NCBI GenBank assembly: GCA_938082375.1
Contig: CALKCJ010000017.1
Location: 1 to 64,000 of the forward strand
DNA length: 64,000 nt
Direction: 5' to 3'
DNA from: an uncultured Thermomicrobiaceae bacterium
GTDB taxonomy: Bacteria; Chloroflexota; Chloroflexia; Thermomicrobiales; Thermomicrobiaceae
Shown here: one piece after another, positions 1 through 64,000 of the stretch
Layout of the letters: every line of letters begins with the position of its first letter
How positions within the stretch are numbered: position 1 is the stretch's first letter
Made by a program: the position numbers and the translations under genes
The notes under the pieces: model-generated
The model's input: the letters and a program-made list of their open reading frames with translations, nothing else
Told to the model about the DNA's origin: nothing
Database searches by the model: none

Positions 1-12
1 GGAGGGGAGAGC

Positions 13-972
13 ATGGCCTGGCCACGGGTCAGCATGGATCAACCGGCGCGGGCGAACGCGCCCGCCGCGGTCGAGACGATCCGGCGCGCCGAGGCGCGCG
101 GCGTGCCGATGGTCTGGGCAATCACTGGCAGTCGCTCGCTCGACGCCCTGACTGTCTTCGCAGCCGCCGCCGTGCAGACGAGCCAGATCGGCCTAGGCAC
201 CGCCATCGTGCCGACCTATACCCGGCACCCGATCGTCCTGGCCCAGCAGGCGATCGCGCTCGACCAGCTCGCGCCCGGCCGCTTCCGTCTGGGGATCGGG
301 CCCAGCCACCGGCCGACCATCGAGGGCGCCTACGGCATCCCCATGGGGAAGCCACTGGCGCATCTCCGCGAGTACCTCACGGCGCTGCGCGCGCTGCTCT
401 GGGAAGGCCGTGTCGACCTCGAGGGCCAGTATTTCCACATCAAGACTCAGATCGTCGCAACGGCTCGTGTGCCGATCTATACCTCGGCGCTGCGCCCGAA
501 TGCCTTCCGGCTGGCTGGTGAGATCGCCGACGGCGCCATCTCCTGGATGTGCCCGGCCGAGTACCTGCTCACGCAGGCGCTGCCGGCCCTCGAGGCTGGA
601 GCCGAACGCGCCAACCGCCCGCGGCCCCGCCTGGTCGCCCATGTGCCGGTCGTCCTCACGACTGATCGGGCGACGATGCTGGAGCTAGCCCGGCCGGTCG
701 TCGGCGGTTACGGACGACAGCCCTTCTACGCCCAGATGTTCGCCACCGCTGGCTACCCGCTCCTCCCAGACGGCACGCCGAGCAATGACCTGCTCGACCA
801 CCTGGTGGTGTGGGGAGAGGAGGCACGTGTCGAGGAGCGGCTGGCGGAGCTGCTCGAGCGGGGCATCGACGAGCTGCTGGTGATGCTGATTCCGGGTGCT
901 GCCCCGGCTGAGGAGGAAGAGCGGCTCGCTGGCGTCCTCGCCCGCCTGCACCGGCAATTTGGAACACGCTAA
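13..972 (+). CDS. LLM class (luciferase-like) F420/flavin-dependent oxidoreductase
   Basis: This 319-residue protein has the luciferase-like monooxygenase pattern. It shows an N-terminal beta/alpha-barrel, a TYTRHPIVLAQQA segment near residue 68 and GRFRLGIGPSHRP near residue 88, which are typical of F420-dependent LLM enzymes. It should catalyse a hydride transfer or monooxygenation using F420H2 or FMN in the cytoplasm; the substrate cannot be told from sequence. The ATG has a strong GGAGGGGAG ribosome site 2-12 bases upstream, so the gene is complete at the window edge. A second LLM gene lies at 34634-35431 on the other strand, showing expansion of this family. Confidence 0.85.
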   Translation: MAWPRVSMDQPARANAPAAVETIRRAEARGVPMVWAITGSRSLDALTVFAAAAVQTSQIGLGTAIVPTYTRHPIVLAQQAIALDQLAPGRFRLGIGPSHRPTIEGAYGIPMGKPLAHLREYLTALRALLWEGRVDLEGQYFHIKTQIVATARVPIYTSALRPNAFRLAGEIADGAISWMCPAEYLLTQALPALEAGAERANRPRPRLVAHVPVVLTTDRATMLELARPVVGGYGRQPFYAQMFATAGYPLLPDGTPSNDLLDHLVVWGEEARVEERLAELLERGIDELLVMLIPGAAPAEEEERLAGVLARLHRQFGTR

Positions 973-1227
973 TTGGCGGCTCTCGGCTCCCTGCCGCGCC
1001 CTGTTGCCGGATGGCCTGGTGTGGTCTCCATGCCCGCACGACGGCGCCGACCTGACAGTATGTACCGGCCCGAACCGATCCGGCACACCAGCTTTCGCCG
1101 CGATCCAGCGGGTGGAGAGGACCAGCTCCGCCCGTCGAGAAGGATATCTGCCTCATCAGGCAGAGCTGCGGTAAGATACCCGGCGGCGACGTGAGGCTGG
1201 CGGGTTGCCGAGCGGAGGAGGTCACGA

Positions 1228-1416
1228 GTGGTCGAGAACCCGGCGATGGTCTCAATGGGGATCCTGGCTATCTGGGCGGCGATCTGGAGCGTGCCCGGCA
1301 TCGTGCGCGCCCGGCGCTTCGGCTACCGGCGGCTGGTCTACGTCGGCTACGTGAGTCTCGCCGTCATCGTGGCCATGGCGGTTATTCTGATCCTGGTCGG
1401 CATCTTCGGCCGCTAG
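1228..1416 (+). CDS. small two-helix membrane protein, function unknown
   Basis: This 62-residue protein starts at GTG with GGAGGAG 8 bases upstream. Residues 8-25 (GILAIWAAIWSVPGIV) and 38-60 (VSLAVIVAMAVILILVGIF) are hydrophobic enough for two membrane spans, with a basic RARRFGYRR loop between them that should face the cytoplasm. I do not recognise a family. It ends 8 bases before the convergent PfkB kinase stop. The strong ribosome site and clean membrane profile make it a likely real gene despite its size. Confidence 0.6.
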   Translation: MVENPAMVSMGILAIWAAIWSVPGIVRARRFGYRRLVYVGYVSLAVIVAMAVILILVGIFGR

Positions 1417-1423
1417 CCGCTGG

Positions 1424-2422
1424 TCATTCCCCGGCTGCATCGCGCAGTACCTCGCGGATCTCTTCGGCCGTGGCCTGCGCGTTCCCCCACTTGCCGACCA
1501 CGATCCCGGCCGCGACCTGCGAAAGCCGGAGCGCGTCCACCGGCTCCGCCCCGGCCGCCAGCGCCACCGTGAGCACGGCGATGACGGTGTCGCCAGCGCC
1601 GGTGACGTCGAAGACCTGCCGGCGTACCAGCGGCGGCACCTCGAGATACCTTCCATCGGCCGAGGCCAGCGCCGCGCCGGCCGGGCCCAGCGTCACAACC
1701 AGCAGCTCGCACGCCAGCTCGGCCCGGAGATGGCTCAGGTGCCGTTCGCGCTCGGCCGGGCTCTCCAGTGAGATGCCCAGGTACGCCTCGGCCTCTGCCC
1801 AGTTGCACTTGACCAGCGTGCACCCACGAAAGCTGGCTAGCGCCCCCTGCGAGTCCACGGTGACTAGCCGTCCAACACGCCGCGCCGCCTCGACTACGGC
1901 CGGGAGCAGCACGCCGCTGCGGTAGTCCGAGAGCAGGATCGCATCGGCCCGCGGGCCGTAGGTCTCGATCGCCTCGACCAGGTGCCGGGCAACAGGGGGC
2001 GAGACCGGCCGGCGATCCTGTCGGTCGACCCGCGCCACCTGCTGGGGAAACACGTTGTAGGGGCCCTCGGCCACGATCCGGGTCTTGGTCGTCGTCGGCC
2101 GCTGCGGGTCGACCACCAGGCCGACCGGATCGACACCGCCCTCGACGAGCAGCTCGCGAAGCTGCCGGCCGGCCTCGTCGTCGCCGATCACCCCGACCTG
2201 CCAAGCGGACGCCCCCAGCGCGGCCACCGCCAGGGCTGGAGCCGCACCGCCGCCCGGCCGAGCCTCCTGCCGGCGCTCCTCCAGCACCAGGATGGGCGCC
2301 TCCCGCGACAGCCGCACCGGCTCGCCGAAGATGTAGACGTCGAGGCAGAGATCCCCGACCACGAGGATCGTCCGTCCAGGGATCACGTCGAGTAGCGCCA
2401 GATGGTCTCGTCGCCCCGCCAT
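1424..2422 (-). CDS. PfkB-family carbohydrate kinase (HldE/RfaE-N-like)
   Basis: This is a 332-residue PfkB/ribokinase-fold sugar kinase. VVGDLCLDVYIFGEPVRLS near residue 21 resembles the N-terminus of D-glycero-beta-D-manno-heptose-7-phosphate kinases (HldE kinase domain). PGGGAA lines the sugar pocket, and DVTGAGDT near residue 272 is the PfkB signature 2 with the catalytic Asp. It should phosphorylate a sugar or sugar phosphate with ATP. It is the last gene of an apparent minus-strand operon with a membrane protein and a WecG-type glycosyltransferase, which suggests a role in cell-surface glycan precursors. The exact substrate is uncertain. Confidence 0.85.
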   Translation of the reverse strand: MAGRRDHLALLDVIPGRTILVVGDLCLDVYIFGEPVRLSREAPILVLEERRQEARPGGGAAPALAVAALGASAWQVGVIGDDEAGRQLRELLVEGGVDPVGLVVDPQRPTTTKTRIVAEGPYNVFPQQVARVDRQDRRPVSPPVARHLVEAIETYGPRADAILLSDYRSGVLLPAVVEAARRVGRLVTVDSQGALASFRGCTLVKCNWAEAEAYLGISLESPAERERHLSHLRAELACELLVVTLGPAGAALASADGRYLEVPPLVRRQVFDVTGAGDTVIAVLTVALAAGAEPVDALRLSQVAAGIVVGKWGNAQATAEEIREVLRDAAGE

Positions 2423-2428
2423 CGACGT

Positions 2429-2977
2429 TCACCGGAAGCGCACGTAGGGGATGACAACCGAGAGCGCCAGGAAGAGGAGATCGGGGATCAGTCGGAGCCG
2501 AAAGGCGGCGATGACCCGGGGATCCATGGCCCGGTTGAGGAGGTCGTCGAGGCCAAGGCCCGGCAGTCGCTGGGCGAGCACGACACGCGAGAGGACGATT
2601 CCAAACAGCACGCAGCTCATGGCGAGGAGCTGGAGATCTCGACCCCGCTTGTAGTTGGCCGCCCAGGCCATGCTCTCGGCGACCCCGAAGCCCAGAGTCA
2701 GCGACATGTAAAAGCCCCAGTCCGGGAGATAGCCCCAGAGGACACCGAGAACCCCGGCGACGACCAGGCCAGCCAGCAGGCTGCGGGCCAGGATTCCAGG
2801 GCTGGTCTCATAGGTCGGGAGTCCACGCACCTGCGCACACTCCGGGCAACGGAACCCGACCGGTGTCTCGACCGCGCAGCGGGGACAGATCGGTTTGCCG
2901 CACTTGCTACAGCGCAGCCGGGTGAGCACCTTCGGGTGGTAAGAGCACGGCTGCTCACTGATATCCGACAACACCAC
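2429..2977 (-). CDS. B-box-type zinc-finger membrane protein
   Basis: This is a 182-residue protein. The N-terminal 50 residues contain a B-box/zinc-ribbon pattern: C11xxH13, CSKCGKPIC, CAVE and CPEC, giving about eight Cys/His metal ligands. Three to four hydrophobic helices follow (residues about 61-80, 88-105, 113-135 and 160-178). Such B-box plus membrane architecture is common in Chloroflexota and Actinobacteria, with unknown function. The start is GTG within GTGGTGTTG. The stop is 6 bases before the kinase ATG, and the upstream glycosyltransferase stop is 16 bases away, so the three genes are probably co-transcribed. Confidence 0.75.
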   Translation of the reverse strand: MVLSDISEQPCSYHPKVLTRLRCSKCGKPICPRCAVETPVGFRCPECAQVRGLPTYETSPGILARSLLAGLVVAGVLGVLWGYLPDWGFYMSLTLGFGVAESMAWAANYKRGRDLQLLAMSCVLFGIVLSRVVLAQRLPGLGLDDLLNRAMDPRVIAAFRLRLIPDLLFLALSVVIPYVRFR

Positions 2978-2993
2978 CTCGCATCCCTGCTTC

Positions 2994-3830
2994 CTACCCC
3001 CTCAGCCGCTGCGTCATCCACTCGCGCAGCACGAGCGCCGCGAACTGCGGCAGCGCCAACTGTCGGCGCCAGCGCCAGGGCTGGCGGATCAGCCGGTAGA
3101 GCCACTCCAGGCCCAGCCGCCGTAGCGGATGCGGTGCGCGCGGTACCACCCCGGCCAAGTAATCGAACGCGCCGCCAACACCGACGGCGACCACCACTCC
3201 CGCCCACTCGAGTTCGCGCCGGTGCCGCGCGATCCAGAGCTCCTGTGCCGGAGCGCCGTAGGCGACGAGCAAGACCGCCGGGCGAGCCTCGGCGATCCGG
3301 GCAAGTGCCTCGCCGCTCTCCTCCGACCGCGGCGAGCCGACCCACGTCCCGGCGATCCGGCATCCGGGAGAGCGCGCCGCGAGCCGTCGGGCTGCCCGCT
3401 CGGCGACCCCGGGCGCGGCGCCGAGCAGAAAGAGCGCCAGCTCCGGATCGCCGGTCGCCGCCAGCGCCTCCATGAGGTCGACGCCGGTGACCCGCCCGTG
3501 GAGCGGCCGGCCGAGCAGGCGCGCGGCCAGCACGATCCCGACGCCGTCGGCCGTGACCAGGTCGGCCTGTTCGATCGTCGCACGGAACTCAGGGAGGCGC
3601 CGGGCAGCCATCACCATCTCCGGGTTCAAGGTCACGATCTGGTGGAGCCGTCCCCGGCCCGCTCTCGCCCAGGACTGCACGAGGCCGACGAGCTCCGGCA
3701 AGGTGAAGTCGTGTACTGGAAGCCCCAAAATCCGGACGCGCGCTGGAATCCTCGGACCGCGTGTCGCGGCCAGCTGCTCGACACCACACACCTGAACCCT
3801 GGAATCTGCCGGCTGCTCTACCATCGGCAT
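2994..3830 (-). CDS. WecG/TagA/CpsF-family glycosyltransferase (GT26)
   Basis: This belongs to the family that transfers N-acetylmannosamine(-uronic) units to undecaprenyl-linked GlcNAc at the inner face of the membrane. Visible family motifs are TLNPEMV, ADGVGIVLA, GAPAQELWI and GVGGAFDYLAG, followed by RAPHPLRRLGLEWLYRL and QPWRWRRQ near the C-terminus. A GTG start at 3899 would add 23 residues; I chose the ATG at 3830 because the conserved domain starts about 24 residues later. It is the first gene of the operon with the B-box protein and PfkB kinase, which supports a cell-envelope polysaccharide role. Confidence 0.85.
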   Translation of the reverse strand: MPMVEQPADSRVQVCGVEQLAATRGPRIPARVRILGLPVHDFTLPELVGLVQSWARAGRGRLHQIVTLNPEMVMAARRLPEFRATIEQADLVTADGVGIVLAARLLGRPLHGRVTGVDLMEALAATGDPELALFLLGAAPGVAERAARRLAARSPGCRIAGTWVGSPRSEESGEALARIAEARPAVLLVAYGAPAQELWIARHRRELEWAGVVVAVGVGGAFDYLAGVVPRAPHPLRRLGLEWLYRLIRQPWRWRRQLALPQFAALVLREWMTQRLRG

Positions 3831-4069
3831 GCTTGAAACGACCCGGAACCCCAACACACTCGGCCGCCCAAGAGCGTCGTCCAGAGCAAGAGGACACACC
3901 GGCGCGCCGTTACGCGCAACTATAGCAGCCGCGCCAAACGGGGCATCATCGGTGTCGCTCGTCCGAGCGACCGAACACGACCAGGAGCCCCAGCGATGCC
4001 AGCCCGGCAGACTACTCCGATCGGAGCATCGCGCCTATACTTCAGTCCACCAGCGGAGGGAGAAAGGCG

Positions 4070-5098
4070 ATGGCCAAGCGCGAACCCGAACTCCAGCGGG
4101 TAACCCGCATCCTCGACATGCTGATCCTGCTCAGCCAGCAACGGCTCAAGCGGCGTGACCTGGCCCAGCGCTATGGGGTCAGCGAGCGCCAGATCACCGG
4201 CGATCTCCAGGTGCTCCGCCGAGGGCTCGGCCTCGAGATCCTGGCGACGGAGCAGGGTTACTCCATCGCCTCGCTGCCGTCGCTCCCCTCGGTGCAGTTC
4301 GAGACGGTGGAGCTGCTCGCCCTGTTGCTGTCGGCGCTGGCCGGAAGCCGTAGCCCAGGTGTCCCCCAGGACAAGCTCGCCGCAGCGATTGCGCGCCTGC
4401 ACCAGATGCTGCCCAAGAGCCTGCGCCTGCCGATCGACCCATCCCGGTTCCCGCTGCCGGCTACGCCAGCGGCCAGACACCGAGAGGAGATCCTGCGCGC
4501 ACTCTCCGAAGCCATCACCTATGGCTGGACGGTCGAGATGGAATACCGGCCGCCGATGCGCAGGAGCACGCTGTATTCGCGCCTGGTCGATCCCTACGCG
4601 CTAGTGCCCTACCTCCGCGGCTGGTACCTGATCGGCTGGTGCCACACCCGCCGGGCCTGGCGGACGTTCAAGGTCGACCGGATCAAGCAGCTTCGCATCA
4701 CCCGCGTGCCCTTTCAGCGTCGGACTGAGTTCGATCTCGGCGAGTTCCTGATGGCGAGCTGGGGCATGCTCGAGGCCGGCGACCGGCCGGCCGAGGAGGT
4801 GGAGCTCCTGTTCTCGCCGCCAGCGGCACACTGGGTCGCCGAGGAACAGTGGCACCACTCGCAGCGGATCGAGTGGCTGCCGGACGGTCGTCTCCGCTTC
4901 ACTGTGACGTTACGAGTGACGCCGGACTTTGCGCGCTGGGTGCTGAGTTACGGCGGTGCGGTTGAAGTGGTGCGGCCGGAGAGCCTCCGCGAGCAGGTGC
5001 ACGCACACGCCCGGGCCATCCTGGAACGCTACCAGACAGTGGCCACGCCCATGCTGCAGAGCGGCGCCGCGGCGAGCGTCGAGCTGGAGCCGGCATAG
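4070..5098 (+). CDS. WYL-domain transcriptional regulator
   Basis: This is a 342-residue helix-turn-helix plus WYL protein of the YafY/PafBC type. Residues about 10-60 form the DNA-binding winged helix (LKRRDLAQRYGVSERQITGDLQVLRR). Residues about 150-225 carry the WYL core, including ALVPYLRGWYLIGWCHTRR and FKVDRIKQL. The C-terminal WCX-like part includes FARWVLSYGGAVEVVRPESLR. WYL domains sense small ligands or single-stranded nucleic acid. The start has GGAGGGAGAAAGGCG directly upstream. It is divergent from the glycosyltransferase operon and stands alone, so its target is unknown. Confidence 0.88.
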   Translation: MAKREPELQRVTRILDMLILLSQQRLKRRDLAQRYGVSERQITGDLQVLRRGLGLEILATEQGYSIASLPSLPSVQFETVELLALLLSALAGSRSPGVPQDKLAAAIARLHQMLPKSLRLPIDPSRFPLPATPAARHREEILRALSEAITYGWTVEMEYRPPMRRSTLYSRLVDPYALVPYLRGWYLIGWCHTRRAWRTFKVDRIKQLRITRVPFQRRTEFDLGEFLMASWGMLEAGDRPAEEVELLFSPPAAHWVAEEQWHHSQRIEWLPDGRLRFTVTLRVTPDFARWVLSYGGAVEVVRPESLREQVHAHARAILERYQTVATPMLQSGAAASVELEPA

Positions 5099-5224
5099 CC
5101 GGTGCCGCGGAGCTGAGCGCATTCCGGAAGAACGGCGAGAGATCGGCTCCGTCACCGGCATCAAGCGGTGGCGGAGCTGAGGGTCGATCAGTTTCTGCTC
5201 GCTGGCGGTAAGCAGGCGGGTAGG

Positions 5225-5276
5225 GCCCGGCGCTCGAACACCGGGCTCAGCGGTTTCGAACCCCCGCGGGGCTGAG
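5225..5276. other. structured intergenic element of nested inverted repeats
   Basis: GCCCGG (5225-5230) pairs with CCGGGC (5241-5246). Immediately after, CTCAGC (5246-5251) pairs with GCTGAG (5271-5276), enclosing GGTT-TCG-AACC and the palindrome CCCGCGGG. The block sits between two convergent genes. It could be a GC-type terminator region, though no T-tract follows. A tRNA was considered and not supported. Confidence 0.35.
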
Positions 5277-5318
5277 CACGGCGTGCGGCTGGGACACCTG
5301 CGTTCCCCGCAGTCTCCT

Positions 5319-5333
5319 GTCTCCTAGGGAGAC
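5319..5333. terminator. perfect 6-bp hairpin between convergent genes
   Basis: GTCTCC-TAG-GGAGAC is a perfect inverted repeat lying between the WYL regulator and the FAH-family gene. The position fits a bidirectional transcription stop, but there is no poly-T, so function is inferred. Confidence 0.35.
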
Positions 5334-5361
5334 CTGAGAGTGAGGGCAACTCGAGCCGGCG

Positions 5362-6312
5362 CTAGGCTTCACCGATCACTGGGTTCTCCAGCGTGCCGAT
5401 CCGCTCGACCGTCACCCGCACCACGTCGCCGGGGCGCAGGAAGCGTGGCGGCTTGCGAGCGAAGCCCACGCCGGCCGGCGTGCCGGTGGCGATCACGTCG
5501 CCCGGCTCCAGGGCCACGATCTGGGAGATGTAGGCGACCACGCGGGCGACGCTGAAAATCATCTCCCGGGTGTTCGAGTGCTGCAGCCGCTCGCCGTTGA
5601 CCTCACAGGAGATCTCCAGCGCCTGCGGGTCGGGGATCTCGTCGGCCGTCACTACCCAGGGGCCAAGTGGGGTCGAGCGGTCGAACGTCTTGCCCTGCAT
5701 CCACTGGCGCCCGCGGAACTGGAAATCGCGCATGCTGATGTCATTGAGGATGGTGTAGCCGGCGACGTGCTCGAGCGCCCGCCCCTCCTCCAGATAGCGC
5801 CCGGGCCGGCCGATCACCACGGCCAGCTCCGCCTCGTAGTCCACCTGCTGGCTGACCCGCGGCAGGACGATCGGCTCGCCCGGGCCGATGAGCGAGCTGG
5901 GAAACTTGTTGAACAGCTCAGGGTACTCGGGTATGGCCGCTCCGCTCTCGGCGGCATGGTCGGCGTAGTTCAGGCCCAGGCAGATGATCTTGTCCGGGCG
6001 CGAAAGCGGCGCGAGGAGCCGCAGGTGGGGATCGCCGGCAGGCAGGATCAGCCCCGTCGCCTCGGCTACCTGGCGGTCGCGGGCCAGCAGCTCCTCCGCG
6101 GCGGCGACCGCCTCAGCAGCTCGCCCCAACCCGTCGCGCCGCAGCAGCTGGACGAGATCGGGAGGGCACTCGGCCAGTGCCCTCCCCTCGGCGTCGGCGA
6201 CGCCGCGCCGCCGCAGCAGCTCGGCGTACGCCTTCGGGATATCGATCACCGTATCGTCGTCGAGTGCCCCGACACTCGACCAGCCCCGGTAGCGGTAGCT
6301 CACCAGTCGCAT
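5362..6312 (-). CDS. fumarylacetoacetate hydrolase family protein
   Basis: This 316-residue enzyme belongs to the FAH/HpcE family, which hydrolyses or decarboxylates beta-diketo acids in aromatic-compound or acylpyruvate breakdown. The catalytic domain begins near residue 105 (KIICLGLNYADHAAESG). Metal ligands are in VDYEAELAVVIG, then VAGYTILNDISMRD, the QWMQGKTFD stretch and the C-terminal PGDVIATGTPAGVG. The N-terminal 100 residues form the usual variable domain starting MRLVSYRYRG. It is divergent from the PLP decarboxylase gene. A paralogue of the same superfamily lies at 27044-27856. The substrate is not predictable. Confidence 0.88.
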   Translation of the reverse strand: MRLVSYRYRGWSSVGALDDDTVIDIPKAYAELLRRRGVADAEGRALAECPPDLVQLLRRDGLGRAAEAVAAAEELLARDRQVAEATGLILPAGDPHLRLLAPLSRPDKIICLGLNYADHAAESGAAIPEYPELFNKFPSSLIGPGEPIVLPRVSQQVDYEAELAVVIGRPGRYLEEGRALEHVAGYTILNDISMRDFQFRGRQWMQGKTFDRSTPLGPWVVTADEIPDPQALEISCEVNGERLQHSNTREMIFSVARVVAYISQIVALEPGDVIATGTPAGVGFARKPPRFLRPGDVVRVTVERIGTLENPVIGEA

Positions 6313-6606
6313 CGCTCTGCGTCCCTCCCGCGACTACGTCCCCTCGGCGAAGCTCGCCGGCGGCGGCTCCTCTGTCCAAACATTAAAGATCGCCGCGAGG
6401 TCGCCAGTCCAGACCTGTGGCGGCTCCTACAGGCACATCCTCACGATCGCGGTTCGCGTTGGGTTCGCGCGGGGCACCACCAGCGCGCGGACTACCGGCG
6501 CGCAGTGCACCTGCCGGGCCGGCGACGTAGGATTGAGCCCGGCGTGCCTGGCCCTGGCCAGGTGGCATCGAGACCTAGCGCAGGCAGGGATGAGGAGGGG
6601 TCCGGC

Positions 6607-8103
6607 GTGGGGGATCGCGGGCTAGACCAGCGGCAGGCGCCGTACTTCGAGGCCTGGCTGGAGTATCGACGCCAGGCGATCGTGTCCTTCTCGACTCCAG
6701 GCCACAAGCAGGGTCGAGGCATCGCTCCCGAGCTGGTCGAGGCCCTCGGAGAGGCAGCCCTGGCGCTGGATATCCCTCATGCCGGGGGCGTGGACGATAC
6801 GCACCTCTCGCGGGATCTCCTGGGGCAGGCCGAGCGGCTGGCCGCGGCGGCCTGGCAAGCGGACGACACCATCTTCCTGCTGAACGGCAGCACCACCGGC
6901 AACCTCGCCTTTCTGCTGGCTGCCTGCCGTCCCGGCGACATGATCGTCGTCAGCCGCACGCTCCACAAGTCCCTGCTGGCCGGCTTGATCCTCAGCGGGG
7001 CGCGGCCAATCTACGTCTGCCCGGCTATCCACCCCGAGGCCAATGTCACGCTCGATATCCCGCCCGCCGCTGTCCGGGCGGCGCTGGAGCGCTATCCCCA
7101 GGCCCGCACGGTTGCACTCGTCAGCCCAGCGTACACGGGCGTCAGCAGCGACCTGCCGGAGATCGCCCGGATCTGCCACGAGCGTGAAATCTCGCTCTTC
7201 GTCGATGAGGCCTGGGGGCCACACTTCGCCTTCCACCCGGCGCTGCCCCACTCCGCCATGCAGGCTGGGGCGGACGCCGCCGTCACCAGCATCCACAAGC
7301 TGCTGGGGGGACTGACCCAGACCGCGCTGCTGACGATGAAGGGAAGCCGGATCACCCGGAGCCGGCTTGCCAGCGCCGTCGCCCTGCTGCACACCACCAG
7401 CCCGGCAGCCATGCTCTACGCCTCGATCGACGTCGCCCGGCGACGGATGGCGCTGGAGGGCGAGCGCCTGCTCTCCCGCACGCTCGAGCTGGCCTGGCAG
7501 GCTCGGGAAGCACTAGCCCAGATCCCCGGCCTGCGTATCCTGGGGCCCGAGCTGATCGCCGGTCGCCCGGGTGCGGGGTTCGACCCGACCCGCATCCTGG
7601 TGGACGTGCACGGCCTGGGGCTGACCGGCTACCAGGCCGAGACGATCCTGCGCGAGCGGTTCCGGATCGGGGTCGAGATGAGCGACCTAGTCAGCGTGAT
7701 GCTGCTGGTCACGATCGGCGACACGCCGGAGACGATCCGGCACCTGATCGATGGGTTTACCGGGCTGGCCCGGGCAGCGAAGTGCTGCTCGGCACCGGCG
7801 CTGAGCGCCGATCTGCGCTCGACCGGCGCGGTGCTGGCCGCCACGCAACAGGTACTGACACCCCGGGAGGCGTTCTTCGCCCCGGCCGAGGCGGTGCCGC
7901 TCGACCATGCGATCGGCCGGGTCGCGGCTGAGCCGATCACGCCGTATCCACCGGGGATCCCGGTCGTCGCGCCGGGCGAGCTGATCACGCCGGAGGTGGT
8001 GGAGTACCTGCGCGCTGGGCTGGCCGCCGGGATGTACCTGAGCGGGCCGGCCGACCCCACCCTCCAGAGGGTGCAGGTGGTGACCGAGACGGGGAGAGCC
8101 TGA
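6607..8103 (+). CDS. Orn/Lys/Arg decarboxylase family PLP enzyme
   Basis: This 498-residue fold-type I PLP enzyme resembles the short SpeA/lysine-decarboxylase group. The N-terminus has STPGHKQG, then LNGSTTGNLAFLLA (phosphate-binding), LFVDEAWGPHF (PLP-ring Asp) and SIHKLLGGLTQTAL with the Schiff-base Lys. The C-terminal domain has PPGIPVVAPGELITPEVVEYL. It should decarboxylate arginine, lysine or ornithine to a polyamine precursor. The frame is open far upstream, but AGGAGG at 6593-6598, 8 bases before GTG 6607, fixes this start. The stop is followed by a terminator hairpin. Confidence 0.87.
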   Translation: MGDRGLDQRQAPYFEAWLEYRRQAIVSFSTPGHKQGRGIAPELVEALGEAALALDIPHAGGVDDTHLSRDLLGQAERLAAAAWQADDTIFLLNGSTTGNLAFLLAACRPGDMIVVSRTLHKSLLAGLILSGARPIYVCPAIHPEANVTLDIPPAAVRAALERYPQARTVALVSPAYTGVSSDLPEIARICHEREISLFVDEAWGPHFAFHPALPHSAMQAGADAAVTSIHKLLGGLTQTALLTMKGSRITRSRLASAVALLHTTSPAAMLYASIDVARRRMALEGERLLSRTLELAWQAREALAQIPGLRILGPELIAGRPGAGFDPTRILVDVHGLGLTGYQAETILRERFRIGVEMSDLVSVMLLVTIGDTPETIRHLIDGFTGLARAAKCCSAPALSADLRSTGAVLAATQQVLTPREAFFAPAEAVPLDHAIGRVAAEPITPYPPGIPVVAPGELITPEVVEYLRAGLAAGMYLSGPADPTLQRVQVVTETGRA

Positions 8104-8116
8104 GCGGAAGGGCAAG

Positions 8117-8137
8117 GCGAGGGCCAAACGCCCTCGC
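8117..8137. terminator. 8-bp stem terminator between convergent genes
   Basis: GCGAGGGC-CAAAC-GCCCTCGC is a perfect 8-bp stem with a 5-base loop, 14 bases after the decarboxylase stop and before the convergent UroD-family stop. It could serve both directions. Confidence 0.6.
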
Positions 8138-8202
8138 GCGGCGGGCCGTTCACGCGCTGGGATTCGACCGCACCGACCGCCACCATGCCCTGACTTCGCT
8201 GC

Positions 8203-9189
8203 CTAGGGAGCAGCGTCGCTCCGCACGGCGTCGACCACGCCGCGGACGTTGGCCTCCGGCGTCGCAATGGGGATGACGCAGCCGGGCGCGATCATCAGCC
8301 AGCGGCCGCCGAGCTGCGCCACGGCATCGCGCGCCTGGGCCGCGGCGGCCGCTGGCGTCATCGTCGCGATCGCGCGCTCGTCGATGCCGCCGACGACGCA
8401 GCGACCGCTCAACCGCTGGCCTTCGGCCAGCGCGGGCCAGGTACGCCGGTCGTGCCAGTTGAGGGCATGAACGGGATAGCGCGCGAGCTCCTCGAACATG
8501 ATGCCCTGGCCGTGGATATGCAGCAGGGTGAAACGCGAGCCAGCCGCGGCTTCCAGCACCTGGAGGTCGTATGGTACGCCGAAGGCGCGATACTCATCGA
8601 GCGTCAGCAGCTCGGTGGTGGCGCACTGGGTGGCGAAGAAGAGACCGGCTGCGCCACGCTCGAGGCTGGCCTGGGCCACGGCCCGGGTGGCCTCGGTGAT
8701 GACAGCCAGGCCCTGGTGGACCAGCTCAGGGCGCTCGCGCAGGTGGGCGATCACCCGGCCGGCCGAGAGCTTCATCGCCACGGTCAGCGGGCTGAAGACG
8801 GTCTGGAGCACGGGCACCTGGCCACCGAGCGCCTGGTCAACTAGCCGGGCGGCCTCCACCACCTCGCGGTTCATCCCGCGATCGACCGGCACCGGCGCGA
8901 GCCGTGTCCAGTCTTCCGGCGAGGTAACGGGGTAGCGGATGGTCTCGCGGGTGCCGCCAGGGCTGCCGCGGTAGACGCTCTCGGCGCCCCAGTCGATGGT
9001 GGGATAGTCGCCCGGCGGCATCAGCTTGACGAAGTCGAAGTCGAACGCCCGCTGCCACTCCAGCGTGACCGCGGCCAGATCTTCAGCAGTCTGGTCTCGC
9101 TCGGGGAAGTGCCGCCAGAGGCTGACTGGCGGGACATCCACCTCGGCGCCGAGCAGCGCTGCCTCGACCCGTTCCCAGTGGCTCAGCAT
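8203..9189 (-). CDS. uroporphyrinogen decarboxylase (URO-D) family protein
   Basis: This 328-residue TIM-barrel protein of the URO-D superfamily starts MLSHWERVEAALLG and has FDFVKLMPPGDYPTIDWG, QTVFSPLTVA and LHIHGQG segments. The members that resemble this one are often cobalamin-linked methyltransferases or orphan UroD-like proteins rather than true HemE, and no other haem gene is adjacent. I chose ATG 9189 because GGAGAG precedes it by 7 bases and the family pattern begins there; an in-frame start at 9294 has no support. It may be HemE-like; function is unresolved. Confidence 0.75.
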   Translation of the reverse strand: MLSHWERVEAALLGAEVDVPPVSLWRHFPERDQTAEDLAAVTLEWQRAFDFDFVKLMPPGDYPTIDWGAESVYRGSPGGTRETIRYPVTSPEDWTRLAPVPVDRGMNREVVEAARLVDQALGGQVPVLQTVFSPLTVAMKLSAGRVIAHLRERPELVHQGLAVITEATRAVAQASLERGAAGLFFATQCATTELLTLDEYRAFGVPYDLQVLEAAAGSRFTLLHIHGQGIMFEELARYPVHALNWHDRRTWPALAEGQRLSGRCVVGGIDERAIATMTPAAAAAQARDAVAQLGGRWLMIAPGCVIPIATPEANVRGVVDAVRSDAAP

Positions 9190-9310
9190 AGGACTCTCCT
9201 CTCGACCGCGCCGCGGCTCTCGCGGCTGCGTCAGGGCTTGCGGGAGCGTTCTACCACAGCGGGGGTGAACATCAGTAGCAGCCGGAGAGTTCAAGCAGGC
9301 CTGGGGTGTC

Positions 9311-10426
9311 TCAACTCGACTCAGCGGGGCCTTCGAGCGTCGGGGGCTGGACTGGCAGCGCGGCTGGCTGCTTCGTCTCCTCGAGCATCGTCACGCTCTG
9401 GAGCCGGGCGAGCGCCCCTCGGGCGGTGCCGACGTGTCGCTGGAGGTCGCGCTGCCCGTTCTGGAGCATGGTGAGCGCGTGGGAGACCCGGCCGTTCAGC
9501 TCGGCCTCCATGTCGGCCAGTGCCTTCTCCAAAGCCTGGAATAGCGGGCTGAGCCGGGCCGGGTCGAGCTCGCTGCGCGGGGCGAAGCGAATGGCGAGCT
9601 GGAGTAGCGTGAGCAGGTAGGGCACGGCCATGCTGTAGGAGATCACGACGACGCCCTGGCGCAGCGCATAGGCGTGCGCCCGCTGCGTGTTCTGGTAGAC
9701 CGCCTCCGGTACCGCCGCCACACCGATTCCGAGCGTCAGCTCGGGGTCGAGGTACTTCGCCACCTCGTCGATCTTCTTCTCCAGCGCCTTCTCGATCTCC
9801 TGCACGAGACGGTCGAGCTGGGCGGGATCTTCGCACGAGGCCAGCTCGTGGAGCTGGCGCGCCGCGACCCACTTCGAGTCCACCGGAACCAGCTTCCCGT
9901 TGGGGAGGCGGAAAGCGAGCTCTACCGTTCGGCCATTGATCGAGCAGTTGAAGACCTTGAAGTCGGCCGGCAGGTGCTCGACCAGCACCTCAAGGATGCG
10001 CTCACCGGCCGCGCCGCGGGAGCGCGCCCCGGCGATCACGCCTTCGAGGCGTGCCAGCACCTCGGCCATCCGCTGCTGGCCACGCAGCGCCTCCTCGTCA
10101 CCACGCCGCATCTCGGCCAGCAGCTCGCGCGTGGCGCCGAGCGCCTGGCTCAGATACTGGAGCGAGCTGGCCAGCTCCTGGCCGCGCTGCTCGGTATGTC
10201 CCAGCCCGCTCTCTAGCTTGACGATGCCCTGCTGGACGAGGCCGAGGTCACTTGCCACCCGGCGCTGCTCGGCCTGAAGCTGGGCGATCGCGTCGCGGAG
10301 CTGCTGGAGTTCCTGAGCTGGCACCACGCCGTTCGACCGCCTCAGCCCCAGGACGAGGATGAGAACCGCGATGACCAGGGCACCCAGGCCCACGATGAGC
10401 ACGAGGACAGAGAGCGCGGAGTCCAT
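9311..10426 (-). CDS. rmuC: RmuC-family protein (DNA recombination limiting factor)
   Basis: This 371-residue protein has one N-terminal membrane span (about residues 5-27). A coiled-coil segment rich in Gln/Glu (about 36-135) follows, then the RmuC domain with GAAGERILEVLVEHLPADF, NGRTVELAFRLPNGKLVPVDSKW and ALRQGVVVISYSM. RmuC proteins have a nuclease-like fold and were linked to limiting inversions or recombination; their biochemical role is not firmly known. The gene is monocistronic here. The Pro-rich C-terminal tail is probably disordered. Confidence 0.83.
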   Translation of the reverse strand: MDSALSVLVLIVGLGALVIAVLILVLGLRRSNGVVPAQELQQLRDAIAQLQAEQRRVASDLGLVQQGIVKLESGLGHTEQRGQELASSLQYLSQALGATRELLAEMRRGDEEALRGQQRMAEVLARLEGVIAGARSRGAAGERILEVLVEHLPADFKVFNCSINGRTVELAFRLPNGKLVPVDSKWVAARQLHELASCEDPAQLDRLVQEIEKALEKKIDEVAKYLDPELTLGIGVAAVPEAVYQNTQRAHAYALRQGVVVISYSMAVPYLLTLLQLAIRFAPRSELDPARLSPLFQALEKALADMEAELNGRVSHALTMLQNGQRDLQRHVGTARGALARLQSVTMLEETKQPAALPVQPPTLEGPAESS

Positions 10427-10532
10427 CGATCCCCCACTGCACGACGAACCCGCGGTGTTGGCGCATCCCTAGCATACCCGCTCGTGTTGCACTTGGGAAG
10501 CAGGCCACTGGTACCGATCGCGCCGCGCGAGC

Positions 10533-11348
10533 TCAGTACAGGTCCAGCTCGCCGCGGCGGCGGATCAGGCGGTCGATCCAGGCGAAGACAGCGAGGCCGA
10601 GCAGCGGGCAGACGAGCGCGAACAGGGCAAGCGGCAGGAGCGAGGGGGCGAGCTCAGCGGGCGTGGCGTGGTGGAGGGCGGCGGCCGCCAGCGCCTCCAT
10701 GCCGTAGCCGATCGGCAGTGCCCGGGCCAGCAGGCGCAGCGGGTCGGGAAGCGCCGCGACCGGGTAGTAGATCCCGCCCAGCAGCATGACCACGGGGAAG
10801 ACCAGGTTGGAGAGGTGGTTGGCCCTTTTGACCAGCAGGCCGAGCCCGCTGAGCGCAATGCCCAGCCCGCCTACCGAGAGCAGGTAGAGCGGTAAGGTCA
10901 CGGCCAGCGAGAGCGGGTTCGGATCGAACCGGACGTCGAAGAAGAGCACGCCGGCCAGCCCGACGGTCAGCGCCCCGGCCACGACCTCGGTCACGCCGGC
11001 AGCGGCGAAGCCGAGCAGCCAGCTCAGCCGCGAGCAGGGCGCCAGGAAGAGCGCCGGCAGCGTGCCGCGCATCCGCTCGCGGTCAAGCACTTCGCCCACC
11101 CAGAACAGGCTGATCCAGAGCGCGGAGTTCGCGATCAGGGCGACGACGACGTAGGGAAGCAGGTCACGACGCCCACCGGCATAGATCAGCCCGGCGATGG
11201 CGAGGTCGAAGACCGGCCGGATGGCCCAGATCAGCAGGTAGCCGCCCCGGGCGATGAAGTCGAGCCGCTCTCTGAGCATTACCAGCCAGGAGGCGCAGAG
11301 GGCTGCCAGCTCGTAGGCTATGGCGCTCGTCCAACTTCCCAGAGTCAT
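10533..11348 (-). CDS. ABC-2 type transporter permease (last gene of operon)
   Basis: This is a membrane protein of about 270 residues with six predicted spans, including LRLLARALPIGYGMEAL near the last third and a GGIYYPVAALP loop, the hallmark of ABC-2/DrrB-like permeases. It pairs with the second permease (11703-12542) and the ATPase (12533-13519), probably as a heterodimeric exporter. I prefer ATG 11348, preceded by GGAAAG, over the GTG four codons upstream. Substrate is unknown; similar DUF4097-linked exporters are often tied to envelope stress or peptide or drug export. Confidence 0.85.
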   Translation of the reverse strand: MTLGSWTSAIAYELAALCASWLVMLRERLDFIARGGYLLIWAIRPVFDLAIAGLIYAGGRRDLLPYVVVALIANSALWISLFWVGEVLDRERMRGTLPALFLAPCSRLSWLLGFAAAGVTEVVAGALTVGLAGVLFFDVRFDPNPLSLAVTLPLYLLSVGGLGIALSGLGLLVKRANHLSNLVFPVVMLLGGIYYPVAALPDPLRLLARALPIGYGMEALAAAALHHATPAELAPSLLPLALFALVCPLLGLAVFAWIDRLIRRRGELDLY

Positions 11349-11379
11349 ATCTCTTTCCACTTCTCGCTGAGCGCGACGC

Positions 11380-11616
11380 TCAGCCTGCTCGCCCGGCGCT
11401 GACTCGCCTGGCCGGTCTCGGCTCGCGGGCTGGGGGTACCCCAGCGACGCGCGCGCCCAGCCGCATGAGGGCGTGCCCCAGCTCCCAGCGCACCCGCCCC
11501 GGCCGTGGCAGCTGTGCTACAGCCTCACCGGCTCGCCGCTCTCGAGCGGCCTGCTCGAGGAGCTGGTTCTGGTGGTCCTCCACCATCAACTCGGAGAGCA
11601 ACGGGTTCAGCGTCAT
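11380..11616 (-). CDS. small basic protein between permease genes, unknown function
   Basis: This 78-residue frame starts MTLNPLLSELMVEDHQ and has GAGAGGTGGTG just upstream of its ATG. It is Arg-rich in its second half and has no membrane span or known motif. Its location between two coupled exporter permeases on the same strand, its clean start and the absence of another candidate in this 250-base gap support a real gene. It could be an accessory or regulatory peptide, but no function can be assigned. Confidence 0.5.
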   Translation of the reverse strand: MTLNPLLSELMVEDHQNQLLEQAARERRAGEAVAQLPRPGRVRWELGHALMRLGARVAGVPPAREPRPARRVSAGRAG

Positions 11617-11702
11617 CGCACACCACCTCTCTTTGCCTGGCGAGCAGCGCCTTCAATCCTGTCGCCAAAGCGGACGGGCAAGGACGCCTCCTTCCCGCCA
11701 GC

Positions 11703-12542
11703 TCACTCTAGCCCCAGCTCATCGCCGCGCTTGGCCACCCGCTCCACCAGCCGCAGGCCGGCGAACCCGGCGACGAGCAGCGCTGCCGAGAGCGCGGCGA
11801 GCTCGAGCAGCAGCGGGGCGATGGCCTCGAGGCCGGCGCCGGCCAGCAGGGTCAGGCGCAGGGCGTCCATTCCGGCACTGATGGGAAAGACGGCGGCGAA
11901 CCGGTCGAGCGGCGCCGGCAGCGCGGACACCGGCACGACCATGCCGGCGAGCAGGTAGATCGGGCTCTGGAGGAAGTTAGCCAGCAGGTTGGCCCGGCGC
12001 GAGAGGACAAAGAGCCCGGCGAGCGCGTAGCCGAGCGCCAGCGTGCTCCCGAGCAGGCCAAGCGCGGCGAGCAGCAGCGCCAGCGGGTCGCGCACGACCA
12101 GCTCTACCCCGAGGACCCAGGCCAGCAGCCCGCTGACCAGGGCGCTCGGCAGCACCCAGACGGCCCAGTCACCGAGCCCGTAGCCGAGGACGACCGCCGA
12201 GCGACTGGCCGGGGTGAGCAGGAGCGCCAGCAGCGTCCCCTCCTGCCGCTCGTGCTCGATCGCGTAGCCGCTGGCCCAGAGGTTGGACGACCAGAGCAGG
12301 ATGCCGATTGTCCCGACCAGCAGAAAGCCCTCAACATCCACCCCGGCGACGACGCTCCGGCCGGCGGCCCGGTAGGTGATGAGCAGCGTCAGGTAGGAGA
12401 GCGCCGGGAAGACGGGGCCACGGACGATGTGGATGGTGTAGGCCACACGGCGCCGGGTCTCGGCCACCGCAGTGGCCCAGACGACCGCCAGGAAGCCGGC
12501 CAGCGGCGAACTCGGCGGTGCGGCTTCCGCAATCAGACGCAT
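11703..12542 (-). CDS. ABC-2 type transporter permease
   Basis: This 279-residue permease has about six hydrophobic helices. The segment FPALSYLTLLITYRA, the ERQEGTLLALLLTP loop and the IYLLAGMVVPVSALP stretch are typical of ABC-2 exporters. Its ATG overlaps the 3' end of the ATPase gene by 10 bases, so translation is probably coupled. It should form the membrane half of an exporter with the permease at 10533-11348. Both permeases share the LP-hinge pattern and similar length, as expected for a heterodimer. Confidence 0.87.
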   Translation of the reverse strand: MRLIAEAAPPSSPLAGFLAVVWATAVAETRRRVAYTIHIVRGPVFPALSYLTLLITYRAAGRSVVAGVDVEGFLLVGTIGILLWSSNLWASGYAIEHERQEGTLLALLLTPASRSAVVLGYGLGDWAVWVLPSALVSGLLAWVLGVELVVRDPLALLLAALGLLGSTLALGYALAGLFVLSRRANLLANFLQSPIYLLAGMVVPVSALPAPLDRFAAVFPISAGMDALRLTLLAGAGLEAIAPLLLELAALSAALLVAGFAGLRLVERVAKRGDELGLE

Positions 12543-13519
12543 GTGACCGCGCCGCTCGTCAGGGCCAGGAAGGCGTCCTCGAGCGTCGGCTCGAGCGCCT
12601 CGATGACCTCGATTCGCCCGCCCTGCCGGTGGACGAGGCGAATGGCCTCGTCGATGGCCTGCACCCGATCACGACACTGGAGCACCAGCTCGGCCTCGCC
12701 GTCGCGGCTCGTCGGAGGGGTGACCGACCGCACCGCCGGGCAGGCCCCCAACATGGCGGCTAGCGTCGCTGCCGGCAGGCCGCTGACCCGCAGCCGCACC
12801 CGCTGGTCGGTGTCCACCCGGCGCTTGATGCCGGACGGCGTGTCCTCCAGCACGATGCGGCCGTGGTCGATGATGGCGATCCGATCGCACAGCTCGTCCG
12901 CTTCGTGGAGGTAGTGCGTGGTGAGCAGCACGGTGTGCTCGGGCGCCAGGGCCTTGATCGCGCGCCGGAGGCTGACGGCGGCCGCCGGGTCGAGCCCGAT
13001 GGTGGGCTCATCGAGGAAGATCACAGCAGGGTCGTGGAGCAGGGCCTTGGCCAGGTGCAGCCGCTGCTTCATCCCGCGGGAAAAGCCCTCCACCCGATCA
13101 TCGGCCCGGTCGGCCAGGCCGACCAGCTCCAGCAGCTCCTCGACCCGGCGCAGCAGTCGCTCGCGAGGCACGCCATAGAGCCGGCCGAAGTAGAGCAGGT
13201 TGTCGCGCGCCGAGAGCTTGCCGTAGAGGCCGCGGTCGCCCCCCAGCACCACGCCCAGCCGGCGCCGCACCTCGCGCTCCTGGCGCACCACGTCGAAGCC
13301 GGCCACGCTCGCCCGGCCGCCGGTGGGGACGAGCAGCGTCGAGAGCATCTTGATCGTGGTCGTCTTCCCCGCGCCGTTGTGGCCGAGGAGGCCGTAGATC
13401 GTACCGGCTTCGACGGCGAAGGTGACGTCGTCGACGGCGACGATCTCCGGGCCGCGGCGCCATAGCCAGCCGCGGCGCTGGAACGTGCGCCGGAGATGCT
13501 CGGCCTCGATGGCGTGCAT
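12533..13519 (-). CDS. ABC exporter ATP-binding protein (DrrA/NodI-like)
   Basis: This 328-residue ATPase carries the Walker A motif GHNGAGKTT near residue 45, the signature FSRGMKQRLHLAKAL, Walker B VIFLDEPTIGLDP and the switch LLTTHYLHEADELCDRI. The C-terminal 100 residues are the DrrA-type extension. It powers the two permeases encoded immediately downstream. I chose ATG 13519 because GGGAGGGAGG precedes it; the GTG seven codons earlier lacks a ribosome site. It lies directly after the DUF4097 gene, which suggests that the sensor-like protein and exporter act together. Confidence 0.92.
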   Translation of the reverse strand: MHAIEAEHLRRTFQRRGWLWRRGPEIVAVDDVTFAVEAGTIYGLLGHNGAGKTTTIKMLSTLLVPTGGRASVAGFDVVRQEREVRRRLGVVLGGDRGLYGKLSARDNLLYFGRLYGVPRERLLRRVEELLELVGLADRADDRVEGFSRGMKQRLHLAKALLHDPAVIFLDEPTIGLDPAAAVSLRRAIKALAPEHTVLLTTHYLHEADELCDRIAIIDHGRIVLEDTPSGIKRRVDTDQRVRLRVSGLPAATLAAMLGACPAVRSVTPPTSRDGEAELVLQCRDRVQAIDEAIRLVHRQGGRIEVIEALEPTLEDAFLALTSGAVTCV

Positions 13520-13551
13520 GGAACCCTCCCTCCCGACCACCCTCGCTCGCC

Positions 13552-14814
13552 TCAGCGCAGCAGCCGGTCGAGCAGGAACTGGGCCTCCTCGACGGTGATC
13601 TGCCCCTGAGCCAGCGCCTCGAGGATGGCCCGCGCCTCGCCGTCAGCAGTCGTGGTGGCCTCACCGCGCACCGGCGAGGGCTCGCCGCCACCTGCCTCGG
13701 GCGGCGGGGGCGGTGGCGGCGCGCGCCGCGCGGCCACCGGTGCCGGGCGGTCGAGCCAGTCCAGGCGGACGTCGCCCTGGTTGGAGCGGACGATCACCTC
13801 GGCCCGCAGCCCGGAGCCCTCCCCCACGCTGCCGACCAGCCGCCGGCCGAAGGCGCTGCGCGGCCCGCGCTGGCCGACCACCACCAGCGGGATGCTCGAC
13901 TCGACGTCGCCGCGGGTAGTGACCTCGATCCGCGCCGGGAGGCCGCGCGGGAGCGCCACCGAGATGTCGCCGCTGCCCGTCGCGTACTCGTGCCGGCTGA
14001 GACCGAGCCAGGCCTGGGAGGAGATATCGCCGGAAGCGGCCTTGATCGTCGTCTCCGCAACTGAGCTCTCGCGCACGCTCACCTGGCCGCTGTCAGCTTT
14101 GACCGAGAGCGCGGGACAGTCGCAGGCGACGACCTCTACGTCGCCGGAGCCGACGATGACCGCGAGCGGGCCGCGCCCCTCGCGGACGACCACGTCTCCG
14201 CTGCCGGTCTTGACCGTGACCGGGCCGCTGACGCCACGAAGGGAGACCTCGCCGGAACCGGCGGTTAGCTCGACCTCGCCGGAAAAGCCTTCGAGCACCA
14301 CGTCGCCGCTGCCGGTGGCGCCGGTAAGCTGGCCCTCTCCCCCCTGGACGGTCAGATCTCCATCATCCAGGTTGGCTTTGACCCGACCCCGCGGCCCGTC
14401 GAGCAGCAGCGCGCCGCGGCGCACGGCGGCGACCAGCTCGGGGATCGAGCGAGGTAGCGTCAGCGCAAGCGGGTAGAGGCCAGGTACAGCCGGCGCCTTC
14501 CTCCGGTGGCCGAGGCCTAAGCCCTCGAGCTCGATGCCCTGTGGGCCGATCGAGATCCCGCCGCGATCGCCCAGCCGGACGACGATCCCCTGCTCGCTGA
14601 CCTGCACCCGGCTACCGCCCCCGCTGGCCAGGCCGGCTGCGCCGATATAGACCTGGTCGCCGGCTGGCTCGACCGAGAGCTCGAGCTCGGGATCGTGCTC
14701 GATCGAGATCGTGTCGGTCTCGGCCCAGCGGACGGCGACGCGGGCCTGCTCGGCCTCGAGCTCGACCAGGCGCACGCCGGCCGCCGGGATTTCACGACGC
14801 TGGCACGTCTTCAC
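13552..14814 (-). CDS. DUF4097 beta-strand repeat protein with C-terminal helical tail
   Basis: This 420-residue protein is built from short repeating beta strands, such as GSGDVVLEGFSGEVELTAGSG and VKTGSGDVVVREGRG, typical of the DUF4097 right-handed beta-helix. A Pro-rich linker (about 355-375) leads to a helical tail with ILEALAQGQITVEEAQFLLDRL, which resembles SHOCT-like or DUF2089 tail helices. There is no clear signal peptide. It starts at GTG inside the upstream DUF2089 gene (23-base overlap), so translation is coupled. Known DUF4097 proteins associate with envelope stress modules such as LiaG; the exact role is unknown. Confidence 0.8.
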   Translation of the reverse strand: MKTCQRREIPAAGVRLVELEAEQARVAVRWAETDTISIEHDPELELSVEPAGDQVYIGAAGLASGGGSRVQVSEQGIVVRLGDRGGISIGPQGIELEGLGLGHRRKAPAVPGLYPLALTLPRSIPELVAAVRRGALLLDGPRGRVKANLDDGDLTVQGGEGQLTGATGSGDVVLEGFSGEVELTAGSGEVSLRGVSGPVTVKTGSGDVVVREGRGPLAVIVGSGDVEVVACDCPALSVKADSGQVSVRESSVAETTIKAASGDISSQAWLGLSRHEYATGSGDISVALPRGLPARIEVTTRGDVESSIPLVVVGQRGPRSAFGRRLVGSVGEGSGLRAEVIVRSNQGDVRLDWLDRPAPVAARRAPPPPPPPEAGGGEPSPVRGEATTTADGEARAILEALAQGQITVEEAQFLLDRLLR

Positions 14815-15217
14815 CAGGTGCCTCCTCGCCTGCTGGTACCGCCGACCGCTCGGGCGAGCGGCGCAGGAGCGCCAGCGCCTCGGCCGGGCTCAGCTCGCCG
14901 CGGGCGACGCGCTCGAGAATCTCGGAACGGGTGGCCTGAGGGCGAGGTGCCGGCTCCGGCTCCTCCAGCGCGGCGATGACCTCTTCCAGCTTGGCGCGCA
15001 CCGTCGGGTAGGACACCCCGAGCGCGCGCTCGACCTCGCTCAGGTTGCCCCGGCTGCGGACGAAGAGTGCGAGGAAGGCCTGCTGGTCAGGGCTCAGCCG
15101 GCTGAAGGGGCTGGTCGACCAGCGCCCGCGCACGACGGTGGCGCAGGCGGGGCAGGCGAGCTCGCGGATCTCCAGGCTCTGGCCGCAGGTCGGGCACTGC
15201 TGTGGCGCGCGGTACAT
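14792..15217 (-). CDS. DUF2089 zinc-ribbon HTH regulator
   Basis: This is a 141-residue protein. The N-terminal zinc ribbon has CPTCGQ and CPAC pairs. The HTH-like middle follows: FSRLSPDQQAFLALFVRSRGNLSEVERALGVSYPTVRAKLEEV. The tail helix SEILERVARGELSPAEALALL resembles the end of the next protein. DUF2089 proteins are putative regulators that lead DUF4097 operons. A near-consensus promoter lies 21 bases upstream and the ATG has GAGGAGG. It probably regulates its own operon of DUF4097 and an ABC exporter. Confidence 0.85.
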   Translation of the reverse strand: MYRAPQQCPTCGQSLEIRELACPACATVVRGRWSTSPFSRLSPDQQAFLALFVRSRGNLSEVERALGVSYPTVRAKLEEVIAALEEPEPAPRPQATRSEILERVARGELSPAEALALLRRSPERSAVPAGEEAPGEDVPAS

Positions 15218-15237
15218 CGGCGACCTCCTCGCGTCTC

Positions 15238-15266
15238 AGCATAGCGCCATTCCGAACCGATGTCAA
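15238..15266 (-). promoter_or_regulatory. near-consensus sigma-A promoter of the DUF2089-ABC operon
   Basis: On the minus strand TTGACA (15266-15261), a 17-base spacer and TATGCT (15243-15238) form an almost perfect housekeeping promoter. Transcription would start about 15230, leaving a short leader before the ATG at 15217. The flank 15270-15295 is AT-rich and could hold a regulator site. Confidence 0.75.
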
Positions 15267-15462
15267 GTGGTAAATGAAAAATGACTATTAATCCTGCATG
15301 GGTGGTGACTTTCCCGACGGACGCGCCAGCATGCCTGGGCAGCGTCGCGAGCGGCCGCCGGGCCGGCCGTGGCGGCGAGCAGCAGGCTGCGCTACGCTGG
15401 TACGGCCGCGCGGGCGGCAGGCGGGTCGGCGGCAGCGCCGGCATCGACCGGGAGCACAGGTC

Positions 15463-16140
15463 ATGGCGGTCACCAGAGCAGTCTTGTTCGACCTCGACGG
15501 AGTGCTGATCGACAGCGAGCCGGCCCACTTCGCGGCGACACGCGCTGCGCTGGAAGACCTGGGTCTGGACACGCTCGAGGAGGCGGACTACGCGCGGTGG
15601 ATGCTCGGCCGGCCTGACCACCGTGCGCTGGCCGACTACCTGGCTGCCCGCGGGCTACCGGCGGATCTCCTGCCCCCGCTGCTGGAGCGCAAAGCGGCCC
15701 GCTACGCCGAGCGGTTCGCGGTCGAAGTGCGCCCGCTCGACGACGGGGTCGAGACGCTGCGGGCAGCGCGCACCACCGGCCTGACGGTCGGGATCGTCTC
15801 GGGTGCGCTGGCCGCGGAGATCGCCTGGGCGATCGAGCGGCTGGGGATTGTCGACCTCGTGTCCGTGGTGGTCAGCGGCGACGAGGTCGCCTGCGGCAAG
15901 CCGGATCCGGAGCCCTACCTGCTGGCGGCCAGCCGGCTGGGATTGGAGCCCGACGCGTGTGTCGCCGTCGAGGACGCGCCGGCCGGTGTGAGCGCCGCCA
16001 GGGCCGCCGGGATGCGCTGCCTGGCCATCGACCGCCAGGGATGGGGGGAGCGGCTTGCGGCCGCCGACTTGGTGGTTACCCGGCTGAGCTGGGAGACACT
16101 GAGCCGGTTGCTCGGGGAGCGGCCGCGAACCAGCCCCTGA
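15463..16140 (+). CDS. HAD superfamily phosphatase (phosphoglycolate/beta-PGM type)
   Basis: This is a 225-residue subfamily IA HAD hydrolase. Motif I is LFDLDGVLIDSEP with nucleophile Asp10. Motif II is the IVSGALA stretch, motif III is GKPDPEPYLLAA with the Lys and motif IV is AVEDAPAGV. A helical cap of about 70 residues follows motif I. It probably acts on a small sugar phosphate or phosphoglycolate. I chose ATG 15463, just after GGAG, because motif I should begin near residue 8. Long in-frame upstream sequence to 15298 has no start with a ribosome site. Confidence 0.88.
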   Translation: MAVTRAVLFDLDGVLIDSEPAHFAATRAALEDLGLDTLEEADYARWMLGRPDHRALADYLAARGLPADLLPPLLERKAARYAERFAVEVRPLDDGVETLRAARTTGLTVGIVSGALAAEIAWAIERLGIVDLVSVVVSGDEVACGKPDPEPYLLAASRLGLEPDACVAVEDAPAGVSAARAAGMRCLAIDRQGWGERLAAADLVVTRLSWETLSRLLGERPRTSP

Positions 16141-16189
16141 CAGCGGCGGCCAACTGCCCGTTCGACTCAGCGTCAGCCGGCACGGACCC

Positions 16190-16495
16190 TTACACCTCTG
16201 TTGGGCCGCCGCGTGGGTGCTCGCCTGACTCGACCTGGCGCGCGAACTCGGTGTCCTTCTCGGTGATGCCACCCTCGTCGTGCGTCGTCAGGCCGAGCCT
16301 GACCTGGTTGTAGTTGATGACGATCTCGGGGTGATGGCGAAGCCGACGGGCCAGCTCGGCCACTTCGTTGACGAACGCCATCGCTTCCCGAAACGTCTTG
16401 AAGCGAAACTCCTTGACCAGCGTCTCTCCTTCCCGGCGCCAGCCGGATAGCTCGGCCAGCGCTGCCTCGACCTGCTCCGGCGAGAGCTTGGCCAT
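16190..16495 (-). CDS. phhB: 4a-hydroxytetrahydrobiopterin dehydratase (pterin-4a-carbinolamine dehydratase)
   Basis: This is a 101-residue PCD protein. The signature HHPEIVINYNQVRLGLTTHD, with its histidines, and GGITEKDTEFA match the family that dehydrates 4a-hydroxytetrahydrobiopterin after aromatic amino acid hydroxylation. Some bacterial copies act in molybdopterin biology instead. ATG 16495 is preceded by GAGGGAGAAGAGG; the longer frame upstream lacks family similarity. No phenylalanine hydroxylase gene is in the window. Confidence 0.88.
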   Translation of the reverse strand: MAKLSPEQVEAALAELSGWRREGETLVKEFRFKTFREAMAFVNEVAELARRLRHHPEIVINYNQVRLGLTTHDEGGITEKDTEFARQVESGEHPRGGPTEV

Positions 16496-16850
16496 ATCCT
16501 CTTCTCCCTCCGCGTGGCGGGTGAGTCGATCGGATAGCAGGGCGGACGGCATAAGTATGGCCATGGGAGGCCGGTACGGCCATTCGGCGCGAGCCTCCAC
16601 GGGAGGTGGCCGCTCGGGTGGCGTCCGGCGTCGTGCGAGCCCTCGCTGGGTCGTTTCGCGCAGCTCCCCGACAGCTGTCCGTACAGTAAGAATCGACGGC
16701 TATGTTCGGTTTTACGAGGTATATCTATACCAGAGTAGGTCACGTTCATCAATTTCTACGTACTCGGAGGCGGTCGAGGGTATTCTGTCATCTCTGCTCA
16801 AGTACGTTCATCCGATGGTACTCCCGAGGATACATTACGGATGAGTCACC
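16496..16850. other. AT-richer intergenic region
   Basis: Between the dehydratase and the secreted protein promoter, the part at 16680-16850 is clearly less GC-rich than the surroundings and includes the inverted repeat GGTATA-TC-TATACC near 16720. No convincing ORF or RNA gene was seen. It may hold promoter or regulator sites. Confidence 0.35.
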
Positions 16851-16879
16851 TTGACAGTCGCCTCCTTGTTCGCTAGGCT
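16851..16879 (+). promoter_or_regulatory. sigma-A promoter for secreted lytic transglycosylase-like gene
   Basis: TTGACA (16851-16856), a 17-base spacer and TAGGCT (16874-16879) form a good promoter. Transcription would start near 16886, with a leader of about 110 bases to GTG 16999. Confidence 0.65.
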
Positions 16880-16998
16880 ACCGGGAGCCCGCAAGGGGCG
16901 CGGCGTCGTGCGGGGGACACTCGGACAGGCCAAAGGGAAGGGAGCCTGTCTCGAGCGGGAAGAGGAAGCGTCCGCGCTGCGGGAAGTGGGAGGGGTTC

Positions 16999-18624
16999 GT
17001 GTCGATCGGAAAGGCTGTCGCCCGGCTGGTGGTCAGCTGCCTGCTGGCCGCGAGCCTGACTGGCCACCAGCCGGTAGCTGCTGCCGAGCTGGCCATCGAT
17101 CCGCTGTCGCTTGCGCCACCCGTACCAGACCTATGGTACCAGTTCGATGGTGAAATCCTGTTCGAGGGCGTCAACCGCGCGTGGCTGCTCGGCCCGGCGG
17201 TTCGGGCCGTCGCGCTCGAGCCGTATCGGGAAGCGCCTTCCGGCGCCCGCGTGGTCTACTACTTCGACAAGGGGCGTCTGGAGCTGACCCACCCGGAGCG
17301 CGCTCCCGATGACCCGGCTCGGGTCACGGTCGGGCTGCTCGTCCGCGAGATGATCTCGGGCCAGCTCCAGGTCGGCGAGACAACGTTCCTCGCGGTCGCC
17401 CCGGCTCGCGTACCGGTCGCCGGCGATACCGTGGGCAACGCACTGGCGCCCACCTATGCGGCGCTCCAGTCTCTGGCCTCGGTCGGCGAGAACGTTCAGG
17501 CGCGCCGCCAGCCGAACCGGGTCGGCCAGCCGGTCACCGCCTTCTTGCACGCCGACGGGCGGGTGGAGGAGCGCGCGATCGCAGACAGCATGGTGACTAT
17601 CGGTTACTATGAGGAGACGCTGGGGCATAACATCCCTCAGGTGTTCTGGGAGTGGATGAACCGCCAGTCGATCCCCTGGCAGCGGCTGACCGGCCTGCCG
17701 CTGACCGAGCCGTACTGGATTGATACCGTCGTCGGCGGCCAGCGACAGCGCGTGCTAATCCAGGCATTCGAGCGCCGGGTACTGACCTATACGCCAGGCA
17801 ATCCCCCGCCATGGAGGGTCGAGACGAGCAACGCCGGGCTGCACTACCGGGCCTGGCGCGGGCTGAGCGTGCCAGACGACCGCGGCCTGCTCGGGCTGGC
17901 CAGCGGGGTGCCACTTGGCGAGGTCATCGTCGGCGCGGCGGTCGAGCAGGGGATCGACCCCTACCTGTTCGCCGCCCTCGCGTCTATCGCGAGCACCTTC
18001 GACCCGCTGGCAGTGAGACCCGGCGCGGGGGTCGGGCTCTTCCAGGTGCCCGCTGCCATTGTCCAGCGCAGCGGCGTGCCCTACCCGCTCGACCCTGCGG
18101 TGAACGCTGCGCTGGCTGGCCGGGAGTTGAAACGGCTCGCGACTGGTCACGGCGATTGGAGCGCTGCGCTCGCGCTCTACCTGCAGGCGGCACAGCTCGC
18201 CAGCGGGGCCGAGCAGGTTCTCCAGAAGGCGCAGGAGTATCGCACCGCCTTTCAGAGCCCACCAGCCTTCGGCACGCCGGGGACGTACCGGCTCATCGGT
18301 CGGGGGCAGGCCGCTTACTACGACCCCGACTACACGGTCGCCTGGTGGGAGCAAACACTCCAGCTCCACGCCGGTTGGGGTAGCGCGGTGCCCGGTTGGC
18401 AGTTCGACCCCCGGGGCTACTACTGCGTGCACCCCGATTTCCGCCCGGGCCAGCGGCTCTTCCTGGCAGCCAACGGCGTGGGGCTGTGGTGCACCGTCGG
18501 CGATGCCGTGGCGGCCTCGCACGTCGCCCAGTGGCGCAGTCGCTGGGCCATCGAGCTGTCCTGGTCAGCGTTCAAGGCGCTCAAGCTCGACGAGCACAAC
18601 AGCGTCTCGGTGTGGGCGCCCTGA
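16999..18624 (+). CDS. secreted SLT-like protein with a C-terminal beta-barrel-like domain
   Basis: This is a 541-residue exported protein. Residues 1-29 form a signal peptide ending near VAAAE. The first half carries YFDKGRLE and FWEWMN/FERRVLTYTPGN segments typical of Chloroflexota surface proteins. Residues about 305-410 resemble a lytic transglycosylase-like fold (VEQGIDPYLFAALASIAST, GAGVGLFQVP). The C-terminal part (about 440-541) has GQAAYYDPDYTV and resembles a small beta-barrel. The canonical catalytic Glu of SLT is replaced in ASIASTFD, so it may be inactive. It starts at GTG with GGGAGGGG upstream. Its role is probably at the cell wall. Confidence 0.7.
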   Translation: MSIGKAVARLVVSCLLAASLTGHQPVAAAELAIDPLSLAPPVPDLWYQFDGEILFEGVNRAWLLGPAVRAVALEPYREAPSGARVVYYFDKGRLELTHPERAPDDPARVTVGLLVREMISGQLQVGETTFLAVAPARVPVAGDTVGNALAPTYAALQSLASVGENVQARRQPNRVGQPVTAFLHADGRVEERAIADSMVTIGYYEETLGHNIPQVFWEWMNRQSIPWQRLTGLPLTEPYWIDTVVGGQRQRVLIQAFERRVLTYTPGNPPPWRVETSNAGLHYRAWRGLSVPDDRGLLGLASGVPLGEVIVGAAVEQGIDPYLFAALASIASTFDPLAVRPGAGVGLFQVPAAIVQRSGVPYPLDPAVNAALAGRELKRLATGHGDWSAALALYLQAAQLASGAEQVLQKAQEYRTAFQSPPAFGTPGTYRLIGRGQAAYYDPDYTVAWWEQTLQLHAGWGSAVPGWQFDPRGYYCVHPDFRPGQRLFLAANGVGLWCTVGDAVAASHVAQWRSRWAIELSWSAFKALKLDEHNSVSVWAP

Positions 18625-18648
18625 CGGCCAGCGAGCAGGCTCAGGCTC

Positions 18649-19683
18649 TTACGTACCGGTCACGACCGCGCGCATGACCTCGACGGCGCGCTCGATGTCG
18701 GCGCGAGAGACGTCCAGGTGGGTGACCGCGCGCATCCGCGTGTGGCCGACCGCCCCCATGCGGACCCCGTGCGCGATCAGTGCCTGGTTGATCTCGTGCG
18801 CCGTTCGGCCGGTACCTGCGACGTCGAAGAAGACGATGTTGGTCTCCACCTCGTCAGGGTCAATCGCGATCCCCGGGATCTCCGCGAGGCCGGTCGCGAG
18901 CAGCCGGGCATTGGCATGATCCTCGGCCAGCCGCTCGACGTTGTGCTGGAGGGCATAGATACCGGCCGCAGCGATGATGCCCGCCTGGCGCATAGCTCCG
19001 CCGAACATCTGCTTGTAGCGCCTGGCCCGGCGGATGGTCTCGCGGTCGCTGGCCAGGACGGCGCCGATGGGGCACCCCAGCCCCTTGGAGAGGTCGATCC
19101 AGCAGGTGTCCATCTGCGCACACCAGACATGGGCAGGGATGCCGGTGGCGACGACGGCGTTGAGCAGGCGCGCGCCGTCGAGATGCACCTTAAGGCCCAA
19201 CGCGTGCGCCTTGGCGGCTACCTCCTCTAGCGTCTCGAGCGGCCAGATCTTGCCGCCGCCGCGGTTATGGGTGTTCTCGATGCACACCAGCGTCGTGGGC
19301 GGGGTATGGATGCCGTCACCCGGCTGAGCGGCCTCCTCGACCTGCTGGGCAGTGAACACGCCGCGCGCGCCGTCGATCAGGTGCGTCACGACCCCGGCCA
19401 GCAGTCCTGGCCCTCCGGCCTCTGAGGTGAATGGGTGGGAGGAGCGATCCAAGATGATCTTGTCGCCGGGCTGGGTATGGAGCTTGATCCCGATCATGTT
19501 GCACATCGTGCCCGAGGGGAGGAAGAGGGCTGCTTCCTTCCCTGTGAGCTCTGCCACCATCTCCTGCAAGCGGTTGACCGAGGGGTCTTCACCGAGCTGC
19601 TCATCACCCACCGGAGCCTCAGCCATGAAGCGCCGCATTGCGGGCGAAGGCCGTGTCGCGGTATCGCTGATCAGGTCGATCAC
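18649..19683 (-). CDS. ltaE: low-specificity L-threonine aldolase
   Basis: This is a 344-residue fold-type I PLP enzyme that cleaves L-threonine and allo-threonine to glycine and acetaldehyde. Family signatures are IDLISDTATRPSPAMR at the N-terminus, LPSGTMCN (phosphate contact), LKVHLDGARLLNA and WIDLSKGLGCPIG with the PLP lysine, then YKQMFGGAMRQAG. The start GTG 19683 follows GGGAG by 8 bases and matches the usual N-terminus; the long upstream open frame is not coding. It supplies glycine from threonine, which may interact with the serine pathway encoded at 41.5 kb. Confidence 0.93.
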   Translation of the reverse strand: MIDLISDTATRPSPAMRRFMAEAPVGDEQLGEDPSVNRLQEMVAELTGKEAALFLPSGTMCNMIGIKLHTQPGDKIILDRSSHPFTSEAGGPGLLAGVVTHLIDGARGVFTAQQVEEAAQPGDGIHTPPTTLVCIENTHNRGGGKIWPLETLEEVAAKAHALGLKVHLDGARLLNAVVATGIPAHVWCAQMDTCWIDLSKGLGCPIGAVLASDRETIRRARRYKQMFGGAMRQAGIIAAAGIYALQHNVERLAEDHANARLLATGLAEIPGIAIDPDEVETNIVFFDVAGTGRTAHEINQALIAHGVRMGAVGHTRMRAVTHLDVSRADIERAVEVMRAVVTGT

Positions 19684-19782
19684 CGTCGCGTCTCCCTTCA
19701 GTCGAGGACACCGTCCGCACACGCCGCTGACGCGTCTCCGTATACTACCGCAGGAACGTAGGCGCGGACTGGTAGGGCCAGG

Positions 19783-20985
19783 ATGCAGAGGGTACGGTGG
19801 AGCCGGTCGGCGTTGGAATCGCCAACGGCGCGGCTCTTCGTCGCGATGCTGTTCAATGAGGGGGCCATCGGGCTGTACATCACGCTTTGGCCCCTCTATA
19901 TTGCTGAGCTGGGAGCCAGCCCACCCGAAATCGGACTGGTGCTGGGCTATGCCGGCCTGATCCGGCTGCTGACACTGCTGCCGAGCGGCGTGCTGAGCGA
20001 TCGGATACCCCCACGTCGGCTCATCTTCGTTACACGCTGCCTGGCCGCGCTCGGCCTGGCACTGTGTGGCCTGGCGAAGGAGTGGTGGCAGTTGTTGCCA
20101 GCGACGACGGTTTTCGGAGCGGGTGTCCTGGCGTTTCCAGCGCTCTCGAGCATGATCGCCGGGATGAGCGCCGAGAGCGCGCAGCGCACGCGGAACTTCA
20201 CCCTGGTCTACACCGTGGCGCCCTCGGTCGCGTTCCTCATCACCCCCGCTCTGGGCGGGCTGATTGCGGAACTGGTGAACCTGCGGGCAACGCTGTTTGG
20301 GGCAGCACTGCTGACCGGCATCGCGGCCGTGATCCTCGCAACTGTCCAACCGCCGGCCGTCGAGCGAAGCGCCGCGCCAGCCGTCAGCTACCTGGCCGCG
20401 CTGCGCTACCGGCCGATCCTCCTCGTCTCGTTGATGATGCTGGGCACGATCACGTTTCTGATGCTCGGCTGGGCCCTCGTTCCCAACTTTTTGCAAGAGA
20501 TTCACGGGCTCGAGTTCCAGACGATCGGCTGGTTAGGCTCTCTCGGAGCCGGTGGGAGCGTCATGCTGAGCCTGCTGATCAGCCGGGTGCGGGCGTTCCA
20601 GTCACCGTTCCACGGCCTGGCACTGGCACTGGCTTCGGTGATCGGCGGCTTTACTGTGCTGCTGCTTGGCGGAGCGATTTGGGCCTTCGCGCTCGCTTAC
20701 GTGTTGCGGGGTGGTTTCCTGGTCGCCTGGTCGGTCTTTTACGCGGCCTACGGGGAGGTGACACCGGAGAAGCTACGCTCGCGCGCCTTCGCGCTGGCAG
20801 AGATCTTGGGCAGCGCCGGCACGACGGTGGCCCCGTTCCTCGCGGGCTGGCTGTACGCGGTCGACCCCAGGTTACCGCTGGTGCTCGGCCTGGGAGCGGC
20901 GCTTCCGCTGCTCGTCGCTGCATTGGGGCTGGGGCGTCGATTCCACTCGCCGAGACCGGCTCCCATCGCCGCGGTGACGGACTGA
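19783..20985 (+). CDS. MFS transporter
   Basis: This is a 400-residue membrane protein with about 12 hydrophobic helices and the major facilitator pattern, including LPSGVLSDRIPPRRLI between helices 2 and 3 (motif A-like GxLSDRxxxR). The N-terminal LFVAMLFNEGAIGLYITLWPLYI resembles drug or sugar efflux MFS proteins. It is preceded by AGGG and divergent from the threonine aldolase. The substrate is unknown; MFS members of this size are usually proton-coupled exporters. Confidence 0.87.
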   Translation: MQRVRWSRSALESPTARLFVAMLFNEGAIGLYITLWPLYIAELGASPPEIGLVLGYAGLIRLLTLLPSGVLSDRIPPRRLIFVTRCLAALGLALCGLAKEWWQLLPATTVFGAGVLAFPALSSMIAGMSAESAQRTRNFTLVYTVAPSVAFLITPALGGLIAELVNLRATLFGAALLTGIAAVILATVQPPAVERSAAPAVSYLAALRYRPILLVSLMMLGTITFLMLGWALVPNFLQEIHGLEFQTIGWLGSLGAGGSVMLSLLISRVRAFQSPFHGLALALASVIGGFTVLLLGGAIWAFALAYVLRGGFLVAWSVFYAAYGEVTPEKLRSRAFALAEILGSAGTTVAPFLAGWLYAVDPRLPLVLGLGAALPLLVAALGLGRRFHSPRPAPIAAVTD

Positions 20986-21046
20986 GCTCGTTGCCCTGTC
21001 CGGCGAGCGCGCTCCTTTGTGACACCTGAGCGCCTGGAGTGGGGCC

Positions 21047-21574
21047 ATGCCGCCGTTGCACCGGTCATCCGATCAGCAGGACGACTCACGGCCGACGACA
21101 GCGATGCTGCGCGCGGCACGCTCGCGCGAGTGGGCGGCCTGCTTCCCAGGCGAAGCGAGCGAGGAGGCCTATCGCGCGGCCTTTGTGCGCTACTCGCCGT
21201 TGCCCTGGCCGGTGGTGCAGGCGGCCCAAGGCGACCTTCTGCGGCTGCTGATCGGTCGAGTACCGGCCGACCTCGGGGTTCCGACGCTCCTGGCCATCAC
21301 CGCGCTCACGCAAGGGCACCCGAAACCGGACGCGGCGGCGAAGGCCGCACTGGCGACGATCGTCAATGACCTGAGGCCGATCCACGCCCGCACGTTCCTG
21401 GCCGGGCTGGCCGATGCCTGGAACAATGCGGAGCGAGCGGCCTACGACCGGCGCGGCGCACTGGTCGCACAGGAGCTCGCGCGGATGGCGCGCCGGCTGG
21501 TGACCGCCGGGGCCGACGTGGATGGAGCGATCTCGACGCTGATGGAGCAGCTCGGGCTCGACCACTGGTGCTAG
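21047..21574 (+). CDS. hypothetical protein, helical
   Basis: This 175-residue protein matches no family that I know. It is Ala/Leu-rich and helical, with VQAAQGDLLRLLIGRVP and a C-terminal ALVAQELARMARRLVTAGADVDGAISTLMEQL. There is no signal peptide or membrane span. GTGGGG lies just before ATG 21047. It starts 61 bases after the MFS stop, so it may be co-transcribed with it. Its codon use matches neighbours. Confidence 0.6.
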   Translation: MPPLHRSSDQQDDSRPTTAMLRAARSREWAACFPGEASEEAYRAAFVRYSPLPWPVVQAAQGDLLRLLIGRVPADLGVPTLLAITALTQGHPKPDAAAKAALATIVNDLRPIHARTFLAGLADAWNNAERAAYDRRGALVAQELARMARRLVTAGADVDGAISTLMEQLGLDHWC

Positions 21575-21663
21575 TCGGCCGGCTTGAAGGGTAGGGGAAA
21601 CGGAGCAGCAGGACGCGCCGAACCTGGCGTATACTGTCGGGTACAGGGTAGGAGGGCAGCACC

Positions 21664-22245
21664 GTGAGCGGGCAGACGTGGCTGGCCGTAGGTTTCGTCA
21701 TCCTGGTCGTGATCTGGCTGGCCGAACTTGTCGCCGTCCATCGGTGGGCACCACGCGTCGGGCGAGACCCGCTGCTGATGGTCTCCGGCGCAGCGCTCTT
21801 CTTCGTGCTGGCACTCCCGATCGCCAAGGCTACGCCCGAGCTGGTCGAGCAGGTCGGGCGTTTCTGGGAGACGCTGACCCGCTTCCTGAGCCGGAGCAGA
21901 TCGCGGAGTCTCCAGGCCATGCCACGGCTGGTCATGCCTGGCCGCACCGTCCTGCTTGTGCAGGAGCGGATCAAGATTGGGCGCTACCCAAACAACGATA
22001 TCGTCATCGATCACCCCACGGTCTCAGCGTACCATGCCGAACTGATCCGCCGGCCGGACGGTCGCTATGAGCTAGTCGACCGGGAGAGCCGAAACGGGAC
22101 GCGCATCAACGGCACACCAGTGCGCAGCGCTGTGCTGAAACATGGTGACCAGATCACGCTGGGGGCGATTACCGTGCACTTCTTAGCGACGTCGATGACG
22201 GAGGAGGCGTTGAACCGCGGAGGGGTGCCCCTGGGCCGGCGTTGA
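21664..22245 (+). CDS. FHA-domain membrane protein
   Basis: This is a 193-residue protein with two N-terminal membrane spans (about 6-25 and 38-57). A basic linker leads to a C-terminal FHA domain (about 99-180): IKIGRYPNNDIVID, HPTVSAYHAEL, LVDRESRNGTRINGTPV and LKHGDQITLG. These contain the conserved GR, SxxH and NGT residues that bind phosphothreonine. It likely recruits a Ser/Thr-kinase-phosphorylated partner to the inner membrane. It starts at GTG with AGGAGGGC upstream. No kinase is adjacent. Confidence 0.85.
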   Translation: MSGQTWLAVGFVILVVIWLAELVAVHRWAPRVGRDPLLMVSGAALFFVLALPIAKATPELVEQVGRFWETLTRFLSRSRSRSLQAMPRLVMPGRTVLLVQERIKIGRYPNNDIVIDHPTVSAYHAELIRRPDGRYELVDRESRNGTRINGTPVRSAVLKHGDQITLGAITVHFLATSMTEEALNRGGVPLGRR

Positions 22246-22284
22246 GGCACGCGCTCGGCTCCTACGAGCCAGCGAAAGCGCAAC

Positions 22285-22311
22285 GCCGCCTGATGAGGGC
22301 AACCAGGCGGC
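22285..22311. terminator. 8-bp stem bidirectional terminator
   Basis: GCCGCCTG (22285-22292) and CAGGCGGC (22304-22311) form a perfect stem between the convergent FHA and zinc-ribbon genes. It should stop transcription from both sides. Confidence 0.6.
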
Positions 22312-22337
22312 GTCTACGCGCTGAGGGGGTAAACAGT

Positions 22338-22682
22338 CTAGTAGCTGGCGTTAAGCTGCCGGCGGGCTCGGAAGCAGTCCGAGCAGTAGACCGGCCGATC
22401 CTCCCGCGGGAGGAAAGGCACCATCGTCTCGCGGCCGCAGTCGCTGCAGATCGCGTGATACATCGGGCGATCTGCGCGCGGCTCGCGTGCTCGGTAGCTC
22501 GAGGCCCCCGTGTCACCGCGGCCGGTGCGGCGCGCCCGGTTCGCCTGGCGGCAGGTGGGGCACCTGGTCGGCTCGTTGGTGAAGCCCTTGTCAGCGTAGA
22601 ACTGCTGCTCACCGGCGGTGAACACGAAGGTGGTGCCGCAGTCGCGACAGGTGAGGGTCTTGTCGGCGAAGGAATAACTCAT
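22338..22682 (-). CDS. zinc-ribbon (CxxC) protein
   Basis: This 114-residue protein carries several zinc-binding knuckles: LTCRDCGTTF near residue 10, RCPTCRQAN near 40, AICSDCGRE near 77 and VYCSDCF near 97. The family (zinc-ribbon CxxC proteins) is common in Chloroflexota and its role is unknown; DNA or RNA binding is possible. Its ATG overlaps the stop of a short upstream frame through ATGA. It is convergent with the FHA gene across a terminator. Confidence 0.85.
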   Translation of the reverse strand: MSYSFADKTLTCRDCGTTFVFTAGEQQFYADKGFTNEPTRCPTCRQANRARRTGRGDTGASSYRAREPRADRPMYHAICSDCGRETMVPFLPREDRPVYCSDCFRARRQLNASY

Positions 22683-23113
22683 CTCGGCGAATACTCCTTG
22701 GGTTCCAGGCCAGAGACCTGCGTCTCAGGCCGCAACGGATCAGACTCTTCACGGCTTGGGGGTTTTCTCGCTGAGATGAGTTCGGGGAGACAGGCCCTCG
22801 CTGTCGCCTCGAGCCACGCGCGGAAACCCTTGGCCATCGACTTCACTTTATCATATATGCCGCCAAAGCGCAACAGGGGCCGCCGCTCATCGCTTGGCGC
22901 GTGCGTATCGTTGACCGATACGCGTTCGTACCCGAGAGGCGAGCACGACACGGCTACGCGCAGCATCTGCCGAGACGCACCGGCGCAAACGATCCTCAGC
23001 CTGGGCTAGGAAGAATTTCCTACGGTCGCCTACCCCTCAGGCGTGTAAGGTGCCACTCGATCACGCGTTTCCCAGAGTGAGCGTTCACTGAACAGCGTGG
23101 GAGGAGGAATGCG
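22683..23113. other. divergent intergenic region
   Basis: A minus-strand -10-like TATGAT lies at 22855-22850 in an AT-rich patch. A 52-codon frame (ATG 22837, stop overlapping the zinc-ribbon start) follows it, without a good ribosome site. A plus-strand palindrome at 23007-23022 precedes the next gene. No convincing gene is seen on the plus strand. Confidence 0.35.
23007..23022. repeat. inverted repeat, possible operator
   Basis: TAGGAA-GAAT-TTCCTA is a perfect 6-bp inverted repeat about 90 bases upstream of the repeat-rich membrane protein. It could be a dimeric regulator site; there is no direct support. Confidence 0.35.
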
Positions 23114-23983
23114 ATGGCCGAGAGGAGAGAGCTCGATCGGGCTGACCCGGTCATCGATGCCCTGGAGCGATCCGCGGCCCAGCTCGAGGCCGACCCGCTG
23201 GCGAGGCCGACACCAGCGGTTCGCTCGCATGGGCGCGCGCTGCTATTGCGCTCGGGGGAACGATCACCCGGCGGGAAGCCGGCTTCGCTCACCCGACGCC
23301 TCGCCGTGGCCGGTGTCGCCGTGCTCGCGTTCGGACTGGTCTCGATGCCGGCACTCGCCGGGCCTGGCGGCTTTGGGAGCGCCTTCTCCACGGTAGCGGC
23401 CGGCGTCCGGCTCGCCATCAGCGGCGGGGACGACGCGCAGCTCACCGCCCACACGGCAGCGAGCGGTAGCGAGCAGTTCCAGCTGCTCGAGGAGGAGACG
23501 CCGAGTCCGGAACCGGCGACCGCTACCCCCGAGCCAACAGCCACCCCGGAGCCAACAGAGACGCCTGAGCCCACCGCGACGCCAGAGCCGACGGCGACAC
23601 TGGAGCCCACCGCCACACCTGAGCCGACGGCAACGCCTGCCCCAGAACCTACCCCCGAGCAACCTGGCCCGCCAGGCCAAGGCGTGAGCGAGGTCGCGCG
23701 AGATAACCATGGTGCCAAAGTCTCAGCGGTGGCGGCCGCGAACGAGCCCGGCGGCGAGACCAACCACGGCCAGCAGGTAAGCGAGGTGGCACGCGACAAC
23801 CACGGGGCACGGGTCTCCGAAGTCGCGAGCTCCAAGGGCGATCACGAGCAGCCCGTCCGCGATGTCGCCCGCGACAATCATGGTGCTCAGGTGAGCGAGG
23901 CTGCGAAGTCTAGCAAGCCCGCTGGCCCGCCGGGCAAAAACGAGAAAAAAGAGGGAGAGCAGGATGAGACCGGTAATGAGTGA
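23114..23983 (+). CDS. membrane-anchored repeat protein with PT linker and VARDNHG repeats
   Basis: This is a 289-residue protein. A cytoplasmic N-terminal part of about 60 residues precedes one membrane span (about 61-82, LAVAGVAVLAFGLV). An outer region follows with about eight PEPTATPEPT-type units (about 134-185). The C-terminal part contains three copies of a motif built on VARDNHGAxVSxxA near residues 196, 223 and 256, and ends in a Lys/Glu-rich tail. The order suggests a surface or regulator protein; the sigma remnant directly downstream makes an anti-sigma or DUF5667-like role possible. GGAGGAGG lies upstream. Confidence 0.7.
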   Translation: MAERRELDRADPVIDALERSAAQLEADPLARPTPAVRSHGRALLLRSGERSPGGKPASLTRRLAVAGVAVLAFGLVSMPALAGPGGFGSAFSTVAAGVRLAISGGDDAQLTAHTAASGSEQFQLLEEETPSPEPATATPEPTATPEPTETPEPTATPEPTATLEPTATPEPTATPAPEPTPEQPGPPGQGVSEVARDNHGAKVSAVAAANEPGGETNHGQQVSEVARDNHGARVSEVASSKGDHEQPVRDVARDNHGAQVSEAAKSSKPAGPPGKNEKKEGEQDETGNE

Positions 23984-24061
23984 TGGCGAGCGATCGGCCG
24001 CTACCTCAGGACTGGTGCGCCCTTCATCGCCTGGCTGCTGACGAGCAGCGACCGGCTAGCG

Positions 24062-24448
24062 ATGAGCCGCTATCGGAAGCTGCGCCGGCTCCTCACGGTC
24101 GATGCCGAGACAGTTCTGCTCCACCAGTGTTGCCATGAGGATCCAGAGGGGACGGCGATCACCTGGCTGGCTTGCGATGAAGTCCGCCACGCGATCCTCC
24201 GGCTCCGGACGGAGCGTCAGCAGGTCATCATCCTGCGTTTCATCGACGGCCTCTCGGTCGCCAAGGTGGCGGCCGCGCTGGGAAAGAGCGAGGCCAACGT
24301 TTCGGTCATCCAGCACCGGGTGCTAGCCGACCTGCGTCGGCTGCTCGAGCTGTCGCCGGACGAGCGGGCCGTACCCTGCCGGCAGAGCCGGTTCATCCGG
24401 CGGCTGGGCGAGGCGGTGATGCAGGGTGCCCGCGAGCGCGAGCCGTGA
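24062..24448 (+). CDS. N-terminally truncated ECF sigma factor (sigma region 4)
   Basis: This is a 128-residue protein. Residues about 42-95 form sigma region 4 with a clear helix-turn-helix (LRTERQQVIILRFIDGLSV, AALGKSEANVSVIQHRVLADLRR). The region before it looks like the end of region 2: the frame continues upstream without a stop to 23984 and contains RYLRTGAPFIAWLL, which resembles sigma region 2.3-2.4. No start codon precedes ATG 24062, so regions 2.1-2.2 are missing. It has no strong ribosome site. It may be a pseudogene or a DNA-binding remnant. Confidence 0.65.
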   Translation: MSRYRKLRRLLTVDAETVLLHQCCHEDPEGTAITWLACDEVRHAILRLRTERQQVIILRFIDGLSVAKVAAALGKSEANVSVIQHRVLADLRRLLELSPDERAVPCRQSRFIRRLGEAVMQGAREREP

Positions 24449-24461
24449 CCGGCACGGCCAG

Positions 24462-26954
24462 CTAGCGGAGTAACTCGGGCTCTCCCAGCGTCGCCTGGTA
24501 GAGGGCGTTGAACAGCAGCCGGTAGGTACCGCGCATCTGGGCGCGGAACTGCGGGCGAAAGCCGAACAGCACGGCGCTCCCTTGCCCGACCGGTACGTCG
24601 ACCAGCGCGGCCTTGCCACTGAGGTGTTCGGCACCCTGAAGCCAGCCGGAGAGGAGCAGGTTGGTCAGTGGGTAGCGCGCGACAGCCACCGCCTCTCTCT
24701 CGACGGCGAAGGCCGGGCCGTCGACGAGCATAACCGTGACTTCCCGGGGGTAGCCATAGCCCAGCGGATGCTCGGGATCGATCAGCACCTGCACGAGCGC
24801 GCCTGGGCAGGAGAAGCTGTCCGGCGGCAGGCCCTCCAGCGCGTTCCTGACCGGGAGGTACAGATGCTCGATCGCCACCTCGCTCGCTGAGCCGAGCGCG
24901 ACCAGCGTTCCGCCCAGCTCGACGAACCGGCGCAGGTTGGTAACCCCTCGCTCGCCGATGCCCCCGGCGTACTCCGCCGGGTAGACGTTCGGGTCGTTAC
25001 CGTGGAGGATCTCCTCGGCCGGCTGGTGGGGGAGCACGATGACATCGAAGCGGCGCTCCAGCCGGCCCTGCCGCAGATCCTGATCGCGCACGGTGGTGAA
25101 GGGGAGCCCGTAGCGCTCGAAGACGAAGCGCGTCCAGCCCTCGTCGATCGCGCTCGGCCGCCAGCTCCGGTAGAGCCCAACACGGGGCTGGCGGAGCGGT
25201 CGGAACGGCAGCGGCGGAAGGTGTGCCAGTCCGCAAAAGAGGCAGTGCGTCTCCTGGGCGATGGCCTCGGCGGCTTGAGGCACGAGCCCGCGAGCGAGAA
25301 AGGTACCGGCCGGCCAGTGCGCTCCCACCGCCTCGAAGTGGCCGACCGAGCGCCAGACGTGGGCCCCAGCCGCGAGCAGCCGGTTCACCGCTCGGACGGC
25401 TGCATTCGTCTGCGGGCTGATGAGATAGCCAGCGGTCGCGTCACCCACCACACGCCCGTCCGGGTAGCGAGCCTGCCGCACCGGCGAAAGTTGGGCCACG
25501 AAGGGTCGTTCGACCTGCACGGCTTCGACGCCCATCGCGAGCGGCAACGTGTGGGCGGTCGTGTCGTAGGGTGGCCTGGGCGGCCCATCGGGATAGAGCC
25601 GGACATCCGGGTAGTGCTGGACTTCGAGCAGCGTCTTAGCGAAGGCGCCGAACGGCTGCGCCAGCCGAACCACCGCGCTACCAGCCGGATAGGTGACCCC
25701 ACCAGCCTGGAAGGGTGCGCTCGCCTCCTCGACCTCGACGAGGCCGGTCAGCAGCGTCGCGATGAGCTCGGCTGCCGCGAGCGGATCCGGCTGGTCGGCC
25801 GGGAGAACGAACGCGTAGGGCGACTCGCGAGAGACCGCTCGCTGCTGGACACGCCAGAAGTTGCGCACCCACTGCTCGCGGTAGCGCGCGGCATGGCGCA
25901 GGCAGGCATAGACGGCGAGCTTCTGGTAGTCGATGATATCCTGGAGCCTCCAGGTTCCGCCGGGCCAAGGCAGCGGCTGGTTCCAGCTTGCGCGCCGGGG
26001 ATCGGCATCGTGGATCACGCGTAAGGCATCCGGCTTGAGCTCGACCGGCGAGGCGATCCGGCAGCTCGCTGCCTCGGAGAGCAGCCGCACGCCCCCGTGG
26101 TAGTGTTGGTACGCACGCGACGGTGTGTAGGCATCGAAGATGACGTTCACCGCCACGCCGGCCTTCCCTGCAGCGGTCAGCTCGCAGGCGACGGCTGTGC
26201 CGAGCTGGGCGATCTCGGCCTGCAAGATCGGGTCGACATTGGGATCGAACGGGTCGATATAGGGCGGCAGGACGAAGCGTGGCCCGTCCAGTGACATCTG
26301 GTGCTGGTCGAACACGATCTGGGGATGCCAGCGGTTATGTACTAGCTCGACCACGAGCCGCGTCTCGACGAGGTTGAACATGAACCAGTCGCGGTTGTTA
26401 TCGTGGCCGGCATAGGGGTGGTAGAGCGCTGGCGGCGCGGTTCCCTCGGCTGGGGTATCGAGCGTACGCGCGTACCAGTCGGCGACCAGCTCCAGGCCGT
26501 CGGGGTTGAGACAGGGGATCAGGAGCAGCACGACCTCGTCGAGCATGGTACGCAGCTCGCCATCCGTCCGCGTCGCCAGCTCGTAGACCAGCGTGGGGGT
26601 CATCTGGGTCGAGCCGACCTCGGTGGCATGGATGCCGCAGGTAAGCAAGACAATGCAGCGCCCGGCTTGGATCAGCCCCTCGGCCTCTCGCTCAGAAAGT
26701 GCGCGGGGATCGGCTAGCCGCCGCTGAATCGCCTCAAGTTCGTCAAGCTGTGCCAGGTTCGCTGGCGACGAGACGGTGAGCAGGATTAGCGGTCGCCCCT
26801 CGGTCGTTGACCCAAGTTCCTGGTAGAGGACGCGGTCGCTGGCAGCCGCGACCGCTTGGAAGTAGGCCAGCAGCGCGGGCCAACCCGCCAGCTGGCGGTC
26901 AGCTCCTGGCGAAAACCCGAACCATGCCTCGGGTGCGGGAATAGCCTTCGACAT
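24462..26954 (-). CDS. M14-family zinc carboxypeptidase-like protein
   Basis: This is an 830-residue protein. The N-terminal half is an M14 metallopeptidase: [12 protein letters not shown] near residue 113 gives the HxxE zinc pair, [14 protein letters not shown] and [12 protein letters not shown] follow, and FDQHQMS near 215 gives a further His. The C-terminal half (about 600-830) resembles a class I glutaminase-like fold with [13 protein letters not shown] and [16 protein letters not shown]. No signal peptide is visible, so its peptide substrate may be cytoplasmic. It overlaps nothing and is convergent with the sigma remnant (13-base gap). Confidence 0.85.
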
Positions 26955-27043
26955 GAGGAGCTCATCCTTCCCACCAGGGGCGGCCCACGCCCTCTGGGAA
27001 GCGTGTTCGGCCCGAACAGAGAGGCGCCAAGAGCGGCGAGTGC

Positions 27044-27856
27044 TCAGACTACCGGATTGTTCAGTGTAAGCCGGCCGACCGTGATCTGGACGCGATCGCC
27101 GGGCTGGAGCGTGAAGTCGTCTGGTGGAACGATGCCGGTACCGGTCATCAGGAAGCCGCCCCAGGGAAAGGCGAGTTCCCGGCCGAGCCAGCGCACCAGC
27201 TCGTCCGGCGGGCGCTTCATCTGTGCGGTCGAGGACTCGCCAGTGAAGACCACCTGGTCGCTACGCCAGATACTGAGACGGATTGGGAGCGCGGTGAGTT
27301 CCGCCGACGCGGCGAGCACGATCCCTGGGCCGAGCGCGGCCGCGCCGTCGTAGACCTTCGCCTGGGGTAGGTAGAGCGGGTTCGCCCCCTCGATCGAGCG
27401 CGATGACACGTCGTTGCCAACGGTGTAGCCCACAATCTCCAGCGTACGCGTGAAGACGACTGTGAGTTCGGGCTCTGGCACGTTCCAGACACTGTCTCGC
27501 CGGACGCGGATCGGCTCGCCCGGGCCGGCAACACGCCAGCCCGCAGCCTTGAAGAACAACTCCGGTCGCTCGGCCTCGTAGACCAGGTCGTAGATGTCTT
27601 TGACGACGGACTCGGCCATCCGCGCGTCCCGGCTGCGCAGGTAGGTGACGCCGCTGGCCCAGACTTCGTGCTCCGGCTCGAGCGGCGGCAGGAGCGGATC
27701 GGTCGCTGGCTCGCCAGTCGGCAGCAGAGCCAGCAGCTCCCGGGCAGCCGCAGGGGGTAGCTCCAGGGCGAGCCGCAGGCTGAAGCCAGCCGGGAGGTAA
27801 TGGCCGCCTCTGGCCCAGCGCGGCCCACTGGGTGTGGCATGGCGCGTCAGATACAC
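27044..27856 (-). CDS. fumarylacetoacetate hydrolase family protein (second)
   Basis: This 270-residue FAH-domain protein has the [16 protein letters not shown] start of the catalytic fold. [15 protein letters not shown] carries metal-ligand acids, [16 protein letters not shown] follows, and the C-terminal [24 protein letters not shown] closes the pocket. It probably hydrolyses an acylpyruvate or dehydrates a sugar acid (2-keto-3-deoxy type). It starts at GTG with GGAG upstream. It is shorter than the other copy at 5362-6312 and only distantly related. It is divergent from the Cof-type phosphatase. Confidence 0.83.
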
Positions 27857-28059
27857 GAGCCGTCTCCTGCGTGACGTCTTCGACTCCGATGCCGGCCGCT
27901 ACCGGAAAACAGCGGCCAGACCCGCACAGCCACGCCGTTGTGCCGAGGGTGCGGGGACGCGTGCGCTTGTCGGGTATGGTATACCAAAGGACGCCGCCCG
28001 GGCCGCCACGGCTCGACGGGTGACAGCACTCGATCAGGAGCAGAGAGGCCTTCAGCCTG

Positions 28060-28941
28060 ATGTTCCGCCTCATCGTCCTGGATATCGACGGGACGCTGCT
28101 CGACCCTTCGGATATCGTCACCCCAGTTGTCCACGACGCCATCGGCCAGGCACAGGCGCTGGGTGTCGAGGTGGCGCTGGCCACAGGGCGCCGCCTCCGC
28201 TCCACCCGGCCAATCGTCGACGAGGTGGGTATCGCGCTGCCGCTCGTCGTCCATAACGGCGCGCTGGTCTGGGATACCGAGCACGACTGGCCGCTCCACC
28301 AGGCCGCCTTCGACCGTCCGAGCCTCGAGACGGTGATCGAGACCGCGCTTGAACACGAGCTGGGGTTGCTCCTGATCCGGGGCCCGCAGTCGGGGGAGCG
28401 GATCGTCCTCACCGAGGTGCCTGGCCAGGCTGCCGCGTTGCTTGAGGCAGCCATCGCAACCCGCCCGGGCGACGTCGAGCGCCTGTCCCCGCACGCGCTG
28501 CTCGACCTGCCCGACGTGCTGACGATTGACCTCTTTGCGCCAGAAGAGCGACTACGCCCCGTTACCGCCCAGCTCGCCCAGCGTGGCCTCTCGCTGTTCC
28601 ACACGGGGCCGCTCGCGTGGGAGGCGAGCCCACCGTTCTGGGCGGCAAACGTCCACATGCCTGGCACGACGAAGGCGAGTGGGGTCGCTGTGTTGGCCGA
28701 TCGGCTGGGGATTACGCTGGGCGAGGTGCTGGCGGTCGGCGATGGAGAGAACGACCTACCGCTGCTCGAGGCCGCTGGTCTCGGTGTCGCGATGGGGAAC
28801 GCGGCGCCGCACGTCAAGGCCCGCGCCGACGCTGTCGTCAGCGGGCACGACGAGGACGGGGTCGCCGAGGCGATCGAGCGCTTCGTGCTCCAGCCGCTGC
28901 GGGAGAGCGGCCTGTCACCGTCGCTCCGCCGGCTGGGTTGA
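28060..28941 (+). CDS. Cof-type HAD-IIB hydrolase
   Basis: This 293-residue HAD hydrolase of the Cof/YbiV type has motif I LIVLDIDGTLLDPSD, motif II LATGRRL, Lys in GTTKASGVAVLADRLG and motif IV AVGDGENDLPLLEAAG. The C2 cap lies between the second and third motifs. It dephosphorylates sugar phosphates or similar small metabolites. It is followed on the same strand by the glycosidase after a 166-base gap. Confidence 0.9.
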   Translation: MFRLIVLDIDGTLLDPSDIVTPVVHDAIGQAQALGVEVALATGRRLRSTRPIVDEVGIALPLVVHNGALVWDTEHDWPLHQAAFDRPSLETVIETALEHELGLLLIRGPQSGERIVLTEVPGQAAALLEAAIATRPGDVERLSPHALLDLPDVLTIDLFAPEERLRPVTAQLAQRGLSLFHTGPLAWEASPPFWAANVHMPGTTKASGVAVLADRLGITLGEVLAVGDGENDLPLLEAAGLGVAMGNAAPHVKARADAVVSGHDEDGVAEAIERFVLQPLRESGLSPSLRRLG

Positions 28942-29107
28942 GGGGGTTGGAGATGGACACGGCCCCAACCGGCGCGCTCGTCAACCCGTGTGCCCAGAGC
29001 GAGAAGCGGAGCATGCCGTCCATCCCTCAGGGCTCTCGGCCGTGGCGACCGGCCGCCTGGTCACCAGCGGCATGCCAGGCGATCCGTCCAAGGGGAAGGG
29101 AAGGAAC

Positions 29108-30898
29108 GTGGCTCTCGCTGGAAGGGGCCAGCGACTGACCCTCGTCCTGCTGCTCGGCCTTGCGCTCCTCGGACATCCCTCGCTCGTCTCGGCAGCCCGC
29201 GACCCGGCGAACCCGCGCGACTTTTTTGGCGTCGTCGGCCGTGACCCGTGGTATGAGTACAACACTGACCCAGAGCGCCACCCGCTCGACGTGAACCGCA
29301 CCTTCCTCGAGGAGATGATGGCCGACATCGCAACTATGGGGGCAGGCTGGGTGCGGATCGAGTTCCACGCCGAGTACGACCAGCCGGAAGGCCCCGGCTG
29401 GATCGATCCGGTCAAGCACGACTGGTACATCCAGGAGCTGGCCCCGCGCTATGGGGTCAAGGTGCTGGCTGTGATGGGCTCCGGGATTTTGGCCGACCTT
29501 GACGAGACCTACCGGTTCCGGCATATCAACGACCGGCCTGGCCCCGATGGCCGCAACACCTACAGCCGCGCCTTCGTCCAGCGGGTCAGGGAGATCATTG
29601 ACCGCTACGGCGACCGGCTCGGCGCGATCGAGATCCTCAACGAGCCGAACGCGAACCAGATTCTGCACTGGGAGACGCTGGGCAGGGAGAAGGCCGTCGA
29701 TCCTGAGATCTACGGCCGCATTGTGGTCGACCTCTACGAGACGGTCAAGCCAGCGCATCCGTCCGTGCAGTTCGTCGCTGGCTCCCTGCTCCACGACCGC
29801 GAGAGCGGTCAGACCGACCACCTCGACTGGCTGCGCGCGGTCTACGAATCGTCGGCGGTACGAGACTACGTGCGGCGCACCGGGCACGTTCCCTGGGACG
29901 GCATCTCGATCCACCCGTACAACCTGCCACCGGAGGAGACTCTCGCCGACGTCCAGCGGCTGCGCGCCCTCCAGACGGAGTACGGCGATACGTCCGGAAT
30001 CTGGGTAACCGAGATCGGCTACCCGGCTGCCCCACCGGAATGGTCGGTCTCCGGCATCATGGATCCGACCCAGCAGGAGCTAGAGCAGGCCACGTTCCTG
30101 CGCGAGGTCTATACCATGCTGCGCGACCAGGCACCGTTCGTCGACCGTGTCTTCTGGTTCAAGTACGAAGACTTCGGGTATGGTCACGACTACGCTAACT
30201 GGGGCCTGGTGCGACTGCGCGACTCGGCCTTCCGTTATGGTCGGGAGGCGACGCCGTGGCCGCGCAAGCCGGCCTACATGGTCTACCAATCGCTGGCGCG
30301 GCCGGAGACGCTGCCCACTGCGCCGGTTCCCCCGCCGCCCGACGCCGGACCGGACGTCTGGTACTTCCCTGAGACCGGGCACACGCTACGCGGTCCCTTC
30401 CTGCGCTACTGGCGCGAGCACGGTGGGCTGGCGTTGTTCGGCTATCCGAAGACCGAGGTGTTCTTCGTCGCCGGACGGGCGGTGCAATACTTCGAGCGCG
30501 CGCGCTTCGAGTACTGGCCGGAGTTTCGCGGTACCCCCTATGAGGTGCAGCTCGGCCTGCTCGGCTGGTATGTGACACGGGGACGCCAGTTCGAGCGGCA
30601 GCCGCCGAGCCTCGGCCAGCCGCCCGACCGGAACCGGGCCTACTTCCCAGAGACCGGCCAATACCTGAGCGGCGCGTTCAAGCGCTACTGGGAGCGGAAC
30701 GGCGGCTTGGCGATCTTCGGCTATCCGATCAGCGGCGAGCTCCAGGAGGTCAACCCTGAAGACGGCAAGACGTACACGGTGCAGTACTTCGAGCGGGCCC
30801 GGTTCGAGTACCATCCGGAGTATGTCGGTACTGAGCACGAGGTGCAGCTCGGCCTGCTCGGCAACCAGGTGCTCAGCACCATGAGCTGGTACCGTTGA
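29108..30898 (+). CDS. secreted clan-A glycoside hydrolase with two FGYP repeats
   Basis: This is a 596-residue exported enzyme. A signal peptide occupies about residues 1-30. The GH-A barrel (about 35-390) has IEILNEPNANQ for the acid/base Glu and GIWVTEIGYPA for the nucleophile Glu. Two C-terminal repeats (about 410-490 and 510-596) share YFPETG, FxxYWxxxGGLAxFGYP and VQYFERARFEY, typical surface modules in Chloroflexota. It probably cleaves a polysaccharide at the cell surface. I chose GTG 29108, preceded by AAGGGAAGGAAC; the longer upstream frame overlaps the HAD gene and is not coding. Confidence 0.83.
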   Translation: MALAGRGQRLTLVLLLGLALLGHPSLVSAARDPANPRDFFGVVGRDPWYEYNTDPERHPLDVNRTFLEEMMADIATMGAGWVRIEFHAEYDQPEGPGWIDPVKHDWYIQELAPRYGVKVLAVMGSGILADLDETYRFRHINDRPGPDGRNTYSRAFVQRVREIIDRYGDRLGAIEILNEPNANQILHWETLGREKAVDPEIYGRIVVDLYETVKPAHPSVQFVAGSLLHDRESGQTDHLDWLRAVYESSAVRDYVRRTGHVPWDGISIHPYNLPPEETLADVQRLRALQTEYGDTSGIWVTEIGYPAAPPEWSVSGIMDPTQQELEQATFLREVYTMLRDQAPFVDRVFWFKYEDFGYGHDYANWGLVRLRDSAFRYGREATPWPRKPAYMVYQSLARPETLPTAPVPPPPDAGPDVWYFPETGHTLRGPFLRYWREHGGLALFGYPKTEVFFVAGRAVQYFERARFEYWPEFRGTPYEVQLGLLGWYVTRGRQFERQPPSLGQPPDRNRAYFPETGQYLSGAFKRYWERNGGLAIFGYPISGELQEVNPEDGKTYTVQYFERARFEYHPEYVGTEHEVQLGLLGNQVLSTMSWYR

Positions 30899-30928
30899 GC
30901 GTGTGGGGGATGGAGGGAGAGGGTCGCC

Positions 30929-31483
30929 ATGTCCAAGCGCGAGCAGCCGGCCGCTCATCCGCTCACCGTCCAGGCGGGAGCGCTGACGGCTCTTCTGCCA
31001 TACGGCCTGGCGGTGCCTAAGGGGAGCCCGCTCCTACCGGCCGAGCGCCGGCTGACGATCGAGGCGGTCGAGCACATCGCGATCCGCGTGGCCGATCTCC
31101 GTCGGGCCGAGGCGTTCTACCACGACTTCTTCGGCATGGACGTCGTCTTCCGAGCCCGCCAGGCGGGGGAGCGCTGGGAGTTCCTGCCCGCCGATTTCGA
31201 TTGGGACGCCGGACTGCGGCAGGGAACCTACCCGGAGTACTGCTTCCTCCGCAACGGGCCTCTGGCGCTTCTGATCCAGGCGGCCGGTCGGGGCACGGTG
31301 TTCGTCGAGCCACGGCTCCAGCACATCAGCCTGCGCGTCGCCACGGAGTCGCTGGTCGAGCTCCGCGGCATGGCGCTCGTGCGGGGGTACGCGGTGGCCG
31401 AAGATCGACGCCACTCGTTCGTCTTCCGCGACCCGTTTGGGATCACCTGGCACCTGACCGACGGCCAGTCCGAGCCGGAGTGA
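30929..31483 (+). CDS. VOC (glyoxalase/dioxygenase) family protein
   Basis: This is a 184-residue vicinal-oxygen-chelate protein. The core begins near residue 48 with VEHIAIRVADLRRAEAFYHDFFGM, including the first metal His. The second module has LQHISLRVATESL and SFVFRDPFGITWHLTD with further acid and aromatic ligands. Members include glyoxalases, dioxygenases and fosfomycin-resistance enzymes; I cannot choose between them. GGAGGGAGAGG precedes the ATG. The N-terminal 45 residues are not conserved and may be mis-started. Confidence 0.83.
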   Translation: MSKREQPAAHPLTVQAGALTALLPYGLAVPKGSPLLPAERRLTIEAVEHIAIRVADLRRAEAFYHDFFGMDVVFRARQAGERWEFLPADFDWDAGLRQGTYPEYCFLRNGPLALLIQAAGRGTVFVEPRLQHISLRVATESLVELRGMALVRGYAVAEDRRHSFVFRDPFGITWHLTDGQSEPE

Positions 31484-31710
31484 GCTGCGCGAGGTTGCGG
31501 GAGCGCGTGAGGCGGCGTCTGCCCTGGGCCCTCGCGGCCGAGACCGGCGACGGGTGTCCGGATTGACCGGTCTCCAGGCCAGTGGTACCGTAGCGGTCGA
31601 ACCGATTTCGGTCTCGTCGCGATCGCGACCTGGCTCAGGCAAGGCCGGCCGGAGGAAGAGAGCGGCGCCGGCTTCCCCTCACCAGCCGATCGATCGAAAG
31701 CGAGCAGTGC

Positions 31711-32181
31711 ATGCTGGATGCGTACCGAGAGCTCATCGATCTTCTTGCCGAGACGCCGAGACGCCTCCAGGGCCTGGTTGAGGGCCGGGACCTCCCCACG
31801 CAGCGCTCGAACGAGAACTGGGGACCGATCGAGGTCATCGCCCATCTGGTCGACGCAGAACGTCTCTCTCGGCAGCGGATCGCGCGGATGCTGGCCGAGG
31901 ACACCCCCTACTTCCGGGCTATGAACCAGCTCGAGCTGGCGCGGGCAGGCGACTACGCGAGCCGCAGCTTAGCCGAAGTCCTCGATGCCTTCGGGCGCGA
32001 GCGCGGCGAGACCGTCTCGCTGCTGATGAACCTTTCCCCGAAGGACTGGGCGCGCACGGCCATCCACGAGACGCGAGACGAGATCACGGTCGAGGACATC
32101 GTCGAAGACCTGATCGAGCACGACCGCGAGCATCTCGACCAGATCCGGCAACTGCTCGGCGGCGAGGACGCCGGAGCATGA
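31711..32181 (+). CDS. DinB-family protein
   Basis: This 156-residue four-helix-bundle protein of the DinB/YfiT family has the expected metal histidines in IEVIAHLVDAE near residue 46 and in EHDREHLDQIRQLL near the C-terminus. DinB proteins are metal-dependent enzymes, often thiol transferases using bacillithiol or mycothiol, or unknown. The gene stands alone, convergent with the beta-propeller protein. The ribosome site is weak. Confidence 0.82.
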   Translation: MLDAYRELIDLLAETPRRLQGLVEGRDLPTQRSNENWGPIEVIAHLVDAERLSRQRIARMLAEDTPYFRAMNQLELARAGDYASRSLAEVLDAFGRERGETVSLLMNLSPKDWARTAIHETRDEITVEDIVEDLIEHDREHLDQIRQLLGGEDAGA

Positions 32182-32206
32182 CGCTGGCGGCCACGCAGCC
32201 GAACGC

Positions 32207-34462
32207 TCACCTCCTCCCCACCTCGATCGCGCCGACCATGACCGGCACGACGCTACCGTCGGCTCGGCGCACGGTCACCTCGACCGCCCACGTGCCCGCT
32301 TCCCAGAAGGTCACGTGGCCCTCGTAGACACCGTGTCCGACCGGCTCGAACCGGCCGGTCGTCGCCCCGCCGTCCACCCCGAGGTAGAAGCTCGCGAGGG
32401 GCGTGAACGCCCCGGACCGTGAGCCATCGGCAATTGTGACGTCCGCTGGCAGCGGCTTCCCGGTCTCAGCGTCCACGAACACCAGGCGGAAGAGCGTGCG
32501 CTGGTGCGCCACCGGCCGCTCCGGGTCAGTCGTGATCCGCAGCACGTAGGCACGCCCGTCGGTGCCGTCGAACGTCGGCAGCACGGTCACGGTTGCTGCG
32601 CGATAGGCGCGGCTGTTGAAGGAGTCATCGCGCTCGGCGACGACCGTGAGCGTCCAGGGGCCAGCTGTTGCCAGCGCGAGCTGACCTCGGTAGCGTGCGT
32701 GGCCCGCCGGCTCCAGCTCGACGGTCACGGGTTCGCCTGAGCCGCGGTAGGCCAGCGCGGCGATCACTCGATCGGGCGGATCGTAGCGGACGTCACCCTG
32801 GCTCCGGCGGAGGGAGCGGCCCGTCACCGGGTCGACGAAGCGCGCCTCGATCGTCACTGGGTGGCCGGCGAGCACGCTAGCCGGGTCGGCCGACGCCGTC
32901 AGCGCGGCGATCGGTCGGGCGTCGGCCGGAGCGCTCCGCGGGAGCGTCCCGCTGGCGGGGGCACGGCCGAAGGTGCGAGAGTAGAGCTCCGCCAGCGTGG
33001 TGACGTCGGGCGTCTGAACTGGTACGGTGAAGACCTCGACGCCGGTCGTGGTGTCGAGCACGCTCAGCTCGCTCTGAGAGCTGTTGGTGCGCCAGAGCTG
33101 GGCGTAGAGAAAGCGGCCGTCCTGGCTAAGGAAAATGCCGCCTGGGCTCGTGCCCGGCAGCCAGCGATCGACGATGCGCCACGACGCCGTGTCGATGACC
33201 CAGATCCCGTCCATCCCCACCTGCTGGGCCTCACCCTGGAACCCGAGCGCGTAGAGCCGGCTCCCGTCCGGGGAGAGCTGCATGCCGCCGCCCGCGAAGG
33301 AGAACTTGGCCGCGGCCCCTCGCGCGAGCAGGCCGCGCAGCGCGGCGAGGAAGCGGTCGAGCCGCGACGTGCCCGCCGGCTCGGCTTCCCTCTCGATGGC
33401 GACCTGCCCTTCGATCCGCTGACGCTCCAGGTCGATGATCGCCAGCTCGCCGCTCGTCGGCGCTAGGACATAGAGCCGGTGCCCGTCGGGCGAGACGGCG
33501 TGCTCGTCGGGGAAGTAGTCGGTCTGCTCGCTGAAGGCGAGGTCGAGCGATGGCCCGATGGCGCCGTTCACCAGGTCGAGAAAGGTCACGGAGACGCGGC
33601 GAGCGCTCTGGTTGATGACGCCGTAGAGCCAGCGACCGTCCGGCGTCGGCCGGCCGTCCCACAGCGGCACTGTCCCCGGCTGCGCTTCGACAACCGTGCG
33701 TGCCTCGACGGTGCCCTCCGGGAGCCCCAGCCGGGCGTAGAGCGTCGGGCCGAGCTCACCGTAGGCGTCCTGGTCGCTCGGGAGCGCATCCCAGGTCGAG
33801 GCGAGGACGACGAGGCTCGCGCCGTCAGGGGAGGGGAGCAGGCGGGCGAACCCTGGCGCCCGCCCTCCGGTATCGACCGCCCAGCGCGCGACCTCCGCAC
33901 CGGTCGCGCGCTCGAGCACGACGATACTGATCGGGTTCGCCACCCGCCAGACATGGGCGGCGACATAGACGCGATCGGTGGTGATCGCCGCGCTGTCGAG
34001 CATGAGCTGCGGACGCTCGTCGATCGCCCCCGAGTTTGGCGTTGCACCACCGGTCGGGGTCGCCAGTTCCATCAGGTGAGCACGCCACTGCGTCTCGAGC
34101 GTGTCGGTCGCGAGCGCGATCACCGTGCCGACCTGTCTGCCGCCGACCTCCTCGACCTGGCGGACGACGAGCTGGCGACCGTCCGGCGAGATCGCTGCAT
34201 CGCTGGATGAGATGAAGCCAGCGGACTCGAGGATTGGCTGAGGTAGCCGGTGACCGGGCGTTAGGGCGCTGAGCATCGAGCGACCGGTCTGTTGGTCGTA
34301 GGTGCTGAAGAACAGCGTCTCCGGGAGCGTCACCGGCTCGGCCTCGGCCACCGTTTCCCTGGGCTCATGCCTGTGGGCGGCCGTCGTGGCGACCATACTC
34401 AGCCCGGCGGTGAGCGCCAGGATCAGGACGACGGCGATGAGCGCGCGAACGCGGTGGATCAT
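32207..34462 (-). CDS. secreted beta-propeller protein with Ig/YtkA-like C-terminus
   Basis: This is a 751-residue protein. A signal peptide or anchor (about residues 5-28) precedes a seven-bladed-type propeller with SPDGRQLVV, SPDGASLVVL, TPDGRWLYG, SPDGHRLYVL, SPDGSRLYAL and SQDGRFLYAQ units (about 60-500). The C-terminal 230 residues have two Ig-like modules (YVLRITTDPERPVAHQRTLF and a final YEGHVTFWEAGTWAVEV) that resemble FixH/YtkA-like domains. It is probably surface-exposed. No partner gene is clear. Confidence 0.8.
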   Translation of the reverse strand: MIHRVRALIAVVLILALTAGLSMVATTAAHRHEPRETVAEAEPVTLPETLFFSTYDQQTGRSMLSALTPGHRLPQPILESAGFISSSDAAISPDGRQLVVRQVEEVGGRQVGTVIALATDTLETQWRAHLMELATPTGGATPNSGAIDERPQLMLDSAAITTDRVYVAAHVWRVANPISIVVLERATGAEVARWAVDTGGRAPGFARLLPSPDGASLVVLASTWDALPSDQDAYGELGPTLYARLGLPEGTVEARTVVEAQPGTVPLWDGRPTPDGRWLYGVINQSARRVSVTFLDLVNGAIGPSLDLAFSEQTDYFPDEHAVSPDGHRLYVLAPTSGELAIIDLERQRIEGQVAIEREAEPAGTSRLDRFLAALRGLLARGAAAKFSFAGGGMQLSPDGSRLYALGFQGEAQQVGMDGIWVIDTASWRIVDRWLPGTSPGGIFLSQDGRFLYAQLWRTNSSQSELSVLDTTTGVEVFTVPVQTPDVTTLAELYSRTFGRAPASGTLPRSAPADARPIAALTASADPASVLAGHPVTIEARFVDPVTGRSLRRSQGDVRYDPPDRVIAALAYRGSGEPVTVELEPAGHARYRGQLALATAGPWTLTVVAERDDSFNSRAYRAATVTVLPTFDGTDGRAYVLRITTDPERPVAHQRTLFRLVFVDAETGKPLPADVTIADGSRSGAFTPLASFYLGVDGGATTGRFEPVGHGVYEGHVTFWEAGTWAVEVTVRRADGSVVPVMVGAIEVGRR

Positions 34463-34633
34463 GGCAAACCTCCGTCAGTGCGCGACCTCGAGTGCCCACC
34501 GGTACTACAACGCGCAAACCGCGGAGGTTCCCATCCGGAGGAAGCATTGATCCGTGGTCTAGGAGGGGCACACAACGATCACTGGTCACCTGTCGGTGTA
34601 TCGGGGCGGGCAGGCGCTGGAGGGCGGCATGGC

Positions 34634-35431
34634 CTAGTAAGGACTGCCGGGAGCCGCTGCCCGCACCAGCTCTAGTACCTGCTCCTCGGTATCGGCCGCC
34701 GTGATGGCCCGAACGACCAGTTCGTCGAGCACGCCGTGCCACACCTGGAACGCCGCTGGCAGCTCTTCCAGGTGTTCAACCGCGATCGCCGTCTGCCGGG
34801 CGCGCGTGCCCATACGGGCGAAGTGGTCGGCGTAGCCGGGAATACGCTCGTAACGCTCGGCTTCCTGCTCCAGCCGCTGGATCGCCGCCGGGCCGATGGC
34901 GACGCGCACGTAGGCGTAGAGCTTCGGCCGTGGCCGCCCGGCCTGCTCAGCGCCCTCCTGCACCCAGCTAGCGGAGACGCACGCGTGCTCGGGCGTGAGC
35001 CAGTTGAGTAACACGGCATCGGCCATCTCCCCGGCAAGCCGGCACATCTTGGGCCCCAGCGCTGCCACGACCAGCTCGACCGGTAGCACGTCCCGCAGCG
35101 CCCGTGCCCCTTGCCGCACCCGCCGCAGGGCGCCCGGCCCCGCTCCGCTGCCAATGCCTAGCCGCAGCCGGTCGAGTGGCAGCCCCAGCCGACGCACCTG
35201 CTGCACGATGCTCTCCGGCGAGCGCCGGGATAGCGGGATGACCCCGACCCCCAGGCCGATCTGACGGGTCACGGACGCTGCCTCAGCCAGCGCCGCCAGC
35301 CCATCGCCGTCCGGCGTATCGTTCACCCAGAACGTTCGATACCCGTGCTGCTCCGCTGCAGCTGCTGCTGCCCGGACCACGGTGGCCGGCGTCGTCGCTG
35401 CTAGCCCGAACCCTCGCGCGCCGCTGCCCAT
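34634..35431 (-). CDS. LLM class F420/flavin-dependent oxidoreductase (second)
   Basis: This 265-residue luciferase-like monooxygenase family protein has GFGLAATTPATV, YRTFWVNDTP and RLRLGIGSGAGPG matching the LLM fold, with LPVELVVAALGPKMCRLAGEMADAVLLNW in the middle. It is shorter than the first copy at 13-972. I chose ATG 35431, preceded by GGGAG; an extension to 35536 has no support. The substrate is unknown. It reads toward the beta-propeller gene. Confidence 0.83.
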   Translation of the reverse strand: MGSGARGFGLAATTPATVVRAAAAAAEQHGYRTFWVNDTPDGDGLAALAEAASVTRQIGLGVGVIPLSRRSPESIVQQVRRLGLPLDRLRLGIGSGAGPGALRRVRQGARALRDVLPVELVVAALGPKMCRLAGEMADAVLLNWLTPEHACVSASWVQEGAEQAGRPRPKLYAYVRVAIGPAAIQRLEQEAERYERIPGYADHFARMGTRARQTAIAVEHLEELPAAFQVWHGVLDELVVRAITAADTEEQVLELVRAAAPGSPY

Positions 35432-35599
35432 GGCTCGCTCCCTTCGGGTCACTTGCTCGCCCCTACTGCCCGGCTGCGCCGGGCCTCTGGCACAGCATGC
35501 CGCACGGGAGCCGGCCGGCCAAGAGCTGGAACTCATCGACTAAGAGCCAGCGTCTTGGTGATGGTCGGCCTGAAGAGCGGAGCCGCGCCTGCTCGCGTG

Positions 35600-36106
35600 C
35601 TAGCGGTTCAGTCGCCAGATGCGGTAGTTGAGAGTCGCAGCGAATCCAGTCCAGATCAGGTACGGTAGCAGGAGCAGTCCAGCCAACAGCCGAACGCGCG
35701 CGGCGAGAATCGTCGTGGCGGCGATCATCACCCAGAGCGGCGCGATCACCACGAGGCCACCAGAGGGACTGCGCCGGCCGAAGAAGACAGCGGACCAGAG
35801 GACATTGAGCACAAGCTGTAGCCACCAACTCAGCAGCGCAGCCCGCCTAACCGGCTCACGCGCGGACGAGGCGTGTGCCTCACGCTGCACTAGCCAGGCG
35901 GAGATGGCCATCATCCCGTACAGCACCGTCCAGACAGGTGGGAAGAGCCAGGCCGGAGGCATCCAGCGTGGCTTGCGCAGGCCCCGGTACCAAGAATCGA
36001 GGGAACGAGTTGTGAAGACGCTGCCGAGCGCGGCGCCGAAACTGACGGCCACGAACGGAAGCAACGAGCGGAGCTGGCGAGACCAGGATTTCGGTGGTGG
36101 TTGCAT
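35600..36106 (-). CDS. TspO/MBR-family membrane protein
   Basis: This is a 168-residue protein with five membrane helices. Family signatures are WYRGLRKPRWMPPAWLFPPVWTVLYGMM near the start, LVLNVLWSAVFFGRRSP in the middle and PYLIWTGFAATLNYRIWRLN at the end. TspO binds tetrapyrroles and is linked to porphyrin transport or stress. ATG 36106 is preceded by GGAGGTG; an earlier in-frame ATG at 36133 is less likely. Confidence 0.9.
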   Translation of the reverse strand: MQPPPKSWSRQLRSLLPFVAVSFGAALGSVFTTRSLDSWYRGLRKPRWMPPAWLFPPVWTVLYGMMAISAWLVQREAHASSAREPVRRAALLSWWLQLVLNVLWSAVFFGRRSPSGGLVVIAPLWVMIAATTILAARVRLLAGLLLLPYLIWTGFAATLNYRIWRLNR

Positions 36107-36229
36107 AGGCGCACCTCCAGGTGGGATGATCAACAGGTCAGCTGGGCTAGCTAAATCCAGAGCGCTTCGGCTGCCCTAGGCCAGCTAAGCGGGTTTGGAC
36201 AGCCAGATCCCGTTAACTACGGGCACAGC

Positions 36230-37297
36230 TCAAAAGGGAACTGAAAGTGCGAGCTCAGTGGCGATGACCCGGAGTTCCCCGAGCACCTTGGGGTGCACCG
36301 GGATCCCCTTGGCGCGCCGGTCTGCCTCCGTTTCGAACTCGGGGTCACCCGGCACGAGCACCCGCTCAGCTCCGGCGGCTGGCTGAGCAGTGCGTAGCTC
36401 GTGGAGCATCTCGTCCATATGTGCCAGGAACTCGTCGAGCGGGCGAAAGGCGTCGATCCGCCAGGCGAGGAAGGCGTGCCCGGTGTTCGACGGACGCGGC
36501 TCCGCTCGCGAGCCGGCCACGTACTTAGCCCAGGCCGCACCGGCGAGCTGTCCGCAGAGCACCTCGATGAACAGGGCCAGACCGTACCCCTTGTGACTGC
36601 GCAGCTCGGGGAATGCGCCCAGCGGCGTCAGCGCCACCGCGGCGAAGGGATCAGTGGTCACTTCCCCGTCACGATCCAGTGCCCAGCCGGCTGGGATCGG
36701 CTTCTCTTCCCGCTGGGCGATCTCGATCTTGCCCCAGGCCACGGTACTGGTCGCCATATCGAGCACAAACGGCCGCTCCGTCCCGGCCGGGATAGCGACG
36801 GCGATCGGCGCTGTGCTCAGGTACGGCTCGCGGGCGTTCGTGGGCACGACGAGCGGCGTGGCGTTACTCATCGCGACACCGCAGAGTCCCGGCTCTGCGA
36901 GCGCCATGGTGGCGTAGTAGCCGGCAATGCCAAAATGATTGCTCTGGCGAACCGTGGCCATGCAGAGACCCGTTTCCTTGGCCTTCTCGATACAGCGGCG
37001 CATGGCACGATAGGCGGCTGGGTGCCCCATGCCGTTGTCGGCGTCGAAGGCGATGGTCGCTGGCGTCTCGGCGATCACCCGGAAGTTGGGCCGCAGGTTG
37101 ACGAGTCCGCTCCGGATCCGGTTGACGTACATCGGGATACGCGCCAATCCGTGGGAATCGAGCCCGCGGATATCGGCCGCCAGGAGGACATCTGCGGTGA
37201 TCGTCGCCTCTTCCTCGGTCAGCCCTAACCGGAGGAAGAGCTCGGTGACGAACCGCTGGAGCGTAGACACTGGTAGGCGGACTGCACCATGCGTCAT
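36230..37297 (-). CDS. Ldh-family malate/lactate/ureidoglycolate dehydrogenase
   Basis: This is a 355-residue member of the NAD(P)-dependent Ldh2/YlbC family, unlike the Rossmann lactate dehydrogenases. Conserved segments are LLAADIRGLDSHGLARIPMYV, FGIAGYYATMALAEPGLCGVAMSNATPLVVP, DMATSTVAWGKIEIA and RSHKGYGLALFIEVLCGQLAGA. The substrate could be malate, lactate, sulfolactate or ureidoglycolate. ATG 37297 has GGGAGG upstream. The C-terminal tail includes PGDPEFETEADRRAKGIPV. Confidence 0.88.
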   Translation of the reverse strand: MTHGAVRLPVSTLQRFVTELFLRLGLTEEEATITADVLLAADIRGLDSHGLARIPMYVNRIRSGLVNLRPNFRVIAETPATIAFDADNGMGHPAAYRAMRRCIEKAKETGLCMATVRQSNHFGIAGYYATMALAEPGLCGVAMSNATPLVVPTNAREPYLSTAPIAVAIPAGTERPFVLDMATSTVAWGKIEIAQREEKPIPAGWALDRDGEVTTDPFAAVALTPLGAFPELRSHKGYGLALFIEVLCGQLAGAAWAKYVAGSRAEPRPSNTGHAFLAWRIDAFRPLDEFLAHMDEMLHELRTAQPAAGAERVLVPGDPEFETEADRRAKGIPVHPKVLGELRVIATELALSVPF

Positions 37298-37417
37298 CGT
37301 TCCCTCCCGCTCGTACCGATCCTCTTCGAGCGCGGCCACCACCATGCACACGGGAGACACCACCGCCCGAGAGCGCGCTGGCCTGAAGAAGGCCTACCGG
37401 CCAAGCGAACACAGCGT

Positions 37418-37429
37418 CATGGTACCATG
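37418..37429. repeat. perfect 12-bp palindrome upstream of USP gene
   Basis: CATGGTACCATG is a perfect palindrome 41 bases upstream of the universal stress protein ATG and between divergent genes. It could be an operator; no direct support. Confidence 0.35.
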
Positions 37430-37470
37430 CTGCTAGTCGGTCGGTCGGCGGGAAGCGAGAGGAGTCGATA

Positions 37471-38346
37471 ATGTTCGCCACTGTACTCGTTCCACTCGAT
37501 GGCTCGGAGCTGGCTGAGGCCGCCCTACCTTATGCGAAAGGGATCGCTGAGAAGACAGGCGCCGTGCTCCACCTAGTGCGAGTGGTGCCGATCGAAGCCT
37601 CCCCGGACGAGGCGACCGAAGCACGGGAATACCTCTCGCGCCTAAGCGGGCAGGTCGGCGAACGTGTGCAGCTCAGCGTGCGCTACGGACACCCCGCGGC
37701 AGAGATTATCGATCTGGTGCAGGAGCTGGCCGAGCCCTTGATCGTGATGACCACGCATGGGCGGGGCGGGCTGGGACGCTGGCTCTACGGCAGTGTCGCC
37801 GATCGCGTCGTCCGCGGGGCCGGCGTGCCTGTCCTGTTGATTCGGTCAGGGATTCCCGCACGGGAACCGGGCGTACTCCGCAGCATCGTGGTGCCGCTCG
37901 ACGGCTCAGTTCTCGCTGAAGCGGCGCTGCCCGCTGCCCTCGAGCTGGCGCGCCGCTTCAGCGCCGATCTCCACCTGGTGCGGGTCGTAGAGACCCCCGA
38001 AGTCTACGCCTTGCTGGGCGCGCACGGTACGGCGAGTGTCTCGGCCGACCTGATCGCCGATGTGACCCGGCAGATGGTCGAGAGCGCATCGGCGTACTTG
38101 AGTGAGGTGGCCGAGCGACTGCGCGGGGAGGGGATCCGAGTCGAGAGCCATGTGCTGGAAGGGCTGGCAATCGAGCAGCTCCTCGCCTTCGAGCGGGAGC
38201 AGCAGCCGGATCTGGTGGTGATGGCAACACACGGGCGCGGTGGGCTCAGCCGGGTGATCTTCGGGAGCGTGGCGGAGCGCATCCTCCGGGAAGGGAACGC
38301 CCCGGTGATGCTGATCCGCCCGCCGGAGCCAGAGGAACAGGGCTGA
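37471..38346 (+). CDS. tandem universal stress protein
   Basis: This 291-residue protein contains two USP domains (about 1-140 and 148-285). Each begins with LVPLDGSELAEAALPYA or VVPLDGSVLAEAALPAA, and each ends in an ATP-binding motif: THGRGGLGRWLYGSVADRVV and THGRGGLSRVIFGSVAERIL. It should bind ATP and help survive stress. It starts at ATG with GAGGAG upstream. A strong terminator follows. Confidence 0.93.
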   Translation: MFATVLVPLDGSELAEAALPYAKGIAEKTGAVLHLVRVVPIEASPDEATEAREYLSRLSGQVGERVQLSVRYGHPAAEIIDLVQELAEPLIVMTTHGRGGLGRWLYGSVADRVVRGAGVPVLLIRSGIPAREPGVLRSIVVPLDGSVLAEAALPAALELARRFSADLHLVRVVETPEVYALLGAHGTASVSADLIADVTRQMVESASAYLSEVAERLRGEGIRVESHVLEGLAIEQLLAFEREQQPDLVVMATHGRGGLSRVIFGSVAERILREGNAPVMLIRPPEPEEQG

Positions 38347-38373
38347 TCAGCGCGCGTGAGCGAGCGAGGAGCG

Positions 38374-38407
38374 CGACAGGGGACGGCCATCTGGCCGTCC
38401 CCTGTCG
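38374..38407. terminator. perfect 16-bp bidirectional terminator hairpin
   Basis: CGACAGGGGACGGCCA (38374-38389) and its complement (38392-38407) form a perfect 16-bp stem with a 2-base loop, between the convergent USP and E1 beta genes. It should terminate both transcripts. Confidence 0.85.
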
Positions 38408-38426
38408 TCTGCCGTGCACCAGAGAT

Positions 38427-39446
38427 CTACGCGGTTCGGGCCGGAGCGGTGACGAGGGCGCGAGCCTCCTCGTAGATCCGATCGACGCTGGGGATCACGG
38501 CGCGCTCGAGCGGCTCCGAGAACGGGATCGGTACGTCGGGCACGGCCAGCCGGCGGACGGGAGTCTTCAGCGCCTCGAAGGCACCCTCCTGGATCCGGAA
38601 GGCCAGCTCGCCCGTCATCCCATAGCTGCGGTAGTCCTCATCCACGATCAGAACGCGCCCGGTCTTGCGCGCCGACGCGACGAGCGTGTCGGCATCAAGC
38701 GGCACCAGCGTGCGCACGTCGATCACCTCGGCGGCGATGCCGTCCTGGGCCAGCCGCTCGGCGGCGCGCAGGCAGCGGTGTACCATCAGCCCGGCGGCGA
38801 CCATCGTCAGGTCGGAGCCTTCGCGGCGAACCGCGGCCTTGCCGAACTCGACCGTGTAGCGCTCTTCGGGGACGTCCTCCTCCTGTCCCTCGAAGGGCAA
38901 GAACGGGAGGCCGGTCAGCAGCTTGTGGCCAAAAATGACCACCGGGTTCGGGTCGCGCAGCGCGCTGATGGTCAGGCCCTTGGCGTCGTAGGCTGTCGCC
39001 GGTACCACGACCTTGAAGCCCGGCACATGGGCGAACAGGCCGTAGAGCACTTGCGAGTGCTGCTCAGCGTCGCCGTAGCCACCGCCGATCGCGGTGAGTA
39101 CGGTGACTGGCATGGCGAACTGGCCGCCCGACATGTAGTGGTTCTTGGCCATGTGGTTGTACATCTGGTCGAAGCCAGCGCCGAGGAAGTCGACGAACAT
39201 GAGCGAGACCACCGGGTGCATCCCGACCGCCGCCGCGCCGACCGCCATCCCGAAGAAGGTCTGCTCGGTGATCGGCGTGTCGACCACGCGGTCGCGCCCG
39301 TACTTCTGGTGGAGTCCCATGGTGAAGCCGAAGACTGCACCCCAGTACGTGACGTCCTCACCCAGCACGACGATGTCCTGCCGCTCGGCCATCTCCTGGT
39401 CGATGGCCTCAGCGATCGCGAAGGCGATCCCTTTCATCGTCCTCAT
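38427..39446 (-). CDS. 2-oxoacid dehydrogenase E1 component, beta subunit
   Basis: This 339-residue transketolase-like subunit has IVVLGEDVTYWGAVFGFT, TFFGMAVGAAAVGMHPVVSLMFVDFL and VEVIDVRTLVPLD-type segments near VIDVRTLVPLDADTLV. It pairs with E1 alpha upstream; the two overlap by 4 bases (ATGA), so translation is coupled. The complex oxidatively decarboxylates pyruvate, a branched-chain oxoacid or acetoin. No E2 or E3 gene follows in this window. Confidence 0.92.
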   Translation of the reverse strand: MRTMKGIAFAIAEAIDQEMAERQDIVVLGEDVTYWGAVFGFTMGLHQKYGRDRVVDTPITEQTFFGMAVGAAAVGMHPVVSLMFVDFLGAGFDQMYNHMAKNHYMSGGQFAMPVTVLTAIGGGYGDAEQHSQVLYGLFAHVPGFKVVVPATAYDAKGLTISALRDPNPVVIFGHKLLTGLPFLPFEGQEEDVPEERYTVEFGKAAVRREGSDLTMVAAGLMVHRCLRAAERLAQDGIAAEVIDVRTLVPLDADTLVASARKTGRVLIVDEDYRSYGMTGELAFRIQEGAFEALKTPVRRLAVPDVPIPFSEPLERAVIPSVDRIYEEARALVTAPARTA

Positions 39447-40480
39447 CGGAACACCCCCGTCAGTGCTTCAGCCGGATCCGGCAGCGGGCTTTGCTCGGCG
39501 AAGGCCACCGCCGCCTCGGCCGCGCGCTTGGCCTCGGCGCGGAGCGCCTCCAGCGTGGCGTCGTCGGCCCAGCCCAGCTTCTTGAGCCGGTTACCGAGGC
39601 GTGGGATCGGGTCGAGCGCACGCCAGAGCTCGACTTCTTCTTTGGTTCGGTACTCTTCGGCGTCGCCCTCGAAGTGTCCACGGTAGCGATAGCAGACAGC
39701 CTCGATCAAGGCAGGGCCTTGCCCATCGCGCGCCCGCTGGATCGCTGTCTTGGCCGCGCGGTAGACGTCGATCACGTCCATGCCGTCGACGAGGTACGAG
39801 GGCACGTTGTAGCCCAGCCCCCGCTGGAACTGGTGCGGCTGGGCGAGCGCCGCCCACTTGGGCGTCGAGTCGGCGTACATGTTGTCCTCGACGACGATGA
39901 TCAACGGGAGTTGCCAGAGGGCTGCCGCGTTGAGCGTCTCGGCGAAGGTACCGTGGTTCGCTGCGCCTTCGCCAGCGAACGCGACCGCCACGTTGCGCTG
40001 GCCGCGCTGGCGGAAGGCGAAGGCGGCGCCGGCCGCCTGGGGGAACGAGGCACCGACGATGCCGCTGCAGGAGAAGTTCTTCTCCTTGTCGAACAGGTGC
40101 ATGTGGCCGCCCTTGCCGCGGCAGAGCCCCGTCTGCTTGCCGAAGATCTCTGCCGCCAGCTTGCTTGCATCGACGCCTTTGGCGAGCGCGTGGTGGTGCG
40201 GCCGGTGAGTGCTCACCACCACGTCCTGGCTCTCAAGGAGCGAGCAGACGCCGACCGCGACCGCCTCCTGTCCGACCGCCAGGTGCATCTCGCCTCGGAT
40301 CGGCCCGGCTGCCATGTTGAACTCCGGGGTCTTGCCGATGTAGTAACGGTCAGCGATGGTCTCCTCAAAGTGGCGGATCAAGCACATCTGGCGGTAGGCG
40401 GCGAGGAGCGCGTCGCGGGTCAGGCCAGCTTTCTCGACGAGGTACTGGAGATCCGCAAGACTCGGCTCCGGTTTCCACAT
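39443..40480 (-). CDS. 2-oxoacid dehydrogenase E1 component, alpha subunit
   Basis: This is a 345-residue thiamine-diphosphate enzyme. It has IGKTPEFNMAAGPIRGEMHLAVGQEAV near residue 47, GKGGHMHLFDKEKN and the ThDP/Mg motif AFAGEGAANHGTFAETLNAAA, with VEDNMYADSTP. It forms the alpha2beta2 E1 with the next gene. The ATG has GGAGGTGAGG upstream and the near-consensus promoter lies at 40539-40567. Acetoin, pyruvate or branched-chain substrates are all possible. Confidence 0.92.
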   Translation of the reverse strand: MWKPEPSLADLQYLVEKAGLTRDALLAAYRQMCLIRHFEETIADRYYIGKTPEFNMAAGPIRGEMHLAVGQEAVAVGVCSLLESQDVVVSTHRPHHHALAKGVDASKLAAEIFGKQTGLCRGKGGHMHLFDKEKNFSCSGIVGASFPQAAGAAFAFRQRGQRNVAVAFAGEGAANHGTFAETLNAAALWQLPLIIVVEDNMYADSTPKWAALAQPHQFQRGLGYNVPSYLVDGMDVIDVYRAAKTAIQRARDGQGPALIEAVCYRYRGHFEGDAEEYRTKEEVELWRALDPIPRLGNRLKKLGWADDATLEALRAEAKRAAEAAVAFAEQSPLPDPAEALTGVFR

Positions 40481-40538
40481 GCCTCACCTCCCTCGCTGGC
40501 ACGGGCACCGCTCTTGTATTGTTGCGGTCTCTACCGCC

Positions 40539-40567
40539 AGCATAGCCAGCGACCTGATCGGTGTCAA
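40539..40567 (-). promoter_or_regulatory. near-consensus promoter of E1 alpha/beta operon
   Basis: On the minus strand TTGACA (40567-40562), a 17-base spacer and TATGCT (40544-40539) form a strong housekeeping promoter. The start would be about 40532, giving a leader of about 50 bases. Confidence 0.75.
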
Positions 40568-40785
40568 TCGGTCAAGATGAGGAATGGTGAAGGCTAGACC
40601 AACGGTGTGTCCGGCTGAATGCCTCAGAGGCTGTGGGAGCTAGGGACGCGCTCTCCACATCAAGGCATCCTCCGGGCATGAACCACCCTCTCGCCTCGCT
40701 GGCGACCGCTTCACACGCACGATGGGTGAAGGATGCTGAGATGGAATTGTATCCCCACGAGGGAAGTGAGCGCGTGAGGCAGCGG

Positions 40786-41058
40786 ATGCACCGGACGCAA
40801 ATCCTGCCGGAGCCGGAGCAAAATCGAGCACTGGTCAAACTCGCCCGGCGAGAGGGGCGCAGCCTGTCCGAGCTACTGAGAGAGCTGGTTCGCGAGCACC
40901 TGGCGCAGCGGCATCAGGCTGCCGACGTCATCCGGGCACGGCACATGGCCGCCCTGGAGCGAATTCGCTGGCACCGACAGGCATTGCTCGAGCGCCGCTG
41001 CGGTGTGCCGCCCGCGAGCGATGTGGCGGCACTGCTCGTAGTGGTACGGGGGATGTAA
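40786..41058 (+). CDS. ribbon-helix-helix antitoxin-like protein (VapB-like)
   Basis: This 90-residue protein has an Arc/CopG-type ribbon-helix-helix N-terminus: HRTQILPEPEQNRALVKLARREGRSLSELLRELV. A helical tail follows with ALERIRWHRQALLERR. Full VapB proteins usually carry a toxin-binding C-terminus; here it stops at VAALLVVVRGM and looks shortened. ATG 40786 follows GAGG by 6 bases; an ATG at 40741 with AAGGA is an alternative. A PIN-toxin remnant follows, so this is probably an orphan antitoxin. Confidence 0.6.
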   Translation: MHRTQILPEPEQNRALVKLARREGRSLSELLRELVREHLAQRHQAADVIRARHMAALERIRWHRQALLERRCGVPPASDVAALLVVVRGM

Positions 41059-41079
41059 ACATCTTGACCGGCTCGACGG

Positions 41080-41166
41080 ACGATTCTCGTTGACACCAGC
41101 CTGGCGATCTGGGTCGTAGTGTCGGTCGTCTCTCCGGTTGACCCGCTCAATTTGCTTCTGAGCTAG
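41080..41166 (+). pseudogene. PIN-domain (VapC) toxin remnant
   Basis: Reading 41080-41166 gives TILVDTSLAIW, which matches the start of PIN nuclease toxins with their first catalytic Asp in LVDTS. The frame then diverges and stops at TAG 41164-41166. There is no start codon: an in-frame TGA lies just upstream, and the usual M position is ACG. Only about a dozen recognisable residues remain, right after the antitoxin-like gene. Confidence 0.55.
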
Positions 41167-41190
41167 CACCCATGGCCCAGCGGGAGCCCC

Positions 41191-41219
41191 TCGCCAGCGG
41201 AGGCGAGATCGGCTATACT
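41191..41219 (+). promoter_or_regulatory. putative promoter of the serA leader transcript
   Basis: TCGCCA (41191-41196, four of six -35 bases), a 17-base spacer and TATACT (41214-41219) form a likely promoter. A start near 41226 gives a leader of about 240 bases before serA, which holds the leader ORF. Confidence 0.5.
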
Positions 41220-41296
41220 CCGACTCGATAGTTGCCGATCGTCAAGAGTGAGCGCGGAGACTGGCGCGCCGCTTGGACGACCGCAAGGAGGATCGA

Positions 41297-41503
41297 ATGC
41301 AGCGCCTGTGCTCTTTCGCTTCGCTGCCACAGAGCATGCCGCTCAGCGGATGGTGCTCGGTGTCCTCCCACTCCGGTCGCGGCGCCAGTAGTCCCTCCGG
41401 ATCCAGTCACCATCCGGGGTTCCCGGACAGGTCGGTGAAATTGGTACTGGACTGGAGGGAACGACGTGCAGAAGCCAATTATCCGCCTCGCGCTCGATCT
41501 TGA
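41297..41503 (+). CDS. serine-rich leader peptide (candidate serA attenuator)
   Basis: This is a 68-residue ORF. AAGGAGGA sits 5-12 bases before its ATG, one of the strongest ribosome sites in the window. Serine occupies positions 6, 9, 13, 17, 21, 23, 24, 26, 31, 32, 34, 36 and 37, that is 13 of the first 37 residues, drawn from five of the six serine codons. Cys at 5 and 20, Gly and Trp also appear. After residue 37 the bias ends. The stop lies 38 bases inside serA, in a different frame. It is not similar to any protein I know. The composition, position and overlap support a leader peptide that senses charged serine tRNA; function is inferred. Confidence 0.6.
   Translation: MQRLCSFASLPQSMPLSGWCSVSSHSGRGASSPSGSSHHPGFPDRSVKLVLDWRERRAEANYPPRARS
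41393..41459 (+). promoter_or_regulatory. stem sequestering the serA Shine-Dalgarno (candidate attenuator)
   Basis: CCCTCC (41393-41398) can pair with GGAGGG (41454-41459), the serA ribosome site. TCCAGT (41402-41407) can pair with ACTGGA (41446-41451) and ACC (41409-41411) with GGT (41443-41445). That gives 15 pairs with two small bulges. A perfect hairpin TCCGGG-GTT-CCCGGA (41413-41427) sits in the loop. The 5' strand covers leader codons Pro33 to His39, including Ser34, Ser36 and Ser37. A ribosome stalled on serine codons would keep the stem open and free the serA start. Confidence 0.55.
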
Positions 41504-43718
41504 CGGTGTGCTGACAGAACACCCCGCCCCACTCGCGCAGGCGGCGAACCGCGCGCTGGGGATGCAGCTTCCAGATCACGCCTTCGTCGACTCCGCTGGG
41601 TGCAACGTACCGGTCGCCGTGCGTGAGTGGGTCTACGGGCCTGGCGGGCCGGCGAGCCTGCTTGAGCCTGCCCCGCGAGCTCAGCAGCTCCTCCAGCGCC
41701 TGCTGGAGATCCTCGAGCCGGACAACGTGTGGATCGTCACCGCGCGGCCAGCACGCTCTCGCCCGGTGGCTGAGGAGTGGCTCCGGCGCCACCGGTTCCC
41801 AGCCTGCCGCATTGAGTTCGCCGACGACAAGGTCGCCGTCGCTCGCTCGCTCGGCATCACGCATGCGATCGAGGACAGCCAGCGCCACGCCGTGAGCTAC
41901 GCCCGTGCCGGTATCGCCTGTTTCCTGCTCAGCGACGCGCCCCCGCCGGCCGACGAGCCGCCGTTCATCATGCGGGTACCGGATCTGGAGCACGCTGTCG
42001 AGCGGATCCTGGAACTGGCCGGCGCGGCGGTCGTGGCGCCGGCCCGCCTGTACGAGCGCCAGCGCGAGGCCAGCGACAGCGAGCCACGGCGCAAACGCAT
42101 CGTCGTCAGCGACCTGATCGACGAGAAGGCACGCCAGCGACTGGCAGCCGAAGCGGAGGTCATCGACGTGGATGGGCGAGACCGCACGGCGCTCCTGGCG
42201 GCTCTCCAGGACGCCGATGCCTTAATCGTGCGGAGCGAGACCCAGGTCACGCGGGAGGTGCTGGCAGCGGCACCAAAACTCCGGGTTATCGCTCGTGCGG
42301 GCACCGGCGTCGACAATATCGATCTCGACGCGGCGACCGAGGCAGGTATCCTGGTGCTCAACGCGCCCGGGGCGAACGCCGTCTCGGCGGGCGAGCACAC
42401 CATCGCGCTGATACTGGCCATCGCACGCTGCCTGCCGGAAGCCAACGCGAGCACTCATGCCGGCCGGTGGGAGCGCAAGCGCTTCAAGCCGTTCGACCTC
42501 AAGGGCAAGACTGTCGGTATCGTCGGGCTGGGGCGTGTCGGCTCGGTCGTGGCACAGCGCCTGCGTGCCTTCGAGGTCCGCTTGCTGGGCTACGACCCGT
42601 ACGTCACGCGCGAGCGCTTCCTCCAGCTCGGCGTCGAGCCTGTCGACTACGAGACGCTGTTGGAAAACGTCGATATCGTCACCTTCCACGTGCCGGCGAC
42701 TGCGGAGACGTACCACATGCTCGATGCCGAGGCGATCGCCCGGCTGAAGCCCGGCGCGATCGTGATCAACTGTGCCCGCGGCGATGTCGTCGACACAGCG
42801 GCGCTGGCAGAGGCCCTCAGGTGCGGGCACCTTGCTGCCGCCGGTCTCGACGTGTTTCCGCAGGAGCCTGCCTACACGAGCCCGCTCTTCGGGCTGCCCA
42901 ACGTCGTCCTGACGCCGCATATCGGTGGCTCCAGCAAGGAAGCGCTGGAGGCGGTGGGGGAGATCATCAGCACCACCACCCTGGCCGCCCTGCGCGGCGA
43001 GATCGTGCCCAACGCGGTCAACCTGCCGGCCGCGTCACTCCAGGCGCCCGAGCTGCTGCGCCTGACCCAGGTGGCCGACGCCGCCGGGCATCTGATCGCC
43101 GTGCTCCAGCCCAACCGGCCGAGCACCTTCGCCGTCACGGTACGAGGGCAGGTGGCGGCTGACATCGCGGAGCACGTGACGGCGGCTGCGCTCAGCGCGG
43201 CACTGCGCCGCTGGTCGGATCGCCGGGTAACGCCGGTGAACGCCAGGCTGGTGGCTGCCGAGCTCAACCTGCTTGTCAGCGTGCGCTTCGATTCGAGCGC
43301 GGCGGTGATCCCAGAATTCAGCTTCGAGGTCGACGGCGAATCGCCGCACCACGTCACGGTGCGCTGGGATCGTAAGGACGCTGGCATCATGGAGGTCGAC
43401 CGCTTCTCACTGGAGCGACCTCTCGCCGGGCATATGCTGATCACGCACCACTACGATCGCCCAGGCATCGTGGGCCGGATCGGGACAATCCTCGGCCGCT
43501 ACGAGGTGAATATCGCCGGGATGCAGGTCGGGCGGCACCAGCGGGGCGGGGAGGCGATCATGGTGCTGAACGTGGACGATCCGATTCCGGAAGAGGCTCT
43601 GGCCGAGATCTTGACCATCCCCTTTATCTCGACGGCCTACGTGGTCTCCCTGCCTGAGCCAGCGCCGCAGATGACCGGGCGCCCGGTCACGACAGCGTTC
43701 AGCCGTCCTGCGGACTGA
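41466..43718 (+). CDS. serA: HAD-domain/D-3-phosphoglycerate dehydrogenase fusion
   Basis: This is a 750-residue fusion. Residues 1-190 form a HAD phosphatase-like domain with LDLDGVLT (nucleophile), VTARPARS, the Lys of ADDKVAVA and AIEDSQRHA. Residues about 207-750 are a full SerA: ARAGTGVDNIDLDAA, NAD motif VGIVGLGRVGSV, catalytic Arg in NCARGDVVD, Glu in FPQEP and His in LTPHIGGSS. The allosteric ASB region and a C-terminal ACT domain (HHYDRPGIVGRIGTIL) follow. SerA makes 3-phosphohydroxypyruvate in serine synthesis. The HAD could act on phosphoserine or a nucleotide; this is untested. GTG start with GGAGGG. Confidence 0.88.
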   Translation: MQKPIIRLALDLDGVLTEHPAPLAQAANRALGMQLPDHAFVDSAGCNVPVAVREWVYGPGGPASLLEPAPRAQQLLQRLLEILEPDNVWIVTARPARSRPVAEEWLRRHRFPACRIEFADDKVAVARSLGITHAIEDSQRHAVSYARAGIACFLLSDAPPPADEPPFIMRVPDLEHAVERILELAGAAVVAPARLYERQREASDSEPRRKRIVVSDLIDEKARQRLAAEAEVIDVDGRDRTALLAALQDADALIVRSETQVTREVLAAAPKLRVIARAGTGVDNIDLDAATEAGILVLNAPGANAVSAGEHTIALILAIARCLPEANASTHAGRWERKRFKPFDLKGKTVGIVGLGRVGSVVAQRLRAFEVRLLGYDPYVTRERFLQLGVEPVDYETLLENVDIVTFHVPATAETYHMLDAEAIARLKPGAIVINCARGDVVDTAALAEALRCGHLAAAGLDVFPQEPAYTSPLFGLPNVVLTPHIGGSSKEALEAVGEIISTTTLAALRGEIVPNAVNLPAASLQAPELLRLTQVADAAGHLIAVLQPNRPSTFAVTVRGQVAADIAEHVTAAALSAALRRWSDRRVTPVNARLVAAELNLLVSVRFDSSAAVIPEFSFEVDGESPHHVTVRWDRKDAGIMEVDRFSLERPLAGHMLITHHYDRPGIVGRIGTILGRYEVNIAGMQVGRHQRGGEAIMVLNVDDPIPEEALAEILTIPFISTAYVVSLPEPAPQMTGRPVTTAFSRPAD

Positions 43719-43772
43719 GGGCCGCACCGCCCTGGTGTAGAGCAGGGGGTCGGCAGTTAGCGAGAACGCGAC

Positions 43773-45008
43773 TCAGCCGGTTGAGCCCTGGAAAGCCGCG
43801 CGGACCGCGCGGTACAGTTCGAGGGTCTGCCACGCCACGCTTTCCCAGCTAAAGGCGCGCTCGACGTGTTCCCGGCCACGCTTTCCCATCCGCTGCCGCA
43901 GCTCCGGGTCGCGCGCGATCCGGTTGATCGCGTCAGCCAGCGCTCGGGAGAACGCTTCGGGGTCGACCGGGTCGAACGTGCCCGGCTTCAGCTCCAGGTC
44001 GACAAGGAGACCGGTCTGGCCGGGGATGACGACCTCCGGGATGCCGCCCACATTGGAGGCCACAACCGGGGTTTCGCAGGCCATCGCCTCCAGGTTGATG
44101 ATCCCGAACGGCTCGTAGACCGAGGGGCAACAGAAGACGGTCGCGTGGGAGTAAAGCTGGATCACTTCGGATCGTGGCAGCATCTCCTGGATCCAGATCA
44201 CGCCGGGCCGGCCGGCACTGACGGCGGCCACCCGCTCCGCCATCTCCCGGCCGATCTGCTCGGTGTCGGGTGCGCCCGCACAGAGCACGACCTGAAGTGC
44301 CGGATCGAGGTAGGGGACGGCGTTCACGAGGTGGATGATCCCCTTCTGCCGCGTGATGCGGCCCACGAAGAGGACATACGGACGGGTGGGATCGACCCCG
44401 TGGCGCAGGAGCGCATCAGTCGCCTCAGTCTTCCGGTACTGCTCGGTGTCGATGCCGTTGTGGATCACGTGCACCCGCTCGGGGGCGACAGGGAAGAGGC
44501 GCAGCACATCTGCGCGAGTTGCTCGGGAGACAGCGATCACCGCGTCAGCATGTTCAATGCCTGTGCGCTCCATCCAGCTACTCAGCCGGTAACCGGCCCC
44601 GAGCTGTTCCGCCTTCCAGGGCCGCAGCGGCTCCAGCGAGTGGATGGTCACAACGAGCGGGATATCCCAGAGAAGTCTCGCCCAGAAGCCGGCCAGATCG
44701 GTGTACCAGGTGTGGCAATGGACGATATCGGCAGCCAGGGAGTCCTTCGCCATCGCCAGGCTGCGCGAGAGCGCGTCGAGCACGCTCGCAAAGCGCGGGT
44801 CGGTGTTCCGCTTCGCTTCTGGCCAGCCAGCGTAGCCTCGTACGCGCACGTTGCCGTCGAAGACGTCTTGATCCCCAAAGCAGCGGACTTCGACCTCGAT
44901 GTGGCGAGCGAGGGCGCGGCTGAGGTACTCGACATGGACGCCAGCACCGCCGTACACGTACGGCGGGTACTCGTTTGTCAACAATGCGACCTTCTTGACT
45001 GCGCCCAT
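43773..45008 (-). CDS. glgA: glycogen synthase-like GT4 glycosyltransferase
   Basis: This 411-residue GT-B enzyme resembles actinobacterial GlgA/GlgM-type synthases that use ADP-glucose. Features are TNEYPPYVYGGAGVHVEYLSRAL at the N-terminus, VHCHTWYTDLAGF, VGRITRQKGIIHLVNAVPYLD and the donor-binding SVYEPFGIINLEAMACETPVVAS with the Glu-x7-Glu pattern. It should elongate alpha-glucan or make maltose 1-phosphate. AGGAGGCTGCTC precedes the ATG. No glgB or glgC is adjacent. Confidence 0.85.
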   Translation of the reverse strand: MGAVKKVALLTNEYPPYVYGGAGVHVEYLSRALARHIEVEVRCFGDQDVFDGNVRVRGYAGWPEAKRNTDPRFASVLDALSRSLAMAKDSLAADIVHCHTWYTDLAGFWARLLWDIPLVVTIHSLEPLRPWKAEQLGAGYRLSSWMERTGIEHADAVIAVSRATRADVLRLFPVAPERVHVIHNGIDTEQYRKTEATDALLRHGVDPTRPYVLFVGRITRQKGIIHLVNAVPYLDPALQVVLCAGAPDTEQIGREMAERVAAVSAGRPGVIWIQEMLPRSEVIQLYSHATVFCCPSVYEPFGIINLEAMACETPVVASNVGGIPEVVIPGQTGLLVDLELKPGTFDPVDPEAFSRALADAINRIARDPELRQRMGKRGREHVERAFSWESVAWQTLELYRAVRAAFQGSTG

Positions 45009-45083
45009 GAGCAGCCTCCTACGAGGAAGGATGCTACCACGGCAGCAAGCGCGGTCTAGAGAATGAGCCGCCCACAGTGAAGG

Positions 45084-47150
45084 TCAGCGAGACGGAGCGG
45101 CTGGTACGGCGTTCCGGCCGCGAGCAGGGCGTGCAGCGTGACGCGGCCGGAACCCGAGGAGCCGTAGTCCGTTCAGGACGACGACGATTGTGCTCCCCTC
45201 GTGACCGATGACCGCCAGGGGCAAGGGAATTCCACTGAGCAGCACACTCGTGACCAACACGACGATCACCAAGAGGGCGAAGCCGAGGTTCTGAGCGATG
45301 ACCCGGCGTGCCCGGCGCGACAGCTCGATGGCGTAGGGGATTTTTTCGAGATCGTCCGCCATCAAGACGATATCGGCGGTCTCGAGCGCGACGTCGGTAC
45401 CAGCGGCGCCCATCGCGATGCCGACGTCGGCCAGCGCCAGCGCTGGGGCATCGTTCACGCCGTCGCCCACCATCGCCACCCGCAAGCCGGCGCGCTTCAG
45501 CTCCCGGATGACCTCCACTTTCTCCGCTGGCAGCAGGCCTGCGCGCCACTCGTCGATACCGACCTGCTGACTGATCGTGCGCGCGGCACGCTCGTTATCG
45601 CCGGTGAGCATGAGGAGGCGACGAATGCCAAGACTGCGGAGCGAGTCGATGACGGAGGGAGAGGCCGGCCTGATGACATCGGCGATGCCGACGATCCCAA
45701 GGACTCGGTCATCGACTGCAACGAAGACGACCGTGCGCGCCTGCTCGCGCAGCTCGTTCGCCGCGCGCAGGAGTTCGGCAGGTAGCGGCGGGCCGAAGCT
45801 GCGGAACAACCCCTCGTTGCCGATCAGCACGATTGACCTACCGACTGTGGCCCGTACTCCATGGCCCGGAATGGATTGCAGCTCGCTGACCCGGTCGGCG
45901 TCGGCGGCGTCAAACCAGCCGCGCTCGGTAGCATAGGCAACGATAGCCAGACCGAGTGGGTGCTCCGAACGGTGCTCCACGGGCGCGGCGACGCGAAGCA
46001 GCTCCTCGGGGCTGGAGTCCGGGTGGCAGATGACATCGGTGACGAAGGGCCGCCCGAGGGTAAGGGTTCCGGTCTTATCGAAGACGAGGGCATCGACGAC
46101 GCCGAGGGTCTCGAGCTGCAACGCCCCCTTGAACAGCACGCCGCGACGGGCAGCGTTTGCCAGCGCCGAGAGGATGGACGCCGGGGTCGAGATAACGAGC
46201 GCGCAGGGGGAGCCCGCGACCAGCAGCGTCATCGCCCGGTAGAACGCCTCACCGAACGGCTCGCCGGCTACGGCGATCGGCGCCACCGTGGCGACGGCAG
46301 CGCCGGCCAGGACTCCCACAGCATACTTTCCTTGAAATGCGTCGGCGAACCGCTGGGCGCGCGATTTTTGCTCCCTCGCCTCTTCAACAATCTGGATAAT
46401 CTTGGCCAGCGTGCTTTCCCGAGCCACCCGGTCGACACGGATGCGGAGGAGCCCATTAGTATTGAGGGTACCACTGAAGACTGGATCGCCATTCCTCTTG
46501 TGTACCGGCAGCGCCTCACCGGTGATGGCGGATTGATCGACACTCGCTTCACCCATCAGTACCGTGCCGTCGACCGGGATCCGCTCGCCAGGCTTCACGA
46601 TGACGACGTCCCCAACGCGCAGCTCCTCGACAGGTACGACGTGCTCGGCGTCGTCACGCACGACGAGCGCCGATTCTGGCCGCATTTCCAGTAGCGACCG
46701 AACTGCCCGGTGAGTGCGGCCGAGCGCATAGTGCTCGAGTGCGTTGCCCAGAGAAAAGAGGAAAAGCAGCATCCCGCCCTCGGCCCAGGCATCGATCACC
46801 GCCGCTCCTGCCGCAGCCGTGATCATCAGGACATCGATATCGACCGTCCCCTGGAGCACTGCAACGACGGCGCGGTAGGTGGCGTAGGCGCCTCCAGCGA
46901 TGTAGGCGAGGCCGTACAAAAGAAGCGGGAGCCAGAGGGGCTGTCCCGCCGAGCGATCGAGCAACCAGGCCGCGAACAGAAAGAGCCCGTTGAGGGCGGT
47001 GGCGATCAGTAACCCGTGCTCGCGCCACCACAGCCTCCGCTCTTCAGCACGTCTGCGGGCCGCCCCGCTGACGATTTCTTCTGCAGTCGCCAGCGATACC
47101 GCAGCCGGTGCCGTTGGGGCTGGGCCATCTGCGCGACGTTCACCGTACAT
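45084..47150 (-). CDS. P1B-4 type metal-transporting ATPase (Co2+/Fe2+-like)
   Basis: This is a 688-residue P-type ATPase. It has the actuator TGEALPV, the membrane metal motif AGSPCALVISTP, the phosphorylation site DKTGTLT, the nucleotide segment SEHPLGLAI, MVGDGVNDAPALALADVGIA and a last-helix HEGSTIVVVLNGLRLL. SPC with HEGxT defines the P1B-4 group, which exports Co2+, Fe2+ or Zn2+. There is no long N-terminal metal-binding domain. I chose ATG 47150 with GGGAG upstream. An ATG at 47357 would add 69 residues with no ribosome site. A Fur-like operator precedes it. Confidence 0.87.
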   Translation of the reverse strand: MYGERRADGPAPTAPAAVSLATAEEIVSGAARRRAEERRLWWREHGLLIATALNGLFLFAAWLLDRSAGQPLWLPLLLYGLAYIAGGAYATYRAVVAVLQGTVDIDVLMITAAAGAAVIDAWAEGGMLLFLFSLGNALEHYALGRTHRAVRSLLEMRPESALVVRDDAEHVVPVEELRVGDVVIVKPGERIPVDGTVLMGEASVDQSAITGEALPVHKRNGDPVFSGTLNTNGLLRIRVDRVARESTLAKIIQIVEEAREQKSRAQRFADAFQGKYAVGVLAGAAVATVAPIAVAGEPFGEAFYRAMTLLVAGSPCALVISTPASILSALANAARRGVLFKGALQLETLGVVDALVFDKTGTLTLGRPFVTDVICHPDSSPEELLRVAAPVEHRSEHPLGLAIVAYATERGWFDAADADRVSELQSIPGHGVRATVGRSIVLIGNEGLFRSFGPPLPAELLRAANELREQARTVVFVAVDDRVLGIVGIADVIRPASPSVIDSLRSLGIRRLLMLTGDNERAARTISQQVGIDEWRAGLLPAEKVEVIRELKRAGLRVAMVGDGVNDAPALALADVGIAMGAAGTDVALETADIVLMADDLEKIPYAIELSRRARRVIAQNLGFALLVIVVLVTSVLLSGIPLPLAVIGHEGSTIVVVLNGLRLLGFRPRHAARPARGRNAVPAAPSR

Positions 47151-47362
47151 CGCTCCCGTCAGCTGATCGCTGCGGGCTCGCTTGGGCGGACGGCTATCTG
47201 GCCAGGCGGTTCCCGGCCGCGCGCCGTCAGAGGAGGTCAGCGACCCAGCGAGCACACTGCGAGGAGCGACTGACTCACGTCCACTTCCGGGCTCCCGAGA
47301 AGCTCGGGTTTCCTGCTGGTCCACGTTGGCCTGGCATCCCTCCGCTCTGGATGTCATTTTGA

Positions 47363-47377
47363 GAATGAGTCCTATTC
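47363..47377 (-). promoter_or_regulatory. Fur/Zur-like operator near the metal ATPase promoter
   Basis: GAATGAGTCCTATTC is an imperfect palindrome (GAAT...ATTC), and TGAGAAT matches one Fur-family half-site. It lies downstream of the -10 hexamer, where a metal-responsive repressor would block transcription. The regulator identity is inferred. Confidence 0.4.
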
Positions 47378-47394
47378 CCGACACAACGCAGCAG

Positions 47395-47422
47395 AGTATA
47401 GCACAGGTAGCAACGGCGTCAC
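47395..47422 (-). promoter_or_regulatory. promoter of the metal ATPase gene
   Basis: Minus-strand GTGACG (47422-47417, four of six -35 bases), a 16-base spacer and TATACT (47400-47395). The start would be near 47388, about 240 bases before the chosen ATG. Confidence 0.45.
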
Positions 47423-47529
47423 CCCGCACTGCCCGGAAACCAGTGATCGGGGCGGTAGGGCCGGCGCGCCTCGCAGACCGTGACCCCCGGGCAGATCACA
47501 AGGCGGACAGGTCGGCGCGCTCGGTGGGC

Positions 47530-47717
47530 TGTTGACAACTCGCGCCGCGCTGTGGATAACCACCCCTGGTTGTCCACTGCTGCCGGGTATGAGGGGACAC
47601 CACGGTGCGGACAAGCCGCCGCCTCGTGCTCCACATGCCGTGGACAACTCGGCCTGGGACGCTGAGTCACACGGACAGCGGGAGGCTGCAGTGGAACTCG
47701 AGGCCGGCTCGTCCACA
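47530..47717. other. cluster of DnaA boxes, candidate replication origin (oriC)
   Basis: Seven DnaA-box-like 9-mers lie in 190 bases between divergent genes. TTATCCACA, an exact match, is on the minus strand at 47551-47559. The others are TTGTCCACT at 47570, TTGTCCACG (minus) at 47639, TCGTCCACA at 47709, and weaker TTGTCAACA (minus, 47530), TTGTCCGCA (minus, 47606) and TGCTCCACA (47627). TTGTCCACA is the preferred box in high-GC actinobacteria. No dnaA, dnaN or gyrB lies in the window and no clear AT-rich unwinding element was seen. A parS site lies 5.6 kb away. Confidence 0.5.
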
Positions 47718-48080
47718 TTTTCCCCATCGCGTCCTTCCGGTGTAGACGCGGGAACCGCCGTAATCCCCATACTCCAGCGCCACTACTACCTGCGTCGATC
47801 TTTTCTCATACGCTTGGGTCAAATGTCCCCAACCCTGACTGTGCCGGTTGGGGCACCCCGTGTGGCTGGTTGGCTGTGGCTCCAGACGATGCCAGTACGC
47901 GAGTTGAACAGCTGGGACGACAGGGATACAGGTAGGCCAGCGTTCGCTGGCGAGCGTTAGGCGAGACGGGGCTTTCGGCTCGAGCCACCACTCTGCGATG
48001 ATGGCGAAGAGCCAAGGTGATGGATGGAGGCGACGGCGTTTGCGTCAGCGCCGGGTCAAAGGCCAGAGGAGGAGGCTCGC
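47718..48080. other. remaining intergenic sequence before the amine oxidase
   Basis: No ORF, tRNA or clear promoter was recognised here. 47790-47825 is modestly AT-richer and could contribute to origin unwinding if the DnaA-box cluster is an origin. Confidence 0.3.
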
Positions 48081-49241
48081 ATGGGGCAGTGGGACGCGAT
48101 CGTTGTCGGCCTGGGGGGCATGGGAAGCGCTACAGCGGCGATGCTCGCACGCCGTGGCGTACGCGTCCTCGGGCTGGAAGCGTTCGAGCCGTTGCACACG
48201 AGAGGATCATCGCACGGCCGCAGCCGGATCATTCGTGAGGCCTACTTCGAATCCCCCGATTACGTGCCCCTCATACGGCGGGCCTACGAGCTGTGGCGCG
48301 AGCTTGAGGGGCTGACCGGGCGGGATCTGCTGCGCATCACCGGAGGCCTCAACATCGGTCACCCACAGAGCGCCTTCGTCGCGGGCGCACTCCACAGCGC
48401 GCGCCAGCACGCTCTTCCGCACGAAGTTCTGGACGCGGAGGTGACCGCCAGTCGCTTCCCCGCGCTGCGGCTGCCGTCGGACTTCGTTGCCGTCTACGAG
48501 CCGCACGCGGGTATCCTCGATCCAGAGGCCTGCGTGGGAGCGTTCCACTCGGTCGCGGTGGAGGCCGGTGCGTCACTTCGCTTCCAGGAGCCGGTCAGAC
48601 GCTGGCGGGTGGAGGGCGACGGGGTTCTGGTGGAGACAGATCGTGGCATCGAACGTGCGGAGCGGCTCGTGCTCACCCCCGGGCCGTGGGCACCGCAGGT
48701 GCTCGGTGGGCTGGGTGTCCCTCTCAGGGTGCAGCGAGTCGTCAACGTGCACTTCGAGCCAGACGACCCGGCTCGCTTCGCGCCGGAGCGGCTGCCCGTC
48801 TACCTGCTGGACGTGAGAGAGGGCGACTACTACGGCTTTCCAGCCCTGCCTGGACAGGGGATCAAGTTCGGCCGGCATGACCGCGGCGAGATCTGTACCG
48901 CTGATACCATCAGGCGGGAGGTATCAGCTCAGGAGGTAGAGGCGCTCCGGGATGTGCTAAACCGCTACCTGCCTGGAGCGGCGACGTCGGTATCGCGGGT
49001 CGTAACCTGTATGTACACGATGACGCCGGATGCACACTTCGTGATCGATCGGCATCTGGAGTGGCCGCAGGTCGTGATCGGCTGCGGTTTTTCCGGGCAC
49101 GGGTTCAAGTTTGCGAGCGTCGTCGGCGAGATCCTGGCTGACCTGGCGCTCGACGGGAGGACGAGGCACCCGATCGGCTTCTTGTCACTGCGCCGGTTCG
49201 GCGCGCGCGAACCAGGGACTGGTGGCGTGCGGGATCAGTAG
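48081..49241 (+). CDS. sarcosine oxidase/N-methyltryptophan oxidase-type FAD amine oxidase
   Basis: This 386-residue flavoprotein has the FAD-binding [26 protein letters not shown] (GxGxxG) at the start, [14 protein letters not shown] nearby and [14 protein letters not shown] near residue 312, where the Cys forms the covalent 8a-cysteinyl FAD bond. [20 protein letters not shown] closes the fold. It oxidises N-methyl amino acids to the amino acid, formaldehyde and H2O2. ATG 48081 is preceded by AGGAGGAGG. Its stop overlaps the convergent queuosine gene by 7 bases. Confidence 0.88.
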
Positions 49242-50203
49242 AAGACCGTTCGGGTACGGTGGTACGGCGGCGCATCCGGGGGGAGCTCCTGGGCGAGGCT
49301 CCAGAGCGCCCAGTCGATCTGCCAGGCCGGCATCGCCCGCCCGGCGGCAGCGAGCCGGTGGCTGATTTCCTCGACGGCCCACACCGTGGCCGCCCGGATC
49401 TCGATCTCCTCAGGACTCCCGGCCGGGAGCTCGTTTCGCTGGTCGATCCGTGCTGCGAGGTGGGGCGAGTAGACGAGCGCCCCGTAGTAGCGGAGCACTT
49501 GGGGAAGCTTGTAGTCGGCGAAGGCGGTGAGCTGGTCGAGGTCGTCGAACTCGCCCAGGTCGCGGCCGTCGAAGGCGCCAGCGAGGTCAGTGACCAGGAG
49601 CTGGGCGCGCTTGTAGAAGCGCACCAGGTGTCCACGATAGCTCGCGATGTCGTTGAACGACGGGAAGCGCTGGGCGACGAGCTTGACAAGGGTTGGGGCG
49701 CTGCGGCCTGCCTGCTCGATGGCTTGGCTGAAGTGGCCATCGAAGTGTTCGAGCAGACCCAGGCCGACCTCGCGGAGGTGAGCGGCACGCTCCTCGAGGA
49801 GGGGGACGACCCCCTGACCGGCCAGGATATCGCCGAGGCGCTGCGGAGTGAGTGCAGCGAGGTAGGAGGCGTCCCAGAGCGGGTGACCGAGCTCAATGGC
49901 GCGACGCAGCGCGGCGGCGAGCGCCCAATAGCCGTCGTAGACCTGCCCTCGGTAGTCGATGCGCCAGCGTGGCTCGGGCCAGAAGCAGAAGTTCAGGGCG
50001 TCAAGGACGAGGATGTAGTTGGCGGTCTGGTGGCGTTCTCCTCGCCAGTGGAGGGGATGCTCCCAGCTCGGGACGCTGGCAGGACGCTGCAGGAGCGTTT
50101 CGGCCAGCCGGTCGAGTCCATGGGCGTGGAGTCGAACCGAGCGTGCTGCTCGGACAACGGCGCTCGTCGAGCGCAGCACGCCGAGCGGGTCGAGGCGGTG
50201 CAC
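49235..50203 (-). CDS. queuosine salvage protein (DUF2419/Qng1 family)
   Basis: This is a 322-residue member of the family that cleaves queuosine 5'-phosphate to free queuine for tRNA modification. Features are [37 protein letters not shown], the [28 protein letters not shown] block and [21 protein letters not shown] recall that a homologue from Sphaerobacter thermophilus has been studied structurally. It starts at GTG with a weak ribosome site. The protein would recycle queuine in the cytoplasm; no transporter is adjacent. Confidence 0.87.
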
Positions 50204-50412
50204 GGCGGTATCCTCGCGCGTGGATCTCCAGGCAGTCTCCTACCCTAGGACGGAACTATAGCATGAGGGCTGAAGGCCGCGGCGAGTTGGGAGAATTCGG
50301 CTAGGGTCGCGGGTGCGCGGCTTCGGTATACTGGCGCTGGCGACATCTTCCAGGACGAGGGCGTGCACGCTGGCGTCGGGGGACGAGCAGCGGATGAGAT
50401 GGAGGGTGAGCG

Positions 50413-52335
50413 ATGGGTACCCTCCCTGTGACAGCAGTGATTGAGCAGGCCGAAATGGCGTTAGCTGAGGGGCGCTACCGGGAGGCGATGCGCCTATGCC
50501 AGGGGCTGCTGCGGGCGTTTCCGAGATATCTGACGGCGCAGCGGTTGCTCGGGCGCGCGGCGCTGCGGGCGGGTGAGACAGGGCTTGCGGAAGAAGCATT
50601 CCAGACCGTGCGGCAATTGGATCCCGAGGATCGGGAGGCGGCGCTGGGCCTCAGTCAGATCGCGGAGCAACGCGGCGAGCTGGAGACAGCGCTGGCGTTC
50701 CGGCAGGCGGCGTGGGAGTGTTCGCCGTGGGACCGTGAGTTACGTGAGGGGGTGGCGCGGCTGGCGCAGGCGTGCTACGGCGAGGGACACCTCTTCCTGA
50801 CCGGCGCGGCGTTGGCGAGCCAGCACAGCCGAGGAGGGTGCTGGACACGCGCGGCCACCGAGTGCCGGGCGGTGCTGGAGCAGGGCTTGGTGAGACCAGA
50901 CGTGCAGCAGCGGCTGGCAGTCGCTCTCTGGCGGCGAGGCGACTTGGAAGGCGCGGCGCGAGTCTGCGAGTCGTTGACGGGAGTGCTGCCTGATGCGGTG
51001 GTGCCGCTGGTGATCCTGGCCTCGATCGCACAGGTGCACGGGGAGCCTGGGGAAGCGGCGGCGCTGTTGCATCGGGCACACGTGGTTGACGTCGACGGCA
51101 GCCGCGTGGCGGCGCTCCTGCTCGAGGCAGAGGAGGGGCTGCGTTCGTCTCTCTTGCCGGTCGCGATCCCGGAGATTGAGGAGACCGTGCTCCTGGCAGA
51201 GGCAGCAGCCCCCGAGGCTGTGGCCATGGTGGCTGCTCCGGATGAAGTGGGGCTGGCGGCACCGGAGGAAGCGAGGGAGGTGCTGCTCGAGCTGCCGTCG
51301 GAGGAGGAGCTCGAGGCTGCGCGGCCGCGCGAGGTAGCGACGGCCGGCTACACCAGTTTGCTGCGGTCGCTGGAAGGGGAGGGGCTCGAGCCGTTCTCGC
51401 CGCTTGAGGGAGGGGGAGAGGTAGCAGCCGAGCCGACGGAGGAGGCGATTCTGGAGCTGCCGACCGACGAGGAGATCGAAGCCGCGCGTCCTCGTGAGGT
51501 ATTAGAGCCTGGCTGGACTGGGCTGCTGAAGGCGTACGAAATCGAGGGGATCGAGCCGTTCGTCCCGGAGGGGCTGGAAGTGCCAGGGGAGCCCGCGGCC
51601 GGAGGTGAAGCCGGGAGGGTACCGCGAGGAAAGCCTAGGCAGGTCGAGGGTGTACCGCGAGAGGTGACCGCAGAAGCAGCCGGCGAGGGTCCGCCCGAGT
51701 CAGCACCGGTGGAAGAAACGATTTCGTGGCTGGAGCACGCGGTGATAGGGCGGAGCGAGGTGCCCGAGCCTACCGAGCCGACGGTGCTCGGGGAGGCCGC
51801 TGAGGAAGAGGTAGTCGCAGCGCTGGCTCCCGAGGAGGCCGAGGGCGCGGTGGCGACTGGTGCCGGAAGGTGGGAAGTCGAGGGCCGTAGAGCTGTTCAA
51901 GGTGACGAACGAGAGGGGCAAGAGGCGCTGGCAGCCGCGGCTGAGCAGCTGGGCGTGGGGCCGGAGCTGTTTGCCCGCTCGCGAGCGGCGAAGGAAGAGC
52001 TGGTAGCAACCGGGCAGCTCTCGGGGGAAGCAACGAGAGTGCGCGATGCCGCTGCCGAGAGGGCCGCGGGAGGAGTGGCTGATCCGCTGGCGGTGGTGCG
52101 GGATTTGCTGGTAGCTGGCGAAGTGGAGGCAGCGCTGGCCCGTTGCCGCGCGCTGTACCGCGCCAGGCGCGACTTGGATAGGGGGCTGATCGAGCTGCTG
52201 ACGCCGCTGGCTGATGGTGGGGGGCCGGGAGCAGCGGAGGCGGATCGGATCCTCGGCGCGGTGTACCGGCGGCAGGGAGCGCTGGCGCTGGCGGCCCGCC
52301 ACTACGAGCGGTCGTTGCGACGAGGGCACGCGTAG
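50413..52335 (+). CDS. TPR protein with acidic repeat region
   Basis: This is a 640-residue protein. Residues about 1-230 contain tetratricopeptide-like helical repeats (LAEGRYREAMRLCQGLLRAFP, LRAGETGLAEEAFQTV). The middle (about 250-520) is Glu/Pro-rich and has two related units, VLLELPSEEELEAARPREVA and ILELPTDEEIEAARPREVL. A final helical TPR-like part (about 545-640) includes LLVAGEVEAALARCRALYRA. It probably acts as a scaffold. It is followed by a roadblock gene 26 bases later, so the two may work together. GGAGGGTGAG precedes the ATG. G-ending codons dominate. Confidence 0.65.
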   Translation: MGTLPVTAVIEQAEMALAEGRYREAMRLCQGLLRAFPRYLTAQRLLGRAALRAGETGLAEEAFQTVRQLDPEDREAALGLSQIAEQRGELETALAFRQAAWECSPWDRELREGVARLAQACYGEGHLFLTGAALASQHSRGGCWTRAATECRAVLEQGLVRPDVQQRLAVALWRRGDLEGAARVCESLTGVLPDAVVPLVILASIAQVHGEPGEAAALLHRAHVVDVDGSRVAALLLEAEEGLRSSLLPVAIPEIEETVLLAEAAAPEAVAMVAAPDEVGLAAPEEAREVLLELPSEEELEAARPREVATAGYTSLLRSLEGEGLEPFSPLEGGGEVAAEPTEEAILELPTDEEIEAARPREVLEPGWTGLLKAYEIEGIEPFVPEGLEVPGEPAAGGEAGRVPRGKPRQVEGVPREVTAEAAGEGPPESAPVEETISWLEHAVIGRSEVPEPTEPTVLGEAAEEEVVAALAPEEAEGAVATGAGRWEVEGRRAVQGDEREGQEALAAAAEQLGVGPELFARSRAAKEELVATGQLSGEATRVRDAAAERAAGGVADPLAVVRDLLVAGEVEAALARCRALYRARRDLDRGLIELLTPLADGGGPGAAEADRILGAVYRRQGALALAARHYERSLRRGHA

Positions 52336-52361
52336 CTTGACCGGGTTCGGGAGAGAGGGCG

Positions 52362-52709
52362 ATGGGCTCACCGCTGCGGGAGTTGTTAGAAGCAGTGGTG
52401 GTTCGTCCCGGGGTGGTGGGTGCGCTCGTTGCGACCGTCGACGGCCTGGTGATGGCGGCAGTGGCGATCGGAGGTCAGGATGCCGACGCGGTGGGAGCTG
52501 TGGCATCGCTGGTGGGCCAGTCGCTGCGGAGATCGGGAGAGTCGTGGGGGACACTGACGGTAAGTGGGGGGTGGGTGTGCGTGGCGATCGGTGAGTCGCT
52601 GGTCGTGGCTGCGTTGGTCGAGGACAGTGGGGACGAAAACGCGGTGGCAGGGTCACTCGTGCCACTGGTAGCAGAGATCGAGGGGTGGATGCGACAGACC
52701 GGGGGGTAG
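52362..52709 (+). CDS. roadblock/LC7-domain protein
   Basis: This is a 115-residue roadblock-like protein, starting MGSPLRELLEAVVVRPGVVGALVATVDGLV and with LVVAALVEDSGDENAVAGSLVPLVAEIEGWMRQ at the end. Bacterial roadblock proteins often work with small GTPases (MglA) or with regulators of motility or polarity. The TPR protein upstream may be its partner; no GTPase is visible nearby. GGGAGAGAGG precedes the ATG. Confidence 0.72.
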   Translation: MGSPLRELLEAVVVRPGVVGALVATVDGLVMAAVAIGGQDADAVGAVASLVGQSLRRSGESWGTLTVSGGWVCVAIGESLVVAALVEDSGDENAVAGSLVPLVAEIEGWMRQTGG

Positions 52710-52784
52710 AGCCTGCCGAGCGACTGTGATAGGCTGAGGCGCCGGCTGTTGGCCGGCGTCGCTCTGTCTGTGGAAGGAGAACAA

Positions 52785-53240
52785 ATGGGGAGCGAGCGGA
52801 CGCTGATCATCGTCAAGCCTGATGCCGTGCAGCGTGGGCTGGTTGCGGAGGTGCTGGGTCGCCTGGAGCGGCGCGGGTTGAAGCTGGTCGCGCTGAAGAT
52901 GATCTGGATGAGCCAGGCGCAGGCGGAGGCGCTCTACCGCGTACACCGCGGGAAGCCGTTCTTCGAGGATCTGGTGCGCTTCATCACCTCGGGGCCGGTA
53001 GTGGTGGGCGTGGTCGAGGGGCCGAACGCCATCGCGGTCACGCGCCAGACGATGGGGGCGACCGACCCGGTGAAGGCGGAGGCGGGGTCGATCCGCGGGG
53101 ACTTCGGTTTGTCCATCGGCCAGAACCTGATTCACGGATCCGATGGAGCGGAGACGGCTTCCTACGAAATCGGGCTCTTCTTCCAGCCCGAGGAGATCCT
53201 GTCCTACGAGCGGGCGCTCGACCGCTGGGTCGTGGGGTAA
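52785..53240 (+). CDS. ndk: nucleoside diphosphate kinase
   Basis: This is a 151-residue protein with the NDK fold: RTLIIVKPDAVQRGLV near the start and IGQNLIHGSDG near residue 120 with the phosphorylated His. It makes nucleoside triphosphates by a ping-pong phospho-His mechanism. ATG 52785 with GGAAGGAG upstream fits the usual N-terminus; an in-frame start at 52749 is not needed. It follows the roadblock gene, possibly by co-transcription. The codon third positions are strongly G-biased. Confidence 0.96.
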   Translation: MGSERTLIIVKPDAVQRGLVAEVLGRLERRGLKLVALKMIWMSQAQAEALYRVHRGKPFFEDLVRFITSGPVVVGVVEGPNAIAVTRQTMGATDPVKAEAGSIRGDFGLSIGQNLIHGSDGAETASYEIGLFFQPEEILSYERALDRWVVG

Positions 53241-53268
53241 GCGAAAGCGGTCGCAGGGTGGCCACGAG

Positions 53269-53284
53269 TGTTTCACGTGAAACG
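53269..53284. other. parS chromosome-partitioning site
   Basis: TGTTTCACGTGAAACG matches the ParB consensus TGTTTCACGTGAAACA at 15 of 16 bases, in an intergenic gap after ndk. ParB binds here to segregate chromosomes; parS sites cluster near origins. parA and parB are not in the window. Confidence 0.85.
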
Positions 53285-53307
53285 GGTCCCCAGCCGCTGG
53301 AGCGAGG

Positions 53308-53721
53308 CTAGCTGTCGCTCTGGTGGATCAAGAGCGGCTGCTTGTGCCACGATGCGGACACGCGGGCCAGGAAATCCCTGATCTGAGCGTCCGCCATCGC
53401 TGTGGAGATTGGGAACGTCGTTACTCGTGGCGTCGCGCCGAAGCGCTCGCGGCCCGCGGCTGCGTGGACATCGTTTCTCCAGGAGACCGTCTGCAGTTGC
53501 ACCACCAGGCGGTCTGGCTCGGCCGTCACATACAGGCCATACCCGGGCCCGAGCGCAATCCCGAAGTATCCCCCACGCTCGACGTCGTCCACGATCACTG
53601 GATAGCCCGGCACCGCCCGTCCGCGAAACTGCCGGGCGAGCTCCTGGAGCATCGGCAGCATGCGGTCGCGGAGTTCTCGCAGTTGCTCCTGGAGCGGCTC
53701 GGCAGATGTGGTCGCGCTCAT
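53308..53721 (-). CDS. hypothetical protein
   Basis: This 137-residue protein begins MSATTSAEPLQEQL. A helical N-terminus (about 1-40) is followed by a beta-rich part with PGYPVIVDDVERGGYFG and LGPGYGLYVTAEPDRLVVQL. I do not recognise a family. ATG 53721 is preceded by GGAGGAG; an in-frame start at 53754 is less likely. The gene lies between a parS site and the YczE-like pseudogene. Confidence 0.65.
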   Translation of the reverse strand: MSATTSAEPLQEQLRELRDRMLPMLQELARQFRGRAVPGYPVIVDDVERGGYFGIALGPGYGLYVTAEPDRLVVQLQTVSWRNDVHAAAGRERFGATPRVTTFPISTAMADAQIRDFLARVSASWHKQPLLIHQSDS

Positions 53722-53805
53722 CACTCCTCCTCCCGCAGCAAGCAGTCGCCCCATCTTTCGCTCACCTCAGGATACCGCCAGCGCACAGTTCTCGTCGGCC
53801 GGCCT

Positions 53806-54242
53806 CGACTGTCAACACAGAATAGCCAGAACCCCAGGCCGATCGCCACCGCCGCTAGCATCGTCCCGACCCCCAAAGCTTCCTCCGAGCACAATGCCAC
53901 TCCCGACGACCGTCATCTCAAGCAGCCGGCGCGCCACACCGAGCGGCCACCCCGTACGCCAGCTCAGGGCCAGATGGAAGCTGTCGCGCAGCTCGGCCCA
54001 CAAACCGGCGGCGGTGCCGGCAGCCAGCTCGCTCCGACCATCACGACGCTGGTGACGGCCGACGCTTGCCCGATGGTGAACGGCGTCTGCCGAGCCAGCC
54101 CGTCGTGGAAGACCGTCCACGCGGGTGCCCCCTGCCCGCTCTGGAGGCCGTGCACAATGCCGAGCGCGTACAAGAAGAGTCCGCGACGAGGGTCGCAAGC
54201 CGTCCGGTACGGACTCCGACTCACACGGGAGGACTCATCCAC
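53806..54242 (-). pseudogene. YczE/YitT-like membrane protein, frameshifted and internally deleted
   Basis: The minus strand from 54242 encodes RGLFLYALGIVHGLQSG, VFHDGLARQTPFTIGQASAVTS and ASWLPA, which resemble the start of YczE-like membrane proteins. It then shifts frame to RDSFHLALSWRTGWPLGVARR and VGSGIVLGGSFGG, and shifts again to VGTMLAAVAIGLGFWLF. In intact relatives about 100 residues lie between the first two parts; here almost none do. Two frameshifts and a central deletion make the gene non-functional. Confidence 0.65.
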
Positions 54243-54581
54243 GGCCGCACTGGCCGCTCCCCCTCGACCTGTCGCCCCTCCACACTGCCAGCCAGCAGCC
54301 GCCCGCGGTCAATCGCTGAACGCGCTGCTCCTTCTCGGCCGGCCGGCGCAACCACATCTCGTGACCTCCCTGCGCGCAGCGTGACCGCTCATTCGCCGCA
54401 CCGAGCCCTCGCACGCGGCACGCGCGACACCGTGCATCCTAGCACGGAGCGGAACCGGCGACCCGGGCAGCGGCTGCTGACCAGGGCGCGAACCCCGGGC
54501 TATCTGCACGACTCTGGCTCCACTCACCTCTCTGGTAGAGTATCCTGGTGCCACTCCGCGGCCGAGGAGAGGAGAGCACCG
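54243..54581. other. intergenic upstream of selenoprotein gene
   Basis: There is no convincing gene here. The sequence near 54535-54550 (TAGAGTATCC) may be part of a promoter for the thioredoxin-like gene, and GTGC-ATCCTA-GCAC forms a small hairpin near 54440. Confidence 0.3.
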
Positions 54582-55148
54582 ATGGACGAGCACGCGGCGA
54601 TTACTTGGGAGCGGGACTTTCACCGGGCGCTTGAGCGTTCGCTGCACGAGCGGCGACCGGTGCTGATCGAGGTGCGCAAGCGCGACTGACGGGGTTGTGC
54701 CAAGCTGGATGCCGTGACGCATCCCGATCCTCGTGTCATCGAAGCGATCCAGACCCGCTTCATCCCGCTGCAACTGGACCTCTTTGCCGATCCTCGCGAG
54801 GTGCTGCGGCCGCTGAATGTGATCTGGACGCCGACTGTCCTCTTCGCCGATCGGCGCGGCACCGTTCACTATCAGAGCGTGGACTTTCTCCCGCCGGAGC
54901 TCTACTTGACCCTGCTCGACATGGGCGAGGCGCACGTCGCGATGCACTGGTCGAGAGCAGATGTAGCGATCGCGCTGCTGCAGCGGGCCTACGAGCGCGA
55001 CACCGAGGGGCCATTCGCTGCCGAGGCGCTCTACTGGTGGGGCGTGGCGACCTACCTCAAGACCCGTTCCAATGCCGAGCTCGATCGTGTCCGGCGCCTC
55101 CTGCTCGACCGTTTCCCCCGGTCGATCTGGGCCGCCCGCGTGCCCTGA
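54582..55148 (+). CDS. probable thioredoxin-fold selenoprotein (in-frame UGA, UxxC)
   Basis: ATG 54582 with GGAGAGGAGAG upstream opens a frame that meets TGA at 54687-54689, codon 36. The same frame continues to a stop at 55148, giving 188 residues if TGA is read as selenocysteine. The stretch PVLIEVRKRD-U-R-G-C-AKLDAVTHPD has UxxC where thioredoxin-like proteins carry CxxC, and NVIWTPTVLFADRRG further on has the cis-Pro strand of that fold. The C-terminal 75 residues are helical, TPR-like (ALYWWGVATYLK). A restart at GTG 54714 would lose the redox motif. No sel genes lie in the window. Confidence 0.7.
54690..54726 (+). promoter_or_regulatory. candidate SECIS hairpin after UGA
   Basis: CGGGGTTGTG (54690-54699) can pair with CGCATCCCG (54718-54726): six pairs, a bulged base and three more. 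The loop 54700-54717 holds a mini-stem CCA-AGC-TGG with a G in its apical loop 17 bases from the UGA. This fits a bacterial SECIS in place and size. Experimental support is lacking. Confidence 0.5.
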
Positions 55149-55437
55149 GTCGGCAAGCCGCCAGTCGCGTCCGGGCATCCTTGCTCCCAGGCGGCCTGCG
55201 GTGATGACGACCTCGAGCCGCCCGAGGCATGAGGTCGCAGCGGCGAAGGGGCGTCGCTGGCCTCAGGCAGCGCAGTGACCTCCCGCAAGACGGCCTGAAT
55301 AACCGGTGTCAGCACGAATGCCGCGGACTGTGGGTTGAAGAGAAGCCGGGACCCTCACCGGCAGGGGAGCGGGCCGGGTCATCTCGGCCGGGCTATACCT
55401 TAGGAGAGCCCGCAGAAAGGAGGCCACGTCGCTCCAC

Positions 55438-56889
55438 TCAGTCGCTCGGTTGCGTGAGGGAGGGGTAGTGCTCAGCCATCCAGCGGCGGGCCTCGGCCAG
55501 CGCGGCGTCCTTGTCGCCGGGCGCGATGACGCCCTCGATAACCAGCTCGCGCAGGTGATGCTTCAGCTCACCGATCCAGCGGCCGGGCGGCAGGCCGAAG
55601 ATGGCCATCAGCTCGTGGCCGTCGAGCGGGCTCGTGATCTCGGCCAGCGCTGCCTCTTCCTGCAGGCGCTGGATATGGGCGCGCAGCGCAGCGATGCGCC
55701 GGGCGGCCAGCTTGCGCCGGTAGGCACGGGCGCTGGTCACGTCGGCCGCCACCAGGTCGAGCAAGTCGTCGAGCAGGTCTCCGGCTTCGATGACCAGGCG
55801 GCGGACGGCGCTGTCGGTCCAGGTCTCGTCGTAGGCAGCCGGGCGCAGGTGAAGCTCGACCAGCCGCGCGACGCGCTCGATCAGCGCCTTCTCCTGGCGG
55901 AGCCGGCGCAAGGTACGCCGGGCGAGCTCAGCGCCCGCCAGCTCGTGCCCGAAGAAGTGCACCTCGCCGCGCTCGTCGACGCTGCGGGTCATTGGCTTGG
56001 CGGCGTCGTGCAGGAGCGCGGCCCAGCGGACAGCGAGCCTGGGCGGCGACTGGCCGATCACCTGGAGGGTGTGATCCCAGATGTTCTTGTGCCGCCCGTA
56101 GCCGGGATCTTCCGCCAGGGGTACGAGTTCAGGCAGCACGTATGGGAGTAATCCCGCCCGTCGGAGCAGGCGAAGGCCATGCGGTGCATCGGGCGCGACC
56201 AGCAGGCGGTTCAGCTCGGCCGCGATCCGCTCTACGCTGATTCGCCCCAACTCGGGAGCCAGTTCCTTCATCGCCGCCAGGGTAGCCGCCTCGACCTGGA
56301 AGCCGAGCTCGGCAGCGAAGCGCGCGGCCCGCAGGATCCGCAACGGATCCTCAGCGAACCGCTCGCGCGGCGAGCCGACGGCCCGGATCAGCCGGCGGGC
56401 CAGATCCTCCTGGCCGCCGAAGGGGTCGATGATCTCCCCGCTCTTGACGTCGAGCGCAATAGCGTTGACGGTGAAGTCGCGTCGGGCCAGGTCTTCGAGG
56501 AGGGTGGTGCCATACCGTACCTCCGGATGGCGGTCGGGCGTCGGGTAGCGTTCCTCGCGGAAGGTGGTAACCTCAACGGTGACACCGTCAAAGACCAGGC
56601 CGATAGTGCCGAACGCCTCGCCCACGGTGTAGACGCCGGTGGCGCCGGCTTCCAGGCCGAGCTGCTTGGTCAGCGGTGGCTCGGCCGAAGTGGTCACATC
56701 GAGGTCGGTCACTGGCCGCCCGAGGAGCAAGTCGCGCACGACGCCGCCGACCAGGTAGATCTCCTGCCCGTGGGCGGTGAACGTCGCCGCCAGCCGCTCG
56801 GTGATGTCCCGCAACGGCGCAGGCAAGTGATCGAGTATGCTCTCCCTCTCCGCTGTCGCGGCTCCTACCTGCCGATCCTGATCGAACAC
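55438..56889 (-). CDS. cca: CCA tRNA nucleotidyltransferase/poly(A) polymerase with HD domain
   Basis: This 483-residue class II nucleotidyltransferase has LVGGVVRDLLLGRPVTDLDV near residue 46 with the catalytic Asp pair. RRDFTVNAIALD and EDPLRILRAARFAAELGF follow, and the C-terminal HD domain has LLHDAAKP. It adds or repairs CCA at tRNA ends; an HD domain in CCA enzymes adds phosphodiesterase activity. It starts at GTG with GAGGAG upstream. No tRNA gene is in the window. Confidence 0.92.
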   Translation of the reverse strand: MFDQDRQVGAATAERESILDHLPAPLRDITERLAATFTAHGQEIYLVGGVVRDLLLGRPVTDLDVTTSAEPPLTKQLGLEAGATGVYTVGEAFGTIGLVFDGVTVEVTTFREERYPTPDRHPEVRYGTTLLEDLARRDFTVNAIALDVKSGEIIDPFGGQEDLARRLIRAVGSPRERFAEDPLRILRAARFAAELGFQVEAATLAAMKELAPELGRISVERIAAELNRLLVAPDAPHGLRLLRRAGLLPYVLPELVPLAEDPGYGRHKNIWDHTLQVIGQSPPRLAVRWAALLHDAAKPMTRSVDERGEVHFFGHELAGAELARRTLRRLRQEKALIERVARLVELHLRPAAYDETWTDSAVRRLVIEAGDLLDDLLDLVAADVTSARAYRRKLAARRIAALRAHIQRLQEEAALAEITSPLDGHELMAIFGLPPGRWIGELKHHLRELVIEGVIAPGDKDAALAEARRWMAEHYPSLTQPSD

Positions 56890-57037
56890 TGAGACTCCTC
56901 ACACACGGGCCACCGTTGTGGCCTCTCGACGAGGGGGCGTTGCCCTCGCCCGTTCGCTCACGCTCACTCGATTGTAGCCGATAGGCTGGTCGCCGAACCG
57001 GCTGGTTCGGCGACCGGGAAGGGGGAGTTGAGGCGAG

Positions 57038-57532
57038 CTAACTTCGAGCCAGCCGCCAGGTGAGCAGCAAGCCCACTGCCGTGCCGAAGAAGGCGTGGGC
57101 AATGAACTGGACGACGGGATCGGCCATACCGAACCAGGGAAAGGCGATCGGGGCGATGACATAGAAGTTGACCAGCCAAAGGAGCAGGCCGTAGAGCGAC
57201 CCGACGAGGACGAGCCAGGCGCGTTGGCGCAACAGCGACCAGGCGCTGACGGCGAGACCATAGATAAGGCCGTAGATCGCCGAGAGGATCATATGCACGA
57301 TCAAGCCCACGATGGTGGCCGCACCGAGCGAGTAGGACGGATCCAGCGCCTGCTCACCGAGAACGATGGCGGAGATCATCCGCAGCGGTGCGAAGAAGCC
57401 CATGCCCATCAGGGCGGCCACGATCATCTCGAACGTCGCGAAGACGATCCCGGCGACGATGCCTATGAGGAGACCGGAGATCACCACCGACCGTCGATCC
57501 GCAGCTAGCAGCAGTTCTTCCCTGACCATCAT
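57038..57532 (-). CDS. polytopic membrane protein, unknown function
   Basis: This is a 164-residue protein with four to five membrane helices (VVISGLLIGIVAGIVFATFEMIV and LIVHMILSAIYGLIYGLAV are the first and third). GGAGGTGC precedes ATG 57532. I do not recognise a family with certainty; YagU-like or DUF1440-like proteins have similar size. The gene lies between the CCA enzyme and the DsrE pseudogene. Confidence 0.7.
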   Translation of the reverse strand: MMVREELLLAADRRSVVISGLLIGIVAGIVFATFEMIVAALMGMGFFAPLRMISAIVLGEQALDPSYSLGAATIVGLIVHMILSAIYGLIYGLAVSAWSLLRQRAWLVLVGSLYGLLLWLVNFYVIAPIAFPWFGMADPVVQFIAHAFFGTAVGLLLTWRLARS

Positions 57533-57881
57533 GCACCTCCAAAAGGTGGAACCCGCGTCGTTTCTCAGCGCCTGCACACACAACCATGCCTGGTCGCAGG
57601 CGGGATTTCCGTAATCATCCTTACGCTCACGGAAGCCGCATGTCTGCCTGATCGAGGGAGACGAATCGCGGCGCATCGATCGGCGGAATGCCGTCTTTCG
57701 GCGGCTCTCAAGGGATGATCTCGCTCAGCGGCAGACTATGGCGGGTGAAGTCAGTCTCCTAGCCAGCGGTGCTCGTGAGCAAACTGATCTTCAGCCTAGG
57801 CAGTTGTCCTCTGATCCCCATCATGTCTGTAGGCTGGCGAGAGCATGCTCGGGAGAGTGCCATAGTTGCCGGGCGAGCGAC
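57533..57881. other. intergenic, no gene seen
   Basis: The stretch between the membrane protein and the DsrE pseudogene has a few short inverted repeats (GCCG-CCGAAAGA-CGGC near 57700) but no ORF with family support. Confidence 0.3.
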
Positions 57882-58249
57882 TCAGAAGGCCAGGATCTGG
57901 TATCCATCGACCAGGTATCGCCGCAAGCTCGGGTGCTGGTTGAAATCATCGAGCAGCGGGATCCCAGCAGCCTCGACCAGGGTCTTCACGCCGAAGGCGG
58001 CAGCGCAGTATGCGCAGGCGCCAGCTACCCGATCTCGAACGGCGGCATACAGGCGATGAGAGCGATGCTCGGGATGCGCGAGCTCGGCGGCAGCGATGGT
58101 TCCGGCCCCATGAAGATGATTGCGACCTCGTCACCTGCCTGAGCGAGCTCGCGCGCTACCTGCAGGGCGTTAGCGACCCGACCGAATCCCTCATGCGTCT
58201 CCGGACTCGCCAGAATCACGATCGCCGCCTTCAGTGCCCCATGCGCCAT
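57882..58249 (-). pseudogene. DsrE/DsrF-like sulfur-relay family gene with a 1-base frameshift
   Basis: From ATG 58249 (AGGTGG upstream) the frame reads AAIVILASPETHEGFGRVANAL and AQAGDEVAIIF, then is lost at about 58110. Shifting by one base restores GAGTIAAAELAHPEHRSHRL and ACAYCAAAFGVKTLVEAAG and continues to the stop at 57882. The full 122-codon gene is one base short, as if a G of TTCGAT was lost. DsrE-like proteins handle sulfur or peroxide. CAYC is a possible redox site. A sequencing error cannot be excluded. Confidence 0.8.
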
Positions 58250-58738
58250 GTCTGCCACCTCCCCCATTACTGGATTTCGGCTCAGCCCCGTCGGCAGCTC
58301 TCCGCTTCTGCTGCCGAGCCTATCGCTCGGAGCCGTCCTGGTCTGTAGGCAGACTTACACGTCGATCGACCCGTCTCTGCAGCCTGGGTCACGTGGCGGC
58401 TGAGTCACCGGATCCGCGCGCCCGGCAGGTCGCCAGGCGAGCCTGATGCGAGGTCTCTGCATTTATGCATGTCTAACGGCTCTCTGGCTCGGGGTGGCGT
58501 CAACCGGCTACCAGTGCCCGACAGTCCCGTCAGAGAGGTTGTCCGGCGAGCGCTGGGAATCATACGATTGCCGGGCAGGTTTGAAGGAGCAGAGAAAGCG
58601 TGCTCTCGCGGGCTCCCGAATCAGCCGTGCTCGCAGAGCGCTGCTCGCGAGGAAATGAGCGCGCTGGCCGAAAGGCTGCAGTCTATCGCAGAATGGCAGC
58701 AGCAACTCACAGCGCATGCTCAAGCTCAGGAGGGTTCT
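58250..58738. other. intergenic between DsrE pseudogene and Crp/Fnr gene
   Basis: In-frame sequence upstream of the Crp/Fnr gene is open to 58469 but shows no similarity and lacks a good start. The near-palindrome TGCATTTATGCA near 58460 may be a promoter or operator. No other gene was seen. Confidence 0.35.
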
Positions 58739-59443
58739 ATGACGCCGCTGACAACCCTGGCTCCCGCACTGAGCAAGCTCGAGTACCTCTCGATGGTCAC
58801 CCTCTTCCAGGATCTTGCTCCGGAAGAGATCGAGCGGCTTGAAAAGGCGACCGCGCTGGTCACGTACCGGCGTGGCCAGGTGCTGTACAGCCCGGAAGAT
58901 CCGGCCGAGGTGCTGTTCATCCTCAAGCAGGGTGAGGTGGAGATCTCACGGATCACCCTGGAGGGGAAGAAGCTCGTCCTCACTCGTCTCGGACCGGGCT
59001 CGATCTTCGGCGAGATGGTCGTTCTCGGCCAGCGAATGCACCGCAACTTCGCCGAGGCGGTGACCGATTGCCTGATCTGCGTGATGACTCGATCCGATGT
59101 CGAGAAGCTGCTGCTGAGCGATCCGCGTATCACGCGGAGGCTGGTGTATATGCTTGGCTCTCGGCTCGCTGAAGTCGAGGACCAGCTCGAGGAGCTGGCA
59201 TTCAAAGGAGTGCCAGCCCGGCTGGCCGGCCTGCTGCTGCGCCTGGCGAGCGAAACCGACTGGCGAGGCAGACGGGTGCTGCACGGGCTGACCCACCAGC
59301 AGCTCGCCGAACTCTTGGGAACCTATCGGGAGACCGTGACCGCGGCGCTCAACCAGTTCCGAGATCAGGGGCTGGTCGAGATCGGCCGGCGACGAGTGAC
59401 CCTGCTCGATCCAGCGGGCCTGGAGGCGATCGCGACGCGCTGA
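58739..59443 (+). CDS. Crp/Fnr-family transcriptional regulator
   Basis: This 234-residue regulator has the cyclic-nucleotide-binding fold at about residues 25-140 (GQVLYSPEDPAEVLFILKQG, GSIFGEMVVLG) and a C-terminal winged helix with LTHQQLAELLGTYRETVTAALNQFRDQG near residue 190. No cysteine cluster typical of Fnr iron-sulfur sensors is present, so the ligand is unclear. AGGAGGG precedes ATG 58739 by 5 bases; this start matches the family length. It probably regulates stress or metabolism genes. Confidence 0.9.
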   Translation: MTPLTTLAPALSKLEYLSMVTLFQDLAPEEIERLEKATALVTYRRGQVLYSPEDPAEVLFILKQGEVEISRITLEGKKLVLTRLGPGSIFGEMVVLGQRMHRNFAEAVTDCLICVMTRSDVEKLLLSDPRITRRLVYMLGSRLAEVEDQLEELAFKGVPARLAGLLLRLASETDWRGRRVLHGLTHQQLAELLGTYRETVTAALNQFRDQGLVEIGRRRVTLLDPAGLEAIATR

Positions 59444-60242
59444 GCGCACATCGACTCTCCCCAGTGAAGGGGCTTCATCGTCTGGCTACTGAACTGGATA
59501 CCGGTGCCAGGAATGGCCAGAAGGTGCGCTTGCAGTGGCTGAGTCACTGTGCCTCGCAGCCTGATAAGGTGTGTACTGAGCCCGACCGAAGTCCATGGCA
59601 CGACGAGCAACGATGCGAAGCAGTGTCGACGCCGACTTCCCTCTCCATACCTATCGGTCACTCGGGACTCAGTGGCTAGCGTGAAGTGAAAGCTCCTGCC
59701 GAAGATGGGTATAGAAGAAGATGGATATCGATATGTGGGATTCCGGCACGTGCTACCCCCGCATTGTCTCATCGGAGAGGTGGGCGACCCGCCAAGCGCA
59801 GGCGTGAGGCAGCGTGAACTAAACGATCCTGGATGTTGACACGACACCCCGTTCTCGAGAGCTACCTGGAAGCGAATTGGTACCTGGTGGCTAGTACGGT
59901 GCACGCTCATGAAACGACAATTGATGTGGGAGTCCTACGAGTGGTGGTTCTTGCTGCACGCTTGGCGTGCAACCTATTCCAGCAGCGTGACGCCGGAGAG
60001 CGGGAATTTGACGGCGCGGACAGCACGGCGACGGAGCCTGTGCCAGGTCAGCCGAAGGGGATGCCACACTGAGAACGTCTTCCGAAGAGCATATCCCTCG
60101 CGGCACCGCTTGCCAGTATGCCTACCGAAGACGGCCCAGGAGTACTCAACGGTCATCGATCGTCACTGTCTCACGTCTGCCGCCTCTATCGCAGACCGTA
60201 GAGTAGATTAGGATTGATACGATCGATCGAGGGATTTCGGGC
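59444..60242. other. 800-base gene-free, AT-richer stretch
   Basis: This long intergenic stretch has no ORF with recognisable similarity. Several short frames (e.g. 59833-60072 and 59909-60211) lack family support. Composition is less GC-rich than flanks, which may mark a decayed gene, a foreign insert or regulatory DNA. I see no tRNA or obvious repeat. Confidence 0.35.
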
Positions 60243-63200
60243 GTGTTCGGGGAAGCAAGCGAGACCACGCTCACCAGATACGCCGCTCTGCGCCTCAGGC
60301 TAGATCGTGACGGGCGCGTCATCGCGATCGAAGGCCGTGACGCGGGTCGGTTGTGTCCGGAAGAGGCGGAGCCAAGGGCGCTGAGGCTCGACCACCTGGT
60401 CGCGCCGCCAGACCGTGACACTGCTCTCCAGCTCTTACACTCCGCTCTGCGGGGCGTCCCGGAGCGAGGGGTGCTCCGGCTCCGCGCTCGCACCGGCGTG
60501 GAGCTGTGGGACGTCGCCAGCGTGCCTGTGCTGGCGGAGGACCAGGTCGCCGAAGCCTGGTGGCTCCTGTGGCCACTCGACGCAGCGTCACAACGCCTTG
60601 ACTGGCCAAGATCCGCTGTCGAGGCGGCGGCGAACGCCATCGCACCGCAGCGCCTGCCCGCTCCGGCGCCGGGCGATCTAGAGCGGAGCGGTCTCTTGGT
60701 CAGCTCGCTCCGGGTCGGCGTTCTCTTCGAGGACGTGCAGCGGCGGATCGTCCAGGTCAATCTCGCCTTCTGCGAGCTGTTCGGCTTTCCCGGGCCCGAG
60801 GCGATCACCGGCTCCGACTGCCGGCAGGCTGTCGAGTACATGAAAGGGCTGTTCGTCGACCCTGAGCGATTCGTGAGCCGGACCGAGGAACTGGTCCGGA
60901 TGCGGCAGCCCGTCCTGCTGGAGGAACTGGAGCTGGTCGATGGCCGCGTACTGGAAGGAGAATACATCCCGCTAGATGGCCTGGAGGGGCCGATCGGACA
61001 CCTCTGGCGCTATCAGGACATCACGGAGCGCAGGTCCACAGAGCGGGGGCTGCACGATGCAGAGGCTCGCTATCGCGAGCTGGTCGAGATGCTCCCGGCC
61101 GTGGTGTACCAGGCCAGCGCGGTCGACGGTATCGCCCCGCTGTATGTGAGCCCGCAGATCGAACGCCTGCTCGGCTATTCGGTCGAGGAGTGGGCGGCTG
61201 GCCCGCAGGTCTGGGAGCGCAGTATCCATCCCGAAGACAGGGAGCGCGTGCTGGAGGAAATCCGGCACGCGGTGGAAGAAGGCCGCGACCAGTCGCTCGA
61301 GTACCGCTTGGTCGCCCGCGATGGGCGTATCGTCTGGGTGCGCGACGAGGGTCGGTTCGTTCGGGACGCCGCAGGTCGACCGCTGTATATCCAGGGGCTG
61401 ATGCTCGATATCACGGCGCGAAAGGAAGCCGAGTTCGCCCTGCGGCAGGCGGAGGAGCGCTACCGGCTACTGGTCGAGCAGTCGCCCGTGATGGTCTACC
61501 AGGCTCCGGCTGACGGCGTCGCTGAGATGGCCTATGTCAGCCCGCAGATCGAGCGGCTCCTCGGGTACACGCCGGCCGAGTGGCTGACGACACGAGGGAA
61601 CTGGGCCAGCCATCTCCACCCAGACGACGCCGCGTGGGTGCGGGCCGCGGTCGAGCAAGCAATTGCGACCGAGGGGCGCTTTAGGCTCGAATACCGGATG
61701 CGGCGGAAGGACGGCCGGATCGTCTGGGTACAGGATCACGGGATGGTACTCCAGGGCGATCCCGGCCAGCCCGCGGTCGTCCACGGCGTCATGCTTGATG
61801 TCACAGCGCAGAAGGAAGCCGAGGCCCGGCTGCGAGAGGCGGAGGCGCGCTTCCGGACGCTGGCCGAGCAGTTGTCGGCGGCGCTGATCATCGTCAGCGC
61901 CGACTCACAGCTCCAGCCGGACGGCGTGCCGGGTTGGCGCACCTACTACGTGAGCCCGCGGATCGAGGCCGTCACTGGCTACACACCGCACGAGTGGGAG
62001 ACGCCGGGCATCTGGGCGCGCAACATCCATCCGGAAGACCGTGGGCACGTGCTAACGCTCGTGGATCAGGCGACCCGGGCTGGCGAGGAGTTCCACCTGG
62101 AGTACCGGTTTACCCGTAAGGATGGGCGGGTCATCTGGCTCTGGCATGACAGCGCCGTGGTGCGGGACGACGCCGGGAGACCGCGCTATCGTCACGGGTT
62201 GCTGCTCGACATCACGGCCCAGAAAGAAACGGAAGCTCGCCTGGCTGAGGCCGAGCGGCGTTATCGCACCCTAGTCGAGCAACTCCCGGCCGCGGTCTAC
62301 CTCAATGCCGCCGAGCCGGTGGTGCTGCCCGATGGCACGCCGGTCTACCCCATCCTCTACCTCAGCCGGCAGATCGCGGCGATCACCGGCTACTCGCCCG
62401 AGGAGCTCCAAAGTGACCCCACCTTGTGGCCGACACTGATCCACCCCGATGACCGCGAGCGGCGGCTTGCGGAGATCGAGCGCACCGATCGAACCGGAGA
62501 GCCGTACCGGATCGAGTTCCGGCTGATGCGGCGCGATGGCGGGGCCGCCTGGGTGCTCAACCAGGCCGAGCTAGCGCGGGATGAGGCTGGCCGGCCGCTC
62601 TACTGGCAAGGCATCATCGTCGACATCACCCAACAGAAGCGGGTCGAGGCGGCGCTCAGGGAGGCGGAGGCGCGCTACCGCACGCTGGTGGAGCAACTCC
62701 CGGCGGCGGTCTACGCCAGCGTGGCCGAGCCGCTCAGGTGGGAGGACGGAGAACTGGTCTACCCGATCCTCTATGTAAGCCCGCAGATCGAGGCGATGAC
62801 CGGTTATCCTCCAGAGGAGCACCTGGCTGACCCGAGCCTATGGGTCAGGCTCGTGCATCCGGACGACCGACCGCGTGTCGCAGCCGAGCTGAAGCGCACC
62901 GACGCGACCGGTGAACCGTTCCGGGTCGAATACCGGATGCTCCACCGGGATGGCCACGTCGTCTGGGTGCTGAGCAGCGCGGAGCTGCTTCGTGATGAGA
63001 GTGGCCAGCCGCTCTACTGGCAGGGCTTGCTGGTCGACATCACCCAGCAGAAGCAGACTCAGGCGGCGCTGCATGAGGCAGAACAGCGCTACCGCACGCT
63101 GATCGAGCAGATGCCAGGGGCCGTTGTCGCCACTGAAGTGCACCCCGTGCCTCTGCCGGCCGGGGAAATCGCTTACCCCCCGATCTATGTCAGCCCGCAG

Positions 63201-64000
63201 TTCGAGGTACTGACCGGCTACTCTGCTGAGGAGTACCAGGCCTCGCCAGTGCTGTGGTACAGGAATATTCACCCTAACGACCGAGCCCGGGTCACGGCTG
63301 CGTCACTGCACACCGACGAGACGGGCGAGCCGTTCTACGCCGAGTACCGCTTCCGTCGCAAAGATGGGGAGTGGATCTGGCTCCAGGAGCGCGCAGTTCT
63401 GGTGCGCGACGCGAGCGGCGAGCCGCTCTACTGGCACTGCTTGCTGCTGGACGTCACCGAGCAGAAGCTCGCCGAGCTCACGCGCCAGGAAGCGGAAGTG
63501 CGCTACCACACGCTGGTGGAGCAGCTTCCGTCAGCTGTGATCGTCACCGCCGCCCAGCCGATCGTCTCACCCTCTGGTGAGCTGCACTACCCGATCGTCT
63601 ACATCAGCTCGCGTATCAGCGATGTGACCGGGTTCACCCCCGACGAGTTCCGGTCGACACCAGGGCTGTGGTTCCAGCGCATCCACCCGCTCGACCGCGA
63701 GCGCGTCCGGCAGGAGGCCCTCCGCACCGACGAGACGGGCGAGCCGTTCCGGGTGGAGTTCCGCTTCCAGCGCAAGGACGGGCGTTGGGTCTGGTTGGAG
63801 AACCGCGCGCTCTTGGTACACGATGCCGAGGGTAGGCCACAGTACTGGCACGGCCTGTTCACCGACGTCACCGAGCGCAAGCGATCGGAAATGCTCCTGA
63901 GTGGGCAACTAGGCATCGTAGAGCGGATCGCCCAGCAGGCGCCGCTCAGCGAGGTACTTGAGCAGCTCTGCCGGCTCGTCGAGGAGCAGGCTCCCGATCT
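60243..64000 (+). CDS. giant multi-PAS sensor protein, truncated by window end
   Basis: The frame is open from GTG 60243 (GAGGG upstream; in-frame TAG 33 bases earlier) to the window end, more than 1250 residues. An N-terminal region of about 150 residues precedes one PAS domain (about 150-270). Seven more PAS-PAC units follow, each about 130 residues and each opening with a form of RYRTLVEQLPAAVY, near residues 275, 405, 535, 672, 809, 948 and 1086. PAC segments read FRVEYRM, RDGRIVWV and LDITAQKEAE. A GAF-like start (IVERIAQQAPLSEVLEQLCRLVEE) begins near 1217. The output domain lies beyond the window; GGDEF, EAL or histidine kinase are possible. Confidence 0.85.
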   Translation, partial: MFGEASETTLTRYAALRLRLDRDGRVIAIEGRDAGRLCPEEAEPRALRLDHLVAPPDRDTALQLLHSALRGVPERGVLRLRARTGVELWDVASVPVLAEDQVAEAWWLLWPLDAASQRLDWPRSAVEAAANAIAPQRLPAPAPGDLERSGLLVSSLRVGVLFEDVQRRIVQVNLAFCELFGFPGPEAITGSDCRQAVEYMKGLFVDPERFVSRTEELVRMRQPVLLEELELVDGRVLEGEYIPLDGLEGPIGHLWRYQDITERRSTERGLHDAEARYRELVEMLPAVVYQASAVDGIAPLYVSPQIERLLGYSVEEWAAGPQVWERSIHPEDRERVLEEIRHAVEEGRDQSLEYRLVARDGRIVWVRDEGRFVRDAAGRPLYIQGLMLDITARKEAEFALRQAEERYRLLVEQSPVMVYQAPADGVAEMAYVSPQIERLLGYTPAEWLTTRGNWASHLHPDDAAWVRAAVEQAIATEGRFRLEYRMRRKDGRIVWVQDHGMVLQGDPGQPAVVHGVMLDVTAQKEAEARLREAEARFRTLAEQLSAALIIVSADSQLQPDGVPGWRTYYVSPRIEAVTGYTPHEWETPGIWARNIHPEDRGHVLTLVDQATRAGEEFHLEYRFTRKDGRVIWLWHDSAVVRDDAGRPRYRHGLLLDITAQKETEARLAEAERRYRTLVEQLPAAVYLNAAEPVVLPDGTPVYPILYLSRQIAAITGYSPEELQSDPTLWPTLIHPDDRERRLAEIERTDRTGEPYRIEFRLMRRDGGAAWVLNQAELARDEAGRPLYWQGIIVDITQQKRVEAALREAEARYRTLVEQLPAAVYASVAEPLRWEDGELVYPILYVSPQIEAMTGYPPEEHLADPSLWVRLVHPDDRPRVAAELKRTDATGEPFRVEYRMLHRDGHVVWVLSSAELLRDESGQPLYWQGLLVDITQQKQTQAALHEAEQRYRTLIEQMPGAVVATEVHPVPLPAGEIAYPPIYVSPQFEVLTGYSAEEYQASPVLWYRNIHPNDRARVTAASLHTDETGEPFYAEYRFRRKDGEWIWLQERAVLVRDASGEPLYWHCLLLDVTEQKLAELTRQEAEVRYHTLVEQLPSAVIVTAAQPIVSPSGELHYPIVYISSRISDVTGFTPDEFRSTPGLWFQRIHPLDRERVRQEALRTDETGEPFRVEFRFQRKDGRWVWLENRALLVHDAEGRPQYWHGLFTDVTERKRSEMLLSGQLGIVERIAQQAPLSEVLEQLCRLVEEQAPD

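Follow-up and report, generated by a model that had tools for sequence, protein, structure and literature searches.

A conserved serine-rich leader reading frame overlapping serA in a family of Chloroflexota: a probable serine-responsive translational attenuator

A serine-rich reading frame that started upstream of serA and ended inside it was found in the window (the whole stretch of 64,000 nucleotides analyzed here, from an uncultured Thermomicrobiaceae bacterium), and, on strong comparative evidence, a leader of the same kind was kept in all 19 family genomes that were compared. We consider it almost certain that this leader is functional as a cis element, and it probably acts as a serine-responsive translational attenuator of serA. 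The first-pass annotation of the window had listed the reading frame as a candidate serine attenuator. That candidacy was strengthened by the conserved serine-rich leader, and a mechanism was added to it: Ser codons of the leader are predicted to sequester the Shine-Dalgarno sequence (SD) of serA and, as no terminator was found, attenuation would most likely be translational.

The product of serA was recognized as phosphoglycerate dehydrogenase by the model TIGR01327 (530 bits, cut-off 454, residues 211–729), and its start codon was GTG at 41466. Since the leader ended at 41503, the two reading frames overlapped by 38 bases. The first-pass annotation was thus right to place the leader directly before a serine-biosynthesis gene and to end it inside that gene in another frame. 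The strong initiation that it had assigned to the 68-codon frame was confirmed by the SD listed in Table 1, with a spacer to the ATG of four bases instead of the five that it had given. Serine occupied 13 of the first 37 codons (codons 6, 9, 13, 17, 21, 23, 24, 26, 31, 32, 34, 36, and 37), and the bias ended there, as had been reported; one further Ser codon preceded the serA start.

The N-terminal extension of the serA product (window 41466–42065) opened with a HAD-like motif, LDLDGVLTEHP. It was matched by no Pfam or NCBIfam model and, by sequence, by no solved structure. The fusion was common to families f1–f3 of the order; in family f4 and elsewhere in the class, the serA matches began near query residue 210. 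The extension may be a candidate phosphatase fused to phosphoglycerate dehydrogenase.

Table 1. Positions of the leader, the predicted pairing strands and serA in the window
Feature	Position	Strand	Description and basis
Sigma-70-like promoter, TCGCCA - 17 nt - TATACT	41191..41219	+	−10 at 41214–41219; sequence scan
Leader ORF Shine-Dalgarno, AAGGAGGA	41285..41292	+	Sequence; 4-base spacer to ATG
Serine-rich leader ORF	41297..41503	+	68 codons plus TGA; out of frame with serA, ends inside serA; kept in 19/19 family members
Ser core, putative control codons, SVSSHSGRGASSPSGSS	41357..41407	+	Codons 21–37; within-genus Ser retention and stall scan
Anti-SD strand, TCCCTCCGGATCCAGT	41391..41410	+	Leader codons 32–38; predicted to fold onto the serA SD region
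serA ribosome-binding region, GTACTGGACTGGAGGGA	41444..41460	+	SD core GGAGGG at 41454–41459; predicted sequestered by Ser codons; covariation between genera
serA, putative regulated gene	41466..43718	+	~200-residue N-terminal extension, then phosphoglycerate dehydrogenase with ACT domain

The promoter was the sole promoter-like match in 40900–41700, where 0.1 was expected, and each of the 19 family members had a −10 element (TATACT or TATCAT) 67–102 nt 5′ of the leader ATG. The stretch containing the leader SD (−192 to −169 relative to serA) showed 100% identity within the window's genus. For the leader's own SD (41285–41292), the predicted partner was the first Ser run (codons 22–25, 41363–41371). 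This pairing was predicted in the window's genus and in L044, where Ser codons would conceal both SDs. Being limited to that genus and one other, it was rejected as a feature of the whole family.

In dinucleotide shuffles of the window leader (n = 5000), codons 2–49 held a mean of 6.8 Ser (sd 2.2) vs. 14 in the actual sequence; nine shuffles reached 14, and six of these nine had an open frame. By shuffling alone, the Ser content was uncommon. Far stronger evidence against chance comes from the comparison of sequences across the family, in which the leader was conserved in 19 of 19 genomes.

For this comparison, serA was matched in 61 relatives, and the sequences preceding its orthologues were compared; the family sample comprised the 19 genomes, from six genera, that hold the 5′ end of serA. 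Every one of them carried a serine-rich leader ORF, its Ser kept while the codons were exchanged, so that conservation in relatives, which the first-pass annotation had put forward as a check on its reading, was found. The distance from the leader start to the serA start took ten values between 148 and 202 bases, and whole leaders spanned about 59 to 79 codons. Despite these ten lengths, the leader frame relative to serA was identical in all 19 genomes. It contained no stop in any of them, and stops were present in both other frames in each. The leader ended 32 or 38 bases inside serA in every family genome; because this end point is set by TGA triplets in the conserved LDLDG codons, the constraint lies in the openness of the frame and in the choice of that frame. 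Before the serA start, 10–18 Ser codons were counted in the leader frame vs. 1–10 in the other two. The family presents what is looked for in amino-acid leader peptides in general, a serine-rich ORF that has a strong SD and lies just before serA.

Beyond the family, 82 serA loci drawn from elsewhere in its order, class and phylum were scanned, and none had a serine-rich ORF in the same placement; these loci include some genomes twice, and one is a second copy of a family member. The remaining hits outside the family resembled chance reading frames of neighboring genes or had no SD. In L056 (family f2), a Ser cluster (MVICLSSLSKRCSIEWWTGFSSSL) was seen in an ORF of 24 codons that preceded the serA match by about 200 to 126 bases and had no clear SD; this ORF may be a chance frame or a remnant. 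Six family genomes were also searched for similar leaders at glyA and at 30 loci of the aminotransferase-V family, which holds serC, and nothing convincing was found.

Most genera wrote Ser mainly as TCC, AGT, and TCG, whereas TCA predominated in the genus of L019, L020, and L032. In the latter genus, changes in codons 1–46 numbered 16, 14, and 47 at codon positions 1, 2, and 3 (47 of 77 at the third), 11 synonymous Ser-codon changes were observed, and the third-position bias stopped after codon 46. In pairwise comparisons within the window's genus, eight or nine core serines were kept and none or one was changed. Codons 1–21 drifted there, and the peptide outside the Ser core showed no synonymous bias, as expected if the codons alone matter. 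The synonymous-biased substitution that the first-pass annotation had named as a further check was therefore recovered in the one genus and absent from the window's own. The retention of Ser through codon exchange indicated that serine identity is conserved, not the DNA letters or the remaining peptide. Synonymous recoding with the codon usage of serA gave a weak result in most genomes, falling below 5% in only 4 of 19. From the SD, the conservation of the frame and the third-position bias, we infer that the leader is translated.

The end of the Ser core lies in a predicted hairpin with the ribosome-binding region of serA. The SD core was predicted to be paired at no fewer than four of its five bases (at least 4/5) in 17 of the 19 genomes. 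Ahead of the SD, the letters of the pairs varied between genera and the pairing was retained; at position −1, for example, the pairs were C-G in seven genomes, T-A in five, T-G in four, and A-T in one. The window hairpin folded better than all 200 of 200 shuffles (z −3.5). The SD burial of 9.9 kcal/mol in the window genome was high, and it was matched or exceeded by 3 of 27 control genes in the window. In the models, the serA SD is paired with the region of the leader where stalling would occur, which is the arrangement sought in a translational attenuator.

When leaders were swapped between genera, the intramolecular energy for opening the SD averaged 10.6 kcal/mol with the cognate leader vs. 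7.0 kcal/mol with swapped leaders, and the true assignment of leader to SD ranked 2nd of 720 permutations. An earlier version, based on the energies of intermolecular duplexes, gave no significant result (rank 122 of 720). It was replaced by the intramolecular version because the best duplexes were long and gapped, which made the test unspecific. As two versions were run and the first was not significant, the evidence from swapping is moderate rather than strong. The overlap of Ser codons and anti-SD strand is also partly automatic, since TCC is complementary to GGA. Only 69 of the 251 Ser codons touched the SD helix, so the serines are not explained by pairing alone.

A stall model was run on 13 genomes, in which a ribosome footprint was placed at each codon and the SD was counted as open when its burial fell below half of the burial energy. 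In the window, the SD opened with the ribosome at about codons 30–39. Over the 13 genomes, 54% of the opening codons and 22% of the remaining ones were Ser (odds ratio 4.3); the associated P value of 6e-10 is overstated because the genomes are related. The modelled stalls opened the SD in most genomes; burial did not fall below half in 3 of the 13 (L016, L019, and L021), and L007 and L012 opened the SD at a single codon only.

Here, the following mechanism was proposed. The promoter would give an mRNA that starts with the serine-rich leader ORF, and the end of the Ser core (codons 32–38) would pair with the serA ribosome-binding site and conceal it. When charged tRNA-Ser is plentiful, ribosomes would cross the Ser core fast and the hairpin would close behind them; they would continue through the serA start and terminate 38 bases inside the gene, and little serA would be translated. 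When charged tRNA-Ser is scarce, ribosomes would dwell on about codons 30–39 with their footprint over the anti-SD strand, the serA SD would be exposed, allowing production of phosphoglycerate dehydrogenase, which catalyzes the first step of serine synthesis. Both the serine dependence of the stall and the direction of the response are what we infer from this arrangement. More tentatively, the leader might be a one-piece serine switch, a possibility that we hold to be somewhat doubtful: the same Ser codons would be both sensor and lock, and the out-of-frame run through the serA start would let serine-fed ribosomes physically block initiation, while starved ones stop short. To our knowledge, such double control, by an SD lock and by ribosomes that block initiation, has no counterpart among other amino-acid leaders.

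Other explanations were weighed against the translational attenuator. Most amino-acid leader peptides described in proteobacteria act by ribosome-mediated transcription attenuation, and mycobacterial cys leaders without obvious terminators have been proposed to act via Rho (PMC1262725); stalling in the Ser core might likewise prevent intrinsic or Rho-dependent termination before serA. We regard this as unlikely. A terminator-like hairpin with a T run was sought in 40900–41700 and none was found, so that the leader is not a classical transcription attenuator; moreover, the leader passes the serA start, so that neither a terminator nor Rho would find an untranslated gap ahead of the gene, and the conserved hairpin ends at the SD. 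It is also quite improbable that the serines are incidental, with selection acting on structure, or on an anti-SD strand of UCC runs that holds serA translation low, and with no sensing of serine. The complementarity of UCC codons to GGA and the conserved burial of the SD would suit this explanation, but 182 of the 251 Ser codons were outside the SD helix, serine was written in unrelated codons (AGT, TCA, and TCG) and retained through synonymous change, and frame and openness were conserved in all 19 genomes.

Two further explanations were weighed. The out-of-frame overlap, its constant frame and the termination 32–38 bases past the serA start would agree with translational coupling only, in which serA initiation is raised or adjusted in proportion to translation of the leader, with no sensing of serine. 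This is very unlikely, as the serine bias and its location at the codons where a stall would open the SD are left unexplained, and it would be unusual for reinitiation to occur 38 bases upstream of a stop. Hardly credible at all is a functional small protein, a Ser/Gly-rich peptide whose overlap with serA is fortuitous: the open frame with a strong SD and the third-position bias over codons 1–46 in one genus speak for it, but in the window's genus the sequence beyond the Ser core drifts nearly without constraint, leader lengths range from about 59 to 79 codons, neither Pfam nor NCBIfam had a matching model, and Ser content and RNA pairing were conserved rather than a fold.

Leader peptides are known to control trp, his, leu, ilv, thr, phe, and cys genes. 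The first-pass annotation knew of no described serine leader for serA in Chloroflexota, and no serine leader was found in the literature searched, in which subscription journals are thinly covered, so that an earlier description is possible. A serine T-box riboswitch was rejected for want of a covariance-model match; Rfam gave no match at the gathering score in the window and none that was relevant at E ≤ 5 in 41150–41520. The serA leader shares end-product control codons in a leader ORF with the classical trp, his, leu, and ilv transcription attenuators; unlike them, it has no terminator or antiterminator and overlaps the structural gene. In translational attenuators of the ermC/ermB type, a ribosome stalled on the leader ORF likewise frees the sequestered SD of the next gene. 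However, the stall there is caused by a drug and the nascent peptide, whereas in the serA leader the signal would be uncharged tRNA-Ser on Ser codons.

The nearest parallel in design is the LEU element of actinobacterial leuA, in which a run of leucine codons pairs with the leuA SD (PMC1262725, a 2005 comparative study). In both, a codon run for the amino acid of the pathway lies in an upstream ORF and pairs with the SD of the biosynthetic gene, and a terminator is part of neither. They differ in amino acid, gene and phylum (leucine and leuA in Actinobacteria, serine and serA in Chloroflexota), and the serA leader runs through the start codon of the gene that it would regulate. The LEU element has a conserved pseudoknot (PMC1262725), and the likeness concerns the pairing of codons with the SD. 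Identity with the LEU element was rejected because the leader is built on Ser codons and precedes serA. The cysteine leader ORFs of mycobacteria (Canestrari et al., 2020, as cited in PMC13236596) are also short, rich in codons for the downstream product and without an obvious terminator (PMC1262725); they differ in using Cys instead of Ser, in being leaderless ORFs and in belonging to another phylum and other operons.

If the serine-responsive attenuator is real, serine would join the amino acids sensed by leader peptides, and leader-peptide control would be placed in a deep, thermophilic branch of Chloroflexota. It would also be a second case, after the actinobacterial LEU element, of end-product codons that double as the anti-SD strand. 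Complementarity to the SD, shared by Leu (CUC) and Ser (UCC) codons, suggests a reason why switches of this kind may evolve more than once for these amino acids, and where more of them may be sought.
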